The notes under the pieces: generated by a model
Seen by the model: only the letters and a program-made list of their open reading frames with translations
The model's database searches: none
Told to the model about the DNA's origin: nothing
Shown: piece after piece, positions 1 through 64,000 of the stretch
Position numbering within the stretch: the stretch's first letter is position 1
Layout of the letters: each line of letters starts with the position of its first letter
Made by a program: the position numbers and the translations under genes
NCBI GenBank assembly: GCA_024998685.1
Contig: JACOEH010000020.1
Coordinates: forward strand, 1 to 64,000
DNA: 64,000 bases
Direction: 5' to 3'
Source: Nitrospira sp.
GTDB lineage: Bacteria > Nitrospirota > Nitrospiria > Nitrospirales > Nitrospiraceae

Positions 1-2
1 AG

Positions 3-53
3 GTCGAAGAGCCGATCTATATCCGGCCCGCCGAACGGGTCACCTGGCTCTAA
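3..53 (+). CDS. 3' end of an unidentified CDS (partial at left edge)
   Basis: An open frame enters from the left edge and ends at TAA 51-53, giving about 16 residues (VEEPIYIRPAERVTWL). It is followed after about 25 bases by a perfect hairpin, which supports this being the real end of a plus-strand transcript. Too little is visible to name the protein. Confidence 0.45.
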   Translation, partial: VEEPIYIRPAERVTWL

Positions 54-76
54 GCTGCGGCGACCTCCGCATCCGA

Positions 77-112
77 CCGGGGGCAGCGTTCCTTCGCGAA
101 CGCTGCCCCCGG
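77..112 (+). terminator. Strong intrinsic terminator
   Basis: A perfect 15-bp stem (77-91 pairs with 98-112, very GC rich) with a six-base loop, followed by TTTGTATT. It lies just after the stop at 53 and would end the transcript entering from the left. Confidence 0.85.
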
Positions 113-148
113 TTTGTATTGATAGAATGTACGGATCACACGTATGGA

Positions 149-235
149 CTATTGTTGCCTGTCACAGAACAGTAACCCATAGCGTTGAATCCACGGCCAG
201 TTTGCGGCTTCAGCCGAGTGGCACATCCGGTCCAT
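149..235 (-). pseudogene. Fragment of a DUF7002-type gene
   Basis: On the minus strand this stretch encodes KLMDRMCHSAEAANWPWIQR followed by YGLL and then an early TAG at 149-151. It matches the start of the intact DUF7002-like gene near 21,079 (KLPDRIYHLAEAANWPSIQR, YGLL), and the DNA is also clearly alike. Only about 28 codons remain and nothing downstream resembles the rest of the protein. It is a truncated paralog remnant between the terminator and glutamine synthetase. Confidence 0.7.
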
Positions 236-334
236 CAACTTCTGAGGACTTCCCCATCTCGCCTTCCCGCGCACGAATCGTAAGGCATTGTGTAAAGAAT
301 ACCGAGTTGGCGGCTACACGGCATTCAACGTCGG

Positions 335-1774
335 CTAGAACCGATTCCAGAGCAGTTGGTTGGTGACCTCGTGATGGAAGAGAACTTCCGAAGTCTTCAC
401 CATCGTGCCGAGTTCCTTCGGGGATCGGTCCGCCACTAACTGCTTGAAGCTTGAATATTTCTGTTTGCTGTCCTCTCCGAGGATATCGGCGATAAACTTC
501 GACTCTTTAAATAGCGCGATGGCGTCACTGATGCTGCTCGGAAGAAATCGCGCGCGGTCGTCGGCCGTCGCTTTCTTTTCCAAACGCTCCCCTTCGAAAC
601 CGGTCTTGAGCATCGTGTACAGCACAAGATAGGGGTTTGCATCGGGAGCGACCGACCGCAGTTCGATACGGGCTGTTTTCTCATTCGCCATCGGGATGCG
701 GATCATGGCCCCCCGATCGACCGCCGACACCTTGATCTGATTCGGTGCCTCAAAATGAGGATCCAAACGGCGATACGCATTCACCGACGGATTGAGCACA
801 AGACAAATTTCCGGCGCATGATTCAAAAGTTTGAGGATGAAGTCCCACGCCGTATCGGAGAGGCCGTCTTTTCCCTTCGTATCGTAGAATATGTTCTTGC
901 CGTTCTTGCTCAAGGAGAAGTTGGTGTGCATGCCGGAGCCGTTGATCCCGACGAACGGCTTCGGAAGGAACGTGGCGGTATGTCCCATGGATCGAGCCAC
1001 TTGGCGGCAGATCAACTTGTACAGTTGCACTTGATCGGCCGCGCGTACCGCTTCGGCATAGGAAAAGTTCATTTCGAACTGCGAAGGCGCGACCTCGGGA
1101 TGATCTTTCTCGTTCTTGAACCCCAGTGCGCGTTGGGCTTCCGCCGACTTATCGATAAATTGGCGGAGCGGATCCATCGGGAGTGAGTGGTAGTACCCGC
1201 CGGCTGAGATAAGATTCAGTCCATGTTCACCGTATCGTTGCTCGGCGTTCTGCCCTTCCACCAGAAAGCCTTCTATTTCACAGGCGGCATGGGCCGTCAT
1301 GCCTTCGTTTTTCTTGAGGCGCTCCGTCAACGATTTCAGCATGCCGCGAAAGTCGCTCCGGTACGGCGTACGATCGCTGTTTAAGACGGACGCGAAGAAA
1401 ATCACCTTTCCTGCCCCGATCACATCCGCCGGAAAATAGCGGATGGATGACCAATCAACGGCAAGACGGAGGTCCGACTCATGTTGCGGCGTGAATCCTC
1501 GGATGGACGACCCGTCAAACGTCAGATTGCCCAACGAGTCCAGCAGAAACTTCTTGTCGTAATCGAGCATGTGGAGGCGTCCCTCGATGTCGGAGAAGCA
1601 TAACGTCACGGCCTTGATGTGCTTTTCCTTTTTGAGCCAGGCGGTATATTCCTGCTCGAGATCTTGCGCGCCGGCCTGCTCCGCGCGCTGCGCCGCCTTG
1701 AGATTCATGTCTTCGAGCTCGTCATATGGAATTTCGAGGAAACTCTTCAGCTCGGCCGCTGTCTTTGTATTCAT
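335..1774 (-). CDS. glnA: Glutamine synthetase, class I
   Basis: 479 aa. ATP-dependent ligation of ammonium to glutamate in the cytoplasm, the main entry of ammonium into amino acids. The GS signatures are in order: DGSSIRGF near residue 85 (beta-grasp domain), the metal-binding EVAPSQFEMNF, NGSGMHTNFS near residue 276 (ATP/ammonium site), and NAYRRLDPHFEAPNQ with the catalytic-arginine region. The length fits class I. I do not see the NLYDLP adenylylation tyrosine motif of the enterobacterial type, so control by adenylylation is doubtful. The start is ATG 1774, preceded by GAGGTGA. No glnB or ntr gene is adjacent and I found no sigma54 promoter upstream. The gene stands alone and its end faces a small gene fragment. 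Confidence 0.93.
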   Translation of the reverse strand: MNTKTAAELKSFLEIPYDELEDMNLKAAQRAEQAGAQDLEQEYTAWLKKEKHIKAVTLCFSDIEGRLHMLDYDKKFLLDSLGNLTFDGSSIRGFTPQHESDLRLAVDWSSIRYFPADVIGAGKVIFFASVLNSDRTPYRSDFRGMLKSLTERLKKNEGMTAHAACEIEGFLVEGQNAEQRYGEHGLNLISAGGYYHSLPMDPLRQFIDKSAEAQRALGFKNEKDHPEVAPSQFEMNFSYAEAVRAADQVQLYKLICRQVARSMGHTATFLPKPFVGINGSGMHTNFSLSKNGKNIFYDTKGKDGLSDTAWDFILKLLNHAPEICLVLNPSVNAYRRLDPHFEAPNQIKVSAVDRGAMIRIPMANEKTARIELRSVAPDANPYLVLYTMLKTGFEGERLEKKATADDRARFLPSSISDAIALFKESKFIADILGEDSKQKYSSFKQLVADRSPKELGTMVKTSEVLFHHEVTNQLLWNRF

Positions 1775-2106
1775 GGTTCACCTCAACAGTTTGTAGTTCC
1801 AAGCATGGACACGGGGCCTACTTCGACTGGATGCTGATTGCCTTACCTCGACCGAAGAAGACCAAGAAGCAACCATCCAGACGGGAGTGAGTCTGGCATA
1901 CCTCTCCAGAGCATGCAATGTGGATTTGGGAGGAATGAGCGTGGTGCCTGTTCTTTCAAACTAAACCATTGCTGACCGTCAAGCTCAACCCTGTGGTCGC
2001 CATGGCGATGTGGGAAGAATAGCGAGCGGTTCATCCACGCATACAGAGATCAGTCATGAGGCATCCGATCCACCAAGGTGATTAACTCCCTGGAGTTTAG
2101 GCAACG
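1775..2106. other. Intergenic region upstream of glnA
   Basis: About 330 bases with no supported gene. It must hold the glnA promoter on the minus strand, but no clear -35/-10 pair or GG-N10-GC sigma54 element was found. No HicA-like frame lies next to the HicB gene that ends at 2107. Confidence 0.5.
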
Positions 2107-2304
2107 CTACACCGCGACTTCGATCTCTCGCACGTCCTGTCCCTTGATTTCATCGTCAACAGCAGCCAAGTATTCGCGGATGGCCTCCTGGATATTGTGG
2201 ATGGCCTCTTGCTCGGTCGTGCCTTGCGACCAACAGCCGGGGAGACCAGGAACAGAAACGGCATAACCTTCTTCTGATTTGTATAAGGCGATTCGATATT
2301 TCAT
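2107..2304 (-). CDS. HicB-like antitoxin, orphan
   Basis: 65 aa matching the N-terminal partial-RNase-H fold of HicB/UPF0150 proteins: MKYRIALYKSEEGYAVSVPG, then LPGCWSQGTTEQEAIHNIQE and AIREYL. HicB normally neutralises the mRNA interferase HicA. This copy is short and lacks a C-terminal DNA-binding extension, so autoregulation is uncertain. The start is ATG 2304 with AGAGG upstream. No HicA (short dsRBD-like protein) is visible on either side, so it is an orphan or acts with a distant partner. Confidence 0.8.
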   Translation of the reverse strand: MKYRIALYKSEEGYAVSVPGLPGCWSQGTTEQEAIHNIQEAIREYLAAVDDEIKGQDVREIEVAV

Positions 2305-2628
2305 TGGTGCCTCTTTAATGTATCTGGTACGCCTCTGTCAGGTCAGACTGTTCCACTATTGTAGCCCATTTCGAAACAGTGTAGGTATCCACGCATTGAA
2401 AGTCCAGACGAGAACTTTTCTTGGCCATTGATTTCAGACAAAGGAAAACGAGAAGTGCCTCGCTCTAACACGTCCTACAGTGGGCCGCGATTCTCCAAGA
2501 GGCGTTGCGCTTGAACCAGCGAGACCAGGAAAGTGGCTATCCCAAACAATGATTCTCGACCTCGTTCATAGCCGACACCGTTTCATTGCCCTCAAACGCA
2601 AGTTAGGAGGTCCCCCGGATGTGAACGC
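2305..2628. other. Intergenic region between HicB and HNH genes
   Basis: About 320 bases. I see no convincing coding frame, RNA or strong hairpin here. Confidence 0.4.
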
Positions 2629-3279
2629 TCATAATCCGATCAGGTAGTCCACGAATTCTTCCTCGAAAACGAAACGGCGCACGTTGTTGTAGGTGATCTC
2701 CCTGACCAGACTAAAGTTCGTGAGTACCTGAAGCTTGCCTTCTAGATCTTGGTGGTCATCGAAGTAGTACGCGAGATAAGGGCCTCGGCTGTTGTAGCTC
2801 CACGCGCGCTTGAGAAGCACAAACTCCCGTGTCGTTGGATTGTTATGAAGGTCTTCGCGCATCTCCTCAAGTAGAGCCGGCAGGAGACGCTCTATCTTAG
2901 CGAAGTTTGGTTGAGACGCGCTTGTGGGGCGGCGGCCCTGGCTCAGGGCAATCGCGGCAGCGCGCTCCGCAGCACGTTTCCAGCCCTCAAGAGCCGGGCG
3001 GCTGAATCGATGGTCGTCACTATCGATTAGTTTGGCGCATGTCTGACAGAGCCAGATCCCGTTACAGGAATCGGCGCGCTGCTTGGGAGACAGGTCGGCC
3101 TTATACCTGGGGCCTCCTGGCGAGGCAGCTGAAATATGCGCTGCAACCCCGATATTGACCGTGCCAGCAGGATCAGCTTGCGGTCCACTAGTTGGCTGGC
3201 GACACTCCGGATTAGAGCACACAAAACCAACTCGCTTTGCCAGCAGCTCCCTTGTAGCCGCCGAGAAGTCGTCACGCAT
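2629..3279 (-). CDS. HNH nuclease-domain protein with uncharacterised C-terminal domain
   Basis: 216 aa. Residues 1 to about 105 form a zinc-stabilised HNH domain: C21-SNPE-C26, GVAAHI with H48, PGGPRY, N73 in NGIWLC and the second cysteine pair C78/C81 followed by KLID. This block closely resembles the HNH half of Cap5-type CBASS effectors (HNH-SAVED), but no SAVED sensor follows. Instead there are about 110 residues, helical then beta-like (ending RRFVFEEEFVDYLIGL), that I do not recognise. A cytoplasmic DNA endonuclease activated by an unknown partner or signal is plausible. Neighbours are HicB and, across an intergenic stretch, a broken lipoprotein and YefM-YoeB. No cyclase is present. 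Domain call firm; biological role inferred. Confidence 0.78.
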   Translation of the reverse strand: MRDDFSAATRELLAKRVGFVCSNPECRQPTSGPQADPAGTVNIGVAAHISAASPGGPRYKADLSPKQRADSCNGIWLCQTCAKLIDSDDHRFSRPALEGWKRAAERAAAIALSQGRRPTSASQPNFAKIERLLPALLEEMREDLHNNPTTREFVLLKRAWSYNSRGPYLAYYFDDHQDLEGKLQVLTNFSLVREITYNNVRRFVFEEEFVDYLIGL

Positions 3280-3843
3280 GTTCGAATCTGTTCAGTTGTG
3301 TACGTCCAAATTAACCTACCAGCTCTGGGCACAACGAGTGAATCGAGTGCGCTACGCTACGCCCCGGTCGAATTGCGTGACCGCCGCAAAAGAAACTCAA
3401 GCATAGCTACACCACCTCGGCTCTTTGGCGTTAAGTGGGCACTCCGCGCTTCACCCCTGTGTAAGTGACGATATTTCGATATCGTGGAAGCAGCCATTTT
3501 TCACCGCGCGGTAATGATAAGCAAGCACTTCTCCGGGCGCGCACGCGAAGAATTGGGGGTCTGATCTTGCTATGTGCATTCCTCGTCTTCCTGCGCTTAT
3601 TGTCACGCACAGAACAAGGTGAGACACTCGTTCATCCTCGAGGTCCTGTGCTTTCTTGATAGGAGCCTTCGAGATGGTACTCCTTATAAGAGACCCGAAC
3701 AGTGGTCCTTGCGTAGTGTCTTTTCTTTGAAAAAGTCATAGCACGACCCAGCAAAAAATTGCAGCCATATTTAGATCTTGCTTGGCGCGGTTCAAGCGCC
3801 TATCCTTCCTCACCCATTGACCACAACCAAGAGGTGAACACAA
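3280..3843. other. Long intergenic region with a small hairpin
   Basis: About 560 bases between divergent genes. It contains a 7-bp inverted repeat (ACGATAT, TTCG loop, ATATCGT; 3468-3485). A 64-codon plus-strand frame at 3465-3659 has one hydrophobic stretch but no family likeness, so I do not call it. Promoters for both flanking genes should lie here. Confidence 0.4.
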
Positions 3844-4584
3844 ATGAAAACCGCCGTGGTTCTTTTTCTTTGTCTCGCCCTTCCTACCCTAATTTCTGGC
3901 TGTGTTGCCCACAATGCGGCAGACGAAATGGAGAAGCGTATGCGGGACCAGGCACGTTTGCGGGCATCAGAGCCAACCTACGTGGCCACATATGACGTTT
4001 CATTGTTTGATGTACAGCGACCGGCCGATGCGCAAGCACGATTTGGGGACATCAAGACTTCTCAGATTGACACTGATAAGGGCCGCCTTTTCTAGGCAGA
4101 GGATCAACTGCTGCGCATTGTCTGGAATGGTCCTGACGTTCAACTTGGATTCGACCTATTGAACAAGGCGGATAGTTCAGTGAAGGTCGTGTGGGATGAG
4201 GCAGTATACGTTGATATTGGGAGACAAACACACAGAGTGATTCATAAGGGGGTCAAACTTGCCGAGAGAAATTCGCCTCAGCCACCTTCAGTCATCCCAA
4301 GTAAGAGTCGCCTAAACGACATGGTGTACCCGAGTGATAATGTTAGCTACTCAAACTCGCGATATAGCAGAGGCTGGTCACAGATGCCGATGTTTCCTTG
4401 TACGCCAGGAATGGTGTGTCCCGACCATTTTAGAAAACTTGCTGTTGCCCACAGTGGAATGGATTATCGCATTCTCCTCCCGATTGAAGTTGGAAAGGAG
4501 AACTATCCTTACACCTTCGTCTTCAGGGTCAACAAGGCGGAAGTTGTAACGATCAACAAGGGCGGAGATGAGTCGCCCAAGTAA
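3844..4584 (+). pseudogene. Lipoprotein gene interrupted by an in-frame amber codon
   Basis: One continuous frame of 247 codons is broken only by TAG at 4093-4095 (codon 84). The first part has a lipoprotein signal peptide (LISGC lipobox near residue 20). The second part continues in the same frame (AEDQLLRIVWNGPDVQLGF, then LLNKADSSVKVVWDEAVYVD) and ends YTFVFRVNKAEVVTI. The two halves read as one envelope lipoprotein of unknown function with beta-rich sequence. Either a nonsense mutation, a sequencing error, or a rescue by suppression explains it. A weak TTG at 4159 could restart translation but has no ribosome site and would lack a signal peptide. Confidence 0.8.
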
Positions 4585-4625
4585 CAGCCATCCACAAGGC
4601 GTTGGAATCAAGAGTGTGGGGCAAA

Positions 4626-4656
4626 TCTTGTTCTTTGCATATCGGTGAGCATTGAC
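4626..4656 (+). repeat. Direct repeat, left copy, flanking yefM-yoeB
   Basis: Matches 5527-5557 at 26 of 31 bases (shared TCTTGT, TGCATA, CGGTGA, ATTGAC blocks). The two copies bracket the toxin-antitoxin pair about 0.9 kb apart. Confidence 0.6.
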
Positions 4657-4893
4657 TTGAGCAGTCGCCCATGAGATGGAGAGTCTTGCAAGTATATAGG
4701 GTTTCCATTTCCGCATCAGATGGAACGACATCGCAGCCTAAATTAAGCTGCGAGGGCCGGTTCTTGATTGGCAGTTGCATTAATCCTAAGGGTTACGAGT
4801 CTCCGAGAGCTCGGCATGCGACGGTGATCTCGGTATCCCCGTCGAAATTGCTCTTTCTGCAAGACCGAAGCGTCGCTCGTCATTGGCAAGCTC

Positions 4894-4922
4894 TTGACAC
4901 TACAGGCTTTCCTTTGTACAAA
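4894..4922 (+). promoter_or_regulatory. Sigma70-type promoter of yefM-yoeB
   Basis: A perfect -35 TTGACA (4894-4899), a 17-base spacer and a -10 TACAAA (4917-4922). The -10 element overlaps the first TGTACA palindrome, as expected for an autoregulated toxin-antitoxin promoter. Confidence 0.65.
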
Positions 4923-4933
4923 TAATTGTACAA
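4914..4933 (+). promoter_or_regulatory. YefM-YoeB operator: paired TTGTACAA palindromes
   Basis: Two identical palindromes TTGTACAA (4914-4921 and 4926-4933) separated by ATAA, so their centres lie 12 bases apart. The E. coli yefM-yoeB operator is built from two palindromes with a TGTACA core, so this is a good candidate for the site where YefM, with YoeB as co-repressor, shuts down its own operon. Confidence 0.75.
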
Positions 4934-4944
4934 AAGGAGGCACC

Positions 4945-5196
4945 GTGGACGCAATCACCTACAGCACTGCCCGAGCCAAATTGGCCGACACCATGGACCG
5001 CGTTTGCGAGGACCATGAGCCTATCATCATCACCCGCAGCGGCCAGCAGGCCGTCGTCATGATATCGCTCGACGATTTTAAGGCGCTCGAGGAGACTTCG
5101 TACCTGCTGCGTAGCCCCAAGAACGCACAGCGGCTGCTGGAAAGCATTGCCGCACTTGAATCCGGTAAGGGAAAGGTACGGAGCTTGGCCAAGTGA
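4945..5196 (+). CDS. yefM: YefM/Phd-family antitoxin
   Basis: 83 aa. The N-terminal Phd/YefM DNA-binding fold begins DAITYSTARAKLADTMDRV and continues EPIIITRSGQQAVVMISLDD. The C-terminal tail (LRSPKNAQRLLESIAALESG) is the usual YoeB-binding segment. It represses its own promoter and neutralises YoeB. The start is GTG 4945 because AAAGGAGG sits four bases upstream; an in-frame earlier start would run through the operator. The stop overlaps the start of yoeB by four bases (GTGA), so the two are translationally coupled. Confidence 0.93.
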   Translation: MDAITYSTARAKLADTMDRVCEDHEPIIITRSGQQAVVMISLDDFKALEETSYLLRSPKNAQRLLESIAALESGKGKVRSLAK

Positions 5197-5447
5197 AACT
5201 TGTCTTCTCCGAGCAAGCGTGGGAAGACTATTTGTACTGGCAGAAGATCGACAAAAAGCTGGTGCAGCGCATCAATGACCTTATCAAAGAGATCACCAGG
5301 ACGCCGCACACAGGCACAGGGAAGCCTGAGCCGCTCAAGCACGCACTGTCAGGTTATTGGTCGCGCCGTATCAACGAAGAGCATCGCATCGTCTACAAGG
5401 TGATCGATGATTCAGTGCTTATCGCTCAGCTGCGATATCACTACTGA
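5193..5447 (+). CDS. yoeB: YoeB-family mRNA interferase toxin
   Basis: 84 aa, the same length as E. coli YoeB. A RelE-fold ribosome-dependent endoribonuclease that cleaves mRNA in the A site. The catalytic set is present in the same positions: E46 (GKPEPLKH), R65 (EEHRIVYKV) and the terminal H83-Y84 (LRYHY). The start is GTG 5193, overlapping the yefM stop. All key residues are intact, so this toxin is probably active and held by YefM. Confidence 0.95.
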   Translation: MKLVFSEQAWEDYLYWQKIDKKLVQRINDLIKEITRTPHTGTGKPEPLKHALSGYWSRRINEEHRIVYKVIDDSVLIAQLRYHY

Positions 5448-5526
5448 CGGTACCTAACCCCTTGGCGTTGAGCCGCCGACGCCCAGGACCGCTGAACCTG
5501 TGCGAGGGTCAGGAATTGAGGTCAAC

Positions 5527-5557
5527 TCTTGTGCTATGCATACCGGTGACTATTGAC
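5527..5557 (+). repeat. Direct repeat, right copy, flanking yefM-yoeB
   Basis: Second copy of the 31-bp repeat (26 of 31 identical to 4626-4656). The surrounding 5448-5730 has no gene. Confidence 0.6.
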
Positions 5558-5730
5558 GGAGTTTTTGTTCGCTCGCTTCAATCGCTGATTCCTGGTGGTG
5601 TAACGCAAAATACAAAGAGTGGGTCGGTCTTGCCATCACACATTGTGCGTGGCTCTGTGTAACTGGCGGCTTACCGTCATACCGTGCGCTCCGTCGGTCG
5701 TCATCAAGCGGCGCCGTTCGTCCGGCAAAC

Positions 5731-6120
5731 TCACGATACCGAAGGCGGTTGGCTTGTCGTCCAGATATCCCGATGCAGCTTCCACGTGCCGTTGTCGTGC
5801 TTCCACACGACGAGGTACTTGCCTTGGTCGGCAACGGCGTCATTGGCAGCAAGAAGCCGGTATCGCCCAATCTCGATCGCCGTCTCGCCGTAGACCTCCA
5901 ACTCAATCGTTTCCACACTGGCGCCCTTGAGGCCCCTGTCGATCACGCTCTGCCAAAACGTGCGGATGGCCTCCGTGCCACGCACGAAGTCGCTCTGAGC
6001 CGGAAGTAGCTGAGCCTCAGCGGTATAGAGGTTTGCCATGCCGGTGGCGTCACCGCGTTTCAACGCGCTCGCGAACTGAGCGTTCACCGATTCGATCTGC
6101 GGCCGGATATCGCGACTCAT
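5731..6120 (-). CDS. SnoaL/DUF4440-like NTF2-fold protein
   Basis: 129 aa. NTF2-like fold of the DUF4440/SgcJ type: QIESVNAQFASALKRGDATG, YTAEAQLLPAQSDFVRGTEA, then FWQSVIDRG and the C-terminal YLVVWKHDNGTWKLHRDIW. These small cytoplasmic proteins bind ligands or act on small molecules; the substrate cannot be read from the sequence. The start is ATG 6120 with GGAGGGAACCG upstream. It sits 24 bases beyond the end of glgB on the same strand and may be co-transcribed with it, although a metabolic link is not evident. Confidence 0.85.
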   Translation of the reverse strand: MSRDIRPQIESVNAQFASALKRGDATGMANLYTAEAQLLPAQSDFVRGTEAIRTFWQSVIDRGLKGASVETIELEVYGETAIEIGRYRLLAANDAVADQGKYLVVWKHDNGTWKLHRDIWTTSQPPSVS

Positions 6121-6144
6121 CGGTTCCCTCCTGGCTGATCAGTG

Positions 6145-8070
6145 CTAGCCCTGGCTCTTGAAAAACACCGCCGCCAGGGCGGGAACCGTCACGGTCAATG
6201 AATGGGACCTCGCGTGCAGCGGCACCGGCTCAGCATTGACGCCGCCTCCGTTACCCCAGTTGCCGCCTCCATACCAGGAAGAATCGCTGTTGAGAATTTC
6301 CTGCCAGTATCCCCCGCGTGGCACCCCCACCCGGTAATTCGGCTGCGGCACCGGCGTGAAATTGCACACCACTAGGATAATGTCCTGCGTCGTGTGGCCC
6401 TTGCGGATCAGACTGATGACGCTCGACTCCGCATCGTTACAGTCGATCCACTCAAATCCATGGGGAGTCACATCGTCTTCATGCAGAGCCCGTTCGGTCC
6501 GATACACACGGTTGAGATCCGCAACCCATCGCTGAATACCAAGATGGCTCGCATGCTGCAATTGCTCCCATTCCAATTGGCCGTCGTGGGTCCATTCCGC
6601 GCGTTGAGCAATCTCTCCACCCATGAAGAGCAGCTTCTTGGCCGCCTGCGCGTACATGTACCCGAACAGCACACGGAGATTGGCGAACTTCTGCCAGTCG
6701 TCTCCCGGCATCTTTTCGAGCAGCGAGCGCTTCCCATATACCACTTCGTCATGAGACAGCGGCAGGATGAAATTCTCGTGAAACGCATAGAGCATGCGAA
6801 ACGTGAGATTCTGGTGGTGATAGCGCCGGTAGATCGGATCGGTCTGCATGTATTTCAAGGTGTCATGCATCCAGCCCATATCCCACTTCAGGCCGAAGCC
6901 CAACCCGCCCACGTAGCCTGGGCGCGAGACAGCCGGCCAGGAAGTAGATTCCTCCGCCGTGGTCTGCACATCCGGATACCGCGTGTAGACTTCCTCGTTG
7001 AATCGTCGCAGAAAGGCGACCGCATCCAAATTCTCTCGCCCACCGTATTGGTTCGGAATCCATTCCCCTTCCTTCCGCGCATAATCCAAATACAGCATCG
7101 ACGCGACCGCATCGACCCGCAGTCCGTCGATATGGTACTTGTCGAGCCAGAACAGCGCGCTGCTGATCAAGAAGCTGCGCACCTCATTACGGCCGAAGTT
7201 GAAGATGAAGGTGTTCCATTCCGGATGAAACCCCTGCTTCGGATGCGCATGCTCATACAGGTGCGTTCCGTCGAAGTAACCGAGTCCATGCTCATCAGTG
7301 GGAAAATGCGACGGCACCCAATCGAGAATCACGCCGATGCCGTGCTGGTGCAGGATGTCGATCAAATACATGAGATCTTGAGGCGTGCCGTAATTGCCGG
7401 AGGGCGCAAAATACCCGGTGGTTTGGTAGCCCCATGACCCGAAGAAGGGATGGTCCATCAGCGGGAGAAACTCGACATGGGTAAATCCCATCTGCTTGAC
7501 ATATTCCGCCAACGGCACCGCCATCTCGCGATAACTGAGGGAGCGATGGCCTTCCTCGGCCACCCGTCTCCATGACCCGACATGCATTTCATAGATCGCC
7601 ATGGGCGCGGTGAGCGCATTCCGGTCCCGTCGTTGCTTCATCCAATCCGCATCGTTCCACTCGTAGGCCAGGTCCCACACGATCGAAGCGGTCTTCGGAG
7701 GAATCTCGTTGAAGAGCGACAGAGGGTCTGCCTTATCCACGCGATAGCCGTTGAAGCGCGAACGAATGTGATACTTGTACAGAGTACCGACTCCGATGCC
7801 GGGAATGAACCCTTCCCAAATTCCGCTGCTCCCACGAGGGTTCAGATAATGCGCATCCTGTTTCCAGTCGTTAAATGAGCCGATCACGGACACCCGCTCG
7901 GCATCCGGAGCCCAGACCGCGAAGAATGTTCCATCCTGTCCGTTCACACGGCCCGGATGCGCTCCCAGTTTCTCGTAGAGATTGACCAATGACCCTTCGT
8001 TGAACAGATACAAATCGTCGCGCGTCAGCCTCGTCGGTTCATCCACAGTCATCATCGCTCCCTGTGTCAT
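6145..8070 (-). CDS. glgB: 1,4-alpha-glucan branching enzyme (GH13)
   Basis: 641 aa. Transfers alpha-1,4 glucan segments to alpha-1,6 positions during glycogen-like polymer synthesis. A CBM48 module lies at about 36-120 (LGAHPGRV, FFAVWAPDAERVSVIGSFND), then the GH13 barrel with DWVPSHFPTDEHGL, the nucleophile region GLRVDAVASMLYLDY (Asp near 318), the acid/base TTAEESTSWP (Glu near 371) and SHDEVVYGK (Asp near 439), and a C-terminal beta domain. It is shorter than E. coli GlgB, lacking the extra N-terminal domain. It is last in the minus-strand block glgE-mak-glgB, so it branches the chains GlgE builds. Confidence 0.97.
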   Translation of the reverse strand: MTQGAMMTVDEPTRLTRDDLYLFNEGSLVNLYEKLGAHPGRVNGQDGTFFAVWAPDAERVSVIGSFNDWKQDAHYLNPRGSSGIWEGFIPGIGVGTLYKYHIRSRFNGYRVDKADPLSLFNEIPPKTASIVWDLAYEWNDADWMKQRRDRNALTAPMAIYEMHVGSWRRVAEEGHRSLSYREMAVPLAEYVKQMGFTHVEFLPLMDHPFFGSWGYQTTGYFAPSGNYGTPQDLMYLIDILHQHGIGVILDWVPSHFPTDEHGLGYFDGTHLYEHAHPKQGFHPEWNTFIFNFGRNEVRSFLISSALFWLDKYHIDGLRVDAVASMLYLDYARKEGEWIPNQYGGRENLDAVAFLRRFNEEVYTRYPDVQTTAEESTSWPAVSRPGYVGGLGFGLKWDMGWMHDTLKYMQTDPIYRRYHHQNLTFRMLYAFHENFILPLSHDEVVYGKRSLLEKMPGDDWQKFANLRVLFGYMYAQAAKKLLFMGGEIAQRAEWTHDGQLEWEQLQHASHLGIQRWVADLNRVYRTERALHEDDVTPHGFEWIDCNDAESSVISLIRKGHTTQDIILVVCNFTPVPQPNYRVGVPRGGYWQEILNSDSSWYGGGNWGNGGGVNAEPVPLHARSHSLTVTVPALAAVFFKSQG

Positions 8071-8084
8071 CCGTTCACTCCATA

Positions 8085-8130
8085 GTTCTGAATTCTGAAA
8101 TAATCCTCACCAATCGAATTCAGAATTCAT
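8085..8130. repeat. Inverted repeat in the glgB-mak gap
   Basis: The gap between mak and glgB contains overlapping GAATTC-based inverted repeats (TTCTGAATTCTGAA facing GAATTCAGAATTC). It could form an mRNA hairpin that separates or tunes expression of the two genes; there is no T-run to call it a terminator. Confidence 0.45.
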
Positions 8131-9698
8131 GTAGGTTGTGCGAGCTGAAGTAGTCCGCTCAGTGGAATCCCGGCCCACGAAGGCCGGTTGTTCAGTTCAT
8201 AACTCAGTTCATAACAGGCCTTTTCGATCAAATAGGCATCCAGAAGCATGTCGCGGTCATCGGACTGCTCCGGAAGGAATGGGACCTTTCCCGTTGTCTC
8301 TGTATAGCCGGATAAAAAAGCATCCGCCGCCGACCGATACCATTGCCTCATCCGTTGTTCCAGCTCGGATCGCCGGCGCCGCTCGTCGCCGCCGGACCGA
8401 CTTCCCACCCGATCAAGCGCCGCACAAGCGGCATAGTGGAACGATCGGATCATTCCCGCCACATCGACGATCGGGACATGTTTCACGCGCCGCTCCGCCA
8501 ATGGTCTGGCCGGCTCGCCCTCAAAATCAATAATTACGAAATCTCGGCCTGTATACAAAACCTGACCCAAATGAAAATCACCGTGGCATCGAATTCTGAC
8601 CGCCTGAGGATTCCGCTTGCTCGGAGCCTCCAGCCGGGACAGCAATACGGCTTTCGATTCGAGCACGAGAGTCGCCAGCCGCCGGTTCGGTCCATCAACA
8701 TCCTGAAGCCGTCGACCAAGCAATACCAGCGAGTCTTCGACGGAGCGCGTCATGCGATCCCGCAACGATTGCCAATAGCCAGAATCACATGGCTCCGGCG
8801 CAAACGCCGGATCGGCGGTGTCCTGTGCCAAGGCGAGGTGTAGTTCAGCGGTCCGACGTCCAAGCAGGGCTGCAGCATCGGCGTAGACGCTGCTTGGACC
8901 CATGGACGAGCCTGGACTATTCATCAGTTCTGCTTCCAATTCGCTCAGCGTGAATCGCCAAGCATCACCTTGATTCTCGACGAACCGATGCACAATCGCA
9001 ACCGTGCCCGGCTGTTGGTCGGGTCTTACATATTCCAATGAACCAAGCACGGCGGGACTGTGAGCATATCCGCGCGCCGTTAATACTCTGCTGATCTCCA
9101 GATCGGGATTGGTTCCTGCTTCGAAACGCCGATAGAGCTTCAGCATCGCGTGACGACCGAACCTCACAGAGGTATTGCTTTGCTCTCCTTGCATGACGGA
9201 CGAGTCCGCCGATGCCGCTTCTACAATGGCCTGTGAGAAGACTTGGGTAGAGGCAGCATAAAGCGTCCCCTCCTCGCCTTGAAATCTCTCCTCCTTCCGA
9301 ATCGCCTGCAGCAATGCTCGGGTAGAGTCATGATCCCACAGGGCATCATGCAACAATCCGTTGCGGTCCTCGCTCCGGCCGGCAATGGTCACCTCTGCCA
9401 ACACCGCCTCCGGATGAATTTGCTGTATCCGCAATGCCCGTTCACCCGCCGAAGCGGTGAGTACCATCGTATAGACATCCTGGCCGCCGTCTTCATAGGA
9501 GACGTCGATGAAGACCATGACCATGGGATGGACGTCTGTGAGAAGAGGAATCGCCTCTTTGATGTGAACCGCCGCAATCGTTCTTGCCTTGCCTCCATAC
9601 CATCGAGCGGACGAGATGGCCGACGGCAGCAGCGCTTCAAGCGCGCCGACAGTATCTCGGTCGAGCAGCCGCTCCCAATTGTCTTTGATGGTCAACAT
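8127..9698 (-). CDS. mak: Maltokinase (Mak/Pep2 type)
   Basis: 523 aa. Phosphorylates maltose with ATP to alpha-maltose 1-phosphate, the donor for GlgE. The N-terminal cap has the family hallmark SARWYGGKARTIAA. The kinase-like C-terminal lobe holds the catalytic motif CHGDFHLGQVLYTGRDF followed by the metal-binding IDFEGEPARPLAERR, and the late SYELNNRPSWAGIPL motif near the end. In many bacteria Mak is fused to TreS; here it is free and treS lies about 8 kb away. Starts ATG 9698 just after glgE ends, same strand. Confidence 0.93.
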   Translation of the reverse strand: MLTIKDNWERLLDRDTVGALEALLPSAISSARWYGGKARTIAAVHIKEAIPLLTDVHPMVMVFIDVSYEDGGQDVYTMVLTASAGERALRIQQIHPEAVLAEVTIAGRSEDRNGLLHDALWDHDSTRALLQAIRKEERFQGEEGTLYAASTQVFSQAIVEAASADSSVMQGEQSNTSVRFGRHAMLKLYRRFEAGTNPDLEISRVLTARGYAHSPAVLGSLEYVRPDQQPGTVAIVHRFVENQGDAWRFTLSELEAELMNSPGSSMGPSSVYADAAALLGRRTAELHLALAQDTADPAFAPEPCDSGYWQSLRDRMTRSVEDSLVLLGRRLQDVDGPNRRLATLVLESKAVLLSRLEAPSKRNPQAVRIRCHGDFHLGQVLYTGRDFVIIDFEGEPARPLAERRVKHVPIVDVAGMIRSFHYAACAALDRVGSRSGGDERRRRSELEQRMRQWYRSAADAFLSGYTETTGKVPFLPEQSDDRDMLLDAYLIEKACYELSYELNNRPSWAGIPLSGLLQLAQPT

Positions 9699-9728
9699 GC
9701 TTGGTGCAAAGAGCTTATAGCCGATAGC

Positions 9729-11783
9729 CTATGGCTGATTGCGCCGGACAAGAAATATATGGGCCGGCAGCACATGCGGATCGAGCCGCACATAGTTCCG
9801 TGGTCCCTCCCAGGTGTAGTACGCGTCGGTGAGCAAGTCCATAACCTGGAACGGCTTGTCTGCCTGTAGTCCTAATGAGCCGAGATCCAGGTGTACCCAT
9901 CCGGAATGGATATAGTGAGGACTGAGGTTGACCACCGTCAGTGTCACGTTTTCCCCATCGACTGAACGTTTGCTGTACGCAATCAGCTCCTCATTATCCA
10001 CATGATGGAACACCAAATTTTCATCACGATGAAAAGCGGCATTCTCGCGGCGGATGCGATTGACACGGCGGATCAACTCTCTAAGGCTGTCGGCTCGATC
10101 TCGATCCCATGCGCGGATTTCATACTTCTCCGAATCGAGATATTCCTCGCTGCCGGCCTTTTGCGGACGTGATTCCATGAGCTCGAACGCAGGACCATAG
10201 ATTCCATAATTAGCCCCCAGCGTGGCGGCTAAGATGAAGCGGGATATAAAAGTGGGGCGGCCGCCCTGCTGCAATTGCTCCGTCAAAATATCCGGCGTAT
10301 TTGGCCAGAGATTGGGCCGGAAGTATTCCCGCACATCCGTCTTGGTCAATTCCGTGAAGTACTGGGTCAATTCCCACTTGGTCTGCCGCCAGGCAAAATA
10401 GGTGTAGGATTGTGTGAAGCCCACCTTCGCCAGCCGGTACATAATTTTGGGTCTCGTGAAGGCTTCCGAAAGGAACAGCACGTCGGGATGATCGCGCTTC
10501 ACCTCTGCAATCAGCCACTGCCAGAATACAAACGGCTTGGTGTGAGGATTATCGACCCGGAAAATCCGGACTCCCTGCTCGATCCAATGAACCACGACCT
10601 CTTTCAGTTCCCGCCATAAGGGAGTCCACTGCTCGTTTTCGAAATTCAGCGGATAGATGTCCTGATACTTTTTCGGCGGATTTTCTGCATATTGGATGGT
10701 GCCGTCCGGGCGCTGCACGAACCATTCGGGATGATGCTTGACGTAGGGATGATCGGGTGAACATTGAAAGGCCAGATCGAGCGCAATCTCCACGTCCTGC
10801 TCTTGCGCCTTGTCGATCAGTCGCCTGAAATCCTCGCGCGTACCGAGATCCGGGTGAATCGCCTGGTGGCCTCCCTCAGCAGCTCCGATGGCCCACGGAC
10901 TTCCCACCGAATCAGGACTTCCAACCGGATCATTATTCTTGCCCTTCCGGAAGGTTCTGCCGATCGGGTGAATCGGAGGAAGATACAAGACATCGAACCC
11001 CATCCCGGCAATGTAGGGAAGGCGAGCTTCGCAATCTTGAAAAGTACCGTGGCGGCCCGGCTCCGATGCGCATGAACGCGGAAACGCCTCATACCAGGCC
11101 CCGAATCCCGCCCTGTCTCGATCTACGATGACCACCAATTCCTTGTCATAGATGGCCGGCCACGGGTGGTCTGCATGCCGTGCCATGAGATCAGCCGGTT
11201 CTTGTTCCAAAACGGTCTTCAGCCTCTGCTCACGGTTCTCGCCATATTCCATCGCTCTTGCGATCGCGCTGAGCCGCTCCGCGTCCGACCCGTCTGCATG
11301 GAGCGCAGCCGCTTTGATCAAATCCCGGCCGATCAGGAGATCCACCGTCACATCTTGATCGGCGGCGACGCGTTTGCGCATATCCCGCTGCCAGGACCGG
11401 AAGTGATCGATCCATGCGGTCACCGTGTAATGGTAAAGGCCTTGCTCCAGGACCTTGAAGGAGGCACGCCACCGGTCGTTCTCCACGAAGACCAGCGGCA
11501 CATCGGTCCAATCTTGTTCTCGTTCATGCCGGTACCGGACCACGCCGGCTATCTCGTCATGGCCGTCGGCGAACAGATCCGCTTCCACCACCACCGACTG
11601 CCCCACCACCCGCTTGATCGGAAATCGGCCACCGTCAATTTCCGGCCGAACCCCCTCAATCACGACACGGCGGCGCCCATCCACGTTCAGACTGCCGCCG
11701 TCGCTCGACGGACGCGCTTCGGTCACCGGTTTCTCCGGTGCAGCAGCCGCCGGAAGATTAGGCTTTTTATTTGGTTGCTTCAT
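9729..11783 (-). CDS. glgE: Alpha-1,4-glucan:maltose-1-phosphate maltosyltransferase
   Basis: 684 aa, GH13_3. Adds maltosyl units from maltose 1-phosphate to the non-reducing ends of glucan chains. The N-terminal immunoglobulin-like domain starts RRVVIEGVRPEIDGGRFPIK. The barrel carries PPIHPIGRTFRKGKNN, IALDLAFQCSPDHPYVK, FRVDNPHTKPFVFW (nucleophile Asp near residue 410) and FLSEAFTRPKIMY (acid/base Glu near 439), then SYTYFAWR. The extra N-terminal tail of about 30 residues is proline/alanine rich. First gene of the glgE-mak-glgB block. Inference: storage glucan here can be made without GlgA/GlgC, neither of which is in the window. Confidence 0.96.
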   Translation of the reverse strand: MKQPNKKPNLPAAAAPEKPVTEARPSSDGGSLNVDGRRRVVIEGVRPEIDGGRFPIKRVVGQSVVVEADLFADGHDEIAGVVRYRHEREQDWTDVPLVFVENDRWRASFKVLEQGLYHYTVTAWIDHFRSWQRDMRKRVAADQDVTVDLLIGRDLIKAAALHADGSDAERLSAIARAMEYGENREQRLKTVLEQEPADLMARHADHPWPAIYDKELVVIVDRDRAGFGAWYEAFPRSCASEPGRHGTFQDCEARLPYIAGMGFDVLYLPPIHPIGRTFRKGKNNDPVGSPDSVGSPWAIGAAEGGHQAIHPDLGTREDFRRLIDKAQEQDVEIALDLAFQCSPDHPYVKHHPEWFVQRPDGTIQYAENPPKKYQDIYPLNFENEQWTPLWRELKEVVVHWIEQGVRIFRVDNPHTKPFVFWQWLIAEVKRDHPDVLFLSEAFTRPKIMYRLAKVGFTQSYTYFAWRQTKWELTQYFTELTKTDVREYFRPNLWPNTPDILTEQLQQGGRPTFISRFILAATLGANYGIYGPAFELMESRPQKAGSEEYLDSEKYEIRAWDRDRADSLRELIRRVNRIRRENAAFHRDENLVFHHVDNEELIAYSKRSVDGENVTLTVVNLSPHYIHSGWVHLDLGSLGLQADKPFQVMDLLTDAYYTWEGPRNYVRLDPHVLPAHIFLVRRNQP

Positions 11784-12305
11784 CTAGCAGGCCAGCGCGG
11801 CCTCACACTCCGGGTCCCAGGCGTGACAGTCACTGTGGCATGACCATCAACCGTGGCCGTTCTCCGTCAGCACATGGCCGAGGAGAAACATGCCTAGTTA
11901 CTTCTATCTATCTATTCTATTTACCTAAAGGAGGTCGGGGAACGCAAGAGTTTTTCCACAGCCTGTTAGAAAACGCAGATGCAAAATCGGATCACTCATC
12001 AACATCAACTCTGGCCTGGAACTAACGCACGCTTAGCATGCGTGCTTAACGTTATCCGGTTCAGCACCTCATTCATACTCGTCAGATCCCTATATCGGAG
12101 CATTCGAAAGTGTGGCCTGATTAGCTATAAAATATACATTGTAAAATATGCATGTGATGTATTCATAGCCATTCGCTTTTCTGATGGTTGGCGTTCGACC
12201 AGGGATTTATCTAGCTTCTTCCGGCAACACTAAGTGGTATACGATAAATCGGTTATGTGGGATCAAAGGGTTCTCTGGGGATATAACTTCAAACTGGAGG
12301 TATCT
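11784..12305. other. Intergenic region between divergent blocks
   Basis: About 520 bases, the middle part AT rich. It contains an isolated AAAGGAGGTC near 11,930 that looks like a ribosome site but no start codon follows at the right distance. Promoters for glgE (minus) and the 12,306 lipoprotein (plus) must be here; none is clear enough to place. Confidence 0.4.
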
Positions 12306-12755
12306 ATGCGAACCCACACAATTCATGGCGTATTGACACAGGCCGCCCTTGCTTTAGGCGTGATTCTGGGAATAGGATGTGCGATAAGCTTGCCCAATAC
12401 GAGTAGAACCGGATCCATTCACGATATCACTATTGAACCGGAAATTCTTCCAGTCGAGGCCAGTGCAAACATAGGAGATGAAGTACGCTTCGTGAATCAT
12501 CGAACAGCTGCTGTAGAAGTCGTATTTCTTGAAGGCGATCTGGATAAAGTGTCCTGCCAACGTGGATTTCGATCCATGGGCGTAATGCGAGAGGCAGCGA
12601 AAATAGCTCCCGGAGATGCAGCGAGCGTCTGTTTCAACAAACCAGGTTTCTACAGCTATACGGTGAGAATGACCGAGAGTGTGCCGGGGGGCGAAACCAT
12701 TCGTTCGGGCAGCATACAGGTTGGGAAGGTCACTCTCTCTACGCCAAAGTCTTGA
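12306..12755 (+). CDS. Cupredoxin-like lipoprotein
   Basis: 149 aa. Lipoprotein signal with lipobox LGIGC about residue 25, then a small beta protein: EPEILPVEASANIGDEVRFV, NHRTAAVEVVFLEGD, and GDAASVCFNKPGFYSYTVRM. The layout resembles a plastocyanin/cupredoxin fold, but the usual copper ligand string (Cys, His, Met in spacing) is incomplete: the PGFYSYTVRM stretch lacks the His. It may be a non-copper member. The start is ATG 12,306 since GGAGG lies seven bases upstream; upstream ATGs lack this. Followed by a membrane PAS protein. Confidence 0.7.
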   Translation: MRTHTIHGVLTQAALALGVILGIGCAISLPNTSRTGSIHDITIEPEILPVEASANIGDEVRFVNHRTAAVEVVFLEGDLDKVSCQRGFRSMGVMREAAKIAPGDAASVCFNKPGFYSYTVRMTESVPGGETIRSGSIQVGKVTLSTPKS

Positions 12756-12797
12756 AGTCAGACTGACACTCTAATTTGGAAGCGTACGGTAGACGCG

Positions 12798-13613
12798 ATG
12801 AATGGTGTTATTCCATTCGATGAAACAAAAGCGATCCGTACGCAACCGGTCGTGCTTGGAAGCCTCACCATTATCACGCTCATCTGTACATTTATAATCG
12901 ATATTGGAACAGCGGATGAAGTGGTCACATGGGTTCCTTACTGCATTGCCATTGTTCTCGCGCTGCAATGGAAGGGAGTCACTGCCATCGTGCCTGTTAC
13001 GGCGGCTGCCTTGGTCCTGATGGTTTTAGGGTTCTTATTATCGCCGCCGGGGAGTTTTCCGACCGAGACAACTAATCGAGCGATTGGTGCCGCGACACTC
13101 ACCACGCTCGCTCTCGTATGCCTCTACATAGACTGGCGTCGAGACAAGCACCGAAAAGCACTCGCCAAAACGACCTCGCGACTGAACCGACTTCGTCTGT
13201 TTGTCAATAGTTTGAAGAAGGTGGCTCTGGTCTTAAGTGACACCCGAGGACGAGTGACCGAATGGAATCGCACAGCGCAACGACTCACTGGTCATCCGAT
13301 CGACCAAATGATCGGACAACCTGTTTTCCGCATTTTCCAGCGCCGAGAAACCGCAGTGAACAGCTTGGCGCAGGTCTACCGAACAGCTCGTTTGAAAGGA
13401 GGCGCAACGTATGAGGCGGTGTGTCATCGTCGCAATGGCTCCTCGTGCCATCTACGCGTAGTCGTTAAACCGCTTTGGAATCAGTTCGGACGTCTACACG
13501 GATATTCTCTTGTCTTGCAGAAGTCTGTCACTGTGCAGAGCACCGATGGAGAGCCCGACAGCACGCATAAAGAAGAGTCGTCGCCATTGAACCCCACTGA
13601 ACCCCACCGATAA
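12798..13613 (+). CDS. Membrane-anchored PAS-domain protein
   Basis: 271 aa. Three to four hydrophobic helices fill residues 18-112 (e.g. VVLGSLTIITLICTFIIDIG; AALVLMVLGFLL), then a basic juxtamembrane stretch and one PAS domain at about 130-250 (VALVLSDTRGRVTEWNRTAQ, LTGHPIDQMIGQPVF, the C-terminal GYSLVLQ). No kinase, cyclase or HTH follows, so it is a sensor without a visible output domain; it may signal through a partner. No strong ribosome site precedes ATG 12,798. Confidence 0.75.
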   Translation: MNGVIPFDETKAIRTQPVVLGSLTIITLICTFIIDIGTADEVVTWVPYCIAIVLALQWKGVTAIVPVTAAALVLMVLGFLLSPPGSFPTETTNRAIGAATLTTLALVCLYIDWRRDKHRKALAKTTSRLNRLRLFVNSLKKVALVLSDTRGRVTEWNRTAQRLTGHPIDQMIGQPVFRIFQRRETAVNSLAQVYRTARLKGGATYEAVCHRRNGSSCHLRVVVKPLWNQFGRLHGYSLVLQKSVTVQSTDGEPDSTHKEESSPLNPTEPHR

Positions 13614-13753
13614 CTGACTGCCATTCTGAAACCGAGTTATTAGGACATCCGACTGGTAAAATTTGTCTTCTTTGTTGCGAACATTGGCTCACAAAACATT
13701 CAAACTTTACCAGTGCCTGGTTTACTTATTATTTATATGGTAAAACCTCGTGC

Positions 13754-13960
13754 ATGGAGAACATACGACCAGAAGTTGGAAAGTTCCTCCGTTCCTGCGA
13801 ACACTTATTTGGCTTCACGTATGAGAGGGGAAAACTGACACCTGAGGAGTGTCAAGTCTTGGAATATTACGTGGAAGAACTCCATAAACAGATAGCCCCG
13901 CACTGTACTAATCCCCAGGCTCATTGCCACGATAACGCTGTTTCCTCTCAGAAACATTAA
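13754..13960 (+). CDS. Small cysteine-containing conserved-looking protein
   Basis: 68 aa: RPEVGKFLRSCEHLFGFTYE then LTPEECQVLEYYVEELHKQI. It looks like two amphipathic helices with three or four Cys and a His-rich tail. I do not recognise the family. It lies in the same direction as the PAS gene but 140 bases away. Codon usage and periodic hydrophobicity make it more likely real than not. Confidence 0.5.
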   Translation: MENIRPEVGKFLRSCEHLFGFTYERGKLTPEECQVLEYYVEELHKQIAPHCTNPQAHCHDNAVSSQKH

Positions 13961-14099
13961 CATCACTTACATCTTATCTGGCGCCTTCATTAATAATAAG
14001 GTTCATGGTTCGGTCTAGCAGGCTACCGAAAAAATCCTCCGTTCATCCTTGCTAGAAAATTCTCGTATCTCATCGCTCGTATTGGCCGCACAATTTCAT

Positions 14100-14149
14100 G
14101 ATCTGTTGATCTGATGATTTTCTGATAATACTCAACAGATCATCAGATC
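14100..14149. repeat. Interleaved palindromes (alternative hairpins)
   Basis: GATCTGTTGA (14100-14109) pairs with TCAACAGATC (14132-14141), and the overlapping GATCTGATGAT (14108-14118) pairs with ATCATCAGATC (14139-14149). The two helices are interleaved, so they compete or form a pseudoknot. A related arrangement occurs at 19203-19270. Located at the 3' end of the minus-strand solute block. Confidence 0.55.
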
Positions 14150-14177
14150 GCCAGATTCCTCACTTCATGCTTCATGC

Positions 14178-14888
14178 TCACAGATGCGACAGCTCGTCGA
14201 TCTTCTCTTCCTTTTCTTTTCCCTTTCCCAGGCGCCGTTCGATGGTCTCCCGCATCAGATGTCGGATTCCGAGCCCCACGCCAAGGGCGAGCGAAAAGAC
14301 GACACCGCCGAATGTAATTGAAAACGCCGAGATGACGATCTCTTTGGCGATGCCCATCTGCGTCAGTACCATGGCGAACGTGAATAAGAGAATCCCCCAC
14401 CGAACCAGGCTCGCCACGATGCGTGCCTCCTGCAGTTGCGCATTCACCGCCGCGATCAGCGCCGCCTCCGAGAAGAAATTCGCGGACAGTACGCCGATCA
14501 ACAATACCAATGCGGCTGCAAGCACATTCGGCAGAAAGCCCACGATCTGGCTGATGAGATTGGCCGTGGCCGGCAGATTCACCGCATCTACGCCCATAAA
14601 CGCAAAGAGCAGAAACACCGTCCAAAACAACACGCGACTCAGGACGACCGACGCAGGTTGTTTGATGCCTGCTTGAGCCAGCGGCTGATTGAGTCCGAAC
14701 CGCTCGCAGAGACGATCGAACCGAAAGGCCGTGAGCACGCGTACCATCAGCGCTCTGACGAGCCATGCCATGGCCAATCCGACCAAAAGAAACGTGACGA
14801 GCGCCAGAAGTCTCGGCAATACCGACAGGATCTGCATCACGGCGTCACGAAATCCTGCTATCATGGTGTCACGCCAGAGGTCACTCAT
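14178..14888 (-). CDS. Mechanosensitive-channel-type conserved TM helix protein
   Basis: 236 aa, inner membrane. Four or more hydrophobic segments (e.g. LLALVTFLLVGLAMAWLVRA; VLFWTVFLLFAFMGVD; GILLFTFAMVLTQMGI) and the repeated pattern LPNVLAAALVLLIGVLSANF typical of the conserved TM helix repeat found at the N-terminus of some MscS-like channels. The MscS beta domain is missing, and a charged tail follows (GKGKEKEEKIDEL). Its start overlaps the end of the GT2 gene by eight bases, implying coupling. Position at the end of a trehalose block fits an osmotic-stress role, by inference. Confidence 0.75.
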   Translation of the reverse strand: MSDLWRDTMIAGFRDAVMQILSVLPRLLALVTFLLVGLAMAWLVRALMVRVLTAFRFDRLCERFGLNQPLAQAGIKQPASVVLSRVLFWTVFLLFAFMGVDAVNLPATANLISQIVGFLPNVLAAALVLLIGVLSANFFSEAALIAAVNAQLQEARIVASLVRWGILLFTFAMVLTQMGIAKEIVISAFSITFGGVVFSLALGVGLGIRHLMRETIERRLGKGKEKEEKIDELSHL

Positions 14889-16170
14889 CCCGCCACCTCC
14901 ATCGATCCGTAAGATAAGGCTTCATCGCCTCGAACCGCCGACAGAGCGACTCTATGGCCGCCTCCACCTGCTCGGTACCGCCGCGCTGCGTGTCAAGGAC
15001 AAAGGAGGCGGTCTGGCCGAGATACAATGGTGTCAGCGATTTCAGCACGTGTTCCCGGTGCAGTACTTGATCATGATAAGCCAGCGCAAACTCGTAAACG
15101 ACCTGCACCCAGAGATTTTCTGGAAAATGAAATTCGTCGGACTCTTGGATTCCAAGCGTGAGGATTTGACCGAGCGTCTCCGGTGAGAGGATGACTTCCC
15201 ACAGCGGCAACAGATCGCGCACCCCCTGCCGCATTCCGCTGACCATGCGGGCAATGTTGACCGGGCCGGTGAGCGGCGCATATTCGACCGCCCCATAAAG
15301 CGGTACATCGGTCGATTCATGGGTGCGTTCCCAGGCCGGCTCGTAATTCTCCATCGAATGAAAGATCGCCCCGACGGCGGCCGCCAGCACATGGGCCAGA
15401 TCGGCGGTTCCCAATTTGGAATCCTGCTCCTTGACACCGAGAAACGCATGGCACACGTGATAGCCCTCGGCGAGCGCGACGGTCGTCATCCACCCGTCGA
15501 AGCTGATGCGGGCCTCATCCTGTGACCAGAATGGGTTCTTTATCAATTCCCGCGCGAGGCGGCCGGAAAGACCGTAGCCGCCGCCGCTGGGATATCGCAG
15601 CCGTTTTCCGTACAGCGCACGCATCAGCGGATAGAGCAAATTGTTCACCAACGTGCCTTCATACCGGTGCCTCCGGAACAGGGGGACTACGAAATCCATG
15701 TCGTCGTGATAGACCGGACGACCCAGCAGCTCAATCCACTGGGGAGACAACGAGCGCAGGTTGCCCTCGATGATGAGGCAAACTTTTGCTTGGAGCGACT
15801 GCGCCGTCTCACACAGACGGCGGACATCGTCAACTCGTCCCGAGAGGCCGGAATCCGCCCCAAGGCTTGCATAATGTCCCACCGCACCGGGGACGATGCG
15901 GACAGCGACCTGTCCTGCGGCAAGCCGTTCGACGATCTCCGGCGTGCCGTCCTGAGACCCGCCGTCGTAATTCACGATCATCACCGAGGCGCCGTCAAAA
16001 AATCGCTGCAACCCTTCGATAATGCTCTTCACCACCTGCTCGATCGTCCCGGCGTTGTTGAAGGTCAACAGACCCACGACGACATCGGCAGTCGCGGCCT
16101 GCGTGGAGAGGCGCTCGGCTGGTTCATTCATGACTGACTGGTCGGCCATCGCGGTATAACCGTGAAGCAT
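14881..16170 (-). CDS. Family 2-type (GT-A) glycosyltransferase
   Basis: 429 aa. GT-A fold nucleotide-sugar transferase: DVVVGLLTFNNAGTIEQVVK, MIVNYDGGSQDGTPEIVERL, the long middle with YPSGGGYGLSGRLARELI and a C-terminal helical extension of about 150 residues. The acceptor is not readable. Position directly after treT and treS, and the GpgS/MGS-like overall size, suggest synthesis of a glucosylated or mannosylated compatible solute such as a glyceric-acid derivative; this is inference. Alternative starts at 16,149 or 16,131 are possible as none has a strong ribosome site. Confidence 0.75.
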   Translation of the reverse strand: MLHGYTAMADQSVMNEPAERLSTQAATADVVVGLLTFNNAGTIEQVVKSIIEGLQRFFDGASVMIVNYDGGSQDGTPEIVERLAAGQVAVRIVPGAVGHYASLGADSGLSGRVDDVRRLCETAQSLQAKVCLIIEGNLRSLSPQWIELLGRPVYHDDMDFVVPLFRRHRYEGTLVNNLLYPLMRALYGKRLRYPSGGGYGLSGRLARELIKNPFWSQDEARISFDGWMTTVALAEGYHVCHAFLGVKEQDSKLGTADLAHVLAAAVGAIFHSMENYEPAWERTHESTDVPLYGAVEYAPLTGPVNIARMVSGMRQGVRDLLPLWEVILSPETLGQILTLGIQESDEFHFPENLWVQVVYEFALAYHDQVLHREHVLKSLTPLYLGQTASFVLDTQRGGTEQVEAAIESLCRRFEAMKPYLTDRWRWRDE

Positions 16171-16264
16171 GAGGTACTGATTGGAACAGTGCTTCGGCGA
16201 CTCATGGATACTATGATATCTTCACGACTCAGCACGCAGCACGCATAACTCAGAACTTCCTCCG

Positions 16265-17464
16265 TCACTGCGGCGACATGATCTTCAGCAGCGTGAGGAA
16301 GTCTGCCAGTTGCCTGGTGATCAGAAAATTCCGACGGACATGCTCACGCCCCGCTGCTCCCATGCGTGTGATCAAACCAGGATTATTCAATAAATGACGC
16401 AGGCGGAACCCCGCTCCTTCCGCGGAATGGACGACATATCCCGTCACCTCGTCGATGAGTTGAGCCGCAATTCCCTCGGCTGTCCCTCCGACCACCGGCT
16501 TTCCCTTCCACATGGCCTCTGAGACGGTCACGCCGAACCCTTCCTTCAGCGACTTCTGGAGCACGATCGTAGCAGTCCTTTGCAGCGCATTGATTTCCAG
16601 ATCGGCTTCCGGCGGCAATTGCACCAGGTGAATATCAGGATCCCGACCCGCCGCCTCACGCGCTTCGGCCAGCACCACTTCGCCCTCCGCGTCGTGCATG
16701 ACCCCGGACCCGGCAAGCACCAACCGGCAATCATGGTGCTTCTTCACGATGCGATAGGCCTGGATAGCACCGAGCGGATCCTTGAACCGCTCAAACTTTG
16801 CCACCTGCAGGATGATCGGTTTGGTTCGCGGGATCCCCAGCCGATCCACGATCTGATTGATTTCGGATCTGGTCATCTCCCGATTTTTCGGACTCAGCGG
16901 ATCGATCGAGGGATACATGAGAAATTTCGGAATCGGCAGCCGTTGCGCGAACCCGGACAGCGAGAAGATGGCCGCGTCGTATTTCAAGGCGTATCGCCGT
17001 AGAAAGGCCCAGGCGCGCCGTTGCGGCTGGGACAGATCCAGGTGGCAGCGCCACAGCCAAGCCCCGCTCGTCCGATACTCGACCATACCGGCCGGCTGAT
17101 GATCGTGGATCATGATCATGTCGGCTTCGAGGTTCAGCGCTTTCGCGTTCCGCTCGTTGATCTCGCGGAAGGTCTGGTACATATCTTCGGTGATCTTTTC
17201 GTCCCGTCCTTGCAAGGCGTCGGTCAACCGTTTCACGACCGCGAAGAACTCCTGCGTCCCCGCAATAACCTCCCAACGAGCCTCTACGCCTAACGCCGTC
17301 ATCATCGGCACCAAGCGCCGCAAGAGCTCCGCCGCCCCTCCACCATACCGGACCGCGCTCACATGCACGACGCTTCGCCCCTTGACCAGGTCGCTCAGGC
17401 GATACAGGAAGTCGACCGTTCCCTTCGGCGACACTTCCCGGTATTCGTCGAGCGCGGTGGTCAT
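16265..17464 (-). CDS. treT: Trehalose synthase TreT-type glycosyltransferase (GT4)
   Basis: 399 aa from ATG 17,464. GT-B transferase expected to join NDP-glucose and glucose into trehalose. Family marks: VVHVSAVRYGGGAAELLRRL, ARWEVIAGTQEFFAVVKRL, DMIMIHDHQPAGM, WRCHLDLSQPQ, and the donor-site EGFGVTVSEAMWKGKPVVGG. An upstream ATG at 17,521 overlaps the treS stop by 16 bases, but AAGGAAG sits before 17,464, which I prefer. Lies in the block DUF5752-treS-treT-GT2. It could supply the trehalose that TreS converts to maltose for GlgE. Confidence 0.88.
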   Translation of the reverse strand: MTTALDEYREVSPKGTVDFLYRLSDLVKGRSVVHVSAVRYGGGAAELLRRLVPMMTALGVEARWEVIAGTQEFFAVVKRLTDALQGRDEKITEDMYQTFREINERNAKALNLEADMIMIHDHQPAGMVEYRTSGAWLWRCHLDLSQPQRRAWAFLRRYALKYDAAIFSLSGFAQRLPIPKFLMYPSIDPLSPKNREMTRSEINQIVDRLGIPRTKPIILQVAKFERFKDPLGAIQAYRIVKKHHDCRLVLAGSGVMHDAEGEVVLAEAREAAGRDPDIHLVQLPPEADLEINALQRTATIVLQKSLKEGFGVTVSEAMWKGKPVVGGTAEGIAAQLIDEVTGYVVHSAEGAGFRLRHLLNNPGLITRMGAAGREHVRRNFLITRQLADFLTLLKIMSPQ

Positions 17465-17505
17465 CGTGCTGTCTTCCTTCACCGGCTTATCCCCGTCCGC
17501 TGGTG

Positions 17506-19185
17506 TCAAATGGCGCTCCATTCAAGATTGTAGGTGCTGTCCCAGGTTCGGATCGCCGGCAGGCTGAACCAATAGGAACCGTACGGACCGAGAGTGAGCA
17601 CATAGGGATGGTCTCCGATCTGCGGAAATCGCGAACCTCCGAACAGCTCGATCGGAACGATACCCTTGAATCGGGTCAGATTCAGTTCCACGGCCTGCGC
17701 CGACTCCGCCAAATTATGGACGAGAAGCACGGTCTCTTCTTCGGAGGTCCGCAGATAAGCGAGGATCTTCTCGTTCGACGGCGTCAAGAATTCCAACGTG
17801 CCCCGTCCGAAGACCTGGTGCCGCTTGCGAATGGCGATCAGGCGGCGCATCCAATGGAGCAGTGAATGCGGCGTCTGCTTTTGCGTATCCACATTGATCG
17901 ATTGGTAGCCGTAGACGGGATCGGTGACGAGCGGAAGAAACAACTTCGCGGGATCCGCCTTGGAGAATCCGGCGTTCCGGTCCGCGGTCCAATGCATCGG
18001 CGTCCGTACACCGTTGCGGTCGCCCAAATGAATGTTGTCGCCCATGCCGATCTCATCGCCGTAATAGATGATCGGGGTGCCCGGCAAGGTGAACACGATG
18101 CTGTTGAGCAATTCGATCTTGCGCCGGTCGTTTTCGAGCAACGGCGCGAGACGGCGGGCGATGCCGATGTTACGGCGCGCCTGGGGATCGCGGGCATAGG
18201 CGTAATACATGTAATCACGTTCTTCTCCTGTGCACATTTCCAACGTCAACTCGTCATGATTCCGGAGGAAGAGGCACCATTGGCAATTCGGCGGAATCGG
18301 CGGCGTATGTTTGAACATATCAAGAATGGGCCGGCGGTCCTCGCTGCGCAATCCCATGAACAGGCGCGGCATCAGCGGGAAATGAAAGGCCATGTGGAAT
18401 TCGTCGCCGTTCCCTAAATAAGGACGCACGTCGCTCGGCCACTGGTTGGCTTCCGCCAGGAGAATTCTGGTGCTGTACCGGTCGTCGATCCGTTTCCGGA
18501 TCTCCTTCAGATAGGCATGGGTCTCGGGCAAGTTCTCGCAGATCGTGCCTTCGCGCTCGAACAGGTAGGGCACTGCGTCGCAGCGGAATCCGTCGAGCCC
18601 CTGATCCAGCCAAAACTCCATGACCTTCAGCATCGCCTCCTTGACCGCCGGATTGTCGTAGTTCAGGTCCGGTTGATGGCTGAAGAACCGGTGCCAATAG
18701 TACGCCTGCGCCTCGGGATCCCAGGTCCAATTGGATTTTTCCGTATCCACGAAGATAATGCGCGCCTTCGTGTATTTCTGATCCGTCTCGCTCCAGACAT
18801 AATACTCCCGCGTCGGAGCCTGCGGCGACCGGCGGGCCTCCTGAAACCACGCATGCTGATCGGACGTATGATTCAACACCAGATCCGCGATGACACGCAT
18901 GCCGCGCTGATGAGCCGCATCGAGCAGCCGCCGGAACACTTCGGTGGAACCGTACGAAGGCGCAATGGTGGTGAAATCAGACACATCGTAGCCGTCGTCG
19001 CGCAAAGGCGACGGATAAAACGGCAACAGCCAGAGACAGTCCACTCCCAGCCACTCGAGGTAATCGAGCTTCTCGATCAGGCCGGCGAAATCCCCGATGC
19101 CGTCGTCGTTGCTGTCGTAGAAGGCCCGCACGTGCAGCTCATAGAACACGGCGTCCTTGTACCAGAGGGGATCTTGGTTCAGCAT
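17506..19185 (-). CDS. treS: Trehalose synthase / maltose alpha-D-glucosyltransferase
   Basis: 559 aa. GH13_16 enzyme interconverting trehalose and maltose. The barrel has [41 protein letters not shown] (nucleophile near residue 203), [11 protein letters not shown] (acid/base near 243) and [11 protein letters not shown] (near 311), then [17 protein letters not shown]. No C-terminal maltokinase is attached; the kinase is a separate gene about 8 kb away. I place the start at ATG 19,185 because homology begins there; the open frame continues upstream across the DUF5752 gene in another frame. A hairpin (19,203-19,251) lies just before the start. Confidence 0.95.
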
Positions 19186-19202
19186 GGCAACATGACCGAA
19201 TC

Positions 19203-19270
19203 TGTCGATCTGTTGAGAGAATGATCCGTTCTTCAATTCGACAGATCGACACATCATCAGATCAAGAGAT
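19203..19270. repeat. Hairpin and CATCATCAGATC motif upstream of treS
   Basis: TGTCGATCTGT (19203-19213) is a perfect inverse of ACAGATCGACA (19241-19251), followed by CATCATCAGATC. The same words (GATCTGTTGA, ATCATCAGATC) occur in the palindromes at 14100-14149, suggesting a small dispersed intergenic repeat. Confidence 0.5.
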
Positions 19271-19273
19271 TCT

Positions 19274-19957
19274 TCACGATGGTTTCGCCAGGAATTCGTC
19301 GCACGCTGTGATGAGGCTCGACCGCAGACGCTCGAGGCTTCCCAAATACGGATTGATGGAGCGAATGCAATCCGCCAATTCATGCAAGCCCAGGCCGGAT
19401 CGGATCCAGGCTGAGAAGTCGCTTTCTTCGCGCCCCAACCGGAAATGCGCTTCAAACATATGGAAATAGATCGCGCTGACATCGACTTCCGACACCGCCT
19501 GTCGAAATTCCGCCAGAGACCTCGCTTCCAGGCCGATCGGCACCTCCAGAATCCTGGAGCGCTTGAAATGAAACGGCTCGCCGAACACCACACGGGGAAT
19601 AATGGACATCCGCGACAGATGGTCGTCGATGATTGAAATAATCTCTTCCCGAAGGTCCTCCAGGTTCGGATAGTCGAATGGATCGACCACGGCGAGCCGT
19701 TCGCCCAGCACATGGTCTCCGACCTGCATCACGACCCATTGAGCAAAATCATTCGGATAGGCCCGCTCGATGAAGCGATGCCGGAGAAAATAACTATGGG
19801 TATGAAAATGGATGGAATCGAGTGGGATCTCTTCGACGAGTTCGGCAAGTTCTTTTTCGTCCTCCGCCTGTTGGCCGAGGATTTCCTGCACCTCGCTGCA
19901 CCCGATGAATGTAAATGTGGAGTCGGAGATCGTATGGCCGGTCCGCTGAGTCATCAT
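19274..19957 (-). CDS. DUF5752 family protein
   Basis: 227 aa, soluble, all-helical and acidic: [60 protein letters not shown], and [20 protein letters not shown]. Recognised as the DUF5752 type, often found beside trehalose or glycosyltransferase genes. Its function is unknown; the conserved His/Glu-rich patches could bind metal. First gene of the treS-treT-GT2 block, so it may modulate these enzymes or be a scaffold. Two adjacent ATGs at 19,957; no strong ribosome site. Confidence 0.75.
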
Positions 19958-20407
19958 GAGATATAGATCGCTACCCGGATAATTTGAGGCGCATTCTTAC
20001 GATTCATGATCTGTTCGCGGTGAATCCAGCCGGAAATCTGCGATATAGGCCGACATTACGATTACGCATTCTATCCTGAACCGCGATACTACCAGAATGT
20101 GGCAACTCACGCGCCAGAAAGTCGGCTAACTATGCAGACTATGCTTTTCTAAACCGCATGCTCTACTCAATGTCATGGAGTAATCCTCATTTGTCAAGCG
20201 GCCAGGAAGCGACTGCTGTGGCTGCGACGAGCCAAGCTACAGGTCAACGTAACTCTTTCTCCATGTTCGTACAGCTCGGGAAAGCTCTACATTGCACAGA
20301 GATTGCGTGAGATCATCCTTCAACTCTCCGCATCCGGACCGGATTGATCAGGGATGCCGCATGCGGGAATGCTTGTCGGAGTCACGTCTTGCAATACGAC
20401 AACAGCA
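19958..20407. other. Intergenic region upstream of the trehalose block
   Basis: About 450 bases. Contains a short direct repeat of CGACAACAGCATC near 20,400. I see no gene; the promoter of the DUF5752-treS block should be here. Confidence 0.4.
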
Positions 20408-21079
20408 TCACGACAACAGCATCGACCTGCCTATCCTTCTCCTTTCGTCAAACGATTGACCGGCTGGTATGGCAAAGATCCCGACAACAAAATGCAGAAT
20501 GTCAGGCACGGCATGGATGACGGTCAACTCAACCGGTTGATGCGACGCCCTTCGTGGAGGGATACCCAATGCTGCTGCCTCGCTTGCCCATCCGGATCTG
20601 GCCCACTCTGCTAACGGGACGAACGTGGCGGCTCCACGCCGTGCCGGCTTGCGGCGGGCGTTTCCGGTATTGATCGGAGTGACGGCCACTCGCTTCTCAT
20701 ACGCAGCAACCAAGGCGGCCGTATCCACCGCCATCACGACTTGAAGCCTCGGTTCACAGGCAGCCTTCTGACGATTGAGGCGATCCACATTGAGCCAGAA
20801 GAACACACGCGCATTGATCATGGCATACCAGTCGGCTGGTTCCATGTCACAGAGGCATTGCGCCAATGCGGTCGGCGGCATCGGGCATTGATCGCGAATC
20901 TGCACTCCATTGCGTAGTTCCGTATGTGTCAGCCGCTGCGTCCTCCTCAGTCGATCTCGATCCGACCTGGTAAGTCCTGCTGCTTCCATCAACCGGCCGG
21001 CAGACAGCAACCCATAGCGTTGGATCGACGGCCAATTTGCGGCTTCCGCCAAATGGTAGATTCGATCCGGCAGTTTCAT
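20408..21079 (-). CDS. DUF7002-like protein
   Basis: 223 aa from ATG 21,079. Opens KLPDRIYHLAEAANWPSIQR and YGLLSAGRLMEAAGL, then CLCDMEPADWYAMINARVFF, WLNVDRLNRQKAAC and LQVVMAVDTAALVAAYEKRV. This is the layout of the DUF7002 family, which looks like an ADP-ribosyltransferase-like or RES-type fold with a Trp/Tyr/Arg-rich pocket, but activity is unproven. The start is placed at 21,079 since the family begins there. A fragment of a paralog lies at 149-235. It follows the flavin oxidoreductase by 55 bases, same strand. Confidence 0.7.
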   Translation of the reverse strand: MKLPDRIYHLAEAANWPSIQRYGLLSAGRLMEAAGLTRSDRDRLRRTQRLTHTELRNGVQIRDQCPMPPTALAQCLCDMEPADWYAMINARVFFWLNVDRLNRQKAACEPRLQVVMAVDTAALVAAYEKRVAVTPINTGNARRKPARRGAATFVPLAEWARSGWASEAAALGIPPRRASHQPVELTVIHAVPDILHFVVGIFAIPAGQSFDERRRIGRSMLLS

Positions 21080-21134
21080 ATTGCAGTTCTCAACGATCGA
21101 CGCGCAAAAGCAATGATTGCGAATCGAACCATTG

Positions 21135-22310
21135 CTACTTCGTACGCCGCTTGACGGCATACCCATAGGGGGTCGGCCATGAAGGCTCCTCGCCGAGCTC
21201 TTGTTGCGCCTTGAGTGCCCAGTACGGCTCCCTGAGCAGTTCCCGAGCGATGAACACCAGATCGGCATCCCCGCCGGTTACGATCTCATCGGCATGGTGA
21301 GGTTCGGTGATCATCCCGACCGCACCGGTCATGATGGCGGCCTCGTCCCGGATCTTCCGAGCGAACGGGACTTGGTATCCCTTAGCAACCGGGATACGTG
21401 CCTTGGGAACCAACCCCCCGGAGGAGACGTCGATGAGATCGACGCCGAGGTCTTTCAAATGCCCGGCCAGGACCACCGACTGCTCGACGTCCCATCCTCC
21501 GTCTATCCAGTCAGTGGCTGAAATCCGTACAAACAGAGGAAATTCAGCCGGCAACAGTTGCCGCAGATGTTCGGCGACTCGGAGCAAGAACCGCATCCGG
21601 TTCTCCAGACTCCCACCGTAATGGTCTGTCCGACGATTGCTCAAGGGTGACAGGAACTCGTGCAACAGATACCCGTGGGCCGCGTGGATCTCGATCACCC
21701 GGAATCCGGCCAGCATGGCTCGACGAGCAGCTGCCTCGAAAGCGGCGATCATCTCATCGATACCGGCCTCGTCGAGGGGCCTCGGTGCCGGGTCGCCCTC
21801 ATTGAACGGGATCGGGCTAGGGCCAAGGACCGTCCAGCCGCCCACCGCAGATGTCTTGAGGCTCGCTCCTCCCTTCCAAGGCGGCTCACAACTGGCCTTC
21901 CGCCCCGCATGGGCCAACTGAATACCGGCAATCGCCCCTTGTGAGTGCACAAATCGCGCAATGCGCGCGAGCGGCTCGATATGTTGATCCCCCCAGATCC
22001 CCATATCTCCCGGCGAAATCCTGCCGACAGGGGTGACGGCCGTGGCCTCGACCATCACCAGCGCCGCCCCGCCGACGGCACGGCTTCCGAGGTGGACCAG
22101 ATGCCAATCGCTTGCTAATCCATCCGTCGCGACATACTGGCACATAGGAGACATCGCGATCCGGTTTCGAAGCGTAATGCCCCGGATCGTCAGCGTGCTG
22201 AGCAAATCGACTTCCGGAACTTCTCGGTCGTGATCCGTACTGGCGGGACATCCGTGGGCTGCCACATGCGAAACTTGCTGATCGGGTCGTTCGGACATGG
22301 GCTTATTCAT
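21135..22310 (-). CDS. Old yellow enzyme family NADH:flavin oxidoreductase (YqjM-like)
   Basis: 391 aa. FMN-dependent ene-reductase of the thermophilic-like/YqjM class, reducing activated C=C bonds with NAD(P)H. After a variable N-terminal tail of about 35 residues: LSTLTIRGITLRNRIAMSPM followed by CQY, with the class-specific Cys; IQLAHAGRKAS; RVIEIHAAHGYLLHEFLSPL; TDHYGGSLENRMRF; and DLVFIARELLREPYW. All FMN and substrate motifs are present. It probably detoxifies electrophiles. Starts ATG 22,310. Confidence 0.92.
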   Translation of the reverse strand: MNKPMSERPDQQVSHVAAHGCPASTDHDREVPEVDLLSTLTIRGITLRNRIAMSPMCQYVATDGLASDWHLVHLGSRAVGGAALVMVEATAVTPVGRISPGDMGIWGDQHIEPLARIARFVHSQGAIAGIQLAHAGRKASCEPPWKGGASLKTSAVGGWTVLGPSPIPFNEGDPAPRPLDEAGIDEMIAAFEAAARRAMLAGFRVIEIHAAHGYLLHEFLSPLSNRRTDHYGGSLENRMRFLLRVAEHLRQLLPAEFPLFVRISATDWIDGGWDVEQSVVLAGHLKDLGVDLIDVSSGGLVPKARIPVAKGYQVPFARKIRDEAAIMTGAVGMITEPHHADEIVTGGDADLVFIARELLREPYWALKAQQELGEEPSWPTPYGYAVKRRTK

Positions 22311-22392
22311 CCTCTGGTCTCCATGGAAAAATGTGGATGGATGCGGCAGCTCTATTCAGCCTTATAGAAGTTGCCGAACGTTTCTCATATGT

Positions 22393-22972
22393 TCATTGGT
22401 CCCCCGAGCGCTGGGTACTGACACGAAAACTGTACCCGTGGCGCTCGAATCCCAGTGACTCATAAAAAGCATGCGCCCGCTCACGCTTCAGGTTCGAGGA
22501 AAGCGCGGCCTTATAGCAACCCTTTTCTCGAGCCACTTCAAGTGCATAATGGATCATCATATTTCCAACGCCATGTCCCTGCCAAGCCGGATCGACCGCC
22601 ACATCATCGATGACAGCCGAGGGCGTTCCCAAATGACCCAGGTTCTCCATGATCAGTAGCGCGAACGCCCACAGTTTGGTCGTTGCAAACCGCAACATAG
22701 ATCGTGTAATCGGGGTAGCGCGCCATACGTTCGAAGATGCGCTCGGCCTCGGATAAAGGAAGCACCTTCCCATCATCTAAATCCGGCTGCGCATAGAGAC
22801 GGAGTATTTCGGGGAGATGTGTATGGGGAGGAATGCGCGATCCAGCTTTCATTCTTAAACGATGAATAGATCCCGATGGCACCGGCTCAGCCAGCGGAGC
22901 CCAGCTGCTACCTGGCAAGAAGTCGATCGCTGAGAAGGCTTGATCCGATAGGTCTTTAAATGTTTGAGCCAC
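22393..22972 (-). pseudogene. Cupin-GNAT chimera with a frameshift
   Basis: From GTG 22,972 (GGAGG seven bases upstream) the frame opens as a ChrR-type cupin: DFLPGSSWAPLAEPVPSGSI and SRIPPHTH. At about 22,816 it changes without loss of frame into the start of a GNAT acetyltransferase (LPEILRLYAQPDLDDGKVL, YPDYTIYVAVCNDQTVG). Near 22,665 one base is missing and the acetyltransferase continues in another frame (AFALLIMENLGHLG, DDVAVDPAWQGHGVGNMMIH, AHAFYESLGFERHGY). A deletion has apparently fused two genes, and a later frameshift broke the product. The acetyl-CoA site itself (QGHGVG) is intact in the second frame. Confidence 0.8.
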
Positions 22973-23082
22973 TGAACACCTCCAGAGTGATCTCACTATT
23001 GAGTAGACTGATCCGTATATCCCACGCCTGGTAGACCGCTGGGCATTGCGTAATTCTCAAAAGGAATGCCTCTCCTCATTCG

Positions 23083-23562
23083 TTAAACACGCCCTTCCAA
23101 CTCCAGGAGAGCGCGTTTTTTCGCCAAGCCTCCGGCGTAGCCGGTGAGTGAACCGTTCGAGCCGACGATGCGATGGCAGGGCACAATGATGCTGATCGGG
23201 TTGCGGCCGGTGGCTGCACCGGCTGCTCGTGCACTACCCGGACGTCCAGCTCGCCGTGCCAATTCTGCATACGCGATGGTTTGACCGAATTCCACACTCG
23301 CAATCGACTTCCACACCGCGCGTTGGAACGGCGTGCCTTGCGGCGCGAGTTCAACTGTAAACCTGGTCCGCTTACCGTCGAAATATTCCGACAGCTCGCG
23401 CTTGGCCTGGCGCAGCGGCTTATGCTTGTCGGCTCGTTTCCACTTTTTGTCAATGCGGGGGTGATATTTCTGCCCGGCGAAATAGACGCCCGTCAATGCT
23501 TGGTCATCGGCAACCAACAATATGCGTCCACGGGGACTTTGATGATAGTCGTAGTACAACAT
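23083..23562 (-). CDS. ogt: Methylated-DNA-protein-cysteine methyltransferase
   Basis: 159 aa. Suicidal repair of O6-methylguanine by transfer to its own cysteine. C-terminal DNA-binding/active-site domain: GTPFQRAVWKSIASVEFGQT, AYAELARRAGRPGSARA, the active-site PCHRIVGSNGSLTGYAGGL, and KRALLELE. The N-terminal domain is short, as in Ogt. Start ATG 23,562 with AGGGAG upstream, two bases after the stop of the Ada/AlkA gene, so the two alkylation-repair genes form an operon. Confidence 0.94.
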   Translation of the reverse strand: MLYYDYHQSPRGRILLVADDQALTGVYFAGQKYHPRIDKKWKRADKHKPLRQAKRELSEYFDGKRTRFTVELAPQGTPFQRAVWKSIASVEFGQTIAYAELARRAGRPGSARAAGAATGRNPISIIVPCHRIVGSNGSLTGYAGGLAKKRALLELEGRV

Positions 23563-23564
23563 GC

Positions 23565-25019
23565 TTACTCCCTGGTCAATGAATGCCACAGCTGCATCAC
23601 GGCATACGCGCGCCACGGCCGCCAGGCTTCGCCGGCTTCGAGCACGCGGCGCGCATGCTTCTCCTTCAGCGCCTTCATGACACCGAAATCGGTATGAGGA
23701 AATGCATCCGGCCACGCCAGCGCCCGCATGGCAATGTACTGCGTCGTCCACTCCCCTACGCCGGGCAGCGTACGCAGCCGTTCCAGTGTCGCGTGGAGAT
23801 CCGTGTGAGGCGTTAAGATCAAATCGCCGTCCGCTACGGCACGCGCGAGCGCGATCACGGTGCGTGCGCGCGCCGCCGGCATGCCCAAGCGCGCAATAAG
23901 ATCGACCGCCACGCCGGCCACACGCGCCGCAGAGGGGAATATCGTCGTCAGCACCTCAAACGGCGTCTCGATCGGATCTCCGAGCGTGGCGGCAAAGCGA
24001 CCCGCGATGGTCCGTGCCGCGGCAACGGTCACTTGTTGCCCGATAATCGCCCGTACTGCGACTTCGAATCCGTCGAACGCTCCTGGGACGCGCATGCCGG
24101 GACGACGCTGCGCCAGCTCCCCCAACACGCCCGCTACTTCGGTCGGATTGCAGGAGAGATCCATGAGCGCCTTGATACGCGCAAGCAATGGCGGCAGAAC
24201 CCGGGCGAGCGATGAAGAGACGACGACACGCAGTGCCGGCTTTTTCGACGACAATCCGATCTCGACCCATCCCACATGGTCCTTGCCCTCTACTGTCACA
24301 CGCACCGTGCGGCGGTAACAGGTACCATCCAACATCTCAACACCGGCAACTGCCCGTGTACCGAGAAACGTACGCATCGCCGGCCAGTCATAGGGCGGGC
24401 GGAAACTGAGCTCGAAGCTCAGGGCATCGGCGACCGGTATCGCCTTATCATTTGCACGCTGTCGCAACTGTCCAGGTTGTAGCCGATATCGCTGCCTGAA
24501 GAGCGCGTTGAAGCGCCGCAGGCTCCCAAAGCCACTTGCGAATGCCACTTCAGTGACCGGCAAACCGGTATCGGTGAGCAGGTGTTTAGCGAGCAGCAGG
24601 CGCTGCGTCTGGGCAAACTCGACGGGTGAGACGCCGAACTCGGCGCCGAACACTCGGCGCAAATGCCGATCGGTGATACCGAGACTCGATGCGACGCCTC
24701 CCAATCCGTCAGAATCGAGCCCGCGATCTTCGATCAGGCTCGCCGCAGCCCGTGCCATGCGAGTGGTCGCATCCACGCTCGCATTGCCCGGTGCGAGTTC
24801 AGGACGGCAACGCAGACAAGGCCGGTAGCCGGCTACTTCCGCCGCTGCGGCGCTAGGATAGAAGCGGCAGTTCTCCAATCTGGGCGGCTTCACTGTACAG
24901 ACCGGTCGACAATAGAGGCGCGTGGATGAGACCGCGACGAAGAATCGTCCGTCGAAGCGCGGATCGCGCGCCCGAAGCGCTCGGTAGCAAGTGACAGAAT
25001 CCAGCATCATGGGTGTCAT
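23565..25019 (-). CDS. alkA: Ada-type regulator fused to DNA-3-methyladenine glycosylase II
   Basis: About 484 aa. N-terminal Ada zinc domain with four Cys (RFFVAVSSTRLYCRPVC, then C in ENCRFYPS and CLRCRPE), an AraC-type helix-turn-helix (LGITDRHLRRVFGAEFGVSP, VAFASGFGSLRRFNALFRQR), the AlkA N-terminal domain, and the HhH-GPD glycosylase at about 300-480 (RAIIGQQVTVAAARTIAGRF, RLRTLPGVGEWTTQYIAMRA, with catalytic Asp in FPHTDFGVMK). Senses methylation and excises alkylated bases. Start chosen at 25,019, where Ada homology begins; 25,010 and 25,067 are alternatives. Confidence 0.92.
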   Translation of the reverse strand: MTPMMLDSVTCYRALRARDPRFDGRFFVAVSSTRLYCRPVCTVKPPRLENCRFYPSAAAAEVAGYRPCLRCRPELAPGNASVDATTRMARAAASLIEDRGLDSDGLGGVASSLGITDRHLRRVFGAEFGVSPVEFAQTQRLLLAKHLLTDTGLPVTEVAFASGFGSLRRFNALFRQRYRLQPGQLRQRANDKAIPVADALSFELSFRPPYDWPAMRTFLGTRAVAGVEMLDGTCYRRTVRVTVEGKDHVGWVEIGLSSKKPALRVVVSSSLARVLPPLLARIKALMDLSCNPTEVAGVLGELAQRRPGMRVPGAFDGFEVAVRAIIGQQVTVAAARTIAGRFAATLGDPIETPFEVLTTIFPSAARVAGVAVDLIARLGMPAARARTVIALARAVADGDLILTPHTDLHATLERLRTLPGVGEWTTQYIAMRALAWPDAFPHTDFGVMKALKEKHARRVLEAGEAWRPWRAYAVMQLWHSLTRE

Positions 25020-25125
25020 TATAGCGACGGTGAACGGAGATCTGCTCGCCATTTTCGGACATGACAATTCAAGTTGGGAACCTAGCCGTCATCTCAAGTT
25101 TGCTCAAGAGTTTGGTCCGGACTCC

Positions 25126-25851
25126 TCACTCGAACACTGTGACCTTGCCGCTGTGTAAGTCGTAGACGGCGCCGACGACCTTCAGCATCCCTTTCTTCAC
25201 CGAACCGGCCACGATCGGCTCCAGACGCTTGAGTCGCTCCACCCCCTGCTCGACGTTGGCCTTGATGGCGTTATCGAGTATGTTGCCCGGTTTACCCTTT
25301 ACCGCCGCCACGGCCGGCCTGATCAGATCGACAAGATTGGCGATGGAACCTGGCAGAGCATCCTTTTCAGCAATATGCTTGATGGCAGCTTTGACTGCGC
25401 CGCATTGGCTATGGCCCAACACCACGATCAGCCGCACATCGAGTTCAGCAACCGCATACTCGATGCTTCCCTTCACGATAGCGCCCGAACCGTTGATTAC
25501 GTTTCCGGCCACGCGGACCACGAAGAGATCTCCCACACCCTGATCGAAGATCAATTCAGGCGCAACCCGTGAGTCCGCACAGCAGACGACAGCGGTGAGG
25601 GGGGCCTGGCCCTCTGCAAGCGGCATGAAGTCCTCCGGCTTCCGGCGCGGATGCGCGAGGTCTCCCCTCATAAACCGCTTGTTGCCCTCAAGCAATTGAG
25701 TCAACACCACATCCCCGTCCCGTCCTCCCATAGATAGGTCGGCGGCCCGCCCGATCGTCGAAAGCGTCGAAAGGGTAATACCGGCCGCGCCGGCCGCCAG
25801 TCCGGAAAGCCGCAAGAACTCACGTCGGGACATCGGTTTCGGACCTTGCAT
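25126..25851 (-). CDS. Beta-class carbonic anhydrase with Tat signal
   Basis: 241 aa. CO2/bicarbonate interconversion. Zinc ligands and partners are visible: CADSRVAPE and HSQCGAVKAA, with VVRVAGNVI between them. The N-terminus has a twin-arginine signal (SRREFLRLSGLAAGAAGITL), so the enzyme is exported to the periplasm folded with its zinc. Start ATG 25,851 because AAGGAGG stands six bases upstream; an earlier ATG has none. It stands alone. Periplasmic CO2 hydration would help an autotroph or pH balance, by inference. Confidence 0.93.
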   Translation of the reverse strand: MQGPKPMSRREFLRLSGLAAGAAGITLSTLSTIGRAADLSMGGRDGDVVLTQLLEGNKRFMRGDLAHPRRKPEDFMPLAEGQAPLTAVVCCADSRVAPELIFDQGVGDLFVVRVAGNVINGSGAIVKGSIEYAVAELDVRLIVVLGHSQCGAVKAAIKHIAEKDALPGSIANLVDLIRPAVAAVKGKPGNILDNAIKANVEQGVERLKRLEPIVAGSVKKGMLKVVGAVYDLHSGKVTVFE

Positions 25852-25922
25852 GACATGCCTCCTTGAGATCATCCAGATTCAATCGACTTGAGCGCCGACT
25901 CATTTGGCAACACAAGGGCGGT

Positions 25923-26353
25923 TCAATTGAAAGGATGTCTCCACCGCAGGCCTGAAAAACGCGCGTAGTCACGGTCTGTCGTAATCCACTCCGCGCCGGT
26001 CTCAATGGCGAGAGCGGCCAAGTACGCATCGGCGACGAGGTTGCCCTTCGTGTTCGCCTCACGGCATAAGCGTTGGAAGATTTCCCAATGGCGTTCCCCG
26101 GGGGCCAATGTCACACCGCGTTGGGATGAGCACGTACCGACGCGACAAACTCCATGGCCACGTCAAGAGGAGTCGGATCGCCGAAGACTCGCGGATGAGT
26201 CACAACTCGTAGAAACCCGCTCAGCACCAGATCGGAAATTCCGAAAGCCGCATCCGATCTAAGAATCTTGTTCAGCCAATCTCGATAATCTGCATGGCAG
26301 GTTGAATCTTGCCGGTGCGCATACACCAGCACATTGACGTCGGGCATGATCAA
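25923..26353 (-). pseudogene. vapC: VapC-like PIN toxin, frameshifted
   Basis: A complete PIN-domain protein of about 142 aa is encoded in two frames. The first (from 26,353 TTG or 26,347 ATG) holds PDVNVLVYAHRQDS and ends RAHPNAV; the second resumes TLAPGERHWEIFQRLC and carries NLVADAYLAALAIETGAEWI and TTDRDYARF. The break is at 26,112-26,116, where GTGTG on the minus strand looks like a duplicated GT (GCGGTGTGACA instead of GCGGTGACA). All acidic catalytic residues would be present if repaired. As read, the toxin is truncated after about 80 residues and inactive. Confidence 0.82.
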
Positions 26354-26592
26354 CGGCTTGACTCCATCACATCAAGCATGGACGCGGTATCGTCAATATC
26401 CACTCCAGGAAGCGGCCCCTGCTTTCCGTATGTAGGCAAGATGACACGCATTGCTCGGCGTCTGTGGCGTCGGCTCGCCAGTCCCTCACGTAACGTTTCC
26501 TCAATCAAAGCGGTAACCGTCGAGTGAGTCGCCGTCGCAAGCTTCTTGATCTGGATCATGAGATCATCAGGCAAATTGATTGTTGTCCGCAT
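26350..26592 (-). CDS. vapB: VapB-like ribbon-helix-helix antitoxin
   Basis: 80 aa. RHH DNA-binding start MRTTINLPDDLMIQIKKLAT and TVTALIEETLREGLASRRHR, followed by a C-terminal tail with acidic and aromatic residues (LPGVDIDDTASMLDVMESSR) of the kind that blocks a PIN toxin. Stop overlaps the toxin start, the usual coupled arrangement. Its target toxin is frameshifted, so the antitoxin may be a relic or still a repressor. A palindrome lies immediately upstream. Confidence 0.88.
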   Translation of the reverse strand: MRTTINLPDDLMIQIKKLATATHSTVTALIEETLREGLASRRHRRRAMRVILPTYGKQGPLPGVDIDDTASMLDVMESSR

Positions 26593-26600
26593 GCATCAAA

Positions 26601-26615
26601 GCCTATGCAATAGGC
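26601..26615 (-). promoter_or_regulatory. Candidate vapBC operator palindrome
   Basis: GCCTAT-GCA-ATAGGC lies nine bases before the vapB start codon, overlapped by a second inverted pair TATGC/GCATA. Position and symmetry fit autoregulation by the RHH antitoxin. Confidence 0.5.
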
Positions 26616-26748
26616 ATATTGGTGTCAAGAACCATTCCCACTACTGAGGTCCTGTTCCATGCGGGTGACGACGCGTGATGACCATCGGCAAGTCGGCTTG
26701 TCGACTTCAACCATTTCAACGGCTATCGTATGTGGCTGGAGGTGCCTC

Positions 26749-27120
26749 ATGAAATATCTGTTGTTGGTCCACCACAACGAGGACATGTTTAACCAGATTC
26801 CGGAAATCAAGCGGAAGGAAATGCTCGCCGAATCGATTCAGCTCTGTCACCAGCTCGACGGAAAGGGGCAATACGTCCATGCGTCCCCGCTGCAGCCTGA
26901 GGCGACAGGAATCGTCGTTCGGGTGCGCAACGGCAAGGCAACGGTAACCGATGGGCCGTTTGCCGAGACGAAAGAGCAGCTCGCCGGCTACTTTCTCATC
27001 GAAGCCCAGGATCGGGATGACGCCGTCCGTATCGCCACGCTGGTGCCGGGGGCTCGTATTGGGACAGTTGAGGTCAGGCCCCTACGAGAGGTCACCGGCC
27101 TGCCGGGAGAAGAGAAATAG
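26749..27120 (+). CDS. YciI/DGPF-domain protein
   Basis: 123 aa. YCII-related ferredoxin-like fold: MKYLLLVHHNEDMFNQIPE, then the hallmark TVTDGPFAETKEQLAGYFLI (the DGPF His/Asp region) and DRDDAVRIATLVPGARIGTV. Cytoplasmic; some relatives are small-molecule dehydratases or lie beside ECF sigma factors, but none is next to this one. Start ATG 26,749 with GGAGGTG upstream. A second YciI-type gene lies at 49,991. Confidence 0.9.
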   Translation: MKYLLLVHHNEDMFNQIPEIKRKEMLAESIQLCHQLDGKGQYVHASPLQPEATGIVVRVRNGKATVTDGPFAETKEQLAGYFLIEAQDRDDAVRIATLVPGARIGTVEVRPLREVTGLPGEEK

Positions 27121-27197
27121 CCATGAAGTACAAAGAGATTCGGTGCCATGATGACCAATGAACTGGGGGCTTCACCAGCTGGATGGCCTCTTCATGA

Positions 27198-27268
27198 ATG
27201 GGACAATTTTGCCGCGCCCAATGCCGGTTGAACAAAATAGCGCTGCTCACGAAAGAAAATTGTCCCAT
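27198..27268. repeat. 71-bp element with 13-bp perfect inverted ends
   Basis: ATGGGACAATTTT (27198-27210) is the exact inverse of AAAATTGTCCCAT (27256-27268). The inside has no gene. It could be a miniature inverted-repeat element or an operator-like hairpin. It lies in the 290-base gap (27121-27411) upstream of mscS, which otherwise holds no supported gene. Confidence 0.5.
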
Positions 27269-27411
27269 GGACAGAGACGTGAACCGCTCAATAGCACGAT
27301 CTCCCGCATCACGTTATAGAGCTATTCAACCGCCTCCTCAGTCATGAGCCGCACGGCCCGAAAAAGGTTGACCGCCTTTTCCTCTCGTTCAATCCCCACA
27401 GGAGAGACTGT

Positions 27412-29169
27412 ATGAAATGCACCGGTCGCTGCATCGGCGCGGCCCTAGGAGTTCTCGTAGTTTGCGGTATCGCCGCGGCTGTTTTCGCGGCACCGTCCGG
27501 CAAGCCGGAAAACGCGAGCGAGCAAGAACTCTACTTCGATGTGGAGAGTCTGAACCGGGTTGAGGGTGCAAAACCAGATTCATTCGTCACGCCACGGGCT
27601 ACATTGGAACATTTCATCCGGTCGTCGCGCGACGGCGATTTCAAACGCGCCTCTCAGGCATTCAACCTCAACCACATTCCGGAGGAACAGCGTGCCGGCA
27701 GCGCACCAATCTTGGCTGAGAAATTCTTCTATGTGTTCAGCGAGAAGCTCCACATTAATGTCAGGGATATTCCGGACCGACCCGACGGCGAACTCGATCC
27801 CAAGGGAGACGAAGACCGGCCTCATGCCGAGCAACCCAGACGAAGCATCAAGGTCGGCGCGATCGGCTCGGAGCTTTGGGATGTCGAAGTGCGGCTTGAG
27901 CGGTTCAAGGCTCCTGACACGCCGCCGATCTGGTTATTTTCGCCTCGGACGGTCGAGAATATCGAGCGGCTGTATCAGGAGCACGGTCCCGGCCCCCTCA
28001 TGCGCTATCTTCCCACGTCAGTCATCCTGGGAATCTTGAAGAACGACCCACTCTGGCACTTGAGCATTCTGATGGTCTTGGCGGCGTTTACCGCCGTGAT
28101 CGGATGGATTGTTCAGATGTTCATTGTCGGCTCGCTGAAGCGATGGCGCTCTTCGCGGCGGGCAGTCGCGTTGGGCGATGCGGCAGCCGGTCCGGTGGCG
28201 TTCCTGGCTGCAGGCATTGCGTTTCATGTCTTGACGTTTCGGTCGTTCTCTCTGCCGGGCCGGATCACGCACAACCTGGAACCCATTGTCGGCCTGTTCA
28301 TCGTAGTGGCCGCCGCATGGTTGGCGGTCCGGATTGTGCGGATAATGGCGGATGTGTCAGGCCATGCCTACTTGGACAAAATCCAGTTGGAGGAAGAAGG
28401 CGGTGCGCGCAGCCGGATCACTCGACTTGCTGTAATCAAGCACGTCCTAACGTTTATCGTGGTCTGCATAGGACTCGCGTTCGGATTGCAGCAATTCAAT
28501 CTCTTTGAGAACCTCTCTCTTTCGCTGTTGGCGTCAGCCGGCGTGGCCAGCGTCATTCTCGGCGTGGCTTCCCGTGAGGTGCTGGGGAATATCATGGCCG
28601 GAATTCAAATTGCGCTCACTCAGCCGGCCAGCATCGGCGACAGCATTCTCTTCGAAGGTCAATGGGGCTCGGTCGAAGAGCTCACGTATACCTATATTAC
28701 GATTCGGACATGGGATGCCCGGCGTATCGTCGTGCCGCTGTCTTATTTTATTTCTCATCCGTTCGAGAACTGGTCGATGAAATCGGCGCACACGGTTCAG
28801 CCGATTTATCTCTACGTGGACTATACGATTGATGTCCCAACCGTCCGGTCGAAATTTCATGCCCTTGTCAATGAAAGCAAGGACTGGGACGGACCGGCTG
28901 ACTCCGTCCTCGAAGTCACGGGCGTCAAAGAAGATACGATGGAATTGCGCGCGTTATGCAGCGCAAAGGATCCTCCTACAGCATGGCGACTGCAGTGCCG
29001 TTTGCGTGAGGAACTGATCGCCTTCGTTCGAGATCTGGAAAACGGCCGATTCCTTCCGAAACACCGGTTGGCGTGGCAACCGGAGGACGACCGGCAAGCC
29101 GTCGGACAGCAGGCACCCCGCACGGGGAAGTCGGACACGAAGGCGGGGAACGTGCTGACCAAGCAATAG
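27412..29169 (+). CDS. MscS-family mechanosensitive channel with periplasmic N-domain
   Basis: 585 aa. Signal peptide (VLVVCGIAAAVFA), a periplasmic domain of about 190 residues with FVTPRATLEHFIRSSRDGDF typical of large MscS homologues, then TM helices (LSILMVLAAFTAVIGWIVQM; VAFLAAGIAFHVLTF; PIVGLFIVVAAAWLAVRI; VLTFIVVCIGLAFGL) and the pore helix SLLASAGVASVILGVASREV LGN. The beta domain follows (GIQIALTQPASIGDSILFEG, VVPLSYFISHPFENWS). It opens under membrane tension to release solutes. GGAGAG precedes ATG 27,412. The sigma54 activator gene begins 33 bases later and may be co-transcribed. Confidence 0.93.
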   Translation: MKCTGRCIGAALGVLVVCGIAAAVFAAPSGKPENASEQELYFDVESLNRVEGAKPDSFVTPRATLEHFIRSSRDGDFKRASQAFNLNHIPEEQRAGSAPILAEKFFYVFSEKLHINVRDIPDRPDGELDPKGDEDRPHAEQPRRSIKVGAIGSELWDVEVRLERFKAPDTPPIWLFSPRTVENIERLYQEHGPGPLMRYLPTSVILGILKNDPLWHLSILMVLAAFTAVIGWIVQMFIVGSLKRWRSSRRAVALGDAAAGPVAFLAAGIAFHVLTFRSFSLPGRITHNLEPIVGLFIVVAAAWLAVRIVRIMADVSGHAYLDKIQLEEEGGARSRITRLAVIKHVLTFIVVCIGLAFGLQQFNLFENLSLSLLASAGVASVILGVASREVLGNIMAGIQIALTQPASIGDSILFEGQWGSVEELTYTYITIRTWDARRIVVPLSYFISHPFENWSMKSAHTVQPIYLYVDYTIDVPTVRSKFHALVNESKDWDGPADSVLEVTGVKEDTMELRALCSAKDPPTAWRLQCRLREELIAFVRDLENGRFLPKHRLAWQPEDDRQAVGQQAPRTGKSDTKAGNVLTKQ

Positions 29170-29202
29170 AGGCGCGATGGAGGTGCGGCGAAGCGCGGTG
29201 GA

Positions 29203-31845
29203 ATGCCCCCTATTGAGCTGAAACAATCCGATACGTCATACTACACCGCACCTATGGATTCGATTTCTGCATCGCCTTGCGACACACTGATGGAGCGGCA
29301 CCAGGCGCTACTGGAAGTTGCGGAAGCGATCTCTGTCCACCGCGACCTCCACGAACTCTTTCGCGATCTCGTTCAACGGCTCCCCCGCGTGGTGGACGTG
29401 AACTTCGTGTCTCTCTCATTGCATGACCCGATGCGCAACCATATCCGCCTCCAGACCATTCAAGCGAACGTGCCGGCTGAGCTCTTGGGCGGCCATGAGG
29501 AGCCGCTCGATGAGACTCCCGCCGGTTTGGTTCTCCTCACACAGAAGCCGATCTTCGTGCCGAACCTCGCCGACGAACATCGCTGGCCCAAGGTCATTCA
29601 CCGTATGAAGGAGGACGGCATCAACTCGCTGTGTGTCGTGCCCCTGACCACCGCCGTACGACGACTGGGAGCCATGGGATTTTCGAGCATGCGGAAAGAG
29701 GCGTACAGCGAGTCGGACGTGGAATTTCTCCGGCAGGTCGGGAAGCAAGTCGCGGTGGCGGTCGATAACGTCTTGCACCATCAAGAGCTGATCCACGATC
29801 GGGATCGGCTACGTCTTCTGCTGGAAGTCACGGAGTCCATCGCGTTTCACCATGATGCGGACCGGCTGCTGCACGATCTCGCGCAGCGGCTTCCCCGCAT
29901 CGTGCCGTTCGACTATATCAACATCGTGCTGCATGATCCGGCCCAGGAGGTCATGCGCCTGCGGTTGTTGGTCACGTCGAAACCGGCAACGATCCAGCCG
30001 GGGCTCGAATTGCCGATCGAGGAATCCCCCGGCGGTCTCGTCTGGAAAACACAACAACCCTTGACGGTGCCGGATGTTGCGTACGAGTCTCGCTTCCCCC
30101 AATTGATCGCGATGCTGCGAGAGAACGGCGTGCAATCGTTCTGCGCCGTGCCGCTGACCACCGCGAATCAACGGCTAGGCGCCTTGGGATTCGGCAGCCT
30201 GGAGCGCCGACCCTACGACGCATCCGAGATCGAATTCATGCACCAAGTCGCGAAGCAGGTGGCCATCACCGTCGAGAACGCATTGAACTACGAACGCGCG
30301 CAGTCCACTCAATCGCAACTCACCCGTGAGCGCGACCATCAGCGGTTGCTGCTTGAAGTGAATAATGCCGTCATCAACCATCTGGATCTCAATGACTTAT
30401 TCACGGCCGTCAGTGAGTGCTTGAGAAAAGTGATTCAGCACGACGGATCCAGCCTGCTGCTTTGCGACGAGGAGACCGGCGCATGGCGCATTCATGTGTT
30501 GGATTTTCAGCGGAATGAAAGTTTCATCGAGGAAGGAACCATTGAGGAGAGTACGGAATCCCCGTCCTGCCTTGCGATTAACACGGGCAAAGCCGCGTTG
30601 TTTAGAGAGCAAGATCTGAAGGAGATGGCGAGCTCTTCACCTTGCGCGCAAGATCTTCTTGATCGCGGAGTGAAATCGTTCTGCTCCCTACCGCTCCTTG
30701 CGCACAAACGTACGCTCGGCGCATTGAACGTGGGGCGACGAAGGGATGACGGCTTTACATCGGAGGATGTCGAATTGCTCAGCCAAGTCGCGCAACAAGT
30801 CGCCATCGCAGTCGAGAACGCCTTGGCCTACAAGCAAATTGCCCAGCTCAAGGATAAGTTAACGGAAGAAAAACTCTACCTTGAAGAAGAAATTCAGACG
30901 GACTACAACTTTGAAGAAATCGTCGGCGAGAGTCGTGCCCTCAAGCAGGTCCTCAAACTGGTCAAAACGGTCGCTCCCACCGATTCTACGGTCTTGATCC
31001 TGGGTGCAACAGGCTGCGGGAAAGAGCTCGTCGCCCGCGCGCTCCACAATCTGAGCACCCGACGGGAACGCACGTTCGTGAAATTGAATTGCGCCGCGAT
31101 CCCGACCGGCCTGCTCGAAAGCGAATTATTCGGGCATGAAAAAGGGGCCTTTACCGGTGCGATTGCGACCAAGGTCGGCCGGTTTGAATTGGCCGACCGG
31201 GGCACGCTGTTCCTCGACGAAGTTGGAGAAATTCCCCTGGAACTCCAGGTCAAGCTCCTCCGGGTACTGCAGGAGCAGGAATTCGAACGGCTGGGCGGCA
31301 CTCGCACCATCCGCACGAATGTGCGGGTCGTCGCGGCCACGAATCGCGACCTGGTGCAGATGGTGGAAGAGCAGAAGTTTCGCAGCGATCTCTACTACCG
31401 ACTCAAGGTCTTCCCGATCACTGTGCCGCCGCTGCAGGAACGTCCGGATGACATTCCATTGTTGGTTCGGCACTTCGCGCAGAAGTTCTCCCAGCGGATG
31501 AAGAAACACGTCGAGACGATTCCATCCGAGGCCATGAAGGCGTTGCAAAATTATTCCTGGCCCGGCAACGTGCGCGAACTGGAAAACTTCGTCGAGCGAG
31601 CCGTCATTCTGACGCATGGATCGGATCTCTACGTGTCGTTGGCTGAATTGAAACCGACACCGAGCCACGTGGAGCATTCCATGGCGATCACCCTCGAACA
31701 GGCCGAGCGCGAGCATATTCTCAGAACCTTGCGCGAGTCGAGCTGGGTCATCGGCGGGACCACGGGTGCAGCGGCAAAGCTCGGCATGAAACGGACCACC
31801 CTCCAATCCAAGATGCAAAAGCTCGGGATTGCCCGCCCTCGCTGA
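29203..31845 (+). CDS. Sigma54-dependent activator with three GAF domains (FhlA-like)
   Basis: 880 aa. Three tandem GAF sensor domains at about 45-190, 225-370 and 390-540, each ending in a QVAKQVAVAVDNVL-type helix; a coiled linker (QLKDKLTEEKLYLEEEIQTD); the AAA+ sigma54 module at about 570-800 with Walker A GATGCGKE (near 600), the GAFTGA loop touching sigma54 (near 648) and LFLDEVGEIPLELQVKLLRV; and a Fis-type HTH (AAKLGMKRTTLQSKMQKLGI). It should bind upstream DNA and open RpoN promoters on ligand sensing. Similar to formate-responsive FhlA, but the ligand is unknown. Start 29,203 is provisional; 29,254 is also possible. Confidence 0.93.
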   Translation: MPPIELKQSDTSYYTAPMDSISASPCDTLMERHQALLEVAEAISVHRDLHELFRDLVQRLPRVVDVNFVSLSLHDPMRNHIRLQTIQANVPAELLGGHEEPLDETPAGLVLLTQKPIFVPNLADEHRWPKVIHRMKEDGINSLCVVPLTTAVRRLGAMGFSSMRKEAYSESDVEFLRQVGKQVAVAVDNVLHHQELIHDRDRLRLLLEVTESIAFHHDADRLLHDLAQRLPRIVPFDYINIVLHDPAQEVMRLRLLVTSKPATIQPGLELPIEESPGGLVWKTQQPLTVPDVAYESRFPQLIAMLRENGVQSFCAVPLTTANQRLGALGFGSLERRPYDASEIEFMHQVAKQVAITVENALNYERAQSTQSQLTRERDHQRLLLEVNNAVINHLDLNDLFTAVSECLRKVIQHDGSSLLLCDEETGAWRIHVLDFQRNESFIEEGTIEESTESPSCLAINTGKAALFREQDLKEMASSSPCAQDLLDRGVKSFCSLPLLAHKRTLGALNVGRRRDDGFTSEDVELLSQVAQQVAIAVENALAYKQIAQLKDKLTEEKLYLEEEIQTDYNFEEIVGESRALKQVLKLVKTVAPTDSTVLILGATGCGKELVARALHNLSTRRERTFVKLNCAAIPTGLLESELFGHEKGAFTGAIATKVGRFELADRGTLFLDEVGEIPLELQVKLLRVLQEQEFERLGGTRTIRTNVRVVAATNRDLVQMVEEQKFRSDLYYRLKVFPITVPPLQERPDDIPLLVRHFAQKFSQRMKKHVETIPSEAMKALQNYSWPGNVRELENFVERAVILTHGSDLYVSLAELKPTPSHVEHSMAITLEQAEREHILRTLRESSWVIGGTTGAAAKLGMKRTTLQSKMQKLGIARPR

Positions 31846-31882
31846 TGCTGCCCTTTCGGCAAACGCCGAGATATCGACAGAT
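31804..31882 (+). repeat. Repeat copy A flanking the restriction-modification genes
   Basis: Covers the last codons of the sigma54 activator and about 35 bases beyond its stop. It matches 34629-34707 at 63 of 79 bases by my count, including 15 identical bases of non-coding sequence at the end. Confidence 0.7.
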
Positions 31883-31901
31883 GGTTGAGCTGAGACCGCT
31901 G

Positions 31902-32840
31902 CTAACACCGCGACCGTAACAGAAAGCGCTTTAGATCAGTGAGCCGATGAGCCCAAAAGAATACCACAGGAGTGTTCTGTGCCTGGATTAGATAGGGAGG
32001 GTTGAACACTCCTTGGATCACCGCAGCCGGAACGACATTCTGCTCTCCAAATTGTCTGACCCAGCTTCCGGCATCAACAGCTACCTCCTTATTGATACGT
32101 TTACGGCTATTGATTTCTGAATTTGATGCTTTGCACTCCAGCGCGAGTACCCGTCCATCAGCAAGCCTGACGACAATATCGGCATTATGTTCTCCCACCG
32201 TACACCCGACCATGAACTTGCCCTTCTGCGGCGCATCCGTCAACAACACCTGTATACCTCTTCTTGGAGACGGCTCTTTTGTCCATCCCATCTCGAGAAG
32301 TAACGCTCTCACGGCTCCTTCAACGGCATCCCGTTCGTCGGATCGTCTCGATGTCTGAACACGTTGAGCCGAAGCCGCCACGGAAGAGGCTAAGACGGCG
32401 GCCTTCTTTTCACTCGTGGAGGCGGAGCGATTCTCATAGATCCATGGGAATCGCTTGGGATCAAGGATACGACGGAGAATATGGACCAGGTTCCTCGCTC
32501 GTTCAGGGTCATGAGCGATCAGCATAGGCGCAAGTGTATTACCCAGCAAGGTTTCAAGATCGTCAGTCGATATCGGTGGAGCGCCCAAATATCGGAGTGC
32601 CGTGAAGAGATCCTCGTCCTGAACCAGTGATGAGACCAGACGGGGATCGACAGGATCGGCCAGTAGGCCGGGTAACAACTCCACAACCTTCTTGTTGGCC
32701 AATTCCAACGATTGAAACGCTTCTAAGTATCGTTCTTTTGGTTCTTCCAGGCGGCGCTGCCTGAACAGTTCTTTGGCCTGTTTTGTATCTCGCAAAACTT
32801 CTTGCGGAGACCACTTACGGGCACCCTTCGGCCATCCCAT
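31902..32840 (-). CDS. XamI-like type II restriction endonuclease
   Basis: 312 aa. The C-terminal half resembles the XamI family: DAVEGAVRALLLEMGWTKEP, an N-A-D...ECK active site (NADIVVRLADGRVLALECKA, PD-(D/E)XK type, residues about 218-237), SEINSRKRINKEVAVDAGSW, FGEQNVVPAAVIQGVFNPPY. Helical N-terminus. XamI cuts GTCGAC; the site of this enzyme is not proven. ATG 32,840 follows the methylase stop with no gap, so toxin-like activity is expressed after and coupled to the methylase. All acidic and lysine residues are intact, so it is likely functional. Confidence 0.83.
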   Translation of the reverse strand: MGWPKGARKWSPQEVLRDTKQAKELFRQRRLEEPKERYLEAFQSLELANKKVVELLPGLLADPVDPRLVSSLVQDEDLFTALRYLGAPPISTDDLETLLGNTLAPMLIAHDPERARNLVHILRRILDPKRFPWIYENRSASTSEKKAAVLASSVAASAQRVQTSRRSDERDAVEGAVRALLLEMGWTKEPSPRRGIQVLLTDAPQKGKFMVGCTVGEHNADIVVRLADGRVLALECKASNSEINSRKRINKEVAVDAGSWVRQFGEQNVVPAAVIQGVFNPPYLIQAQNTPVVFFWAHRLTDLKRFLLRSRC

Positions 32841-34436
32841 TCAAGCGATCTCTATCCTGCGCAACTGTTCAAGGCGTGGGATAGGGAGCCTCGTCACTTC
32901 TCCTGGCTCGAACTTGGTCAACCCGCCGACATAGGTCCGACCTCCTCCAAGCCGAACATTCGCGTTCAGCCAACGAATGATCAGCATCAGATCAGATTCA
33001 GAGAGCGGAACGAGCGGATAGAGCCCATGAGCAATATTCAGAATTCTGGCCCCGCAGGCGTTCCGAACAAACACCGGAGCGCGTCGAGCCATATACGTCA
33101 TGAGGATGGGCGCAGGTGCTCTCAGGTTGACCCGCCACCACGGTCTCCGATGCGCCGCAATATAACTGTCCTTCGCTCCTTGCGACTGCGCCCACGCCAT
33201 AAAGGTTTCGATACGCTTGCGGTCTTGCATCGAAAACCGGCTAAAGTCATTGGGAAGATCCACGACGCGCCGCAGTTGGCGGGCATCCGTCAGCCGAGAG
33301 TTGGAGGCTTGAATGAGTTCCTTCGCGCGCGTAACAGCAGGAACCAAGACGCAGGTGGGCAACCCTTCCGCCTGCTCAGCAGCGATCCACACCTTGTTCA
33401 TACCAGTCACCTGTCCGCGGTGCACCTTGAACAACTCTCCAACCTTGATAAAGCTCTTCTCCTCCCAATCGTTTGGTCGAATCAAATGCGACCATTTGTC
33501 CTGGCTCTCAGCGCGCGAGAATGTGATGTTCATGCCACCCTGCAAATTCCCTAGCTGAGCGGAAGATTGAACTCGGCGTATCGACAGTGAACGATGGCAG
33601 GAGCCAATTTCAAAACACACAACGGCAGCGCTCGTCATGGTATCGGGGAAAACCTGCGATGCAGTATCGATAAGATGCAGTGATCGCCCGCCCATACCGT
33701 TCATCAACATCGCTCGGGCTGTGGATCCATAGTTCACGTCGAGCCATTCCGCTGCCGTAATGAAGCATCCATAGTCGCCGGGAACCGCGAGTTGACGAGT
33801 CTTGAGAAGAAAATGGAGATGGAGCCCCGCCAAAGCACTGCCGGGCAATCCATATGCTCGAAAAGTCTCGGTATACCAACGCTTCCAACGTGGTTCGATA
33901 TCATGATGGCGAACGTAGGGCGGATTACCAATAAACAATGTCCGGCCGGCGGAAGGCAGATGGATCGAGCGGTAATCATCTATAATGATCGAAACACGCT
34001 TTATGAGCCCTGCGAAGGCAATATTGGCGCGCAGAAGACTCGCGATATGTGGATCTTTTTCAACAGCAATGATGTGAGCATCCGGAAAGGCCTGTGCCGC
34101 GGCCAGGACGAAGCGGCCGGAACCGGCACCGGGGTCGATAATACGCTCAAACGTTACGCCTTGCGTCTTGGCCCATGCCACCATCGCCCGCACTACTTGA
34201 GGCGGTGTGAACGTCGCCCCCTGAGCACGCCGCTGTTCGGCCGGCACCACTCGGCCATAGACCTCCCCGAGCAGGTCTTGCCCTGCCAATAGCCGCTTTC
34301 TTGTTATATCGAGCAATACATCTTGTCGACGGCTCCGACAGGACTTGAACAAGCGATCTGCAAGGCGGAAGAGAGAATCTTGAGTGGTCGGAAGAACCAT
34401 CGGTTCGCAACTGCCGACGCCAGAAAAGAGTTTCAT
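32841..34436 (-). CDS. XamI-type DNA adenine-N6 methyltransferase
   Basis: 531 aa from ATG 34,436. Class I SAM-dependent methylase: motif I DPGAGSGRFVLAAAQAFPDA (near residue 110), DKVEKDP-like acidic motif (AVEKDPHIASLLRANIAFAG), catalytic NPPYVRHHD (near 170), gamma-type order, then a long target-recognition half ending LTKFEPGEVTRLPIPRLEQL. It would protect the host site from the adjacent nuclease. Starts at 34,436 or 34,400 are possible; a TTGACA-17-CATACT promoter lies at 34,490-34,462, so the longer TTG-initiated frame is unlikely. Confidence 0.87.
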   Translation of the reverse strand: MKLFSGVGSCEPMVLPTTQDSLFRLADRLFKSCRSRRQDVLLDITRKRLLAGQDLLGEVYGRVVPAEQRRAQGATFTPPQVVRAMVAWAKTQGVTFERIIDPGAGSGRFVLAAAQAFPDAHIIAVEKDPHIASLLRANIAFAGLIKRVSIIIDDYRSIHLPSAGRTLFIGNPPYVRHHDIEPRWKRWYTETFRAYGLPGSALAGLHLHFLLKTRQLAVPGDYGCFITAAEWLDVNYGSTARAMLMNGMGGRSLHLIDTASQVFPDTMTSAAVVCFEIGSCHRSLSIRRVQSSAQLGNLQGGMNITFSRAESQDKWSHLIRPNDWEEKSFIKVGELFKVHRGQVTGMNKVWIAAEQAEGLPTCVLVPAVTRAKELIQASNSRLTDARQLRRVVDLPNDFSRFSMQDRKRIETFMAWAQSQGAKDSYIAAHRRPWWRVNLRAPAPILMTYMARRAPVFVRNACGARILNIAHGLYPLVPLSESDLMLIIRWLNANVRLGGGRTYVGGLTKFEPGEVTRLPIPRLEQLRRIEIA

Positions 34437-34461
34437 AAAACAGGAATTGAGAAGTTTGTGC

Positions 34462-34490
34462 AGTATGCCCAGGACAAAATTTAATGTCAA
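34462..34490 (-). promoter_or_regulatory. Putative promoter of the restriction-modification operon
   Basis: On the minus strand TTGACA (34490-34485), 17 bases, then CATACT (34467-34462), four of six matching the -10 consensus. It lies upstream of the methylase start at 34,436. Confidence 0.5.
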
Positions 34491-34610
34491 ATGAAAAGTA
34501 GCCGATGGTTACAGCGGTGCCGTCGACTGTACCTGACCGCAACGCGGTGGGGCAACAGCATGAAACCGAACGCCATGGCACCACGAGGTCTACCCCCTTA
34601 GACATACCGC

Positions 34611-34670
34611 ATGGAACACACCATGTCGCAATCCAAAATTCAAAAGCTCGGGATCGTCCGGTTTCACTAA
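34611..34670 (+). pseudogene. Remnant of a sigma54-activator 3' end
   Basis: Encodes SQSKIQKLGIVRFH followed by TAA, matching the C-terminus LQSKMQKLGIARPR of the activator ending at 31,845. The DNA likeness continues past the stop to 34,707. It is a left-over HTH end from a duplication or from a second activator gene. Confidence 0.7.
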
Positions 34671-34707
34671 CGCCGGTCTTTCGTCAGATGCCGAGATATC
34701 GACAGAT
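34629..34707 (+). repeat. Repeat copy B flanking the restriction-modification genes
   Basis: Same direction as copy A at 31804-31882, 63 of 79 bases identical by my count. Together they bracket the R-M pair on both sides. Confidence 0.7.
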
Positions 34708-34993
34708 ACCTTCCGTCACGAAGCCTCTTGTTCCTTTCTACTCGTATCGTTGGATTCGATTAGACCTGCATATTTGTTCTTCACTTATGAATGTCCGGCC
34801 CTCTGAGCAATTCATGGAACGATCATTGCCCTGGCTTAAGAACATCACAGAACGCTCGCAACACAGTTGGGCGATCTTGAAATGACAACGGGAAGGAGAC
34901 TCACTCAATCCTCGTCCATTTTTAAATAGGCGCGCTTCCCAATTGCGATCGCGACTTCTTAGAGGGTGCTATGCCGATAGAAAGGAGAGCCCC

Positions 34994-36910
34994 ATGAACC
35001 GCTCCATCGTGATACTGGCCTTTCTGGGCACCTTGGTTTTAGGTTTCGTCGCCATCGCCCGCACTCCCTCATCGGGTGCCCAATCGCAAGCGCCCTCTGA
35101 TACCGTCCATCCCGAACTGGCCTACTTGAAACAGGCCAATCAATGGCGGCCTCCCTCCGATCCTCAATTACTGTTCCTTTTGATGCAGCAGTTCGCTAAT
35201 ACCGGACGCCATGTCGAAGGCATCGCCTATTTTGAAGAAGTCTTGAATCGCTTTACCTCCGGGCTGACCGGCAACCAAAAGGCTCAGTACCTTGTGGCAA
35301 TCGCCTTCCTTCGCGCCGATCATGCGTACGATGTCTTTCTATTCAAACGATTCGGCTGGGTGCGCGACACGTTGGCTCTGCTGGACGACGCGAAGCGACT
35401 CACCAAGAACGAGATGTTCATCGCGCGATGGATGTCCGGTGTGGTCAGAGCGAAGATTCCTGGTTTTTTTGGCGAACGCGATACCGCGCTGGCCGACTTG
35501 CTCTGGTGTCTAGAACACGTGGACGCCGCCCCGCACCGAAATTGGCTGCGCGAGGTCTACGCCCAATTGGCCACCCTGTATCGTCAACGTGGCGACACCG
35601 GAGAGGCGGAACGGTACCAAACCCTGATCGGCGCCGGCACCGAGAATGATACGCCGGTGTTCACCACTCCATTCGCCGAAGATCCGTCCAATGGCCACAC
35701 GTTCATGTCACGCTCCATACGAGAAGTCATTCCCGGCATACTATATTGCCTGTCCGGCTTCGAATTCACCGAATACTACTTTGTGGTCTCGGCGGATCGG
35801 CAGGAACTGATCGCCATTGATGCCGGAACTCGCCCAGACACCGCCCAGGCAGCATATGAGGCGCTACGAAATCAAGTTCCATCGCTCCCTCCTCTGACAA
35901 CGGTCTTCGTCACGCACGCACACTGGGACCACGTGGGCGGACATCGGTATTTCCTCAGCCTCAATCCAGCTGTGCGCTTCTATGGTCGAAGCAACTATCA
36001 AGAAGAGCTCTCGGATGACGCGTTGGGCAATCCTGCGATGCTGCAACGTTTCTTCGGCGAGAAATTCAGACTCGACGACGTGCTCACCTACAAACCGGAT
36101 GTCCTGATCGACGGTCCACGTGATGTGGCAATCGGCGGGACTCGCTTTCGTCTGATACCGACCAGCGGTGGAGAAACCTCCGATGCTCTCCTCGTGCATA
36201 TGCCGGAGGAGGGCGTACTTTTCGTGGGCGACATTCTGATGCCGTATCTTGGCGCCCCGTTCGTTCCAGAGGGAAGCGTCGACGGTCTCTTGGAGGCTAT
36301 AAACCAGGTCGATCGGCTGAAGCCTGGGCATTTGCTACACGGGCATGAGCCACTGACGCGGCTATTCTCATCCACGGCTATGCTGGATGACTTACGCATT
36401 CAGCTGACGTGGTTGCGAGATGAAGTGTTGCGTGCCATGAAGGCTGGTACGGAACGTGGCGTGATCCAACAAGCCAACTTGATCCCACCCACGCTTGCGA
36501 ACAGTGCGTCGGACGTACACCTCGCCTATCTTGTGATCCGAGAAAACATGATCAATCGTCTGTTCCAGCAGAACAGCGGCTACTGGCAAAACGGCTTGCG
36601 AGGATTGGACATGCTGACGGACGCGGACCATGGCGCAGCGCTGGTGGACTACTTCGGGATCTCCGACTCGCAGCTTGCCGCCGCGGCCGAGCGCATGATG
36701 AAGGACGGCAGGCATGAACTGGCCGCAAACTACCTCCGATGGGCACGGACAAAGTTACCCGACAGTCCTCGATTGAACGAGTCTCGCCGACTGGCTTACC
36801 TCAAGCTCATGGAGAAGTACCAGGAATTCAACCCGTTCAAGTTGATTGTCTACGCCGGCGAGATCAATCAACCTGTCGTGCAAATAAAAGAGACGGCAGG
36901 GCCACGGTAA
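34994..36910 (+). CDS. Alkylsulfatase-like metallo-beta-lactamase hydrolase
   Basis: 638 aa, exported (signal VILAFLGTLVLGFVAIART). After a helical N-terminal part of about 230 residues, the MBL domain has the zinc motif THAHWDHVGGH (near residue 307), later GDILMPYLG and HGHEPL. A C-terminal dimerisation-like helical region (AYLVIRENMINRLFQ, ELAANYLRWARTKLPDSPRL, AYLKLMEKYQEFNPFK) recalls SDS hydrolases (SdsA1 type), but the terminal SCP2 lipid domain is missing. Likely hydrolyses an ester or sulfate ester in the periplasm. AAAGGAG eight bases before ATG 34,994 fixes the start. Confidence 0.8.
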   Translation: MNRSIVILAFLGTLVLGFVAIARTPSSGAQSQAPSDTVHPELAYLKQANQWRPPSDPQLLFLLMQQFANTGRHVEGIAYFEEVLNRFTSGLTGNQKAQYLVAIAFLRADHAYDVFLFKRFGWVRDTLALLDDAKRLTKNEMFIARWMSGVVRAKIPGFFGERDTALADLLWCLEHVDAAPHRNWLREVYAQLATLYRQRGDTGEAERYQTLIGAGTENDTPVFTTPFAEDPSNGHTFMSRSIREVIPGILYCLSGFEFTEYYFVVSADRQELIAIDAGTRPDTAQAAYEALRNQVPSLPPLTTVFVTHAHWDHVGGHRYFLSLNPAVRFYGRSNYQEELSDDALGNPAMLQRFFGEKFRLDDVLTYKPDVLIDGPRDVAIGGTRFRLIPTSGGETSDALLVHMPEEGVLFVGDILMPYLGAPFVPEGSVDGLLEAINQVDRLKPGHLLHGHEPLTRLFSSTAMLDDLRIQLTWLRDEVLRAMKAGTERGVIQQANLIPPTLANSASDVHLAYLVIRENMINRLFQQNSGYWQNGLRGLDMLTDADHGAALVDYFGISDSQLAAAAERMMKDGRHELAANYLRWARTKLPDSPRLNESRRLAYLKLMEKYQEFNPFKLIVYAGEINQPVVQIKETAGPR

Positions 36911-36934
36911 AGGAGCCGTTACACGGTTGACATT

Positions 36935-37153
36935 ATGCATCGCATAGGTATTCAGGCTGGTTCCGACAAAGTGTATTGGGCTCTTTCGACAATCGAGGGA
37001 CTTGCCGCTTGGTGGACGGCGGACACCAGTGGTGTCGCTGCGGTTGGGAAAACCATTGTGTTTCAATTTCGTGATCCCAACGGGAAGATCATAGGTGAAT
37101 TCGAGATGGAAGTGTTAAAGCAAGAGCCCTTCAAGAAATGCGTCTACGCCTAA
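36935..37153 (+). pseudogene. Truncated SRPBCC/AHSA1-domain gene
   Basis: 72 aa: IGIQAGSDKVYWALSTIEGL, AAWWTADTSGVAAVGKTIVF and FRDPNGKIIGEFEM are the first half of an AHSA1-like START-fold protein, normally about 140 residues. The frame stops at 37,151 before the second half, and no other frame continues it. Probably a non-functional remnant. Confidence 0.65.
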
Positions 37154-37197
37154 TCTATGGGATCGGCTAATGAAGCAAGTTGGACTTGGGGACCGAT

Positions 37198-37611
37198 ATG
37201 ATAAATTTCGAAGTGAGGCCCATAGGATGGGTCTCGTCAGATCTGAAAGATCTTGACTCGGCCCCTCGGCAAGCAGACGAAGGCGCACCCGAAGCCTGGT
37301 TGGTCTTCGAACCGGAGATGTCGGAGGGCCTCCAAAGCCTGAAGTCCGGTGATCATGTTTTCGTCCTCACCTGGCTCGATCGGGCTCGCCGGGACATTTT
37401 ACGCGTGCATCCGAGAGGAGATGCCTCTCGACCGCCGGAGGGCGTCTTCAGCACACGCTCCCCTCACCGTCCGAATCCTATCGGCCTGCACCCTGTAGAA
37501 ATCACTGCGATTGAAGGTATGCGATTGCGGGTGCGCCATCTTGAAGCGCTGGATGGAACGCCGGTCATCGACGTCAAACCCATCCTCAACACAGAAGCCG
37601 GCCGACGTTAA
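37198..37611 (+). CDS. trmO: TrmO-like tRNA (t6A37) N6-methyltransferase
   Basis: 137 aa. TsaA/TrmO beta-barrel: RPIGWVSSDLKDLDSAPRQA, LVFEPEMSEGLQSLKSGDHV, FVLTWLDRA, and the SAM-binding FSTRSPHRPNPIGLHPVEI plus LDGTPVIDVKPIL. It adds a methyl group to t6A37 in threonine tRNAs. Shorter than E. coli TrmO, lacking its C-terminal domain. Start at ATG 37,198, where homology begins. A nearby TTG at 37,180 is in frame but unneeded. Confidence 0.88.
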   Translation: MINFEVRPIGWVSSDLKDLDSAPRQADEGAPEAWLVFEPEMSEGLQSLKSGDHVFVLTWLDRARRDILRVHPRGDASRPPEGVFSTRSPHRPNPIGLHPVEITAIEGMRLRVRHLEALDGTPVIDVKPILNTEAGRR

Positions 37612-37696
37612 ACAGTGGTGTCTTGACGGACAATAATGATGAGTGCCGCCTGGATTGATACGCTGCGCTCTGTGTTATCGATGAGGAGTCATTGCC

Positions 37697-38638
37697 ATGA
37701 AGGTATTTGTCGCAGGCAGTACCGGAGCCATCGGAAGAGTCCTTGTGCCGCAACTGGTTGAGAATGGACATGAGGTGATCGCGCTTGTCCGAAACGATCG
37801 GAAGGCCGAGTCTCTCCTGGCCGTAGGTGCCAAGGTTGCCGTGGCCGACGCGCTCAACAAGGAGGAGTTGACGTCAGCCATCAGGAAGGCCGAGCCGGAA
37901 GTAATCATTCATCAGCTGACGGCCCTCGCCCACGCCGGCAACCTCAAGAAGCTTGACGATGAGTTTGTGTTGACCAACCGATTCCGTACCGAGGTCACGG
38001 ACACCCTGCTCGCGGCAGCACGTCTGGTAGGAGCACGCCGGTTTATTGCGCAGAGCTTCTGCGGGTGGCCGTTCGCGCGTGAGGGTGGGCCGGTGAAAGC
38101 TGAGGAAGCCCCGCTCGATCCGAACCCGCCCATGAGGTTCGCTAAGATCTTGGCGGCAATCCGATACCTGGAAGATACAGTCCAAAAGACCGTGGACCTC
38201 CAAGCGCTCGCCTTGCGCTACGGACCCTTCTACGGACCCGGCACCGGGATTGCGAAGGATGGACCGGTTATCAAACTCGTCCGAAAACGAATGCTGCCGA
38301 TCGTCGGCGACGGGGCCGGTATCTGGTCATTCATCCACATTCACGATGCGGCTCGCGCGACGGTCGCCGCTATTTCGAGCGGGAATCCAGGAATCTACAA
38401 CATTGTCGACGATGAACCGGCTTCCGTCACAACCTGGCTTCCGGCGCTCGCCGACGCCGTGGGTTCGAAGCCGCCCTATCGAGTGCCGGTGTGGCTCGGC
38501 AAGCTGGCGATCGGTGAGGGCGGCGTATCGATGATGACCCAGATCCGTGGCGGATCGAACGCCAAGGCGAAGCGTGAGTTTGGATGGGAGCCAACGTATC
38601 AGACTTGGCGGCGGGGTTTCGTCGAAGGGCTTGGTTAG
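37697..38638 (+). CDS. NAD(P)-binding epimerase/dehydratase-like protein (extended SDR)
   Basis: 313 aa. Rossmann start MKVFVAGSTGAIGRVLVPQL (GxxGxxG), the nucleotide-proximal LVRNDRKAESL, AEPEVIIHQLTALAH, SFCGWPFARE and YGPFYGPGTG, and a substrate domain with GIWSFIHIHDAARATVAAIS. Extended SDR acting on a sugar, sterol or other carbonyl/hydroxyl compound; the substrate is unknown. GAGGAG before ATG 37,697. Confidence 0.85.
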   Translation: MKVFVAGSTGAIGRVLVPQLVENGHEVIALVRNDRKAESLLAVGAKVAVADALNKEELTSAIRKAEPEVIIHQLTALAHAGNLKKLDDEFVLTNRFRTEVTDTLLAAARLVGARRFIAQSFCGWPFAREGGPVKAEEAPLDPNPPMRFAKILAAIRYLEDTVQKTVDLQALALRYGPFYGPGTGIAKDGPVIKLVRKRMLPIVGDGAGIWSFIHIHDAARATVAAISSGNPGIYNIVDDEPASVTTWLPALADAVGSKPPYRVPVWLGKLAIGEGGVSMMTQIRGGSNAKAKREFGWEPTYQTWRRGFVEGLG

Positions 38639-38722
38639 CATCTTTCGCCACCCGAATGGACATATCAAATCGACGGTTCCTAAACCGGAAGTCAGACACA
38701 TTGGCATAAAAACGGTGATCTT

Positions 38723-39145
38723 ATGAACACCAAGATTCGAGGAGATCGAAGAATACAACATATCGGGTGGCCGACCGGCATCGTCGGTGGGCTGCTCCTC
38801 GTCAGTTTCGGATTGGAATTGCTCGCGCGTCAAGTGTTCGGGCAGACGGATGTGGCCACTCTGCTCTGGGCGCTCTATGTGGGGTTCTGGACATTTGTCC
38901 TGGGCACGACCGGCTTTCTGCTTCTCGCAACACAGTGGGTGATCGAGTGGCGACATCTTCGGGCGGGCCCAGCCGCCATGAATCAATTATTCTCCGTTGA
39001 ATCGAAGAGCAGCCGTTTCGAGAAACCTGAGTTGGAAGCTGTTTTCCCTATACGCCAGCAGAGTATGACTTCAGTTATTCATGGCCGATCTTCATTGGAG
39101 GGCCATGATCGAAACGAGGTCGGTGATCGAACCAAGGTCGCGTGA
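38723..39145 (+). CDS. Small membrane protein with two TM helices (copy 1)
   Basis: 140 aa. Two hydrophobic helices: IVGGLLLVSFGLELLARQVF and LWALYVGFWTFVLGTTGFLL, then a hydrophilic tail without known domain. Unknown function. A partly deleted copy of the same gene lies at 40,178-40,420, and its downstream lipoprotein neighbour is also duplicated. Confidence 0.6.
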   Translation: MNTKIRGDRRIQHIGWPTGIVGGLLLVSFGLELLARQVFGQTDVATLLWALYVGFWTFVLGTTGFLLLATQWVIEWRHLRAGPAAMNQLFSVESKSSRFEKPELEAVFPIRQQSMTSVIHGRSSLEGHDRNEVGDRTKVA

Positions 39146-39252
39146 ATGGATAGACGGATCGGTGAGACACACAGCGGTCACCTTGTCCATCACATGACAA
39201 ATTCAGCATCGGATTTCTGGACATGCCCGTGATGAAATGACGGAGGTGTACC

Positions 39253-39594
39253 ATGAAGACTGTGAATGTGCTGTTCTCCGTTGTCTTGGCCGCTGTTGTG
39301 CCGCTAGTTTCCGGCTGCTCCATGACCATGGAACAACGCTGGGAGGCGGAACAACGTTGGGAGGCATTTGACGAGCGGATGCGGCAAGAGATCGGTGTGA
39401 AGACTGAAGATTACTATGTGCGCGAATGGGGAAAACCGGCGAAGACACGACAGACCACCGATGGCGGGGAGATCGCGACATGGGAATTTCGTGATTACGA
39501 CGACACCCAGGGTTGGAATCAGGACCTCACGTTCGGCCCTAACGGGGTCTTGACGAAATTTCAACGGAACCACTGGCCGAAAGAACAGGGATGA
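39253..39594 (+). CDS. Small lipoprotein (copy 1)
   Basis: 113 aa. Signal with lipobox PLVSGC near residue 22; short mature part: MEQRWEAEQRWEAFDERMRQ, VKTEDYYVREWGKPAKTRQ, ending FQRNHWPKEQG. An 18-base tandem repeat makes EQRWEA twice. GGAGG precedes ATG 39,253. Unknown function; envelope-located. A second, stop-interrupted copy is at 42,884. Confidence 0.8.
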   Translation: MKTVNVLFSVVLAAVVPLVSGCSMTMEQRWEAEQRWEAFDERMRQEIGVKTEDYYVREWGKPAKTRQTTDGGEIATWEFRDYDDTQGWNQDLTFGPNGVLTKFQRNHWPKEQG

Positions 39595-39601
39595 CCGGCT
39601 C

Positions 39602-40177
39602 TTAGCGTGAGGGAGGACTTTGAAGGTGATGCACGAATTCCTGTAGCTCGCGGCTGTTCAAATCGGATATGGCCCAATAGGTCATGCCGGACTGGGTCCA
39701 ACAAACCAGATGGTAGCCCTGGTGAGCCAGCGACCTTGTCTCTACCGCGACGGCGGACGGCCAGAGAAAGACATTGATGACATGCTCCCGCCGTTTATAC
39801 ACCAGTCCGGCGACTGCCCGACCGCTCACATAATCGAGTCTACCTCCGACCAGAGGGAACCCCTGTTCAGTCAGATCAGCAACGGAGGGGGCGAAATCCA
39901 GCTTGCCGGTGAACCAAGGCTTGACCACATGTCGGTCGGAAGACGGGATGTCTACCAGATGGCTGACCATCGACGAACGTACGTGGCTGGCAGTGACTTC
40001 TTGAATCAACTGGTCATCCGTCGTTTCAGTCGGTAAGAAAGGCGCCACGCGCCAGGTGAGGACACTCACAAGCGCGAGGGAGGCCGCGACAGCAGCCCAG
40101 CGCCATTGCGGTAAGCCCATGAGCGATTTCCGGGTGGGTGCCGGCTTGAAGGATGATCGAATTCGGTTCCGTAGCGC
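39602..40177 (-). pseudogene. Truncated membrane anti-sigma-factor-like gene
   Basis: The C-terminal part of a zinc-finger-type anti-sigma factor is readable: WRWAAVAASLALVSVLTWRV (TM helix), then the periplasmic SSDRHVVKPWFTGKLDFAPS, VADLTEQGFPLVGGRLDYVS, GLVYKRREHVINVFLWP and SDLNSRELQEFVHHL. The N-terminal cytoplasmic sigma-binding domain is missing: at about 40,175 homology ends and sequence on the other strand begins that belongs to a different gene. No sigma-factor gene adjoins. An ATG at 40,121 could start a shortened product. Confidence 0.7.
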
Positions 40178-40420
40178 CGGCTGCTCCTCATCAGTCTTGG
40201 ATTGGAGTTGCTTGCGTATCAAGTGTTCGGACAAACCGACGCAGGCACTCTGCTCTGGGCGCTCTACTTGGGTTTCTGGGGCTTTGTTCTGGGCACGATC
40301 GATTTCCTGCTTCTCGTCGTACGCTGGCTGTTGGCCTGACGGCGAGTTCGAGCGGATCAGATGATCATGCACCGAGAGGCCTCTACTGAGTCGAACAGCT
40401 GCCGCACCGAGAAGCCCTTT
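40178..40420 (+). pseudogene. Remnant of the two-TM membrane protein (copy 2)
   Basis: RLLLISLGLELLAYQVFGQT and LWALYLGFWGFVLGTIDFLL match copy 1 at 38,723-39,145, then TGA at 40,337. DNA likeness goes on past it (EKP end of ESNSCRTEKP against ESKSSRFEKP). The 5' end is missing at the junction with the truncated anti-sigma gene. The remaining 40,420-40,657 holds no gene. Confidence 0.75.
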
Positions 40421-40657
40421 CCGGCGGGTCCTTCAGATACGCTTCACCAAGGTGGGCTCCTGTCGGTCTTGATCGATCGACATGGGATCGCCATAATGCT
40501 GGACGAGGCCAGTGCTCAAACCGGAGTCACACGAACAGATGATCACTCAATGCACAACGCAAAATCGGTGAAAGGTTCGAAGAATTGTGCCGCGCTTGCC
40601 GAAACGCCTCGTCACCTCATCTGAAACAATGGAACCTGACAACAAGGGAGCAGTTCT

Positions 40658-41416
40658 ATGACGAGCAACATACTGATGAAGAAATTGGCCGGTAAGGTCG
40701 CCCTGGTCACCGGCGGTTCCCGCAGCATCGGTGCCGCTATTACTAAACGACTAGCCGCCGATGGCGCCGCCGTGGCGCTGACCTATAACGCATCGCCCGG
40801 CAAGGCCGAGGAAGTTGTGCGCGCCATTGAGGAAACAGGCGGTAAAGCATTGGCGATCCGTGCCGATGCGGGTGACGCAATCGCCGTGAAAGGCGCCGTG
40901 GCTGAAACGGTCAAGGCTTTCGGCCGGCTGGACATTTTGGTTAACAACGCCGGCGCGATGATCATCAAGCCATTGGAAGCCATCTCGCTCGACGACTTCG
41001 ATCGCATGATTGAGATTAACGTGAAGGGGCTGTTCGTCACAACGCAGGCGGCGGCACGGCACATGGGCGAGGGCGGCCGCATCATCAATATCGGGAGCAT
41101 CAACAGCGACTATGTACCGTACAGCGGTGGTGTGCTCTACGTGCTGACCAAGGCCGCCGTTGCAGGGATGACAAAGGCCCTTGCACGCGATCTCGGCCCA
41201 CGCGGCATCACAATCAACAACGTACAGCCTGGCCCCACTGATACCGACATGAACCCGGCCTCGGGAGAATTCGCGAAGTCTACGCGGGAATACACGGCGC
41301 TCAAACGCTATGCCCATGTCGAGGAGATTGCAGACTTTGTAGCCTATCTGGCCGGCCCGAGCGCGAGCTTCATCACCGGCACAGGGTTGCATATCGACGG
41401 AGGTTATGCCGCCTGA
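40658..41416 (+). CDS. Short-chain dehydrogenase/reductase
   Basis: 252 aa. Classical SDR: KVALVTGGSRSIGAAITKRL (NADP-type TGxxxxIG), DILVNNAGAMIIK, catalytic GSINSDYVPYSGGVLYVLTK (Ser ... Tyr-x-x-x-Lys, Y of LYVLTK), VQPGPTDTDMNPASGE and SFITGTGLHIDGGY. Likely a 3-oxoacyl reductase-like or sugar/aromatic alcohol dehydrogenase. GGGAG precedes ATG 40,658. It sits between the two copies of a duplicated pair of small genes, probably a later arrival. Confidence 0.94.
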   Translation: MTSNILMKKLAGKVALVTGGSRSIGAAITKRLAADGAAVALTYNASPGKAEEVVRAIEETGGKALAIRADAGDAIAVKGAVAETVKAFGRLDILVNNAGAMIIKPLEAISLDDFDRMIEINVKGLFVTTQAAARHMGEGGRIINIGSINSDYVPYSGGVLYVLTKAAVAGMTKALARDLGPRGITINNVQPGPTDTDMNPASGEFAKSTREYTALKRYAHVEEIADFVAYLAGPSASFITGTGLHIDGGYAA

Positions 41417-41490
41417 CCTCTCTTTGGCACTCGTATCGATGAATCGACAAGGCAAGCCGTGCAGACAAGGCGAACCGGGAGGTTATGCTG

Positions 41491-42414
41491 ATGAAAGCGA
41501 TTCGATTACATAGGAGCGGGGGGCCGGAGTCACTGGTCTGTGAAGAGGCGCAGACACCCAAGCCAAATGACGGTCAGCTGCTCATTCAAGTCCATGCCGC
41601 AGCCGTCACGCCGACGGAGTTTGCCTGGTATCCCACATTCCATACGCCTGAAGGCAACGCGAGACCGTTTCCCATCGTTCTGGGCCATGAATTCTCCGGT
41701 GTGGTTGCAGCGATTGGGGGCTCGAACAAGGATGTGCAGATGGGAGATTCGGTCTATGGGTTAAACGACTGGTTCATGGATGGGGCACAGGCGGAATATT
41801 GCTTGGTTGCAGCCGCCTCGGTTGTGCCGAAACCCACGACAGTCGATTATGCGCAGGCGGCGATCGTTCCGATCTCGGCCTTGACCGCTTGGCAGGCGCT
41901 GGTGGAACGCGCGCAGCTTTCGAAAGGGCAACGCATATTGATCCATGGTGGAGCCGGCAGTGTCGGAAGTTTCGCAGTGCAACTAGCCCGATATAAGAAA
42001 GCCCATGTGATCGCCACTGCCTCTGCCGCAAACATGGATTTCATGAAAGGACTCGGGGCCGATGAGGTAATCGATTACCGGACGACGCCCTTTGAGACGG
42101 TGGTCCGCGACGTGGATGTGGTGCTGGACACGGTCGGTGGAGAAACGCGGAACCGCTCATGGGGAGTCCTCCGAAAGGGTGGGCGATTGGTGACTATCGC
42201 GGCAGACGCTGAAGGGATGAAAGAGCAGCGGGTGCGCGATGCGTTCTTCATCGTCGAACCGAATAGGGGGCAGTTGATTGAGATCGGGCGCCTGATCGAC
42301 AGCGGCGTGATCCGCCCGATCGTGGGAGCCGTCTTCTCCATGGATGAAGTCCGGAGAGCTTATGCAGAGAAACCGACACGGGGTAAGAACGTGCTGCGGA
42401 TATCCGAAGGGTGA
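41491..42414 (+). CDS. Zinc-less quinone reductase-like NADP oxidoreductase (MDR)
   Basis: 307 aa. GroES-like start KAIRLHRSGGPESLVCEEAQ, FPIVLGHEFSGVVAAIGGSN, then a Rossmann domain RILIHGGAGSVGSFAVQLAR (GGxGxVG), EVIDYRTTPFE, DVVLDTVGG. No structural or catalytic zinc cysteines, so a quinone/enal reductase type. GGGAGG lies eight bases before ATG 41,491. Follows the SDR by 75 bases and could be co-transcribed. Confidence 0.92.
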   Translation: MKAIRLHRSGGPESLVCEEAQTPKPNDGQLLIQVHAAAVTPTEFAWYPTFHTPEGNARPFPIVLGHEFSGVVAAIGGSNKDVQMGDSVYGLNDWFMDGAQAEYCLVAAASVVPKPTTVDYAQAAIVPISALTAWQALVERAQLSKGQRILIHGGAGSVGSFAVQLARYKKAHVIATASAANMDFMKGLGADEVIDYRTTPFETVVRDVDVVLDTVGGETRNRSWGVLRKGGRLVTIAADAEGMKEQRVRDAFFIVEPNRGQLIEIGRLIDSGVIRPIVGAVFSMDEVRRAYAEKPTRGKNVLRISEG

Positions 42415-42449
42415 CCGGCATGGAACATAGCAATGAAAGGACATCGTGT

Positions 42450-42851
42450 ATGGCGAACCGGATCATACAAAAGGCGGCGCTGGCAGGTGTCATGATGCTG
42501 ATATCGGGGATATCGGCGTCGGCGGCCGACAAAGGATCGATTCTCATGAAGCAACGGTTGGCTGACGTGGCGGGCAAAGAAGTCACGGTTCTCACCGTGG
42601 ACTATGCGCCAGGCGCTGTATCTGAAGCGCACGTCCATCCAGGGTCGGTTGTCGCCTATGTCTTGGAAGGGGCGGTGGTCTCTCAATTGGAAGGCGGCCG
42701 GCCGGTGACCTATACACAAGGCCAAAGTTGGTATGAGTCTCCCAAGACTCCGCATGTCCTGTCCAAGAATGCGAGCCGGACCGAACCGGCCAAACTCCTG
42801 GTATTCCTGCTGTCGCAAGAAGGCGAGGCGATTAAGGCTCCGATACGATGA
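42450..42851 (+). CDS. Exported cupin-domain protein
   Basis: 133 aa. Signal peptide (AGVMMLISGISASAAD) then a cupin: AGKEVTVLTVDYAPGAVSEA followed by HVHPGSVVAYVLEGAVVSQL and SWYESPKTPHVLSKNASRTE. The metal ligands His-His-(Glu)-His are visible (HVHPG, PH). Periplasmic; other members bind metal or small ligands. A start at 42,450 keeps the signal peptide intact. Confidence 0.85.
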   Translation: MANRIIQKAALAGVMMLISGISASAADKGSILMKQRLADVAGKEVTVLTVDYAPGAVSEAHVHPGSVVAYVLEGAVVSQLEGGRPVTYTQGQSWYESPKTPHVLSKNASRTEPAKLLVFLLSQEGEAIKAPIR

Positions 42852-42883
42852 GGTCCGACATCATGAAATAATGGAGTTCTACC

Positions 42884-43204
42884 ATGAAGACTGTGGATTT
42901 CCTGATCTCCATTATCATGGTTGCCGTCATACTACTCGTTTCCGGCTGCTTCATGACCTTGGAACAACGCTGAGAAGCGTTTGACACGAAGATGCGGCAG
43001 GAAGTCGGCGTGAAGACGAAAGAGTATTATGTGTGCGAATGGGGGCACCCGGCGAAGCGAGCGAAAGCCGGAGATGGTGGAGAAATTTTACGGTGGGAGT
43101 CCCGGGCCTACGGTGGCGCCCAAGATTGGAATAAGGCCCTCATGCTCGGCCCTGACGGGGTCTTAAAGGAATTTCAACGGGACTACTGGCCAAAAGAGCA
43201 ATGA
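42884..43204 (+). pseudogene. Small lipoprotein (copy 2) broken by a TGA
   Basis: The same lipoprotein as 39,253-39,594 (MKTVDFLISIIMVAVILLVS, VKTKEYYVCEWGHPAK, FQRDYWPKEQ), but codon 30 is TGA (42,971-42,973) where copy 1 has TGG (EQRWEA). The rest of the frame is open to 43,204 and keeps its ribosome site. Only one EQR unit is present, against two in copy 1. Confidence 0.88.
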
Positions 43205-43530
43205 TACCGTGAAGGAACAAACGGGATAGAATTGCAGCACCATTGTTCTCCAGACATTAGAGTTTGTTTCTACGAAGGAGGTTTGAGCGCAGCGCGTGCT
43301 GATATTTCGTCAGTTGACGAATGGACGACAGATTAACTTCGTCACCTCGCATATCCTCCTTCCATACTTCACGGACACGTCATTTAAATCTCATTGTATA
43401 TCATACAGTTGTGAGAGCCGTCTTTACCTCAAACTTGATTGGAACAGTCATTGCTGTTCCCTCAAACTGACATGTGGTAGGAAGGGTCTCTACATGATTC
43501 TTGGGCCAAGTACCTTGGAGGGTCGTTCTC
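43205..43530. other. Intergenic region upstream of the efflux operon
   Basis: About 325 bases with the efflux promoter presumably in the AT-rich stretch around 43,370-43,410. A GGAGG near 43,277 has no gene after it. No operator or regulator gene is evident. Confidence 0.4.
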
Positions 43531-44658
43531 ATGAATCGTCGTAACTGGATCGGAACCGTCTTGCTTCTCGCATTGGTACTATCCACGGGCATCGGGTTGG
43601 TCGCCTGGAAGTACGAATCCATTCAAGACTCCGTCACGGCCTCTGCAAACCAACCGGAGCCGATGGAGTCTATTACCATCGCCGTCGCGCACGAGATGGA
43701 TCATCGCCAGACCACCACCTCTATCGGGACGGTTCTGGCCTTACGCTCGGTCATGCTGAAGAACGAACTTGCCGGGACTATCCGTGAGGTCCGGCTCACG
43801 CCGGGCCAGATCGTGGAAGCCGGCACCTTGCTGGTCGCGCTCGATGTTTCCGTCGAAGAAGCCGACCTCAAGGCACAAGAGGCTCAGGCCGCTCTTGCCA
43901 AAACGGTGCTCAATCGCCGACAGAACCTCAATCAAGAACTTGCCACCACTCAGGAGGAAATCGACCGGGCTCGCGCCGACTTGGATATTGCCCAGGCCCA
44001 GATCGCCCGTACCAAGGCGATCATCGCCAAGAAGACCATTCGTGCACCGTTCCGGGCACGTGTCGGGATCGCCGATGTTCACCCCGGTCAATACCTGGAC
44101 GAAGGAACCTTGCTCACAACGCTGCAGGGCGTGAGCGACGCGGTGCATGTGGATTTCACAGTGGCACAACAAGTCGCAGCCGGCTTACGGGACGGGGAGA
44201 TTGTCGAGGTGTTTGCGGCCGGCGAAGTTCCCGCCATCAGAGCCACCGTCGTCGCGCTCGATGCACGCGTCGATCCAACGACTCGGAATGCCATGGTGCG
44301 GGCACGGGTTGATAGTACGCGCTATATGCTGGCCCCCGGCGCATCCGTCCGGGTGCGTGTGCCGGTCGGGCCGCTCCGGAGAGCGGTCGTCATTCCAATC
44401 AACGCGTTACGCAAAGGACCGGGGGGCGATCAGGTGTTCGTGATCGCGCCGGATCAAGAGCAGAAGGCGCGGGCGCATGTGCGGTCCGTCGAAAGCGGCG
44501 CGATGGTCGGCGATCAGGTTGTGATCCACGCCGGACTCGGCGCCGGCGAAACAGTCGCCGCGTCAGGGTCGTTCAAGTTGCGTGAAGGCGTGCTCATCGC
44601 GGTCGCGGCTGAATTACCACAGAAGGAGGCCCACGCACAACCTGTCGGCCAAGATTGA
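43531..44658 (+). CDS. RND efflux periplasmic adaptor (MFP)
   Basis: 375 aa. Membrane anchor NWIGTVLLLALVLSTGIGLV, barrel-lipoyl half TSIGTVLALRSVMLKNELAG and TIREVRLTPGQIVEAGTLLV, helical hairpin QEEIDRARADLDIAQAQIAR, second lipoyl APFRARVGIADVHPGQYLDE, and a beta-barrel domain. Links inner-membrane pump and outer-membrane channel. GGAGGG stands before ATG 43,531. First gene of an operon of four (adaptor, pump, STAS-like, outer-membrane factor). Confidence 0.95.
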   Translation: MNRRNWIGTVLLLALVLSTGIGLVAWKYESIQDSVTASANQPEPMESITIAVAHEMDHRQTTTSIGTVLALRSVMLKNELAGTIREVRLTPGQIVEAGTLLVALDVSVEEADLKAQEAQAALAKTVLNRRQNLNQELATTQEEIDRARADLDIAQAQIARTKAIIAKKTIRAPFRARVGIADVHPGQYLDEGTLLTTLQGVSDAVHVDFTVAQQVAAGLRDGEIVEVFAAGEVPAIRATVVALDARVDPTTRNAMVRARVDSTRYMLAPGASVRVRVPVGPLRRAVVIPINALRKGPGGDQVFVIAPDQEQKARAHVRSVESGAMVGDQVVIHAGLGAGETVAASGSFKLREGVLIAVAAELPQKEAHAQPVGQD

Positions 44659-44695
44659 ACCGATCATCGTCGAGGAAGGAACGAGGCCATACCCC

Positions 44696-47600
44696 ATGCG
44701 TTCATTCACAGACATCTTCATCAAGCATCCGGTCCTTGCCGTTGTCGTCAATCTTGTCATCATCCTCGCCGGCTGGCGAGCGTTGACGTCCTTGCCTGTG
44801 CAGCAGTACCCCCAAATCGAGAGCTCGTCCGTGGTCATCACGACAGTCTATTACGGGGCGAGCGCCGAAACGGTTCGCGGATTTTTGAGCACGCCGATCG
44901 AGCGGGTCGTTTCCGCGATCAGCGGTGTCGACTACGTCGAATCGACCAGCCGGGCCGGTGTCAGCACCGTGACCGTGCATTTGAAGTTGAACCACAGCAG
45001 CACGGCAGCCCTAGCTGAAGTCACGGCGCGGCTCCAACAAGTGAGAGCGGAGTTGCCGACGGAAGCCGAGCCGCCCGTGATCGAACTGCAGCGCGCCGAT
45101 CGACCCTACGCCTCGTTCTATCTCAGCTTCGCCTCCAGCGAACGAACTGTGCCGGCCGTCACGGACTGGTTGTTGCGCACACTCCAGCCGCAATTGGCCA
45201 CGCTGGCCGGTATCCAGCGAGTCACCTTCGAAGGCGGGCGACAAATCGCCATGCGCATCTGGATTGATCCCGACCGCCTCGCATCCTTCAATCTGTCGCC
45301 CGGCGACGTACAGAACGCACTGCGGCGCAACAACTACCTGGCGGCGGTCGGGCGGACGAAGGGAAACTTCGCTCAGATCAACCTGCTCGCGAACACCGAC
45401 CTGCGCTCCGCCGCTGAGTTCGAAGAACTGATCGTCGCCGACCGAGGCGGGGCCATCGTCCGGCTAAAAGATATTGCGAAGGTCGAGCGCGAGGCCGAAG
45501 AAGCCGAGATGATCGCCAAGTACAACGCGACGGAAGGCGTGTACCTCGGGATCTGGCCGGTACCGGGCGTGAATGAAATCGAGGTCCAGCACCGATTGGT
45601 CGCCGAGATGGAGCGTATCCGTCCGACATTGCCGCCCGACATCGACATGCAGTTGGTGTGGGACGGCACGATGTTCATGCGGAATGCGCTCACGGAAATC
45701 ACGAAGACATTGTCTGAGACGATCTTGATCGTCGCCGTCGTCGTGTTCCTCTTTATGGGCTCGGTCCGAACCGCGCTGGTCCCCCTCGTCGCGATGCCGG
45801 TGTCGCTGATCGGCGCGGCTATCTTCATGGTTGCGTTCGGCTTCAGCCTCAATCTCCTGACGCTGCTCGCCATCGTCCTGTCGGTCGGGCTGGTCGTGGA
45901 CGACGCGATCGTCGTCGTCGAGAACGTCGAACGGCACGTGCGCCTCGGCAAGTCGCGGATCGACGCGGCCCTGATCGGCGCACGCGAGCTGCTCGGTCCG
46001 ATCATCGCCATGACGATCACGCTGGCGACGGTCTACACCCCGATCGGAGTCCAGGGCGGGTTGACCGGCTCGCTCTTCTTGGAGTTTGCCATCACGCTCG
46101 CCGTGGCGGTCGTGTTGTCGGGCGTCGTCGCCATCACGCTGTCACCGGTCATGAGCTCGCGGTTCGTGCATCCACAGGGCAAGGAAGGCCGGTTGACTGC
46201 CTTTGTCAATCGACGCTTCGAAGAGGTGCGCCGTATCTACACCTGGTTGCTCGATGTCGCGCTGACGATGCGTTGGGGCATCGTGGCGGCAGCGCTGCTG
46301 ATCATGATATCAATCTGGCCGCTGTATCTCTTTTCGCGCCAAGAACTCGCCCCCGTGGAGGATCAAAGCCACATCAGCTTGTTCTTCGAGGCGGCTCCCG
46401 ACTCGACGGTCGCCGCCAGCAATCGCGAACATCTGAATGTCGTCCAGGCCATCACGTCTCTTCCTGAAACGAAGTTCACCTGGTCGCTGACGACATCCTG
46501 GGGCGGGTTCGGCGGCTTAGTCGCAAAGGACTGGCACGAACGGACACGCTCGACCGAGCAAATGTACGGCGAGCTGTTCGGCCGGGTCTCTCAAGTGCCG
46601 GGCCTGCGAGTCTTCCCGCGTTTGGATCCGCCTTTGCCGACACCGGGTCAATACGACGTCGAACTACTCTTGCAGAGCGACCTGCCGATCGAACGATTGC
46701 TCGAGACGACGGGAGCAGTCCTGGCCGCCGGGTGGCAAAGCGGCATGTTCTTGTATGTGGACACCGACTTGAAGATCGACTTACCCGAGGCGCGTGTGGT
46801 GTTGGATCGAGAGCGGCTTGCCGATCTTGGGTTCGACCTGGCCGGAATCGGCCGTGAGCTCGGCACCATGCTCGGCGGCGCGTACGTGAACCGATTCAAC
46901 TACTTCGATCGAAGCTATAAGGTCATCCCGCAGCTCGGAGACAAGGACCGTTCGACCGTCGGTCCACTGCTCGATTTGAAGATCAAGACGCCGGGCGGGC
47001 AGCTGGTGCCGGTGTCGACGTTCACCCACATCGAAACGAGCACCGCGCCACGTACCTTGAACCGTTTTCAACAGCGCAACGCCGTGCGCATCTTCGGCGG
47101 CGTCAAGCCCGGCATCACGAAAGATCAAGGGCTGCGCATGCTGGAAGAGGCTGCGGCGAAGGCGACCAATCCTCCCGTCATGCTCGATTATGCGGGTGAG
47201 TCGAGACAGATCCGCCAAGAGAGCGCTGCATTGACCGTCACACTGGGCTTCGCCGTCGTGCTCATTTATTTGGTATTGGCCGCTCAGTTCCAGAGCTTCC
47301 GTGATCCACTGATCGTCTTGTTGGGCTCGGTACCGCTTGCGATCTCCGGCGCACTGGTGTTCACTTTCCTGGACCTCACGACGATCAACATCTATTCGCA
47401 AGTCGGCCTGATCACGCTGGTGGGATTGATCGCAAAAAACGGCATCCTGATCGTGGAATTCGCCAACAAACTGCAGGCGAGCGGCCTCTCACGGATCGCG
47501 GCGGTGCGTGAAGCGGCCTTGACCAGGCTGCGGCCGGTGCTGATGACCTCCGCCGCCACCGTGTTCGGACACCTTCCCTTGGTGCTGGCCTCTGGACCGG

Positions 47601-47785
47601 GAGCCGCGGCCCGCAACAGTATTGGGACGGTATTGGTCTCAGGAATGACCGTCGGCACGATCTTCACGCTGTTCGTTGTGCCCGTGTTTTACTCACTGAT
47701 CGCTGCACAACACCAGCCGGCTCTAGAACCTGAAGCGATCCCACTCGATGCCGATGATGAGAAGCTGCTCACGGTGGGAGCATAG
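44696..47785 (+). CDS. RND efflux pump permease (HAE-1 like)
   Basis: 1029 aa. Proton-driven exporter. N-terminal TM1 (FIKHPVLAVVVNLVIILAGW), periplasmic loop 1 with GASAETVRGFLSTPIERVVS, TM4 LLAIVLSVGLVVDDAIVVVE carrying the proton-relay Asp pair, TM region EFAITLAVAVVLSGVVAITL, second periplasmic loop, and TM11 QVGLITLVGLIAKNGILIVE then PVLMTSAATVFGHLPLVLA. Drug or amphiphile substrates; it lacks the metal-specific motif of HME pumps. Start ATG 44,696, where the family begins; GAGG lies 11 bases upstream. Confidence 0.96.
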   Translation: MRSFTDIFIKHPVLAVVVNLVIILAGWRALTSLPVQQYPQIESSSVVITTVYYGASAETVRGFLSTPIERVVSAISGVDYVESTSRAGVSTVTVHLKLNHSSTAALAEVTARLQQVRAELPTEAEPPVIELQRADRPYASFYLSFASSERTVPAVTDWLLRTLQPQLATLAGIQRVTFEGGRQIAMRIWIDPDRLASFNLSPGDVQNALRRNNYLAAVGRTKGNFAQINLLANTDLRSAAEFEELIVADRGGAIVRLKDIAKVEREAEEAEMIAKYNATEGVYLGIWPVPGVNEIEVQHRLVAEMERIRPTLPPDIDMQLVWDGTMFMRNALTEITKTLSETILIVAVVVFLFMGSVRTALVPLVAMPVSLIGAAIFMVAFGFSLNLLTLLAIVLSVGLVVDDAIVVVENVERHVRLGKSRIDAALIGARELLGPIIAMTITLATVYTPIGVQGGLTGSLFLEFAITLAVAVVLSGVVAITLSPVMSSRFVHPQGKEGRLTAFVNRRFEEVRRIYTWLLDVALTMRWGIVAAALLIMISIWPLYLFSRQELAPVEDQSHISLFFEAAPDSTVAASNREHLNVVQAITSLPETKFTWSLTTSWGGFGGLVAKDWHERTRSTEQMYGELFGRVSQVPGLRVFPRLDPPLPTPGQYDVELLLQSDLPIERLLETTGAVLAAGWQSGMFLYVDTDLKIDLPEARVVLDRERLADLGFDLAGIGRELGTMLGGAYVNRFNYFDRSYKVIPQLGDKDRSTVGPLLDLKIKTPGGQLVPVSTFTHIETSTAPRTLNRFQQRNAVRIFGGVKPGITKDQGLRMLEEAAAKATNPPVMLDYAGESRQIRQESAALTVTLGFAVVLIYLVLAAQFQSFRDPLIVLLGSVPLAISGALVFTFLDLTTINIYSQVGLITLVGLIAKNGILIVEFANKLQASGLSRIAAVREAALTRLRPVLMTSAATVFGHLPLVLASGPGAAARNSIGTVLVSGMTVGTIFTLFVVPVFYSLIAAQHQPALEPEAIPLDADDEKLLTVGA

Positions 47786-47815
47786 AACCGAAGGAACGTT
47801 CGAAAAATATTTGCC

Positions 47816-48094
47816 ATGTTGAAGATTACTTCGGAGAAGGATCGAAATTCGGTGCGACTCAGACTGGAGGGCAGCTTGACCGGACCATGGGTCGGTGAAC
47901 TCGAGCATGAGTGGCGAACCATTCAACCGGCCGAAGCCGTCTCTCCCGTCGTGGATCTCACGAACGTGACCTTTGTGGGAGAGGACGGCAAGCTTCTCCT
48001 CAAGCGGATGTGGCGAGAGGGAGTTCAATTGATCGCAGCAGGATGCTGCACCGGTCATCTTGTGGAAGAGATCACCCGCTCACGACCGAATTAG
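47816..48094 (+). CDS. STAS-like small protein in the efflux operon
   Basis: 92 aa: MLKITSEKDRNSVRLRLEGS, LTGPWVGELEHEWRTIQPAE, SPVVDLTNVTFVGEDGKLLL, KRMWREGVQLIAAGC. The alternating strand/helix order and the DLTNVTFVGEDG loop (analogous to the phosphoserine region of anti-sigma antagonists, here Glu-Asp) fit a STAS domain. It has no partner kinase in the window. Inserted between pump and channel genes, it could tune the pump by protein-protein contact. No ribosome site near ATG 47,816. Confidence 0.65.
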   Translation: MLKITSEKDRNSVRLRLEGSLTGPWVGELEHEWRTIQPAEAVSPVVDLTNVTFVGEDGKLLLKRMWREGVQLIAAGCCTGHLVEEITRSRPN

Positions 48095-48118
48095 ATCCTC
48101 AATCCGATACAGAACAAA

Positions 48119-49570
48119 ATGATGGAACGCATCTTACGCACAATCAGTCTCTTGATAGGGTCCAGCTTGCTCGTGGCCTGCGCCGTCGGACCGGACTATA
48201 CCAGGCCGGAACTTTCCCCACCGGCATCATTCAGGATGGCCAGCGCTGAGGCAGAAGGTGAGTCCTTCGCGAATTTGCCCTGGTGGGAGCTGCTTCAGGA
48301 CCAGGCGCTTCACGATCTGATCCAGACGGCTCTCCGAGAGAACAAGGATCTCAAACGCGCGGTCGCCTCTGTCGAAGAATTCCAAGCGCGTCTATTCGTC
48401 GCCAGGATGGACTTTGCCCCAAAGGCCGACATCACAGGCAACGCACCGATTATGGGACGGAAGGCAGAATTTCTGTTCCCGGGCTTTCCGAACCCGTTCA
48501 ACTATTATCTCCAAGGCAATCTCGCCTGGGAACTCGACATCTGGGGTCGCATCCGGCGATCCAATGAAGCAGCTCGCGGCGATCTTCTGGCGCGCGAAGA
48601 AGCCCGGCGAGCCGTGGTCTTGCAGCTCGTCAGCGGGATCGCAGAAGCTTACTTTGACCTCTTGCAGTTCGACCGACAACTCGAAATCGCCAGACGCACG
48701 TATCAGTCGTGGCAAGAATCGGTGAGGATCGCTCAGGCGCGTCTGAGGGAAGGCGTCATCGCCAAGCTCGACCTCGATCAATTCACATCGGAGCGGGCCA
48801 ACGCGGCGGCGCGGGTCGCGGAATTGGAACGGCAAATGGTGCAGAAAGAAAATCAACTGAGCGCGCTCTTAGGGCGTAATCCCGGTCAAATCGCCCGCGG
48901 CCGCTCCCTGACGGAGCAGGTGCTGCCACCCAGCGTTCCCGCCGGGCTCCCATCGGAGCTGCTACAACGGAGGCCGGACCTCGTGCAAGCCGAACAGGAT
49001 CTGGCGGCGGTGACGGCGAGAATCGGTGCAGCCAAGGCGGACCGGTTTCCGAAACTCACCATCACCGGCATTTTGGGCGTCGCCAGTCCGCAGTTTTCTC
49101 GCCTTATTGCGAACGAAACCTCATTCGGCGTCGCCGGTCCCAGTCTGGCCGGTCCCTTGTTGAATGCACAAGCTCTCGGATTCCAGCAGGAAGCCGTCGA
49201 AGCGCAAGCCAGGCAAGCACTGGCCCAGTACGAGCAGTCAATCCTCGTCGCGTTCAAGGAAGTGGAGAACGCCCTGGTCGCAGTACGGACCGCCCGGGAG
49301 CAGCGGAATGCACAGGCCGAACAGGTCGAGTCGCTTCAATCCGCCTTTCGCCAAGCCACGCTCCGCTACAAGAGCGGACTCGCTCATTATCTGGACGTGT
49401 TGATTGCCCAGCGCAATCTGTTCGAGGCCGAACTGTCGTTGACGAGCACACACCGGCTTCACCTTGTGTCGATTGTCCAACTGTACAAGGCCCTGGGCGG
49501 CGGTTGGTCGCCCAAGGATTCCGCTCAACAGATGCCGGCGGCCAACGTCGCCGAAGCCCGGAAGGGTTGA
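48119..49570 (+). CDS. Outer-membrane efflux lipoprotein (NodT/OprM type)
   Basis: 483 aa. Lipobox LLVACAVGPDYTRPELSPPA, then two OEP repeats, helix-rich: DLIQTALRENKDLKRAVASV, NLAWELDIWGRIRRSNEAAR, ARLREGVIAKLDLDQFTSER, and in the second ELLQRRPDLVQAEQDLAAVT, SILVAFKEVENALVAVRTAR, HYLDVLIAQRNLFEAELSLT. Forms a trimeric channel with the adaptor and pump upstream. Last gene of the operon. No good ribosome site at the ATG, suggesting coupling to upstream translation. Confidence 0.95.
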   Translation: MMERILRTISLLIGSSLLVACAVGPDYTRPELSPPASFRMASAEAEGESFANLPWWELLQDQALHDLIQTALRENKDLKRAVASVEEFQARLFVARMDFAPKADITGNAPIMGRKAEFLFPGFPNPFNYYLQGNLAWELDIWGRIRRSNEAARGDLLAREEARRAVVLQLVSGIAEAYFDLLQFDRQLEIARRTYQSWQESVRIAQARLREGVIAKLDLDQFTSERANAAARVAELERQMVQKENQLSALLGRNPGQIARGRSLTEQVLPPSVPAGLPSELLQRRPDLVQAEQDLAAVTARIGAAKADRFPKLTITGILGVASPQFSRLIANETSFGVAGPSLAGPLLNAQALGFQQEAVEAQARQALAQYEQSILVAFKEVENALVAVRTAREQRNAQAEQVESLQSAFRQATLRYKSGLAHYLDVLIAQRNLFEAELSLTSTHRLHLVSIVQLYKALGGGWSPKDSAQQMPAANVAEARKG

Positions 49571-49659
49571 ATCCAAGTGATCCTCTATAGTTGTTCGGCG
49601 CCGTCAATGCTCTAAATAGCTTGGGATCCATCGGTCGAGTACTTCACGCAATTGTAGCC

Positions 49660-49844
49660 GTGCCTTCGATACCGTCGATTCTCCAGTTCATCCGATGGAC
49701 GAAGCAAGCACATTCGCACCGCAATTTCTGCCGTCTGACGAAGAGATTCGCCGTCTTCAATGGTGGTTGCACGCAGAAATGATCGTGGTCGTTTTCATCC
49801 CGTTTCTCGCAGCCGGTATGGCGCGCGGCGTGATGCTCTCATAG
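49660..49844 (+). pseudogene. Remnant of a DUF2214-like membrane protein gene
   Basis: Two frames together encode the C-terminus of a DUF2214-type protein: PSIPSILQFIRWTKQA in one and, shifted at about 49,698, FLPSDEEIRRLQWWLHAEMI plus VVVFIPFLAAGMARG in the other, ending TAG 49,844. The upstream three-quarters of the gene are absent. Lies in the gap between efflux operon and YciI gene. Confidence 0.55.
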
Positions 49845-49990
49845 CCGCCTGTTACGTATAGAAATTACAAAGCGTTTTCGAAACGACTAGGAACATTGAA
49901 GATCGATGTCGATTTCAGGCCTACTTGTTCGACTATAGATAAACGGAAGCATCGGTCACACCGACGAATGAGACGGCATAGGAGGTTGAT

Positions 49991-50416
49991 ATGCGATTCA
50001 TGGTCATTGTGAAAGCGACAAAAGAGTCGGAAGCGGGGGGCATGCCGAGTACACAACTGCTGACCGAAATGGGCAAATTCAACGAGGAACTGGTAAAGGC
50101 GGGGGTGATGCTCGCGGGCGAAGGGCTCCAGCCGAGTTCGAAGGGTGCGCGCGTCAGATTTTCGGGAAACAAGCGCACCGTGATCGACGGCCCTTTTGCA
50201 GAAACCAAAGAGCTTATTGCCGGCTATTGGCTCTGGCAGGTGAAATCGAAGGAAGAGGCGATCGAATGGGTCAAGCGCTGCCCCAACCCCATGCCGGGAG
50301 AATCCGAGATCGAAATTCGTCAAGTCTTCGAAGCAGACGACTTCGGCGCCGAGTTCACGCCTGAACTGCGAGCGCAAGAAGAACGATTGGGTGCAGAGAC
50401 GACCCAAAAGAAATAG
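49991..50416 (+). CDS. YciI/DGPF-domain protein (second copy)
   Basis: 141 aa. MRFMVIVKATKESEAGGMPS, KAGVMLAGEGLQPSSKGARV, the signature VIDGPFAETKELIAGYWLWQ, EEAIEWVKRCPNP and GESEIEIRQVFEADDFG. Longer than the 26,749 paralog by an acidic C-terminal tail. AGGAGG precedes ATG 49,991. Function unknown; dehydratase-like or ligand-binding. First of a row of small plus-strand genes. Confidence 0.92.
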   Translation: MRFMVIVKATKESEAGGMPSTQLLTEMGKFNEELVKAGVMLAGEGLQPSSKGARVRFSGNKRTVIDGPFAETKELIAGYWLWQVKSKEEAIEWVKRCPNPMPGESEIEIRQVFEADDFGAEFTPELRAQEERLGAETTQKK

Positions 50417-50571
50417 AGACGTCTCGCTCGAAAACCAAGACCCAGCGAGCGGTGGCTGCGCAATCAACGGTACTTTCCCGACGTGCACGTTGCCGGCAAA
50501 CCGGCTTACGCGACCGACCATCGATAGTATCGAATGCAGTGTAGTTCAAAACTTAACAACAGGAGGCCGCC

Positions 50572-51171
50572 ATGCAGTTGAAACAATTGGCAGTGACCAC
50601 GCTGTGTATCATGCTGACTGCCGTACCGGTTTTCGCGAAAGAGAAAAAGCATGAGAAAGCAATGGACCCCCAAGAGATGATGGAGGTGTGGAAGAAACTG
50701 GCCCAGCCGGGCGAGCCGCACAAACTATTTGCCGGCCTTGCCGGCAGTTGGACAACACAGACGAAGGAATGGATGGAGCCGGGCAAGCCGCCGACGGAAT
50801 CTACGGGCACAGCAGAGATCAAGACGCTGCTCGAAGGACGATTTCTTTATCAGGAGTATACCGCTCAAATGATGGGACAGCCTTACTCAGGTGTCGGCAT
50901 AGACGGATATGACAACCTGACTAAGAAATATGTCACGGTCTGGATCGATACAATGAGCACCGGCATCTTCTTCATGGAAGGCACTACAAGCCCGGACGGC
51001 AAGACCATTACCTTGCGCGGTTCACATCCCGAGCCCGGTGGCGGCAAGATGACACATCGTGCCGTTTGGAAAATCGTCGACAACGACAACCAGACTTTTG
51101 AGATGTACGGCGCCCACGGCAAGGAAAAGGAAATGAAGTTCCTCGAGATCATCTATACTAGAAAACCGTAA
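50572..51171 (+). CDS. DUF1579 family exported protein
   Basis: 199 aa. Signal peptide ending TAVPVFAKEK; then DUF1579: PQEMMEVWKKLAQPGEPHKL, FAGLAGSWTTQTKEWMEPGK, GRFLYQEYTAQMMGQPYSGV, GIDGYDNLTKKYVTVWIDTM and FEMYGAHGKEKEMKFLEIIY. A lipocalin-like beta barrel probably binding a hydrophobic ligand in the periplasm. AGGAGG before ATG 50,572. The 3' end of another copy is at 53,429. Confidence 0.9.
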   Translation: MQLKQLAVTTLCIMLTAVPVFAKEKKHEKAMDPQEMMEVWKKLAQPGEPHKLFAGLAGSWTTQTKEWMEPGKPPTESTGTAEIKTLLEGRFLYQEYTAQMMGQPYSGVGIDGYDNLTKKYVTVWIDTMSTGIFFMEGTTSPDGKTITLRGSHPEPGGGKMTHRAVWKIVDNDNQTFEMYGAHGKEKEMKFLEIIYTRKP

Positions 51172-51359
51172 TCGAGAAGCTGAGAGCAAATCACGAACGG
51201 CGTATGGCACGAGAATGAAAGAGCAGCTGTATGTCTTTCGCTCTTCCGATGAACTCTGAAGCGCCCTTCGTTCCGCTGTCGATTTTCTTGCGGTCGGACG
51301 ACTAGCTTACGAGAGGTGTGGACGTCGAAAACCGGTCATCGAAAGAAAGGAGCCATGCA

Positions 51360-52541
51360 ATGAGCAGTGTTCGAGTACTGGTCGGCACCCGCAAGGGTGC
51401 ATTCATTCTTACATCCGACGGCGCTCGCAAGCGGTGGGATGTGCAAGGGCCGCACTTCGGAGGATGGGAGCTGTACCACCTCAAGGGCTCACCGGCTGAT
51501 CCGAATCGACTGTATGCCTCTCAAACCAGTAGCTGGTTCGGGCAAGTCATTCAACGCTCGGATGACGGCGGGAAAACCTGGAGTGCGCCCGGGACCAAAC
51601 CGGAAGATCTCATGGGATCCGACGGCATGCCGAAGGGTGAGAGCAACATGTTTCTCTACGATACCTCTGCGGAAACAGGGAAACCGCTCACGACACACCA
51701 ACATTATGACGGCTCGCAACGCCCATGGGAATTCAAACGGGTATGGCATCTCGAACCGTCATTGACTGATCCTGATACGGTCTACGCCGGCGTCGAGGAT
51801 GCGGCCTTATTCCGTTCGACCGATGGTGGGCATACCTGGCATGAGCTTGCCGGGCTACGCGAGGTGAAAGGAAATCTGTGGCAGCCCGGCGCCGGAGGGA
51901 TGTGTTTGCATACGGTCGTCCTGGACCGGACAAATCCTCAACGTATCTATATTGCCATCTCCGCGGCCGGCGCATTCCGAACCGATGACGGTGGCAAGAC
52001 ATGGCGGGCGATCAACCGCGGCTTGAAATCGCAATTTGAGTTGCCGGATCCGGATGCAGATGTCGGCCATTGCGTACACAATATCACCATGCATGCATCA
52101 CGCCCGAATGTGCTGTTCATGCAGAAGCACTGGGATGTGTTGCGGAGCGACGATGCCGGCGGGTCCTGGCACGAAATCAGCGGCAACTTGCCGAGCGATT
52201 TCGGATTCCCGATCGCCGTCCATGCCCATGAACCGAATACGGTCTATGTCGTTCCCATTAAGAGCGACTCCGAACACTATCCACCGGAAGGCAAGCTGCG
52301 CGTGTATCGTAGCCGCACAGGAGGCAATGAGTGGAAAGCGCTGACGGAGGGCCTGCCGCAAGAGAATTGCTACGTCAATATATTGCGTGACGCGATGACC
52401 GTCGATCAGCTTGATCCCTGCGGCATCTATTTTGGAACAACAGGAGGCCAGGTCTATGGCTCCATCGATGACGGTGACAATTGGGCACCCATCGTCCGGG
52501 ACTTGCCCGCAGTGCTCTCCGTCGAAGTGCAAACACTCTAA
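51360..52541 (+). CDS. BNR/WD40-like beta-propeller (exo-alpha-sialidase-like) protein
   Basis: 393 aa. Six or seven propeller blades with BNR Asp-box type S-x-D-G-G-x-T-W motifs: [54 protein letters not shown] and [11 protein letters not shown]. No signal peptide, so cytoplasmic. Start ATG 51,360, with AAAGGAG nine bases upstream. The gene is followed by a MoaD/ThiS-like gene, a pairing common in many bacteria, though its role is unknown to me. Not a true sialidase on this evidence. Confidence 0.88.
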
Positions 52542-52597
52542 AGAAACGTGAAGCGTTCGATCCCACGAGATACGAAATACGAACGACGAGATACAAA

Positions 52598-52894
52598 ATG
52601 ATCCGAATCATATTGCCGCAACATTTGCGGACCCTGGCGCGCGTCAACGGTGAAGTGGCCCTTGAGGTCAACGGTCCGGTGACGCAACGCGCGGTCCTTG
52701 ATGCGCTTGAAGCGCATTATCCGATGTTACGCGGGACCATCCGTGATCACGTCACACACAAGCGCCGGGCATTCGTGCGCTTTTTCGCCTGCGAGCAGGA
52801 CCTCTCTCATGAGTCGCCGGATATGCCGCTGCCCGACGCCATTGTAACGGGAAGCGAGCCGTTCCTGATCGTGGGGGCTATGGCAGGAGGATAG
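52598..52894 (+). CDS. MoaD/ThiS-family ubiquitin-like protein
   Basis: 98 aa. Beta-grasp fold: [40 protein letters not shown], and the C-terminus [10 protein letters not shown]. The terminal Gly-Gly is the site for adenylylation and thiocarboxylation in sulfur-carrier proteins. Placed 56 bases after the propeller gene, it may be a sulfur carrier for an unidentified pathway; no MoaE, ThiF or ThiG is in the window. Confidence 0.9.
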
Positions 52895-52954
52895 TTACCG
52901 CAATATAGAAACCAAGAATACGTCGCCCGAACATTCAACCGAAAGGAGAAATCC

Positions 52955-53422
52955 ATGGACAAGCCAGTCAAGCCGATTCCAGATGGAATGCATACGGTGA
53001 CCCCGCACTTGGTGTGCGCCGGGGCTGCCAAGGCGATTGAATTTTACAAGAAGGCTTTCAACGCGGTGGAGTTGGGTAAGGTACCCGGACCGGAAGGAAA
53101 ACTTCTTCATGCCTTGATCCGAATCGGTGACTCTCCCGTCATGCTCGTCGATGAATTTCCGGATCACCACTCACTCGGGCCGAAGTCGCTTAAAGGTTCG
53201 CCCGTCACGATCCATCTCTATGTCCAGGATGTGGAGGCGGTCTTCAACCAAGCCGTGGCAACGGGTGCGACAGTCACGATGCCGGTCGCCGACATGTTCT
53301 GGGGAGATCGTTACGGCCTGCTGGAAGACCCCTTTGGTCACCACTGGTCGATCGCCACGCATATTCGAGACGTCAGCCCGGAAGAATTGAAAGAGGCGGC
53401 ACGAAAAGTCTGCGGCTCATAG
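52955..53422 (+). CDS. VOC-family (glyoxalase/PhnB-like) protein
   Basis: 155 aa. GMHTVTPHLVCAGAAKAIEF, YKKAFNAVELGKVPGPEGKL, LHALIRIGDSPVMLVDEFPD, then the second betaalphabetabetabeta unit VTIHLYVQDVEAVFNQAVAT and DRYGLLEDPFGHHWSIATHI. Paired VOC modules forming a metal or ligand pocket (HIS and GLU residues visible). Reaction unknown. AAAGGAG before ATG 52,955. Confidence 0.92.
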   Translation: MDKPVKPIPDGMHTVTPHLVCAGAAKAIEFYKKAFNAVELGKVPGPEGKLLHALIRIGDSPVMLVDEFPDHHSLGPKSLKGSPVTIHLYVQDVEAVFNQAVATGATVTMPVADMFWGDRYGLLEDPFGHHWSIATHIRDVSPEELKEAARKVCGS

Positions 53423-53428
53423 TTCTAC

Positions 53429-53485
53429 TTGTATGGAACTCACAAGGGTGAGAAGGGAATGGAGATTAGCTACACCAGGAAACAG
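53429..53485 (+). pseudogene. 3'-end remnant of a DUF1579 gene
   Basis: LYGTHKGEKGMEISYTRKQ matches the last residues of the intact DUF1579 protein (MYGAHGKEKEMKFLEIIYTR). It lies between two VOC genes without any other part of the gene. Confidence 0.65.
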
Positions 53486-53529
53486 TCATCGCATCCTCAT
53501 TCACTAATCCATGTGAAACGAGAGACACA

Positions 53530-54072
53530 ATGCCTACCATACAACGAATTACCCCTTGCCTTTGGTTCGACGACAAGGCCGAAGAGGCGGCGAAGTTCTA
53601 CGTGTCGATTTTCAAGAATTCGAGGATGGGGCCCATAACACACTATGGAGAAGCCGGTGCTCAGGTCTCCGGGCGGCCGAAGGGATCGGTGATGACCGTC
53701 ACGTTCAAGATCGAGAATCAGGAATTCGTGGCCTTGAACGGTGGCCCTCTCTTTAAGTTTACCGAAGCCGTCTCGTTGATGGTGAAATGCACGACACAAA
53801 ATGAAATCGATGAGATGTGGGAGAAGTTGTCGGAAGGTGGAGAACCGGGCCCCTGCGGATGGTTGAAGGATACATACGGCCTGTCCTGGCAAATTGTCTC
53901 ACCTGAGTGGGATGAGATGTTGAGAGATAAGGACCCCAAACGGTCTGAGCGGGTGATGGAAGCCATCCTTCACATGACCAAGCCCGATCTTGGGAAAATC
54001 CGGCAGGCCTATGAAGGTAACGGTACAAGAAATTCTGAATCTGCCCATCCTAGCCAAGCACAAAAAGAATAA
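53530..54072 (+). CDS. VOC-family protein, PhnB / 3-demethylubiquinone methyltransferase-like
   Basis: 180 aa. PhnB-type VOC: TIQRITPCLWFDDKAEEAAK, FYVSIFKNSRMGPITHYGEA, GSVMTVTFKIENQEFVALNG, then EIDEMWEKLSEGGEPGPCGW, LKDTYGLSWQIVSPEWDEML. Named after the old annotation 3-demethylubiquinone-9 3-methyltransferase, but the true activity is unknown. GAGAG stands before ATG 53,530; the C-terminal tail is variable. Confidence 0.9.
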   Translation: MPTIQRITPCLWFDDKAEEAAKFYVSIFKNSRMGPITHYGEAGAQVSGRPKGSVMTVTFKIENQEFVALNGGPLFKFTEAVSLMVKCTTQNEIDEMWEKLSEGGEPGPCGWLKDTYGLSWQIVSPEWDEMLRDKDPKRSERVMEAILHMTKPDLGKIRQAYEGNGTRNSESAHPSQAQKE

Positions 54073-54347
54073 ATCACCGGTAGCCTCTTCTGGCCATGAT
54101 GAAGGACTGGAACACAGGTTTTCATGCTCGACGAGCCGCATACATTATTCATTAGCCTGACTGTTCATCACTTTCACTGTTGTATCAAAGTAGGACGCTC
54201 GGGAATTGCCGAGTAGCACCACGCGCACTCCTGTACTAACGTGAAAACTAATCCATCAACATAGTCTGGAACCGATCGCTTGCCTCGCGCATCCATCCCG
54301 CGACCCCTTCCAGTCTACAGACGAACCACTTCTCACAGGAGGCCCCT

Positions 54348-54890
54348 ATGAGACGCTCGTACATATTTCAAGCACTCAGTGGTTGGTGCACAATTCTCTT
54401 GCTCTCGGCAGTTGTTGCATCAGCCGGCGATCTGAAGAAAGGAGCATCAGCGATGACCGTTTCGGATGGGAAACAAGTGACCTTGGAATACACCATGAAA
54501 CTGGACGATCAATCAGTCGTCGATACCAACGTCGGCGGGGAGCCGTTGAAAGTAACCCAGGGCAGTCACGAGGTCATTCCTGGGGTCGAGAAGGGACTCT
54601 CAGGGATGACGGTCGGAGAAAAAAAGCAGTTCACGATTGTCCCGGCCGATGGATATGGCACCGTCGATCCGAAAGCGTTTCAAGAAGTGGACAAGGATAT
54701 GGTGCCGCCAGATTCCCGAAAGGTCGGAATGCAGCTGGAGGGAAAAACCGTAGACGGCCGAAAGGTCTTTCCGCGGATTTCCGAGGTGAAGAACCAGACG
54801 GTCGTGCTCGACTTCAACCATCCGCTGGCCGGCAAGACACTCTACTTCGACGTCAAAGTCCTGGATGTCGCGCAAGCATCGCCGAGGTGA
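54348..54890 (+). CDS. Exported FKBP/SlyD-like peptidyl-prolyl isomerase (copy 1)
   Basis: 180 aa. Signal peptide (WCTILLLSAVVASAGDLKKG) with a type I cleavage site, so soluble periplasmic. FKBP fold with insert-in-flap domain as in SlyD: KQVTLEYTMKLDDQSVVDTN, VIPGVEKGLSGMTVGEKKQF, GYGTVDPKAFQEVDKDMVPP, NHPLAGKTLYFDVKVLDV. Chaperone/prolyl isomerase for exported proteins. AGGAGG before ATG 54,348. Near-identical to the next gene, including upstream sequence; a tandem duplication. Confidence 0.93.
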   Translation: MRRSYIFQALSGWCTILLLSAVVASAGDLKKGASAMTVSDGKQVTLEYTMKLDDQSVVDTNVGGEPLKVTQGSHEVIPGVEKGLSGMTVGEKKQFTIVPADGYGTVDPKAFQEVDKDMVPPDSRKVGMQLEGKTVDGRKVFPRISEVKNQTVVLDFNHPLAGKTLYFDVKVLDVAQASPR

Positions 54891-54900
54891 TTCCGTCCTC

Positions 54901-54931
54901 CTCATGCGGGGCGATCACCGCCCCGCATGAG
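54901..54931 (+). terminator. Hairpin after first FKBP gene
   Basis: Perfect 13-bp stem (54901-54913 with 54919-54931), five-base loop, no T-run afterward. Possible weak terminator or mRNA end-stabiliser. A matching hairpin follows the second copy. Confidence 0.65.
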
Positions 54932-55122
54932 TGGCCACATCGCATTTCTCGCGGTGCACCAAAGTTGAACGGTTGGTACATTACTGGGTAGCATCACGCA
55001 TGCTCATATGGTAGCGTGAATCGCAACCGAGCAACATAGTCTGGAACCGATCGCCTGCCCCTCTCACAACGTCCCGCGACCCATTCCAGTCTACACATGA
55101 ACCACTTCTCACAGGAGGTCCT

Positions 55123-55665
55123 ATGAGACGCCCATGCCTATTTTTTTCGCTGTCCGGTTGGAGCGCAGTTCTGTTGCTCTCGACTGTGGCGGCGTGCGCC
55201 GGAGAACAAAAGAAAGGAGTCTCACCGATGACCGTCTCGAACGGGAAACAAGTGACCTTAGAGTACACCCTGCAATTGGACGATCAATCCGTCGTCGATA
55301 CCAATGTCGGTAAGGAACCGTTGAAAGTAACTCAGGGCAGTCACCAAATCATTCCAGGGGTCGAGAAGCAGATCGAGGGTATGGCACCCGGTGAAAAAAA
55401 GAAGTTCTCGGTAGCCCCGACGGAGGGTTACGGCACCATCGATCCGAAAGCATTTCAGGAGATCGACAAAAAAATGGTACCGGCCGATGCCCAGAAGGTT
55501 GGGATGCAGTTGGAGGGTACCACCGCCGAGGGACGAAAGGTTTTTCCTCGTATTTCCGAGGTGAAAAACGAGACGGTCGTCCTGGACTTCAACCATCCGC
55601 TGGCCGGTAAGACACTCTACTTCGACGTCAAAGTCCTCGACGTCGCACAAGCCTCATCGAAGTAA
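55123..55665 (+). CDS. Exported FKBP/SlyD-like peptidyl-prolyl isomerase (copy 2, predicted lipoprotein)
   Basis: 180 aa, closely matching copy 1 over its full length (EYTLQLDDQSVVDTNVGKEP, VIPGVEKQIEGMAPGEKKKF, GYGTIDPKAFQEIDKKMVPA). In the signal peptide the Ser of VASAG in copy 1 is a Cys (TVAACAGEQ), giving a lipobox. This copy may be membrane-anchored while copy 1 is soluble. Upstream sequence of both genes is conserved, with the same AGGAGG. Period between the copies is 775 bases. Confidence 0.93.
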   Translation: MRRPCLFFSLSGWSAVLLLSTVAACAGEQKKGVSPMTVSNGKQVTLEYTLQLDDQSVVDTNVGKEPLKVTQGSHQIIPGVEKQIEGMAPGEKKKFSVAPTEGYGTIDPKAFQEIDKKMVPADAQKVGMQLEGTTAEGRKVFPRISEVKNETVVLDFNHPLAGKTLYFDVKVLDVAQASSK

Positions 55666-55673
55666 CCCGTCCC

Positions 55674-55698
55674 TGTGCGGGGCGCACCGCCCCGCACA
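55674..55698 (+). terminator. Hairpin after second FKBP gene
   Basis: 11-bp perfect stem (55674-55684 with 55688-55698), three-base loop. Very GC rich; followed by AAAGAGATG, not a T-run. Confidence 0.6.
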
Positions 55699-55908
55699 AA
55701 GAGATGCTCCACTGTCCTGAAGGTTTATAGGTCGCCTGCTGAATTTTTCTCCGACCGGACGACTTCAGGGAACCTCGTAGAGAACACGCTGGACAGCTCA
55801 AACAACTCTGGGAAGAGTCCTTTCGATCCGCTGTAATCCTCTCGCCTACTCCTTCTTTCAACGTCTAAGGACAACAACGATCGCCAGGCTGGCGTAGCGC
55901 ATAATCCT

Positions 55909-56745
55909 CTAGCTCAGAAACAGCTGATCGAACGACGCGCGCCGCCCTTCCAACTGCGGGATTTGATCGAAATCCTCCTGCTTCAGTTTTGCGGCGGTTC
56001 GTTGATGCAATTCTCGGTAGGTCAGCTTGCCTTCAGCTTCTTTGATCGACTCAACCAGATAATAGGTCAGAGCCCCATTGTAAGATCCGCCGATATGCGC
56101 ATCGGCGGAGGTCTGCGTATCGCGGCAGCCGGTGATCAACAGCTCACCAATATCAGCATCGACGATATCGCTCTTTCGCTTGCGTCCACGAGACGCCTTT
56201 CTGAGTTGCCCTCGAAGCGTCCCGCGTAGTTTCCGGCCGGATTCCGTCGCCATGAGATCCAAGGGACACGGAAGGTACCGTTGTCTTCTGGGAGCGTCCA
56301 ACGGATTCATCACGCGCGTGATGGTGCCGGAGTGACAGCAGTCCATGATGACAGTCAGGTTTACTCCCGACCGAAGTTTCCCCAAGGTCTTCCGCAGCCA
56401 GTCGTCACGGAAAGGATCCTTCCAATCCAGATCGGTCGGACACAAGATCTCATCGCGCTTATCCGCCTCATCTCCATTGTCGTCCGGTACGTTTGACCCA
56501 TGACCGGAATAATGGAGGAGCAGGACATCGCCCTTCTTCCCTTTCGTAATCAGTTTTTTAATGGCTCGTTCCATCGCTTTTTTTGTCGCTTGGGCATCCG
56601 TCAGGATCGTGATGTCCTTGTCGTCAAAGCCGTAATAGGTCGTCAGCGCCCCCATCAGATTCTTCACGTCATTGACGCACCCTTGGAGATCAGCGCCGGG
56701 CACTTGATACTTATTGATCCCGATGAGCACGGCTCGTTTGGCCAT
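55909..56745 (-). CDS. Caspase-family (C14) peptidase
   Basis: 278 aa. Starts KRAVLIGINKYQVPGADLQG, then CVNDVKNLMGALTTYYGFDD, catalytic His in LLLHYSGHGSNVPDDNGDE, and catalytic Cys in LTVIMDCCHSGTITRVM; p10-like part with GELLITGCRDTQTSADAHIG, SYNGALTYYLVESIKE. Both catalytic residues are present, so likely active. A short basic loop (RKASRGRKRKSD) separates the two parts. ATG 56,745 has AAAGGAG nearby. Last gene of a minus-strand set with a truncated MPFG-type gene and a DUF4231 membrane gene, a pairing often seen in conflict-type systems. Confidence 0.92.
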   Translation of the reverse strand: MAKRAVLIGINKYQVPGADLQGCVNDVKNLMGALTTYYGFDDKDITILTDAQATKKAMERAIKKLITKGKKGDVLLLHYSGHGSNVPDDNGDEADKRDEILCPTDLDWKDPFRDDWLRKTLGKLRSGVNLTVIMDCCHSGTITRVMNPLDAPRRQRYLPCPLDLMATESGRKLRGTLRGQLRKASRGRKRKSDIVDADIGELLITGCRDTQTSADAHIGGSYNGALTYYLVESIKEAEGKLTYRELHQRTAAKLKQEDFDQIPQLEGRRASFDQLFLS

Positions 56746-57028
56746 ATCTTCTCCTTTCTGTGACTGAATACAAGACGGACCGAGCGAAATTCGAGATATG
56801 TGTGACCTGAGCAATCATCTTGCCAGTACACATTTACACGAAGAGACTTTGGTTGATTGCATTCCTATGTACTCTTTCTAAGGATTTTTTTCATTATGGT
56901 TTCTTCAATGAGGGTGAAGAAGTTATAGAACCACAGCGCGGTTGGCTCGAAGCAACGGGATGGAGAATCCAAACCGATACGGTACTGTATCGAAATAGGT
57001 ACGATAAGGTCGGTGGATATTCATAAAG

Positions 57029-57250
57029 TCATCCAGTCTGACTGCAAGACCAGGAAGCGAGATCGACTATTCCGATGTCCGTACGAATGTCGCCAGCTCG
57101 CTCCTCTTTGTCGGCTCGGAACACTTCCAGCCCCATAACCTCCAGCGCCGGCTTGACCAGCTCCGCATAGATGCGATTGAAATCAATCTCCTTGCCTTGG
57201 CTGTCCCTCTTCATGCCAAACGGCATCGCGACAAAGGCGTGGGGTTTCAT
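57029..57250 (-). pseudogene. N-terminal fragment of a MPFG-type (TIR/deoxyribosyltransferase-like) protein
   Basis: 73 aa: KPHAFVAMPFGMKRDSQGKE, IDFNRIYAELVKPALEVMGL, EVFRADKEERAGDIRTD. This is the Rossmannoid start of the proteins that carry DUF4071/TPR C-terminal parts. Normally hundreds of residues follow, beginning with a FQELL-like helix. Here at GDIRTD the match stops and the frame ends within 15 codons. The 280 bases on to the caspase start contain no recognisable remainder, so a deletion took the rest. Confidence 0.65.
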
Positions 57251-57289
57251 GCAATGCTCTTCTCAATTGGCCCGTTCAATCTTGCGACT

Positions 57290-57841
57290 TCACTGCACAG
57301 AGGGTGTCTTGTCATCAGAGTCCTTTTTTTCTTTGAACACCTGCGTGATGTAGGACTCGACTTCTTCACGGCTCAGCTCTTCGACCCGCGCCGCAAAGGC
57401 TGGGTAAGCTTGAATGTGGGTTTGGTTGGCGTAGCCTCCGCTCAACTGAAGAAACTGCCAGCCTTCGCTTTTGAGCGACTCGGTCATATGTCGATAATGC
57501 CGCCATCGTTCGCCATAGCGAAAGAATTCCTCCACGGCCGCGCTCAACGCCACCGCAAGGCTGACGATGAACGTGAGTGTTTTGACCAGAGGTGCAACGT
57601 CATCGCCGACATTCAGGCTGACCAGCGCCGGCACGATCACGCCTCCGATGATCGTCGCCAGACGCAGCCTCCGATACCACCATACGGACTCCTGCGCCTT
57701 CCCATCCATCCAAATCACCAGCTCCAACCACCGCGCCCGCATGAACTCCTTATTCAGTTCCGGCAAATCCAGGGATGCGATGAGCTTATCCATCTCGGCC
57801 CGCATGTGCTCATGGTCGGTCGTCTTATTGATGCTATTCAT
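57290..57841 (-). CDS. DUF4231 (SLATT-like) two-TM membrane protein
   Basis: 183 aa. ASLDLPELNKEFMRARWLEL, WWYRRLRLATIIGGVIVPAL and LTFIVSLAVALSAAVEEFFR form the double helix of the SLATT/DUF4231 type; then a helical tail GERWRHYRHMTESLKSEGWQ and YITQVFKEKKDSDD. These domains are predicted pore formers in nucleotide-triggered conflict systems. The start ATG 57,841 has GGAGGAG just before it; the longer frame from 57,865 does not. First gene of the three-gene set. Confidence 0.8.
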   Translation of the reverse strand: MNSINKTTDHEHMRAEMDKLIASLDLPELNKEFMRARWLELVIWMDGKAQESVWWYRRLRLATIIGGVIVPALVSLNVGDDVAPLVKTLTFIVSLAVALSAAVEEFFRYGERWRHYRHMTESLKSEGWQFLQLSGGYANQTHIQAYPAFAARVEELSREEVESYITQVFKEKKDSDDKTPSVQ

Positions 57842-58147
57842 AGGCTCCTCCATCGAGTCCTTCACGACGAAAGAAAGGTCACGCAGTTATCACAGTCTTC
57901 GTTTTCAAGCGTAAAGAGTCCATGTCCGACAGAAACCCTGCTCTTCATACCGACAATTTGCACAGGCTCTGAAAAGGCAAGAAAGGAGCTATGATGGGAT
58001 GAATGAGGGAAGCGGCGATAAAGGTGTGTCGCCATAACGAGGTATCAAACGAGATGCAGCGTATACCAGTATAGATACCATAAGGAGAGCCGGTCACGAA
58101 ACCGGAGTTTGTTCGATCGTTCCTTCCTCAGCCTGTGTTTTCAAGTT
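57842..58147. other. Intergenic region
   Basis: About 305 bases between the two minus-strand genes. No gene seen; it includes the upstream control region of the DUF4231 gene. An AAAGGAG at 57,985 is followed only by a three-codon frame. Confidence 0.4.
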
Positions 58148-58792
58148 CTACTTTGTCTTCCTCACCACCAGAATTCCATCACGAATCGTGACCAGTACGG
58201 CCGTCACTCGGGGGTCAGTTGAAACGGTACGATTCAGCTCCTGGATGGCGGCGGTGGATTCGTCCGGCGGTGGCCGTTTCAAAACTTCTCCGCTCCACAG
58301 TACGTTATCGATCAAGATGACGCCGTTCGGAGCAAGCAGATCGAGCGAACGGCGGTAGTAATTGAGGTAATTGGTTTTGTCGGCATCAATGAAGATGAGA
58401 TCGAATGGGCCGGAGAGGGTACGCATGGTGTGGAGCGCAGGCCCCATGCGGATACTGATTTTGCTGCCACATGACGCTTGCGCGATATAGCGCCTGGCCA
58501 CCGCCGCCGCTTTCTCATCAATATCGCAGGTAATGACGGTTCCATCCTCCGGTAGGGCTTCAGCGAAGCAGAGGGCGCTGTAGCCGGTAAACATGCCGAT
58601 TTCGAGTACCCGCTTCGCACCGACCAGTTGCGTCATCGTTTTCAGAAACGCCCCTTCCAAGGGACCGACCAGCATCTGGGGGTATTCCATGGTCTGATGG
58701 GTTTCTTCGCGCAGCGCGCGACAGACCGACGACTCCGGGATGGAATGGGTTTCGGCGTAGGCTTCGATGTCGGACGGAACCAACCGGTTCAT
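58148..58792 (-). CDS. Class I SAM-dependent O-methyltransferase (COMT-like)
   Basis: 214 aa. Rossmann methylase of the catechol/caffeoyl-CoA type: QMLVGPLEGAFLKTMTQLVG, RVLEIGMFTGYSALCFAEAL (motif I), TVITCDIDEKAAAVARRYIA, FDLIFIDADKTNYLNYYRRS (metal-binding Asp) and LAPNGVILIDNVLWSGEVLK. Cytoplasmic, divalent-metal dependent. AAAGGA sits before ATG 58,792. Divergent from the M32 peptidase gene. Confidence 0.94.
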   Translation of the reverse strand: MNRLVPSDIEAYAETHSIPESSVCRALREETHQTMEYPQMLVGPLEGAFLKTMTQLVGAKRVLEIGMFTGYSALCFAEALPEDGTVITCDIDEKAAAVARRYIAQASCGSKISIRMGPALHTMRTLSGPFDLIFIDADKTNYLNYYRRSLDLLAPNGVILIDNVLWSGEVLKRPPPDESTAAIQELNRTVSTDPRVTAVLVTIRDGILVVRKTK

Positions 58793-58888
58793 GGAAATCC
58801 TTTCGTGGTTTGAAAATGACCCGCCGCCCTGCGTACACTGCGGGCCACACTGCCGATCTTAGCACAGTGAAACGAGAAGGAGGCCTGC

Positions 58889-60421
58889 TTGAAAACCCTT
58901 GCGACGTTAGAGCCCCTCACCACCAGACTGCTGGAAATTCAACGCATCAATAGTGCCGCTTCGGTCTTGTCATGGGATCAGGAAACCTACATGCCGGCCG
59001 GCGGGGGGGAAGCGAGAGCCGAGCAGATTGCCGTGCTTCAGGGCCTGGCCCATCAGAAGTTGGTTTCGCCGGACGTTCAGCATCTCTTGGCTCAATGGGT
59101 CGATCCTGCCACCGGTCAGGCAGCCGATCAATCCGGTGAGACGTGGGATGAGCCGTCACGCTCGCTTTTGCGCGAAGTGTGGCGGGATTTCAGCCGCGCG
59201 AAGAAACTGCCGTCGGATTTCGTCGTGAAGCTGAGCCGCGAATGCTCGCTCGCCCAGCAAGTGTGGGCCGAGGCGAAAGAACAAAATAGATTCGCGATGT
59301 TTTTGCCGAATCTCCGGACGGTGCTGCAGCTCAAGCGGGAGGAAGCCGAGTATCTCGGATATCAGGATTCGCCTTACAACGCCCTGCTGGATGTCTATGA
59401 ACCGGGCGCGACCATAGCCGGCCTCCAGCCGGTGTTTACCGCGCTCAAGACGCGGCTCGTGCCCTTGCTGAAACGAATCACTCAGAGCCGCGTTCACATC
59501 GATGACGGCATTCTGCGCCGCTCCTATGATCAAGCCCGACAGTTGGAGTTCGGCCGATTGGTCTTGATCGCGATGGGGTATGACTTCGAACGCGGCCGAC
59601 TGGATCTTTCAGCCCACCCCTTTACCACGTCGTTTCATCCGACCGATGTGCGCGTGACCACCCGTGTTCATGAACACGAATTACAATCCTGCCTCTTCAG
59701 TTGTATCCATGAGGGGGGGCATGGGCTGTATGATCAGGGGTTGGATCAACGATATTTCGGCACGCCGCTGGGCGATTCGGTCTCCCTGGGAATCCATGAA
59801 AGTCAATCTCGTCTCTGGGAAAATTGCGTCGGACGCTCGCGGTCATTTTGGCGCTTTTTCTACCCGGTTTTGCAACAAACCTTTCATCACCAGCTGCGCG
59901 ACGTGGAGATCGAACAATTCTATGCCGCGATCAATCGCGTGAAGCCGTCGTTGATCCGCGTGGAAGCCGACGAGCTGACCTACAATCTCCATATCATGCT
60001 GCGGTTTGAGATTGAGCAAGCGCTCGTGGAAAACAAGACCCAGCCCGACGACTTACCGGCCATCTGGAATCAGAAGATGAAGGATTACTTGGGAATCGTT
60101 CCGACCTCCGACGCGGAAGGAGTGCTGCAAGACGTGCACTGGTCATTCGGCGCGTTCGGTTATTTCCCCACGTATACCTTGGGCAACCTCTACTCCGCGC
60201 AATTCTTCGAGCAGGCCAAGCTGGAGATTCCGCATTTGGAGGATGAGATTGCAGCCGGTCAGTTACTGGTCTTGCGCCGGTGGCTGGAGCAGAAAATTCA
60301 CCGCTGGGGCCGCATGTTCACGCCGGCCCATCTCGCGCAACGCGTGACCGGTTCGACCCTCAATCCTGAACTCTTTCTCAACTATGTGGAAAAGAAGTAC
60401 GGCGAGCTCTACCAACTCTGA
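58889..60421 (+). CDS. M32-family carboxypeptidase (Taq type)
   Basis: 510 aa. Zinc metallocarboxypeptidase. ASVLSWDQETYMPAGGGEAR and EYLGYQDSPYNALLDVYEPG at the start, HPFTTSFHPTDVRVTTRV, the HExxH-type site CIHEGGHGLYDQGLDQRYFG (near residue 275) and VGRSRSFWRFFYPVLQQTF, RVEADELTYNLHIMLRFEIE carrying the third ligand. It trims peptides to free amino acids in the cytoplasm. TTG 58,889 is the start: AAGGAGG lies six bases upstream. Its end overlaps the next gene (opposite strand) by 13 bases. Confidence 0.95.
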   Translation: MKTLATLEPLTTRLLEIQRINSAASVLSWDQETYMPAGGGEARAEQIAVLQGLAHQKLVSPDVQHLLAQWVDPATGQAADQSGETWDEPSRSLLREVWRDFSRAKKLPSDFVVKLSRECSLAQQVWAEAKEQNRFAMFLPNLRTVLQLKREEAEYLGYQDSPYNALLDVYEPGATIAGLQPVFTALKTRLVPLLKRITQSRVHIDDGILRRSYDQARQLEFGRLVLIAMGYDFERGRLDLSAHPFTTSFHPTDVRVTTRVHEHELQSCLFSCIHEGGHGLYDQGLDQRYFGTPLGDSVSLGIHESQSRLWENCVGRSRSFWRFFYPVLQQTFHHQLRDVEIEQFYAAINRVKPSLIRVEADELTYNLHIMLRFEIEQALVENKTQPDDLPAIWNQKMKDYLGIVPTSDAEGVLQDVHWSFGAFGYFPTYTLGNLYSAQFFEQAKLEIPHLEDEIAAGQLLVLRRWLEQKIHRWGRMFTPAHLAQRVTGSTLNPELFLNYVEKKYGELYQL

Positions 60422-61005
60422 CCATCGATGACAGGTCGGCTGTCATACCCCATCGCCACATTGAGCTTTGCCGCGATGGCCGGAGACAAGGCAACTTCAG
60501 CCTGCACCTCAATCCGATGCGGCACGAGCAGCGTGGTATGAAATACAATATCTCGAATGGGAATCTTGAGATCAGGGTCCTGAGGCGTACTCAGCTGAAC
60601 CGATTCGACGGAATTCGTGATGGCAGCGGTGTCTTGTTGTCCATAGGCGGCGACGACGGCATCGACAATGTCTTTAGTCTTCTCATTGGCCTCCACCCCC
60701 TCGATCGCGTTCAGGAATAACGGGATCGCCTCCTCCTTCACGTGGTCCGATACCGTGAAGTTTTCAATCCGCCCTTTCCGACGGAGAGAGGTCAGGTCGT
60801 TATCGAGATCTTTACTGAAGGCTCCGTACGCAAAGCGAAAGAATTCGAAATGGAACGCTTTCAGGCCTTTGGCAAAGGTTTGAAGCTCACACAGAAAACA
60901 CAGCTGCTGCAACTTCACATCGGTCAGCAGGCCATAGGGTTCTAAGAGCTGCAGGACATACAGGAGAAGCGCTCGGTCGACCGTAATTTGGTTGGGTGTT
61001 CTCAA
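60409..61005 (-). CDS. SocA/Panacea (DUF4065)-like protein
   Basis: 198 aa. ALLLYVLQLLEPYGLLTDVK, LQQLCFLCELQTFAKGLKAF, HFEFFRFAYGAFSKDLDNDL, and TSLRRKGRIENF resemble the Panacea domain of SocA-type antitoxins, which often act as universal antitoxin parts. A C-terminal half of about 100 residues is unknown. No toxin gene lies beside it. Start is TTG 61,005 preceded by GAGGAAA. Could also be a virulence/phage-type GepA-like protein. Confidence 0.6.
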   Translation of the reverse strand: MRTPNQITVDRALLLYVLQLLEPYGLLTDVKLQQLCFLCELQTFAKGLKAFHFEFFRFAYGAFSKDLDNDLTSLRRKGRIENFTVSDHVKEEAIPLFLNAIEGVEANEKTKDIVDAVVAAYGQQDTAAITNSVESVQLSTPQDPDLKIPIRDIVFHTTLLVPHRIEVQAEVALSPAIAAKLNVAMGYDSRPVIDGQSW

Positions 61006-61158
61006 GGTTTCCTCGATATGTGCGTGGGCGCTTCACTATAGACAGCCTCGAAAGCAGCCGTCAAAGGGGAATTTGGGTTCATATCGGTTTGAGCAGACAC
61101 TCTTGACCGGCTGCTCAGTTTCGTCTTTAATTCCCGATCTAGGAGGCTTGATCTCATC

Positions 61159-61593
61159 ATGATGTCGAAACATGCCAAAGAAATGGGTGTCCTGAAGGAG
61201 CATCTTGGGAAGCACCAGCTCAAATTTACACGGCAGCGTGAATTGATCCTCGATGCCTTCCTGAAGCAGGAACACATCACGGCTGAAGAGATGTACCATC
61301 AGCTGGCGCGCAAAGATCCGCACTTGGGACTCGCGACCATTTACCGCACGCTCAACCTCTTCTGCGAAGCGGGTCTGGCACAGGCCAGACACTTCGGTAC
61401 TCAAACCCAATACGATAATGTGTCGCATAAGGGCCATCATGACCATCTCATTTGCACAGGCTGTGGAAAGATCGTGGAGTTCGAAAACTGCGACATTGAA
61501 CGTCTTCAGGAAGAAGTGGCATCGCGGAACGGTTTTACCATTCAAACCCACCGTCTCGAACTCTATGGGCTCTGCTCTCGCTGCCGTCATTGA
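61159..61593 (+). CDS. fur: Ferric uptake regulator Fur
   Basis: 144 aa. Winged-helix LKFTRQRELILDAFLKQEHI, AEEMYHQLARKDPHLGLATI, YRTLNLFCEAGLAQARHF, metal-binding SHKGHHDHLICTGCGKIVEF (His-rich site, first CxxC) and GLCSRCRH (second CxxC). Fe2+-loaded repressor or sensor. AGGAGG at 61,141-61,146 lies 12 bases before ATG 61,159. Followed immediately by an iron(III) importer, so likely its regulator as well as a global one. I see no convincing Fur box upstream of either gene. Confidence 0.95.
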   Translation: MMSKHAKEMGVLKEHLGKHQLKFTRQRELILDAFLKQEHITAEEMYHQLARKDPHLGLATIYRTLNLFCEAGLAQARHFGTQTQYDNVSHKGHHDHLICTGCGKIVEFENCDIERLQEEVASRNGFTIQTHRLELYGLCSRCRH

Positions 61594-61682
61594 CCCTCCC
61601 ATTTTTCCGGGACGGCTTATCAATTTCAAATCCTTCTCTACGAGCTATATAATCTCTACGCGCTCTATAAAAAGGATCGATC

Positions 61683-62750
61683 ATGTATATATCCCCTCGA
61701 CATTCCCCTCGCGCCATGGGCATTGAATTTCACCTCAAATCACTCGTCATTTTTGCCGGCTGTTTTCTGGCGTGCATCGGACCGGTCATGCCGACCTTCG
61801 CATCGGCTGCCGACAAGTTGACTGTCTATTCTGGACGGGCCGAACGATTGATCAAGCCGGTTCTGGATGCCTTCACGGCAAAGACCGGCATTCAAATAGA
61901 GTTGCTCTCGTCCGGCACCACCGAGTTGGTGAACCGAATGAAGGCGGAAGGAGGCCGCAGCCCGGCCGATGTCTTCATTACCAACGACGCGGGCAGCTTG
62001 GAAATGGCCCGTGCAGCTGGGCTTCTTCGCCCATTGAACATGCGGGAAGTCGAACGGGCCATTCCTCCTCAATTTCGCGCAGCGGACAACAGCTGGATCG
62101 GTTTGTCGGGACGGTTTTGGATCATTGTGTACAACACGACGATGGTGAAGCCGGACCAGATCAAGTCATTGCTGGACTTGGCCGATCCGAAATGGAAGGA
62201 CAAGATCGCCATTCCCAACGCCGGCAGCGAATATTTGCAAGCGGGTGTATCGGTGATCCGCGCGAGCGTCGGCGACGATCAAACCAGGAAGTTTCTTGAA
62301 GGCCTTCGGAACAATGCCGGCACGCAGGTCTACCAAAAAAGTTCGCAAATCGTTGAAGCCGTCGCCAAGGGTCAGGTCGCCATGGGCATTGTGAATCACT
62401 ATTACGTCTATCGGCATCTCGCCACACAACCGACTGCTCCCCTGGCGGTGCTGATGCCCGACCAACAGGAAGGCGGCATGGGCGCGATCATGAACGTGGC
62501 CGGCATCGGCGTCCTGAAGCATACTCCTCGCGTGGAGAACGCCAAATTGCTCGTGGAATTTCTCGTGGCACAAGTCGGCCAGAAGATGTTCGCCGACCTC
62601 GACAAGGAGTACCCACTCCATCCTGATGTCAAGGCGGATCCCGCTCTGACCGAACGGAAAAGCTTCCGAGCGGCCCTCGTACCTTTAGCGAAGCTCGCAG
62701 AGCTCCGAGAGCCTACCCTGCTGCTCATCGAACAAGTAGGGATGCGGTAA
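61683..62750 (+). CDS. fbpA: Iron(III) ABC transporter substrate-binding protein (FbpA/FutA)
   Basis: 355 aa. Exported (SLVIFAGCFLACIGPVMPTF, cleavage in ASAAD), then class II periplasmic binder: KLTVYSGRAERLIKPVLDAF, DVFITNDAGSLEMARAAGLL, WIGLSGRFWIIVYNTTMVKP, AIPNAGSEYLQAGVSVIRA, GIVNHYYVYRHLATQ (tyrosine pair that binds Fe3+). Delivers ferric iron to the permease that follows. Start 61,683 gives a long N-terminus; the internal ATG 61,716 would also leave a complete signal. Confidence 0.93.
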   Translation: MYISPRHSPRAMGIEFHLKSLVIFAGCFLACIGPVMPTFASAADKLTVYSGRAERLIKPVLDAFTAKTGIQIELLSSGTTELVNRMKAEGGRSPADVFITNDAGSLEMARAAGLLRPLNMREVERAIPPQFRAADNSWIGLSGRFWIIVYNTTMVKPDQIKSLLDLADPKWKDKIAIPNAGSEYLQAGVSVIRASVGDDQTRKFLEGLRNNAGTQVYQKSSQIVEAVAKGQVAMGIVNHYYVYRHLATQPTAPLAVLMPDQQEGGMGAIMNVAGIGVLKHTPRVENAKLLVEFLVAQVGQKMFADLDKEYPLHPDVKADPALTERKSFRAALVPLAKLAELREPTLLLIEQVGMR

Positions 62751-62767
62751 CTCCGCGATCTCAATCT

Positions 62768-64000
62768 GTGATTGCCTTCCACCGATCATCTGTCTCTCTC
62801 CTACAACTCGCGGCCCTCGCCGGTGCGACACTGGTCCTCCTGCCATTAGTCTATGTGACTGCCCTCGCCTTGTCGGCCGATGCTTCCATTTGGCATCGCC
62901 TTTGGACCACCCGTGTCCCTGAACTGCTGTTGAATACGGTTTCCTTGGCCGGTGCCGTGGCGTTTCTCGCACTCGTACTCGGCGTATCAACCGCATGGAT
63001 GGTGACGCGATTCGAGTTCCCTGGCCGCCGCCTGTGGGAAATTGGTCTCGTGCTGCCGCTGGCCATGCCGACGTACGTCTTGGCCTATGTGTACAACTAT
63101 CTCTTGGGATTCGGCGGTCCGGTGGAACGACTCTGGCAGATGATCGCAGGGCCTCAAGCCAGGATCATCGCACCCCAAAGTTTCTGGGGCGTCACCGTCG
63201 TGATGGCGCTCGATACGTTTCCCTTCGTCTACTTGCTCACACGCAGTGCGCTCCTGAGTTTTAACGTATCGTTCGAAGAGGTCGCCCGTACCTGTGGTGC
63301 GTCACCGCTTCGTAGAATGCTGTTCGTCACCCTTCCCTTGCTACGCCCGTCCATCGTCGCCGGCCTCGCTCTGGTCGTCTTGTACGTGGTCTCCGACTTC
63401 GGCGCCGTCTCTCTGCTGCGCTACCAAACACTGACCTATGCCGTGTTTCAGCAAATGACCGGACGGTCCGACAACCAAGCCGCGAGTATCCTGAGCATCC
63501 TGTTGGTCATCCTGGCGCTCCTGTTCTTGTTGACCGAACGATGGTTTCGTCGAAAGAGCCGATTTTACCAGACCACCGGGCGCTTTCGAGCGCCGCAACG
63601 TATCCGATGCGGATGGTTGCACACTGCAGCTCTGACGGCATGCTTGGCCACCGTGATCGGATTGGCCTTTGGAATCCCTGCCTATCGACTGGTGACATGG
63701 AGCCTGTCCCCGGAGGCCCGGGCGATTCTTGACGCTCGCTTCCTCGGCTTCGTCTGGAACAGTGCCTTGCTCTCGACCCTGGCCGCTACGGCCGGCGTAT
63801 TCGTCGGACTACCTCTCGCCTACCTCGCCAGCCGGAAACCGACTTGGCTCAATACCGGTTGTTTGCAAGCGGCCTATGCCGGCTACGTTTTGCCGGGACC
63901 GGTCGCCGCGCTCGCGGTGTTGGTCCTCTTTCTAAACATCCTACCGTTCTTGTATGGTACAGCCATCGTCTTGATCGTTGCCTATGTCTTACATTTTCTC
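62768..64000 (+). CDS. fbpB: Iron(III) ABC transporter permease FbpB, partial at right edge
   Basis: At least 411 codons, open to the window end. Starts GTG 62,768, 17 bases after fbpA. Signature: hydrophobic LQLAALAGATLVLLPLVYVT, PELLLNTVSLAGAVAFLALV, LPLAMPTYVLAYVYNYLLGF, the EAA loop with ARTCGASPLRRMLFVTLP, and LALVVLYVVSDFGAVSLLRY; a second permease half begins about residue 280 (NSALLSTLAATAGVFVGLPL). As in FbpB, two fused permease halves are expected. The ATPase FbpC is not in the window and probably lies just to the right. Confidence 0.9.
   Translation, partial: MIAFHRSSVSLLQLAALAGATLVLLPLVYVTALALSADASIWHRLWTTRVPELLLNTVSLAGAVAFLALVLGVSTAWMVTRFEFPGRRLWEIGLVLPLAMPTYVLAYVYNYLLGFGGPVERLWQMIAGPQARIIAPQSFWGVTVVMALDTFPFVYLLTRSALLSFNVSFEEVARTCGASPLRRMLFVTLPLLRPSIVAGLALVVLYVVSDFGAVSLLRYQTLTYAVFQQMTGRSDNQAASILSILLVILALLFLLTERWFRRKSRFYQTTGRFRAPQRIRCGWLHTAALTACLATVIGLAFGIPAYRLVTWSLSPEARAILDARFLGFVWNSALLSTLAATAGVFVGLPLAYLASRKPTWLNTGCLQAAYAGYVLPGPVAALAVLVLFLNILPFLYGTAIVLIVAYVLHFL

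Follow-up and report, generated by a model that had tools for sequence, protein, structure and literature searches.

A putative degraded conflict operon in Nitrospira that retains an orthocaspase and a SLATT gene beside the remnant of a predicted DrHyd/TPR-S/SLOG sensor

Results

The window, a stretch of 64,000 nucleotides, belongs to a genome of 4.8 Mb whose nearest relatives are Nitrospira. Three adjacent genes form an operon on its minus strand, in the order SLATT/DUF4231 (57290-57865), a 73-aa ORF (57029-57250) and Peptidase_C14 (55909-56745), and all three ORFs lie where a first-pass annotation had placed them. The island that contains them is bordered on the left by an O-methyltransferase gene (58148-58792, minus strand) and on the right by a gene for an FKBP-type peptidyl-prolyl isomerase (55123-55665, plus strand); both flanks are conserved in relatives and lie outside the system. 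At the right border, FKBP-type isomerase genes of closely similar sequence are present as a tandem pair (54348-54890 and 55123-55665).

The outer genes of the operon had both been described as intact, and our analysis agrees. The first encodes a two-TM protein of 183 aa if translation begins at the ATG at 57841, or 191 aa from the GTG at 57865, the start that is supported by relatives. Matches to PF14015 (DUF4231; E 6.3e-29, 100.9 bits against a cut-off of 24.7) and to NCBIfam SLATT_1 (NF033634; 99.3 bits, cut-off 41) make its assignment to the SLATT family solid by curated cut-offs, two hydrophobic segments give hydropathy peaks at approximately residues 55-75 and 79-100, and relatives are 71-94% identical. 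SLATT proteins are predicted to be nucleotide-regulated pores, and DrHyd and SLOG domains are predicted to make or read such signals (PMC7159879; PMC9503650). The neighbouring or fused SLOG/SMODS gene of such systems is missing from the window, where it has been deleted; in relatives, the SLOG domain beside SLATT is either the C-terminus of the sensor described below, with a YpsA fold, or a stand-alone protein (loci L188 and L189). A 265-aa antisense ORF (57197-57994, plus strand) runs across the SLATT gene and is long enough to displace it in a longest-ORF call, but is most likely spurious.

The third gene encodes a caspase-type protease of 278 aa from its ATG; a TTG start that would give 301 aa is not common to relatives. 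The product matches PF00656 (Peptidase_C14) at E 3.5e-35, a family assignment that is likewise solid by curated cut-offs, and the dyad of His82 (HYSGHG) and Cys137 (DCCHSG), which the first-pass annotation had singled out, is invariant in 20 relatives. Among PDB sequences, metacaspase-4 matches in two stretches that cover both of its parts, p20 and a p10-like part. Given the His-Cys dyad and this alignment, orthocaspase, the name used for prokaryotic members (PMC6426788), is the proper term. On plasmids, the only caspase relatives found were 29-32% identical.

Between these genes, residues 1-59 of the 73-aa ORF are 73-85% identical to the N-termini of proteins of 648-661 aa in relatives (E down to 1e-31; 81-85% for several of the intact proteins), a similarity that lies far beyond chance, whereas the ORF itself has no match in Pfam, NCBIfam or PADLOC. 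It comprises codons 1-59 of approximately 658, followed by 14 junction codons. The middle gene had been taken for a fragment of an MPFG-type protein, as its match to the start of intact relatives bears out, and an intact form of about 400-500 aa had been expected, which is too short: the intact protein has approximately 650-660 aa. Comparison with the intact locus of G027 (L063) by blastn showed that homology ends at 57075 and restarts at approximately 57003, 15 bp past the intact stop codon, and that approximately 1.8 kb of the gene is replaced by 71 bp (57004-57074, minus strand). A break had been predicted at approximately 57,067; a deletion junction does lie there, although homology actually ends 8 bp away.

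The same scar sequence is present in three other Nitrospira genomes (G001, G023 and G044). The window remnant covers the two initial strands and helices of the DrHyd fold and stops at family residue 59, so that the predicted catalytic Glu83 and roughly half of the Rossmann fold are missing; TPR-S and SLOG are deleted. All family-invariant residues within the 59 codons are kept. Decay has gone further in G023 and G044, whose remnants are frameshifted and no longer have a start codon or the MPFG motif; the G001 remnant carries a stop codon. Private changes could be counted in the two remnants with a readable frame: 7 nonsynonymous and 0 synonymous in the window, 7 nonsynonymous and 1 synonymous in G001. 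The sum for these two (14N:1S) differs from that of eleven intact copies (22N:34S; Fisher p 2.5e-4), as does the window remnant alone (Fisher p 0.003). Since the private changes are nearly all nonsynonymous, we read the 73-aa ORF as a pseudogene remnant of a predicted DrHyd/TPR-S/SLOG sensor, and the earlier proposal that the module has lost its central component is borne out by an internal deletion in a gene that is intact in relatives.

Two other explanations of the short ORF were rejected. An artefact of gene calling or assembly does not account for the same scar in three other genomes, of which G023 is a single-contig assembly. Nor is 73 aa a natural short form: this length is not conserved in any relative, and the short members at the site (195-209 aa) consist of the C-terminal SLOG domain alone, not the N-terminus. 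No intact sensor was found elsewhere in the host genome, nor a second copy of its SLOG domain at E 1e-5; the paralogues present there are a 443-aa DrHyd/TPR protein without SLOG (contig C18) and a 343-aa partial one (C16).

The intact protein was modelled with AlphaFold2 from 35 sequences (mean pLDDT 86), giving three parts. TPR proteins took up the Foldseek list for the whole model, and the N-terminal 175 residues were therefore folded and searched alone; their matching part (residues 1-147) resembles human DNPH1 (Z 13.8, 2.6 A, 122 aligned) and MilB (Z 13.3), as well as nucleoside deoxyribosyltransferases, and TIR domains follow closely. All 37 intact sensor sequences compared have Glu83, within the motif YELG, and solved matches include the E103A mutant of MilB and the E88A mutant of a deoxyribosyltransferase, proteins with a Glu at the active site; we predict that Glu83 is the catalytic equivalent, as assigned by motif position rather than superposition. 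Residues 181-471 of the model best match the central regulatory region of ASK1 (5ulm; Z 16.9, 3.8 A, 262 aligned), and the protein matches TPR-S (PF20308, E 6.9e-21) and MAP3K_TRAF_bd (PF13281, E 7.5e-10) in Pfam. Residues 474-658 match Bacillus subtilis YpsA (2nx2; Z 15.1, 3.3 A, 158 aligned), a protein of the SLOG superfamily (PMC6459960 for the superfamily). From these fold and profile matches, the intact middle protein is predicted to join a DNPH1/MilB-like DrHyd domain, an ASK1-like TPR-S scaffold and a YpsA-like SLOG domain.

Among 147 relatives searched, the fragment finds a match in 27, and 29 encode a close orthocaspase. Where contigs were long enough to judge, the site is fixed, between a pair of genes for an M32 carboxypeptidase and the O-methyltransferase on one side and the FKBP isomerase on the other. 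SLATT, full-length sensor and orthocaspase occur there in this order in six genomes (G017, G027, G030, G057, G063 and G078, of which G057 and G078 are nearly identical), so that the recurrent synteny suggested for the three genes, with an intact middle gene, does exist in Nitrospira. Other genomes carry SLATT alone (G064), SLATT with a stand-alone SLOG and a patatin (G007, G061), or a stand-alone SLOG with caspase and CHAT (G004, G011, G069). Because such varied arrangements share one site, the O-methyltransferase-FKBP interval is a module-swapping hotspot. Whether intact versions lie in defence islands had been posed as a check, and the site is a variable island rich in conflict genes.

Several further arrangements were observed. 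In L073 (G012:C2, 5279-15900), the sensor is split between approximately codon 72 and its C-terminal part by some 10 kb holding other DrHyd-type and unidentified genes, so that islands seem to insert into the sensor gene itself. In L098 (G019:C369, 5311-6009), an independent truncation after codon 37 lies between SLATT and FKBP, with no caspase there, and L064 (G010:C15, 6004-7520) represents another independent loss, with SLATT leading straight into orthocaspase and LCAT/CHAT and the sensor cleanly missing. Genes for lipoprotein-like and coiled-coil proteins (303 and 142 aa) precede the orthocaspase in L084 (G067, 8023-9392), with relatives in L081, L085 and L086; most of them do not reach a Pfam cut-off, and they are possibly a further effector or adaptor pair.

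In four of the six genomes with the complete order, the orthocaspase is followed by a fourth gene, encoding an LCAT-type alpha/beta-hydrolase joined to a CHAT protease, and in three of these four the product also has an M17_N-like domain match. The orthocaspase-LCAT/CHAT pair is the most frequent arrangement; of the 29 genomes that encode a close orthocaspase, 20 have it. In the window, neither the fourth gene nor a patatin could be convincingly traced between caspase and FKBP; the interval yielded only an 85-bp relic (55778-55862, minus strand), which is 80% identical (blastn E 1e-10) to the caspase-LCAT/CHAT spacer of G001 (L068, 5420-5503). Because these 85 bp following the caspase match that spacer, they suggest that the fourth gene was formerly part of the window locus. 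The three-gene module of the first-pass annotation was thus correct as to SLATT, fragment and caspase but missed the lipase-protease gene, which has been lost as well.

A paralogue of the fourth gene, 31% identical and of LCAT/M17_N/CHAT composition, is present on contig C74 of the host genome, and might partner the orthocaspase in trans. Stand-alone proteins of this composition, approximately 1040 aa in length, are encoded there (L185, G000:C74, 8338-11463) and in G023 (L186, G023:C1, 7569-10685), in a chromosomal context common to both, with no defence island visible around them.

A scan of 84,980 species genomes identified 300 stretches encoding relatives of the full sensor. Neighbourhoods were taken from the best 80 of these, which come from Nitrospirota, Beta- and Gammaproteobacteria, Chlorobi, Cyanobacteria and others, and 76 had room to judge. 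A patatin phospholipase lies within 500 bp of the sensor in 29 of the 76, and an orthocaspase directly downstream in 13, several of which then have the LCAT/CHAT gene; others of the 76 have TIR, SIR2-TIR with nSTAND-WD40, or TIR-nSTAND-WD40 proteins, and SLATT was seen beside the full sensor only in Nitrospira. The swapping of effectors beside the sensor therefore suggests that this sensor family works with interchangeable toxic effectors. By reasoning that is established for such systems, one unchanging sensor paired with toxic-type effectors that are exchanged usually marks a conflict system. In L143 (2255-8000), a 1,915-aa fusion of a DUF7379 hydrolase, LCAT, CHAT and a C-terminal TPR-S domain directly follows the sensor; the TPR-S scaffold domain is common to sensor and protease at this locus.

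Discussion

We consider it likely that the locus in the window is what remains of a four-gene conflict operon of Nitrospira, composed of SLATT, a DrHyd/TPR-S/SLOG sensor, an orthocaspase and an LCAT-lipase/CHAT-protease, which would operate as follows. In the intact operon, the TPR-S scaffold would sense a cue linked to an invader, and the DrHyd domain would then act on a nucleotide or NAD-type substrate, making or consuming a signal that the SLOG domain would bind. SLATT, as a predicted nucleotide-gated pore, together with the orthocaspase and the lipase/CHAT protein, would bring about membrane damage and proteolysis, and the infected cell would die or become dormant. In the window copy, loss of the sensor would break this chain. 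SLATT and orthocaspase have probably been retained because they serve a reduced function or respond to a different trigger, perhaps in concert with the stand-alone LCAT/CHAT paralogue on C74. The first-pass reading of a broken suicide-type defence set holds to the extent that the locus is a degraded member of a recurrent operon; its role in defence is one that we infer. PADLOC has no system model that covers the whole operon, and we found no description of it in the literature searched, of which coverage was partial.

Selection on the two retained genes bears on whether the locus still has any function. In the M32 tree, the window groups with G044 and G023, all three carrying the scar, and among these species dN/dS is 0.066-0.11 for the orthocaspase and 0.076-0.156 for SLATT, similar to the flanking housekeeping genes (0.075-0.11). 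Counts for caspase are 12N:32S between window and G023 and 15N:59S between window and G044, and for SLATT 14N:42S between window and G044; each caspase and SLATT pair departs from the neutral expectation at p of at most 1e-10. The trees of caspase, SLATT and flank differ, as do synonymous distances between window and G023 (caspase 0.18, SLATT 0.79, flank 0.39), from which we conclude that recombination has touched the locus and that part of the constraint may predate the loss. Since the caspase segment directly adjoins the scar, the caspases of these three species likely diverged after the deletion. SLATT and orthocaspase thus remain under purifying selection among the species that share the scar.

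These data weigh most directly on the idea of plain decay, according to which the module is dead as a whole and disappearing, and caspase and SLATT owe their intact state solely to the recency of the loss or to intact alleles brought back by recombination. Two of the four genes have already gone, the caspase tree differs from that of the flank, suggesting recombination, and the G001 orthocaspase carries an in-frame stop. A dead module is nevertheless difficult to reconcile with dN/dS values in both genes that resemble those of the flanks, or with SLATT as the sole gene at the site in G064 and beside SLOG and patatin in G007 and G061, and we regard decay as a rather doubtful account. We are still less inclined to see in the operon a stress or developmental signalling system of ASK1 type, in which protease and pore are regulated effectors rather than agents of defence. 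The nearest solved fold of the scaffold is that of human ASK1, a stress kinase, and the chromosomal gene for the LCAT/CHAT paralogue is conserved and lies apart from any visible island. The operon itself, however, occupies a variable island at one site, its presence is patchy (sensor matches in 27 and close caspases in 29 of 147 genomes), toxic-type effectors are swapped, and TIR, SIR2 and STAND proteins occur as neighbours. Finally, it is very improbable that the 73-aa protein is a functional stand-alone sensor, as the first-pass annotation had allowed, or a dominant-negative regulator, making SLATT, short protein and orthocaspase a minimal three-gene system: the ORF is open, has a start codon and keeps its family-invariant residues, but it stops short of Glu83 and the second half of the Rossmann fold, has a length conserved in no relative, has lost start and frame in G023 and G044 and acquired a stop in G001, and its private changes are almost all nonsynonymous.

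The degraded-operon reading can be extended. With sensor, reader and partner hydrolase lost, SLATT and orthocaspase could have been kept for a long time, under strong purifying selection, as a minimal two-gene effector pair that responds to a new trigger or to one of its own, such as a protease-gated pore, and the wider family could constitute a so far uncharacterised defence class pairing the DrHyd/TPR-S/SLOG sensor with interchangeable effectors; we put this forward tentatively, as a possibility that may well prove wrong. In either form, the operon brings together in one locus an ASK1-type scaffold, a caspase and a membrane pore, relatives of three parts of animal cell-death or stress pathways. 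The predicted combination of a nucleotide-processing enzyme and a nucleotide reader on one polypeptide with a scaffold offers a testable bacterial arrangement of sensor, signal and executioner. Together with its sister species, the window amounts to a natural experiment, in which the sensor is deleted and two predicted executioners are maintained, and which raises the question of what restrains and triggers them.

Comparison with known systems places the operon among several without making it equivalent to any. Bacterial caspases are found in the EACC1-caspase and MoxR/vWA conflict systems (Kaur et al. 2020, PMC7159879), with an alpha/beta-hydrolase partner as here. The present operon differs in having no EACC1, MoxR, vWA or VMAP genes: no EACC1-type match was found among the operon proteins scanned, and the window caspase scores 66 bits against the model for EACC1-associated caspases (NF047832; cut-off 140). 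Thoeris, with its TIR protein ThsB and SIR2-SLOG protein ThsA, also combines a TIR-like Rossmann enzyme with a SLOG signal reader. Here, in contrast, enzyme, reader and a TPR scaffold make up a single polypeptide, the effectors are encoded by genes of their own, and the ThsA and ThsB models match none of the window proteins, sensor, SLATT, caspase or fourth-gene proteins; a weak ThsB match was obtained only for an inserted TIR gene in one relative. CBASS with patatin or two-TM effectors shares the use of interchangeable effectors, patatin included, downstream of a presumed signal maker. The operon differs in lacking a CD-NTase (no CD-NTase or cyclase model of PADLOC, Pfam or NCBIfam matched among the window or operon proteins), so that DrHyd would be the enzyme, and the patatin relatives score 127 against NCBIfam CBASS_lipase, below its cut-off of 200.

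Bacterial relatives of the metazoan ASK signalosome were reportedly described by Burroughs and Aravind in 2020 (cited in PMC8195603). The sensor resembles these in its TPR-S (PF20308) and MAP3K_TRAF_bd (PF13281) matches and in the fold of the ASK1 regulatory region, and differs in having a C-terminal YpsA-like SLOG domain in place of a kinase and an operon with protease and pore effectors. Parts of the ASK signalosome derive from bacterial conflict systems (PMC8195603). A further comparison is with the nucleotide-centred SLATT/SLOG/SMODS conflict systems (Burroughs et al. 2015, as cited in PMC7159879 and PMC9503650), in which, as here, a two-TM SLATT gene lies beside a gene with SLOG-type and DrHyd domains and the predicted logic is that of a nucleotide signal opening a membrane effector. 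The operon departs from them in its YpsA-like SLOG, which shares a polypeptide with DrHyd and TPR-S, and in its additional orthocaspase and lipase/CHAT genes; moreover, the window copy lacks SLOG and is predicted to lack DrHyd catalysis. The DrHyd-TPR-S-SLOG family with its swapping effectors is a variant of predicted conflict systems.
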